A stretch of DNA of 5,584 nucleotides, taken from contig CAJWPW010000093.1 in NCBI GenBank assembly GCA_913045415.1, positions 1 through 5,584 of the forward strand, written 5' to 3'. A program made the translations under genes and the position numbers. The stretch is from an uncultured Fidelibacterota bacterium (GTDB lineage: Bacteria; Marinisomatota; Marinisomatia; Marinisomatales; UBA1611). Below are positions 1-5,584 of the stretch, piece by piece. Position 1 is the stretch's first letter. Each line of letters opens with the position of its first letter. The notes under the pieces were generated by a model. That model was not told the DNA's origin. It saw nothing but the letters and a program-made list of their open reading frames with translations, and made no database searches.

Positions 1-587
1 AACAATCTATGATTAATGAAAAAGGTGAATTGGTTTGTATCTCAGCATTCCCTTCCATGCCGATCCATTTTTGGAATGATCCAAATGGCATTAAATACCA
101 GAATGCGTATTTTGGGACTTTCCCCGGAATTTGGTACCATGGTGATTTTATTCGTGTATCTAAACATGGCGGAATCAAGATCTTTGGACGCAGCGATGCT
201 ACACTGAATCCCGGCGGTGTTCGGATTGGAACAGCAGAAATTTATCGTGTGGTGGAGGCAATGGATTTTGTGGAAGATAGTCTGGTGATCGGACAGGAAT
301 GGGAAGATGATCAGCGTGTAATTTTATTTTTAAAAATGAAGGAGGGTTTTATACTGAGCGATGAATTGATTGTGGAAATCAAATCCCAAATACGCTCCAA
401 CTGCTCACCAAGACATGTCCCAGCCAAAATCCTTGAAACAAAAGGAATCCCCTATACAATTAACTTGAAAAAAGTGGAAATCGCTGTAAAAAAGATCATC
501 CAAGGGAAAGATGTAACCAACCGCGATGCATTGGCAAATCCGGAAGTTTTGGATTTTTATAAAAATATTCCCGAATTACAATCTTAG
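1..587 (+). CDS. aacS: Acetoacetyl-CoA synthetase, C-terminal part (5' end outside window)
   Basis: This enzyme activates acetoacetate to acetoacetyl-CoA using ATP and CoA (acetoacetate-CoA ligase, adenylate-forming ANL superfamily, cytosolic), feeding ketone-body or polyhydroxybutyrate-type carbon into central metabolism. The reading frame is open to the left edge (first full codon at 3-5), so the Met codon at 9 is internal. What is visible is about 194 residues, against roughly 650 for the family, so the core N-terminal domain is missing. Seen: the FPSMPIHFWND block; the YHGDF segment carrying the ribose-binding Asp (codon 144-146); the hinge/C-domain motif GRSDATLNPGGVRIG; the family-typical SPRHVPAK; and a late PYTINLKKVE segment whose lysines (codons 468-473) occupy the catalytic A10 Lys position. 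The wording of these blocks fits acetoacetyl-CoA rather than acetyl-CoA synthetase. Its TAG stop overlaps the convergent GAPDH gene stop by 4 bp, leaving no room for a terminator. Confidence 0.93.
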   Translation, partial: QSMINEKGELVCISAFPSMPIHFWNDPNGIKYQNAYFGTFPGIWYHGDFIRVSKHGGIKIFGRSDATLNPGGVRIGTAEIYRVVEAMDFVEDSLVIGQEWEDDQRVILFLKMKEGFILSDELIVEIKSQIRSNCSPRHVPAKILETKGIPYTINLKKVEIAVKKIIQGKDVTNRDALANPEVLDFYKNIPELQS

Positions 588-1585
588 TCTAGTCGATCTA
601 ATATTCCCAGCAAATCAACTACTCGATTTGAATATCCCCATTCATTATCGTACCAGTTCAATGTCTTAACCATATTTCCCTGAACCACTTTCGTAAATGG
701 TGCATCAAAAATAGATGAATGTGGATTCCCAATAATGTCTGTTGATACAACCGGCAAGGTAGAATATTCTACTATTCGAGATAATCTTTCTGTTTGTGAA
801 GCTTCATACACAGCTTCATTTAATTGATCTTGTGTTACATCCTGACTCAAAATAAACACAGAATCTACGACTGAGCCATCAGGTACAGGAACACGCATAG
901 CAATACCATCTAATTTGCCTTCAAGTTCTGGCAGCACTTTCCCCACAGCCTTTGCAGCTCCGGTAGACGTTGGAATTATATTTTCTGCGGCTGCTCGACT
1001 TCGTCGCAAATCAGAATGAGGGACATCTGCCAGTCGTTGATCATTTGTATATGCATGAATTGTATTTATAACACCAAACTCAATTCCAAAATTATCATGA
1101 AGAATCATTGCCATTGGTGCCAAACAGTTTGTGGTGCAACTTGCGTTGGATATGATTTTATGTTCTGATGTCAAACTACCATCGTTTACACCAATCACAA
1201 CCATATTATCAATATCTTCTTTTGCTGGAACCGTAAGAATGATTCGTTTTGCACCTGCATCTAAATGTTGATTTAATAATGCTCTCGTACGAAAGATCCC
1301 GGTTGCTTCAATGACAATATCCACATCTATTTCTGCCCAAGGTAGTTGGGATGGATCCCGTTGATTTAACATTTTAATCGTATTGGATGATGTTTTAAGA
1401 ATATCACCTTCAGTTTCAACCGTATCATTAAATCGGCCCATCACTGTGTCATATTTTAATAAATAAGCTAGAACATCATTATCGGCTAAATCATTAATCG
1501 CAACCACATCAATATCATTTCGTTCATTCATGATTCGAAAGACAGACCGTCCAATCCTTCCAAATCCATTTATGGCCACTCTCAT
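584..1585 (-). CDS. gap: Glyceraldehyde-3-phosphate dehydrogenase, type I (active copy)
   Basis: This glycolytic/gluconeogenic enzyme converts glyceraldehyde 3-phosphate, phosphate and NAD+ to 1,3-bisphosphoglycerate; it acts in the cytosol as a tetramer. The 333 residues match the usual family length. Seen: N-terminal Rossmann motif INGFGRIGR (residues 5-13); Asp32 at the end of the second strand; the catalytic block SNASCTTNC with Cys150 (codon 1136-1138); His177 in HAYTNDQ; the phosphate-site TGAA (208-211); Arg231 in MRVPVPDGS; and C-terminal WYDNEWGY with Asn314. Asp32 plus the VP pair at 188-189 favour NAD over NADP (inferred from the known rule that chloroplast NADP enzymes carry Ala-Ser there). 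The ATG overlaps the stop of the upstream paralog as ATGA (1582-1585), and a clear AGGAG lies 7 nt upstream, so the start is secure and translation is probably coupled. The gene ends 4 bp inside the convergent synthetase gene, with no hairpin visible at the junction. Confidence 0.97.
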   Translation of the reverse strand: MRVAINGFGRIGRSVFRIMNERNDIDVVAINDLADNDVLAYLLKYDTVMGRFNDTVETEGDILKTSSNTIKMLNQRDPSQLPWAEIDVDIVIEATGIFRTRALLNQHLDAGAKRIILTVPAKEDIDNMVVIGVNDGSLTSEHKIISNASCTTNCLAPMAMILHDNFGIEFGVINTIHAYTNDQRLADVPHSDLRRSRAAAENIIPTSTGAAKAVGKVLPELEGKLDGIAMRVPVPDGSVVDSVFILSQDVTQDQLNEAVYEASQTERLSRIVEYSTLPVVSTDIIGNPHSSIFDAPFTKVVQGNMVKTLNWYDNEWGYSNRVVDLLGILDRLD

Positions 1586-2610
1586 GATCTATCTCCTACA
1601 TTTTCCAATTCCTGATAACATTTTATCAATTCTAATATTCGTGCAGAAAACCCCCAACCATTATCATACCAACAAACCGTTTTTAATAATTTATTGGCCG
1701 TAATCATTGTTGCTTTAGCATCATAAAGCATTGTTTCGCTACATCCGATAACATCACTCGAGACGATTGGATCATCCGTATATCCAACAATATTTTTGAG
1801 ATTCCCTTCAGCAAATTCTTTTATAGTAGCATTGGTTTCTTCTACTGATGGAAGTCGTTCTAAATCGGTAGTTAAATCAACCGCTGATCCATTTGAGACT
1901 GGTACATTAAAAGCAGTCCCAGCTATTTTTCCAGCAAATTGTGGCATTATTTTTTCAACAAAGTCTGGTGCCCAAGTTTTATTTGGAATAATATTTTCAA
2001 CTGCAGAACGGCTTCGTCGGAGATCAGTCTGTGCAGAGTCAGCCAATGGTTGATCGGACGTATAAGCATGAACCGTTGTCATCATTGCCCTTTTTACTCC
2101 AAATTTCTCATCAAGCATTTTGAGCATTAATGCCAAAACTTGCGTTGTGGATGACGTGGTTGAAATAATCTGGTCTAACGCTTCAATCGAATCTTCATTT
2201 ACTCCGGGAATAACAATTCGATCAATCTCATCATTAGGAGGAACAGTAACAATCACACGTTTTGCCCCTGCTTCAATTTGCTTTTGTAAATCAACCGAAT
2301 TTCTATATTTCCCAGTCGCATCAATTACAACGTCTACATCAAGGGCATCCCATGATATTTGGCCAGGATCTCCACCCGGAAGAATTTGTACTTTTTGATC
2401 ATTTGCAATTAAATAGTTACCTTCTAGGATAATCTCTTTTTCAAGTGGCCCATGAATTGAATCTCGCACTAATAAATAATGGAGTGATTCTGCAGGTCCC
2501 AGATCGCTAATTGCTACAAAATTAAAATTTGGATTTTTATACCCTTGTCGAAATAGGTTTCGTCCGATACGACCAAAACCAAATAGGGCAATATTTATAG
2601 GGTTATTCAT
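1582..2610 (-). CDS. GAPDH-family paralog lacking the catalytic cysteine (predicted pseudoenzyme)
   Basis: This 342-residue protein aligns with GAPDH from end to end and is first in a two-gene unit with the active copy. The nucleotide-binding part is kept: GFGRIGRN (11-18), Asp36, DATGKYR (97-103), and VTVPPNDEID followed by GVN. The catalytic block SNASCTTNC reads STTSSTTQV instead, putting Ser154 (codon TCC at 2149-2151) in place of Cys. His181 is retained (TVHAYTSDQ), as is DLRRSR. Other substrate residues are changed: the TGAA phosphate loop reads TWAP (Trp213, codon 1972-1974), the conserved Arg of MRVPV is Asn235 (codon 1906-1908), and WYDNEWG is WYDNGWG. Cys149 is known to be essential in GAPDH, so classical activity is not expected. 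The frame is intact with no stops or shifts, so this is a maintained gene and not a decaying copy. Role unknown; a regulatory or structural partner of the neighbouring GAPDH is an inference. The start has only a weak SD-like GATGG far upstream, but MNNPINIALFGFG begins the fold where expected. Confidence 0.9.
   Translation of the reverse strand: MNNPINIALFGFGRIGRNLFRQGYKNPNFNFVAISDLGPAESLHYLLVRDSIHGPLEKEIILEGNYLIANDQKVQILPGGDPGQISWDALDVDVVIDATGKYRNSVDLQKQIEAGAKRVIVTVPPNDEIDRIVIPGVNEDSIEALDQIISTTSSTTQVLALMLKMLDEKFGVKRAMMTTVHAYTSDQPLADSAQTDLRRSRSAVENIIPNKTWAPDFVEKIMPQFAGKIAGTAFNVPVSNGSAVDLTTDLERLPSVEETNATIKEFAEGNLKNIVGYTDDPIVSSDVIGCSETMLYDAKATMITANKLLKTVCWYDNGWGFSARILELIKCYQELENVGDRS
1593..1597 (-). 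promoter_or_regulatory. Shine-Dalgarno site for the active GAPDH gene
   Basis: AGGAG on the minus strand, 7 nt before the ATG at 1585. It lies inside the last codons of the upstream paralog, so ribosomes finishing that gene end on top of this start. It confirms the annotated start and supports coupled translation. Confidence 0.75.
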
Positions 2611-2723
2611 AAACTTATATATTCCATCTCAGTTCAGCCTTAAAATTAAAACAATAAATGGCATAAATGTTGCAACTATTAGAATTATTTTAAAATTTTC
2701 ATAATAAAATGAACTTGTATGGG

Positions 2724-2751
2724 TCGTCAATCGTAAAAAGGTGTGTATAAA
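2724..2751 (+). promoter_or_regulatory. Possible plus-strand promoter
   Basis: TCGTCA (2724-2729, four of six bases of TTGACA), a 16-nt spacer, then TATAAA (2746-2751, five of six bases of TATAAT). A transcript would begin near 2758 and end at the hairpin at about 2858, giving an RNA of about 100 nt. In such AT-rich DNA a match of this quality can occur by chance, and FCB-group promoters often depart from this consensus. Confidence 0.25.
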
Positions 2752-2756
2752 ACAAA

Positions 2757-2762
2757 AAGGAA
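2757..2762 (+). promoter_or_regulatory. Shine-Dalgarno-like site before the 17-codon ORF
   Basis: AAGGAA lies 6 nt before the ATG at 2769, at a good spacing and stronger than the sites before several of the certain genes here. It is the main reason to consider the short ORF translated. Confidence 0.35.
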
Positions 2763-2768
2763 CTAGTC

Positions 2769-2822
2769 ATGAAACAAACAGATAAAACAAAATCAGGAAC
2801 TGATATTGAGATTGCTCTATAA
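2769..2822 (+). CDS. Possible 17-residue peptide or leader ORF
   Basis: An ATG with a good ribosome site opens an 18-codon frame encoding MKQTDKTKSGTDIEIAL, ending in TAA 8 nt before a strong hairpin. The peptide is polar, with four lysines, no membrane segment, and no run of a single amino acid that would suggest attenuation. It could be a true microprotein, the coding part of a dual-function small RNA, the remnant of a longer gene, or chance. I recognise no family. The arrangement of possible promoter, SD, ORF and terminator within about 135 bases is what makes it worth listing. Confidence 0.25.
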   Translation: MKQTDKTKSGTDIEIAL

Positions 2823-2824
2823 AC

Positions 2825-2861
2825 AAAAAAGCCCATCACTAATGGGTGATGGGCTTTTATT
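2825..2861. terminator. Bidirectional rho-independent terminator
   Basis: GCCCATCAC (2831-2839) pairs with GTGATGGGC (2846-2854), a perfect 9-bp stem with a 6-base loop, extendable by one G-U pair on the plus strand. It is flanked by six A's on the left (2825-2830) and TTTTATT on the right. Read leftward it ends in six U's and sits 4 nt after the stop of the 27-residue ORF, so it most clearly terminates the right-hand operon. Read rightward it has a weaker U-tract and would end the short plus-strand transcript. Confidence 0.9.
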
Positions 2862-2943
2862 AATCGTCATAATCTTGAAACCGTTCTCTTACTTTCAAAA
2901 ATGCTATAAGAACCAATATTACAAATAATACCCCAATTGTCAC
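2860..2943 (-). CDS. 27-residue single-helix membrane microprotein
   Basis: A GTG codon overlaps the TGA stop of the preceding gene as GTGA (2940-2943), a standard translational-coupling arrangement, and GGGGA lies 5 nt upstream of it. The frame encodes 27 residues: a short start, a hydrophobic stretch (about residues 3-16, GVLFVILVLIAF in the middle), then a charged tail KVRERFQDYDD. The positive KVRER after the helix predicts an N-out/C-in single-pass topology. The TAA is 4 nt before the terminator hairpin, exactly where the last gene of an operon should end. No homologue is recognised and function is unknown. There is no ATG in the frame, so its reality rests on the coupled GTG, the membrane-like composition and the terminator placement. 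Confidence 0.55.
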   Translation of the reverse strand: MTIGVLFVILVLIAFLKVRERFQDYDD

Positions 2944-3278
2944 TTTTTCCCCGATTGACTAAACCCTAATGCACCATACCTATCATTTAAAACTATCACA
3001 CCATCCATATCCCGGTTCGAACCCATATACGCCGTTGGCTGTTCATATTTATTATAGGTCTGGACATATCCATTCTCATTTTTCCCCGTTCCTAAATACA
3101 GTGTTCGTTTTTGATCCTGGTTATAAGCGGTTATAAATCCGCCATGTCCGTCATCCTTAATTGTGATTGAATTCACCACAATATCACCAAAATTACTGCT
3201 ATCCTCGAACCCGCTTAATACGAAAAATAAAGTGGTGGTTAGCACTCCAATCAAAAAACTTTTAAAATCAATCTGCAT
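2940..3278 (-). CDS. Membrane-anchored or exported protein with three 23-residue repeats
   Basis: A 112-residue protein of unknown function. Residues 8-22 form one hydrophobic segment after a Lys-containing start (FKSFLIGVLTTTLFFVL), acting as a signal peptide or N-terminal anchor that places the rest outside the cytoplasm. From residue 47 to the end there are three copies of a 23-residue unit with the pattern G-x-[VI]-x-x-[YL]-N, then Y-[LM]-G-[TS] about 14 residues later. Regular Gly/Asn turns and alternating aliphatic/aromatic positions suggest a small beta-solenoid or stacked hairpins (inference). Start choice: an ATG at 3284 is also in frame, but AAGGAG (3287-3292) is only 2 nt from it and 8 nt from the ATG at 3278, so 3278 is preferred. 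It lies 15 nt after the phosphatase gene and overlaps the next microprotein by 4 nt. Confidence 0.8.
   Translation of the reverse strand: MQIDFKSFLIGVLTTTLFFVLSGFEDSSNFGDIVVNSITIKDDGHGGFITAYNQDQKRTLYLGTGKNENGYVQTYNKYEQPTAYMGSNRDMDGVIVLNDRYGALGFSQSGKK
2943..3140 (-). repeat. Three tandem 23-residue protein repeats
   Basis: Coding repeat inside the preceding gene. Unit 1 begins GGFITAYNQDQ and ends at YLGTGKNEN; unit 2 begins GYVQTYNKYEQ and ends at YMGSNRDMD; unit 3 begins GVIVLNDRYG and is cut at the C-terminus after GFSQSGKK. Units 1 and 2 are each exactly 23 residues. The DNA copies have diverged, so the repeat is visible in protein only. Confidence 0.7.
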
Positions 3279-3286
3279 TATCATTT

Positions 3287-3292
3287 CTCCTT
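3287..3292 (-). promoter_or_regulatory. Shine-Dalgarno site that decides the repeat-protein start
   Basis: AAGGAG lies directly after the stop of the phosphatase gene. It is 2 nt from the ATG at 3284 and 8 nt from the ATG at 3278, so the second Met is the likely start. Confidence 0.7.
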
Positions 3293-3293
3293 A

Positions 3294-4067
3294 TTAATTC
3301 AAAATATTTTGAAAGTCTGCAATTGAATCAATCAAGCCATCTGGATCAATCTTGCTTGATTCTATCATCCCTTCATGATATTTGCCGGTTTTTACCAAAA
3401 TGCCCGGTATTCCAAGATTTTGTGCCCCATTTACATCATTAATTAGATCATCACCAATCATGACTACTTCATCAGGAGCTAATCTTAAATCATCCAATGC
3501 ACATTGGAAAAATGCTTTATTGGGTTTCCCAACAAGTTGAGATTCCTTTCCTGTGGAAAATTCTAAGGCAGCAACAAACCCACCTGCATCCATTCGTAAA
3601 CCACTATCTACTCTATAATATTTCCCCTTGTGAAGTGCAATAATTTCTGCTCCATTCATCACATGATAAAAAGCCTCGTTCAATAGATCGTAAGTCCATT
3701 CATCAAAATCTCCGATCACAATTACTTCAGGATTTTCCAGATCTTCTTCAAATTCTATATAGTCTTGTTTCAGGTTTTCCGTGATGAAAAATCGGCAGGA
3801 TGGCGATCCTTTTTTTCGTAAGAAATCTATCCCCGCAAATCCTGCAGAAATGATCTCATTCTCTATGCATGCCAATCCAATATTAGTCAAGTTTTCTTGA
3901 AGTGTATGTCTATTATTTGTGGTGGTATTTGTTAGGAATCGAAATGGAAGATTGTTTCTTCTCAAATAGCTTAATGCGTCAATTGCACCGGGGAGGGGTT
4001 TCCCAGATTGGTAAAACACACCATCCAGATCAAATAAGAATCCTTTAGCTTTCCGAATCAATTCCAT
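3294..4067 (-). CDS. HAD superfamily subfamily IIA phosphatase (NagD/LHPP/HDHD2-like)
   Basis: A 257-residue cytosolic Mg2+-dependent phosphatase; the physiological substrate cannot be read from the sequence (NagD relatives act on nucleotides, others on p-nitrophenyl phosphate, phosphoglycolate or pyrophosphate). All HAD motifs are present: motif I FDLDGVFY with nucleophile Asp13 and Asp15; motif II FLTNTTT with Thr46; motif III Lys181 in LVGKPNKAFF; motif IV IGDDLINDV with Asp206, Asp207 and Asp211. The C2-type cap spans roughly residues 80-180 and includes VIVIGDFDEWTY and the DAGGFVAALE segment reminiscent of the HDHD2/LHPP branch. Length fits the IIA family. The start overlaps the preceding gene by 23 bp; GGAAGAG lies 4 nt before the ATG, and the fold begins right after it, so the start is credible. 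The stop is followed at once by the ribosome site of the next gene. A housekeeping metabolite-repair role is plausible. Confidence 0.93.
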   Translation of the reverse strand: MELIRKAKGFLFDLDGVFYQSGKPLPGAIDALSYLRRNNLPFRFLTNTTTNNRHTLQENLTNIGLACIENEIISAGFAGIDFLRKKGSPSCRFFITENLKQDYIEFEEDLENPEVIVIGDFDEWTYDLLNEAFYHVMNGAEIIALHKGKYYRVDSGLRMDAGGFVAALEFSTGKESQLVGKPNKAFFQCALDDLRLAPDEVVMIGDDLINDVNGAQNLGIPGILVKTGKYHEGMIESSKIDPDGLIDSIADFQNILN

Positions 4068-4320
4068 CTTGCTCTTCCAATTTTTCTTTTAGGTCACTCA
4101 TCTTTTGAATTGATGTATTTTGTCCCAGTTCACCAGAATCAAACTCTTCATGCCATCGTTCTTTCGCATAAAGGACTCTCATAATCAAAATGGTTGCATA
4201 GATAAAAAGAAGACTAATAAAACCAACCACATGAAATGAATTTTCTCTGTCCACCATGAAAAATAAAAATAAGAGGACCAGCGGCATCCAACGAATCAGT
4301 TTTTGGACAATTTTTCCCAT
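4045..4320 (-). CDS. Small membrane protein with two transmembrane helices
   Basis: This 91-residue protein belongs to no family I recognise. Seen: a basic start (MGKIVQKLIRW), a first hydrophobic helix at about residues 9-23 (MPLVLLFLFFMV), a short charged turn DRENSF, a second helix at about 31-51 (VVGFISLLFIYATILIMRVL), then a hydrophilic, acidic tail of about 40 residues (KERWHEEFDSGE... to SDLKEKLEEQ) that may form a short coiled coil. The basic N-terminus and the tail are probably both cytoplasmic, making a helical hairpin. It starts 4 nt after the stop of the upstream hydrolase gene with no clear SD, implying coupled translation, and its last 23 bp overlap the phosphatase gene. The tail could contact that phosphatase or another operon product, but nothing shows this directly. 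Confidence 0.75.
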   Translation of the reverse strand: MGKIVQKLIRWMPLVLLFLFFMVDRENSFHVVGFISLLFIYATILIMRVLYAKERWHEEFDSGELGQNTSIQKMSDLKEKLEEQDGIDSES

Positions 4321-4324
4321 GGAA

Positions 4325-5065
4325 TTAATTCAATGTTTCACTCACGAATTCTAACATTTTCTTCTGTTTTGTCAGATATCCTAGACGGGTTTCAATATTT
4401 ACATAGCGCACATTTCTACGCAGGGATTCCCAAGATAAACTTCCATCATCTCTTTTTATGACCGTATCCTGAAGAACAACATTATATGGTCCATTCGCTA
4501 GTTTTTCGAAGTCTTTCTCGTGAGTGCATAATATAAAATCTCTAGGATTTTGTTGTTTTTTTATAGATGTCTTCCGGCTGTATTTCAACTCATATTTCAC
4601 ATTGTAACCACGAAAATTATTATGGACAGAAATCAATATACCATCCTTCTTTGGCATAATTTTTTCCAAAAATTGGATTCGGTCTCTTTCAATATCATCT
4701 AATGCTTTTTTTAATGTTCCCGGCGGCCAATAAGGTTTGAATTTTTTTAACGAATGGTAAGAGCCACTCCGTGAAAAAAGCCGGTTTGGATCAATGATAG
4801 TCGATAAGTATGGAATTTCGCGATTATCATTTTGGATAAAAAATGCTCTCCCCGGGAAATGACTAATATGATGATCTAAAGCCATTTTTGCCGTTTTTTC
4901 ATCTCCGTGGAGCCATATGTAATGAACCGACGAATTACCATTTTCTACGAGATTAAAATCGGTACCTGCAAATGTGATAGGCGATGGTGAAGTATCCATT
5001 TCTTCATTTTCTGAGCCCAAAATGAATGAAAAAGTGAAACCAAAAAGTATTAATCTATTTAACAA
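4325..5065 (-). CDS. Exported M14/AstE-AspA-like zinc hydrolase candidate
   Basis: A 246-residue protein by the start preferred here. Residues 1-18 look like a signal peptide (LLNRLILFGFTFSFILGSEN, with Asn-Arg, a hydrophobic core, then Gly-Ser). The mature part carries, in order, the marks of M14-type metallocarboxypeptidases and AstE/AspA-like deacylases: WLHGDE (His53, Glu56, an HxxE zinc pair), IDPNRLFSR (Asp92-Arg95, compare DxNRxF), SVHNN (His148, third zinc ligand), and VNIETRLG (Glu225, at the place of the general base). A peptide- or amide-cleaving activity outside the cytoplasm is inferred; the substrate is unknown. Start choice: the frame stays open to an ATG at 5185, but that would overlap the secreted protein gene by 131 bp. 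A TTG at 5063-5065 with AAAAGG 6 nt upstream gives a clean signal peptide and an 11-bp overlap. An ATG at 4999 would remove the signal peptide. Confidence 0.7.
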   Translation of the reverse strand: MLNRLILFGFTFSFILGSENEEMDTSPSPITFAGTDFNLVENGNSSVHYIWLHGDEKTAKMALDHHISHFPGRAFFIQNDNREIPYLSTIIDPNRLFSRSGSYHSLKKFKPYWPPGTLKKALDDIERDRIQFLEKIMPKKDGILISVHNNFRGYNVKYELKYSRKTSIKKQQNPRDFILCTHEKDFEKLANGPYNVVLQDTVIKRDDGSLSWESLRRNVRYVNIETRLGYLTKQKKMLEFVSETLN

Positions 5066-5584
5066 GGATCGCCTTTTGGATTTGGGTGAATTCACCGAAT
5101 CGTAATTGGATAAAATAAATACCGCTGGGATGATTGGATGCATTCCATTGGATTTCATGAATACCGGAAAAAAGTTTTCGATCAATCAGTGTTTCCACAA
5201 GACGACCGGTTATATCTAATACACGTAGAGACACCGTATGATTATTAAGATCCTGATCGTCATTAATAAAATGCAGGCGAGGAGTCGATGAATGCTGTGT
5301 ATCTACTAAATCAAAACTTATTGTGGTAGTTGGATTAAACGGATTCGGATAATTCGGGAATAAATAAAAACCATTCGTAGTCACATACTGATCTTCGTTA
5401 ACAGATAATAATGTGTGGCAATTTTCCAGATCCCAGCCATTCTGTGGAAAAACATGATTAACATAATCAGGAGGACAATCTTCAAAAATATTGTGGTGGG
5501 CAAAAATGGGTGTCCAATCGGTAGTATCTATTGGCGGATACCTAAAAAGATCAAAGCCATAATCACCATAATTTTCAAAAAATG
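5055..5584 (-). CDS. T9SS-secreted protein, C-terminal part with sorting domain (5' end outside window)
   Basis: The frame is open to the right edge, and the visible 175 residues contain no Met, so the gene starts beyond the window; a GTG at 5384 is internal. The last ~105 residues are a Por/type IX secretion C-terminal sorting domain: FYLFPNYPNPFNPTTTISF, then VSLRVLDITGRLVETLI, the SGIHEIQWNA strand, the PSGIYFIQLR strand and a terminal KAILVK. Such domains direct export through the outer membrane by the type IX system, followed by surface attachment or release. Between the first and second strands is an unusual insert of about 22 residues (TQHSST to NNHT). The 71 residues before the domain are rich in Asp, Tyr, Phe and Trp (FENYGDYGFDLFRYPP, DTTDWTPIFAHHN) with two Cys, and match no enzyme I recognise. 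It is the first visible gene of the leftward operon; its TAG overlaps the signal peptide of the next gene. Confidence 0.9.
   Translation of the reverse strand, partial: FFENYGDYGFDLFRYPPIDTTDWTPIFAHHNIFEDCPPDYVNHVFPQNGWDLENCHTLLSVNEDQYVTTNGFYLFPNYPNPFNPTTTISFDLVDTQHSSTPRLHFINDDQDLNNHTVSLRVLDITGRLVETLIDRKLFSGIHEIQWNASNHPSGIYFIQLRFGEFTQIQKAILVK
5072..5077 (-). promoter_or_regulatory. Shine-Dalgarno-like site supporting a TTG start
   Basis: AAAAGG lies 6 nt before the TTG at 5065-5063. It overlaps the last codons of the secreted protein gene and favours the TTG start of the M14-like gene over the distant ATG at 5185. Confidence 0.4.

Follow-up and report, generated by a model that had tools for sequence, protein, structure and literature searches.

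GAPDH is the textbook homo-tetramer of bacterial glycolysis, and the locus analysed here raises the question of what a GAPDH gene is kept for once its product has lost the catalytic cysteine. The window, by which we mean the whole stretch of 5,584 nucleotides that was analysed, carries on its minus strand a GAPDH paralogue (start ATG 2610-2608, stop 1584-1582, 342 open codons) with Ser at the position of the catalytic Cys (Table 1). A preliminary description of this gene had its coordinates right and left the strand unstated. Every residue of the substitution set it claimed (Ser154, TWAP, Asn235 and NGWG, with the catalytic His, DLRRSR and GFGRIGR retained) was confirmed, the frame is intact as described, and the statement that the protein keeps the NAD fold is correct for the window protein. 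Residue roles and, except at positions 187-188, numbering follow what we take to be the B. stearothermophilus convention, in which the substrate-phosphate Arg is Arg231.

Table 1. Features of the Cys-less GAPDH gene, its neighbour and their surroundings in the window.
Feature	Position	Strand	Basis
Cys-less GAPDH paralogue, 342 aa, Gp_dh_N + Gp_dh_C; proposed non-catalytic subunit	1582..2610	-	ORF, Pfam, AF2 model
Ser154 codon TCC at catalytic Cys position	2149..2151	-	STTSSTTQV vs SNASCTTNC
Asn235 codon at substrate-phosphate Arg position	1906..1908	-	FNVPV vs MRVPV
Rebuilt phosphate loop, Asn210-Lys-Thr-Trp213 for Thr-Ser-Thr-Gly	1972..1983	-	IPNKTWAP vs IPTSTGAA
Gly318 codon, NEWG to NGWG	1657..1659	-	CWYDNGWG vs NWYDNEWG
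S-loop, residues 181-209	1984..2070	-	best kept among ten segments compared
Rossmann GFGRIGR, intact in window protein, altered in some other branches	2560..2580	-	sequence
Canonical type I GAPDH, 333 aa (SNASCTTNC, PTSTGAAK, MRVPV, NWYDNEWG); proposed catalytic subunit	584..1585	-	TIGR01534 425.3 bits, cut-off 367.2
ATGA overlap of canonical start codon with Cys-less stop codon, 4 bp	1582..1585	-	sequence
GGAG, putatively Shine-Dalgarno-like, 7 nt before the canonical ATG, within the Cys-less gene	1593..1596	-	sequence
Promoter-like TTGACG-18-TATTAT upstream of the pair	2701..2730	-	weak; 16 found vs 11.0 expected
Terminator-like hairpin + T tail upstream of the pair	2827..2858	-	consensus match only; 3 found in stretch vs 1.8 expected

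Both GAPDH domains of the window protein score above the Pfam cut-offs (Gp_dh_N 96.1 bits, Gp_dh_C 164.8 bits), and its GAPDH fold is supported by AF2 (pLDDT 88.9, pTM 0.87), Foldseek and VIA. Besides His181, DLRRSR and GFGRIGR, the protein retains Asp36 and YDN. Its score against TIGR01534, the type I GAPDH model, is 325.6 bits and thereby below the curated cut-off of 367.2. Compared with a type I GAPDH enzyme, the protein has the domains and the fold and lacks the Cys, the Arg and a TIGR01534 score above the cut-off. AF2 confidence falls below 50 at S-loop residues 185-204 and gives no sign of a special role for this segment, the drop being uninformative because the live GAPDH used as a control is equally low (181-190). 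The Cys preceding WYDN was considered as a lost Asn313 and ruled out, as single-copy GAPDHs of the phylum also have no Asn there (Ser 19, Gly 6, Ala 5; n = 30). Asn313 in the usual numbering is presumably the N of YDN, which is retained in 114 of 124 Cys-less rows.

The canonical GAPDH that overlaps the Cys-less gene and runs from 1585 to 584 is missing from the preliminary description. An ORF on the opposite strand converges on the 3' end of the pair. Because of this ORF and of the hairpin and promoter-like matches upstream, the two genes look like a unit of their own with two members. In the following, the canonical partner is called the live gene.

Among the best 120 protein matches listed for the Cys-less GAPDH (67-99% identity), all named organisms are Candidatus Marinimicrobia or Fidelibacterota. 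Relatives with 99%, 84% and 96% identity carry the same substitution set. The window protein and these 120 matches have Ser (119) or Ala (2) at the Cys position and Asn in place of Arg in 121 of 121. Each homologue search listed 120 matches, with at most 8000 candidates scored; the 238 further proteins listed by later searches again include none with Cys and have Asn at the Arg231 position throughout. Close homologues carrying Cys, which the preliminary description had named as a sign of error in the window, did not appear (0 of 121 in the first search, 0 of 124 in the phylum set described below). Proteins named after Bacteroidales or Bacteroidetes among the homologue matches listed (P0341, P0344, P0349) nest within the Cys-less clade, which fits transfer or mis-binned MAGs; in this branch the NAD fingerprint is broken (GFGEIPR), and TSDQPLRD and YRRSRSAAENIIPN are retained. 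Plasmid records matching P0001 number 265, and the eight listed are GAPDHs by name, at 40-44% identity.

A survey of the phylum, started from the genome of a relative, covered 245 genomes and gave a GAPDH match in 173. Loci were taken with their flanks for the Cys-less candidates among the survey matches listed, plus hand-picked further genomes and single-copy examples; third and fourth GAPDH matches of some genomes were partly left out, and loci were assigned to genomes by hand. On this basis, Fidelibacterota (Marinimicrobia/SAR406) possess at least 123 distinct Cys-less proteins of the pair type in at least 119 genomes, none of them with Cys and all with Asn. Frames are intact in nearly all copies (those of L070 and L071 are split). 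In all but one of the 123 cases a GAPDH lies directly downstream in the same orientation (122), and the remaining gene is located 124 b from a contig end. The Cys is visible in 119 of the 122 downstream partners, the other three being cut at that column. The spacing from the Cys-less stop to the live start (n = 122) is -4 in 79 pairs, -1 in 19, 0 to +11 in 23 and -17 in one. Nine genome loci retrieved by back-translation, all Neomarinimicrobiota, likewise have the Cys-less gene directly before the live one (9/9), and each of these genomes has exactly two GAPDH matches, namely the pair. Past the pair the neighbours differ: L002 has PFK and class II aldolase, L055 pyruvate kinase and a TrmB regulator, and L059 a LacI-type regulator; what is retained is therefore the link between the two GAPDH genes itself.

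Residue counts are based on 124 Cys-less, 120 paired live and 30 single-copy proteins. They omit L178, L175, L176, rows gapped at the Cys column and matches below 250 bits, count identical proteins once per genome and include in the live set that of G140, where a contig end truncates the gene upstream. At the catalytic Cys position the Cys-less proteins have Ser (93), Ala (30) or Thr (1), and the 118 further proteins of the last homologue search include 68 with Ala, one with Gly and one with Thr. The Arg231 position is Asn in 124/124 Cys-less proteins and Arg in 120/120 paired live ones, and Asn210, which replaces Thr, is equally fixed (124/124). Position 213 of the phosphate loop varies (Trp 29, Ile 17, Arg 15, Pro 15, others) with Gly in one of 124; in the first homologue search, comprising the best 120 matches listed and the window, the phosphate-loop Gly is present in 16 of 121 rows. 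The Glu of NEWG is replaced by Gly (107) or Ser (17), whereas all 118 readable live rows have Glu. Invariant in all 124 are His181, Thr184, Asp186, Thr155, Ser153 and Arg201, of which we take H181, T184, T155, S153 and R201 to be catalytic and phosphate-contact positions. Of the Ser, Trp and Asn that the preliminary description had suggested might form a conserved set, Asn is conserved throughout, whereas Ser and Trp213 are each found in only part of the family, and the proteins do form one clade.

Selection was estimated for 62 close pairs of loci, each locus having one Cys-less and one live gene above 300 bits (G123 excluded), with Cys-less identity of at least 80% and dS of 0.05-1.5 for both genes. 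The median dN/dS is 0.053 for the Cys-less and 0.043 for the live genes; the Cys-less value is the higher one in 50 of the 62 pairs, which share genomes and are not independent, and reaches at most 0.170. Between the window and its nearest relative, dN/dS is 0.153 for the Cys-less and 0.074 for the live gene, as calculated from 13.5 and 8.5 non-synonymous changes, respectively. The Cys-less gene is under strong purifying selection, slightly weaker than that on the enzyme. Loss of catalytic residues across the clade, an intact frame and purifying selection together mark the family as pseudoenzyme paralogues, whose products are presumably inactive. The proposal of a repurposed, undamaged gene is supported: no member has Cys, and dN/dS is far below 1; a value near 1, which would have spoken for relaxed selection, was not found.

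The main tree (FastTree) comprised 124 Cys-less proteins including that of the window, 120 paired live, 38 single-copy, five Gly-type and six outgroup sequences. All Cys-less proteins group in a single clade (support 100) and all paired live ones in another (99); none of the 38 single-copy GAPDHs belongs to either. A mixture-model tree of 90 rows, built like the other smaller trees from a selection (29 loci with pairs and the window), also has the Cys-less (100) and live (98) clades. They are sister groups (support 90) and branch internally in a largely congruent way, L064 and L053 being discordant. Because each group is a single clade, the two are sisters and their branching largely matches, one tandem duplication within the phylum followed by joint descent would explain the data. 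A shared origin of the Cys-to-Gly paralogues and the main Cys-less clade finds no support in the trees, but the AU test does not reject it (p 0.077).

We consider it probable that the Cys-less gene encodes an inactive, pseudoenzyme subunit of a mixed GAPDH and is made together with the catalytic one. A glycolytic GAPDH would have been duplicated in tandem within Fidelibacterota, and one copy, having lost both its nucleophile and its substrate-phosphate Arg, would since have been retained as the upstream partner of the adjacent GAPDH. The two genes would be subject to coupled translation, during which their products would assemble into a hetero-tetramer. In this complex the Cys-less subunit would supply the inter-subunit S-loop and other contacts, turnover would be carried out by the live subunits only, and the Cys-less subunit, its own activity presumably lost, would regulate or stabilise the live one. 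What favours a partner over other roles is that 122 of the 123 genes stand in tandem with a GAPDH. The tandem order and the overlap would, however, also be compatible with a role in dosage or assembly in which no stable complex is formed.

The S-loop inserts between the NAD site and the neighbouring subunit (PMC10318897). Within the Cys-less proteins 19 of its 29 columns (residues 181-209) are conserved to at least 90%, compared with 69 of 307 elsewhere (p 3e-6), the ten segments compared having been picked by the analyst and the column counts taking no account of relatedness. The contrast is weaker for columns that are at least 95% constant in the live proteins: the Cys-less ones retain 15 of the 25 such columns within the S-loop and 43 of the 121 outside it (p 0.027). 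Several observations argue against the mixed enzyme. Ten of the 25 live-constant S-loop columns are lost, including the Pro188 position and the following His; the catalytic segment is also half conserved (6/12 columns); and homo-oligomers of the Cys-less protein would equally need the S-loop.

Changes in the live partner were sought relative to single-copy GAPDHs. The majority residue (at least 85% in each set) differs in six columns, a count that takes no account of relatedness and may reflect a single stem branch. The S-loop contains three of them (186 Leu to Ala, 196 Ala to Ser, 202 Ser to Asn; S-loop excess p 0.01) and the YDSVHG segment two (47 Ser to Thr, 49 His to Met); the sixth is at 65. 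Ser196 and Asn202 are also present in the Cys-less clade and, being common to both clades, may be older than the duplication. The pattern is suggestive, not proof, of co-adapted interfaces between the two proteins.

Position 188 offers a further, bolder reading. It is Pro in 115 of 120 paired live (Ser in five) and 30 of 30 single-copy proteins and in none of the 124 Cys-less ones (Ala 62, Val 46, Ile 9, Thr 6, Leu 1). In plastid GAPDH, S-loop residue 188 reaches over the R axis and contacts the 2'-phosphate of the NADPH bound by the opposite subunit (PMC3728087). NADP use has been obtained with some substitutions at 187-188 or at the corresponding E. coli positions (PMC9145139). Among solved sequences, the highest score is that of 3dbv, a mutant of B. 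stearothermophilus with the S-loop pair Ala-Ser. Given this role of residue 188 and the lack of Pro188, an R-axis dimer of a Cys-less and a live subunit could relax cofactor choice at the live site, whose own pocket is of the NAD type. The Cys-less subunit might then be a built-in element of allostery and cofactor specificity whose Pro-less S-loop faces the live coenzyme pocket across the R axis, yielding a half-sites enzyme whose NAD/NADP choice is relaxed or whose affinity is fixed in a way not open to a homo-tetramer. We regard this as quite unlikely: G188N alone gave no NADP use (PMC9145139), 117 of the 124 Cys-less proteins have Ala, Val or Ile here and none has Ser, and the loss of Pro188 may be drift.

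The preliminary description had named an NAD sensor, a partner and new chemistry as possible functions without choosing among them. Tandem arrangement strengthens the partner, whereas a general NAD sensor is weakened by the GFGRIGR altered in several branches and the retained S-loop. Such a sensor of NAD(H) or a metabolite, or else a moonlighting homo-oligomer, would be free-standing and merely share an operon with GAPDH. The GFGRIGR, Asp36 and YDN of the window protein suit it, and the catalytic and phosphate-contact positions (H181, T184, T155, S153, R201) that are invariant in 124/124 suggest that a small ligand may still bind. Against these stand Arg14 of GFGRIGR, which is retained in 95 of 122 Cys-less proteins and replaced by Glu, His or Asn in the other 27, with GFGEIPR in the further branch; position 185, which is Ser, Ala or Gly instead of Asn in 124/124; the loss of Glu318 to Gly or Ser in all 124; and the adjoining GAPDH in every case but the one at the contig end. 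Together they make a sensor rather unlikely. The -4 or -1 overlap in 98 of 122 pairs and the SD-like GGAG within the Cys-less ORF would also agree with a role in translation or assembly, the upstream ORF coupling and timing live GAPDH synthesis or its product acting as a transient folding partner. Coupling alone, however, is unlikely to hold a whole protein of 340 aa at dN/dS of about 0.05 or to keep the S-loop above the rest, and we think this role improbable.

Any residual or new activity of the Cys-less protein is, all told, improbable as well. New chemistry on the GAPDH scaffold with Ser as nucleophile would profit from the fold, NAD motif and catalytic His that the window protein retains, yet the Ala and Thr of the 124, and the Ala, Gly and Thr of the 118 further proteins, mean that no nucleophile is conserved; Ser was rejected in this role, and the reading as a whole is very improbable. 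For a GAPDH of low or conditional activity that works through a residue other than that at position 154, one may point to the invariant catalytic His and its companions; but none of the members examined has the Cys or Arg231, the phosphate loop is altered too, and the chance of such an enzyme is slighter still. A decaying copy or an assembly artefact would account for the greater divergence of the Cys-less clade, about 1.8-fold that of the live one (median root-to-tip 0.95 vs 0.52), and for its mostly higher dN/dS. The same substitutions in 119 genomes, dN/dS near 0.05 and nearly always intact frames leave decay or artefact next to no chance, and the earlier judgement that neither sequencing error nor decay is at work holds.

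How does a probable mixed GAPDH compare with known systems? Type I phosphorylating GAPDH (B. stearothermophilus 1gd1; Cys149Ser 1nq5, Cys149Ala 1npt) has the same fold, Rossmann motif, catalytic His and S-loop core at 40-42% identity, whereas the Cys-less family is naturally without Cys and Arg231 and has a changed phosphate loop and NEWG Glu. In plastids, GapA and GapB are both catalytic. Their A2B2 GAPDH (2pkq, PMC3728087; 7q53-7q57), structures of which are among the solved relatives of the Cys-less protein, is a two-paralogue hetero-tetramer and as such has the architecture that we propose. GapB bears a CP12-like C-terminal extension of about 30 aa (PMC3728087), which is absent from the Cys-less protein, ending 22 residues past NGWG (live: 16 past NEWG). 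Plastid GapA is of cyanobacterial (Gap2) origin (PMC3728087), unlike the present pair, which would derive from duplication inside Fidelibacterota.

Epd (erythrose-4-phosphate dehydrogenase) and ArsJ-associated GAPDH are likewise bacterial GAPDH paralogues with other roles, but the examples in our set (L117 and L118, respectively) retain Cys, and P0001 scores far below the Epd and ArsJ-associated GAPDH model cut-offs (256 vs 530.55 and 539; 264 vs 450 bits). Outside the GAPDH fold, the trypanosomatid AdoMet decarboxylase prozyme is a dead paralogue that serves as activator. Trypanosomatid deoxyhypusine synthase, also an unrelated enzyme, combines a live subunit and a dead paralogue in a hetero-tetramer (PMC3663545); complex and activation were measured there. 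Dead paralogues as partners (PMC3663545) and plastid GAPDH hetero-tetramers are therefore known already. Among the open-licence PMC papers listed by the searches, none described a clade-wide bacterial dead GAPDH coupled to a live one, or any dead GAPDH in bacteria or Fidelibacterota; subscription papers and preprints lie outside this scope.

If the mixed GAPDH is true, a central glycolytic step in a widespread ocean phylum would run on an obligate mixed enzyme. The Cys-less twin would be a natural experiment showing which functions of a GAPDH subunit remain necessary after catalysis has been removed. It would also bear on the long-standing puzzle of GAPDH site coupling; negative effects between subunits are cited in PMC5385343. 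GAPDH copy counts and expression data for the phylum may be misread, because NCBI and JGI entries label such Cys-less proteins GAPDH.

A further, distinct Cys-less GAPDH occurs in Fidelibacterota, with a catalytic block that reads NASGTTNS or HASGTTNS and a phosphate loop of TTTWA or TTTHA, while the substrate-phosphate Arg (Arg231) is retained. No second GAPDH was found beside this Cys-to-Gly type within the fetched stretches of its six loci. In the tree, these proteins cluster with single-copy GAPDHs and are separate from the main dead clade of Cys-less paralogues to which the window protein belongs; five Cys-to-Gly rows form one clade. A single origin of the Cys-to-Gly type and the main dead clade was not rejected (AU test, p = 0.077).

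Two other loci, L175 (genome G110) and L176 (G011), encode very divergent GAPDH-like proteins that carry Cys at the aligned catalytic position and give weak profile matches (176.6 and 82.1 bits, respectively). In the survey of the phylum, 72 of the 245 genomes had no GAPDH match, and 17 of the 20 match-less genomes among those listed are at most 1.0 Mb in size; these small genomes are perhaps streamlined or incomplete.

Other features of the window and loci of the Cys-to-Gly GAPDH
Feature	Position or loci	Strand	Genomes	Basis
Acyl-CoA synthetase C-terminal end (putative)	3-587	+		synteny
HAD-like hydrolase	3294-4067	-		Pfam
ORF with Por_Secre_tail sorting domain at its end	5055-5582	-		Pfam
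Cys-to-Gly GAPDH	L178, L180-L183, L187		G196, G195, G197, G199, G032, G031	

The first ORF of the window had no match in the Pfam search; at locus L001 the full-length convergent neighbour is AMP-binding/ACAS_N, and by synteny the ORF is probably the end of such a synthetase.

In NCBI MAGs, a number of the dead proteins carry the name “type I glyceraldehyde-3-phosphate dehydrogenase” or “aldehyde dehydrogenase”. Despite such names on its relatives, the window's dead protein scores under the cut-off of the type I model TIGR01534.

The last homologue search returned dead-GAPDH proteins bearing Bacteroidales or Bacteroidetes names (P0341, P0344 and P0349). Together with P0350, from a 4.05 Mb contig, they nest within the main dead clade, and in all four the NAD motif is more decayed. 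They may represent transfer out of Fidelibacterota or mislabelled MAGs.
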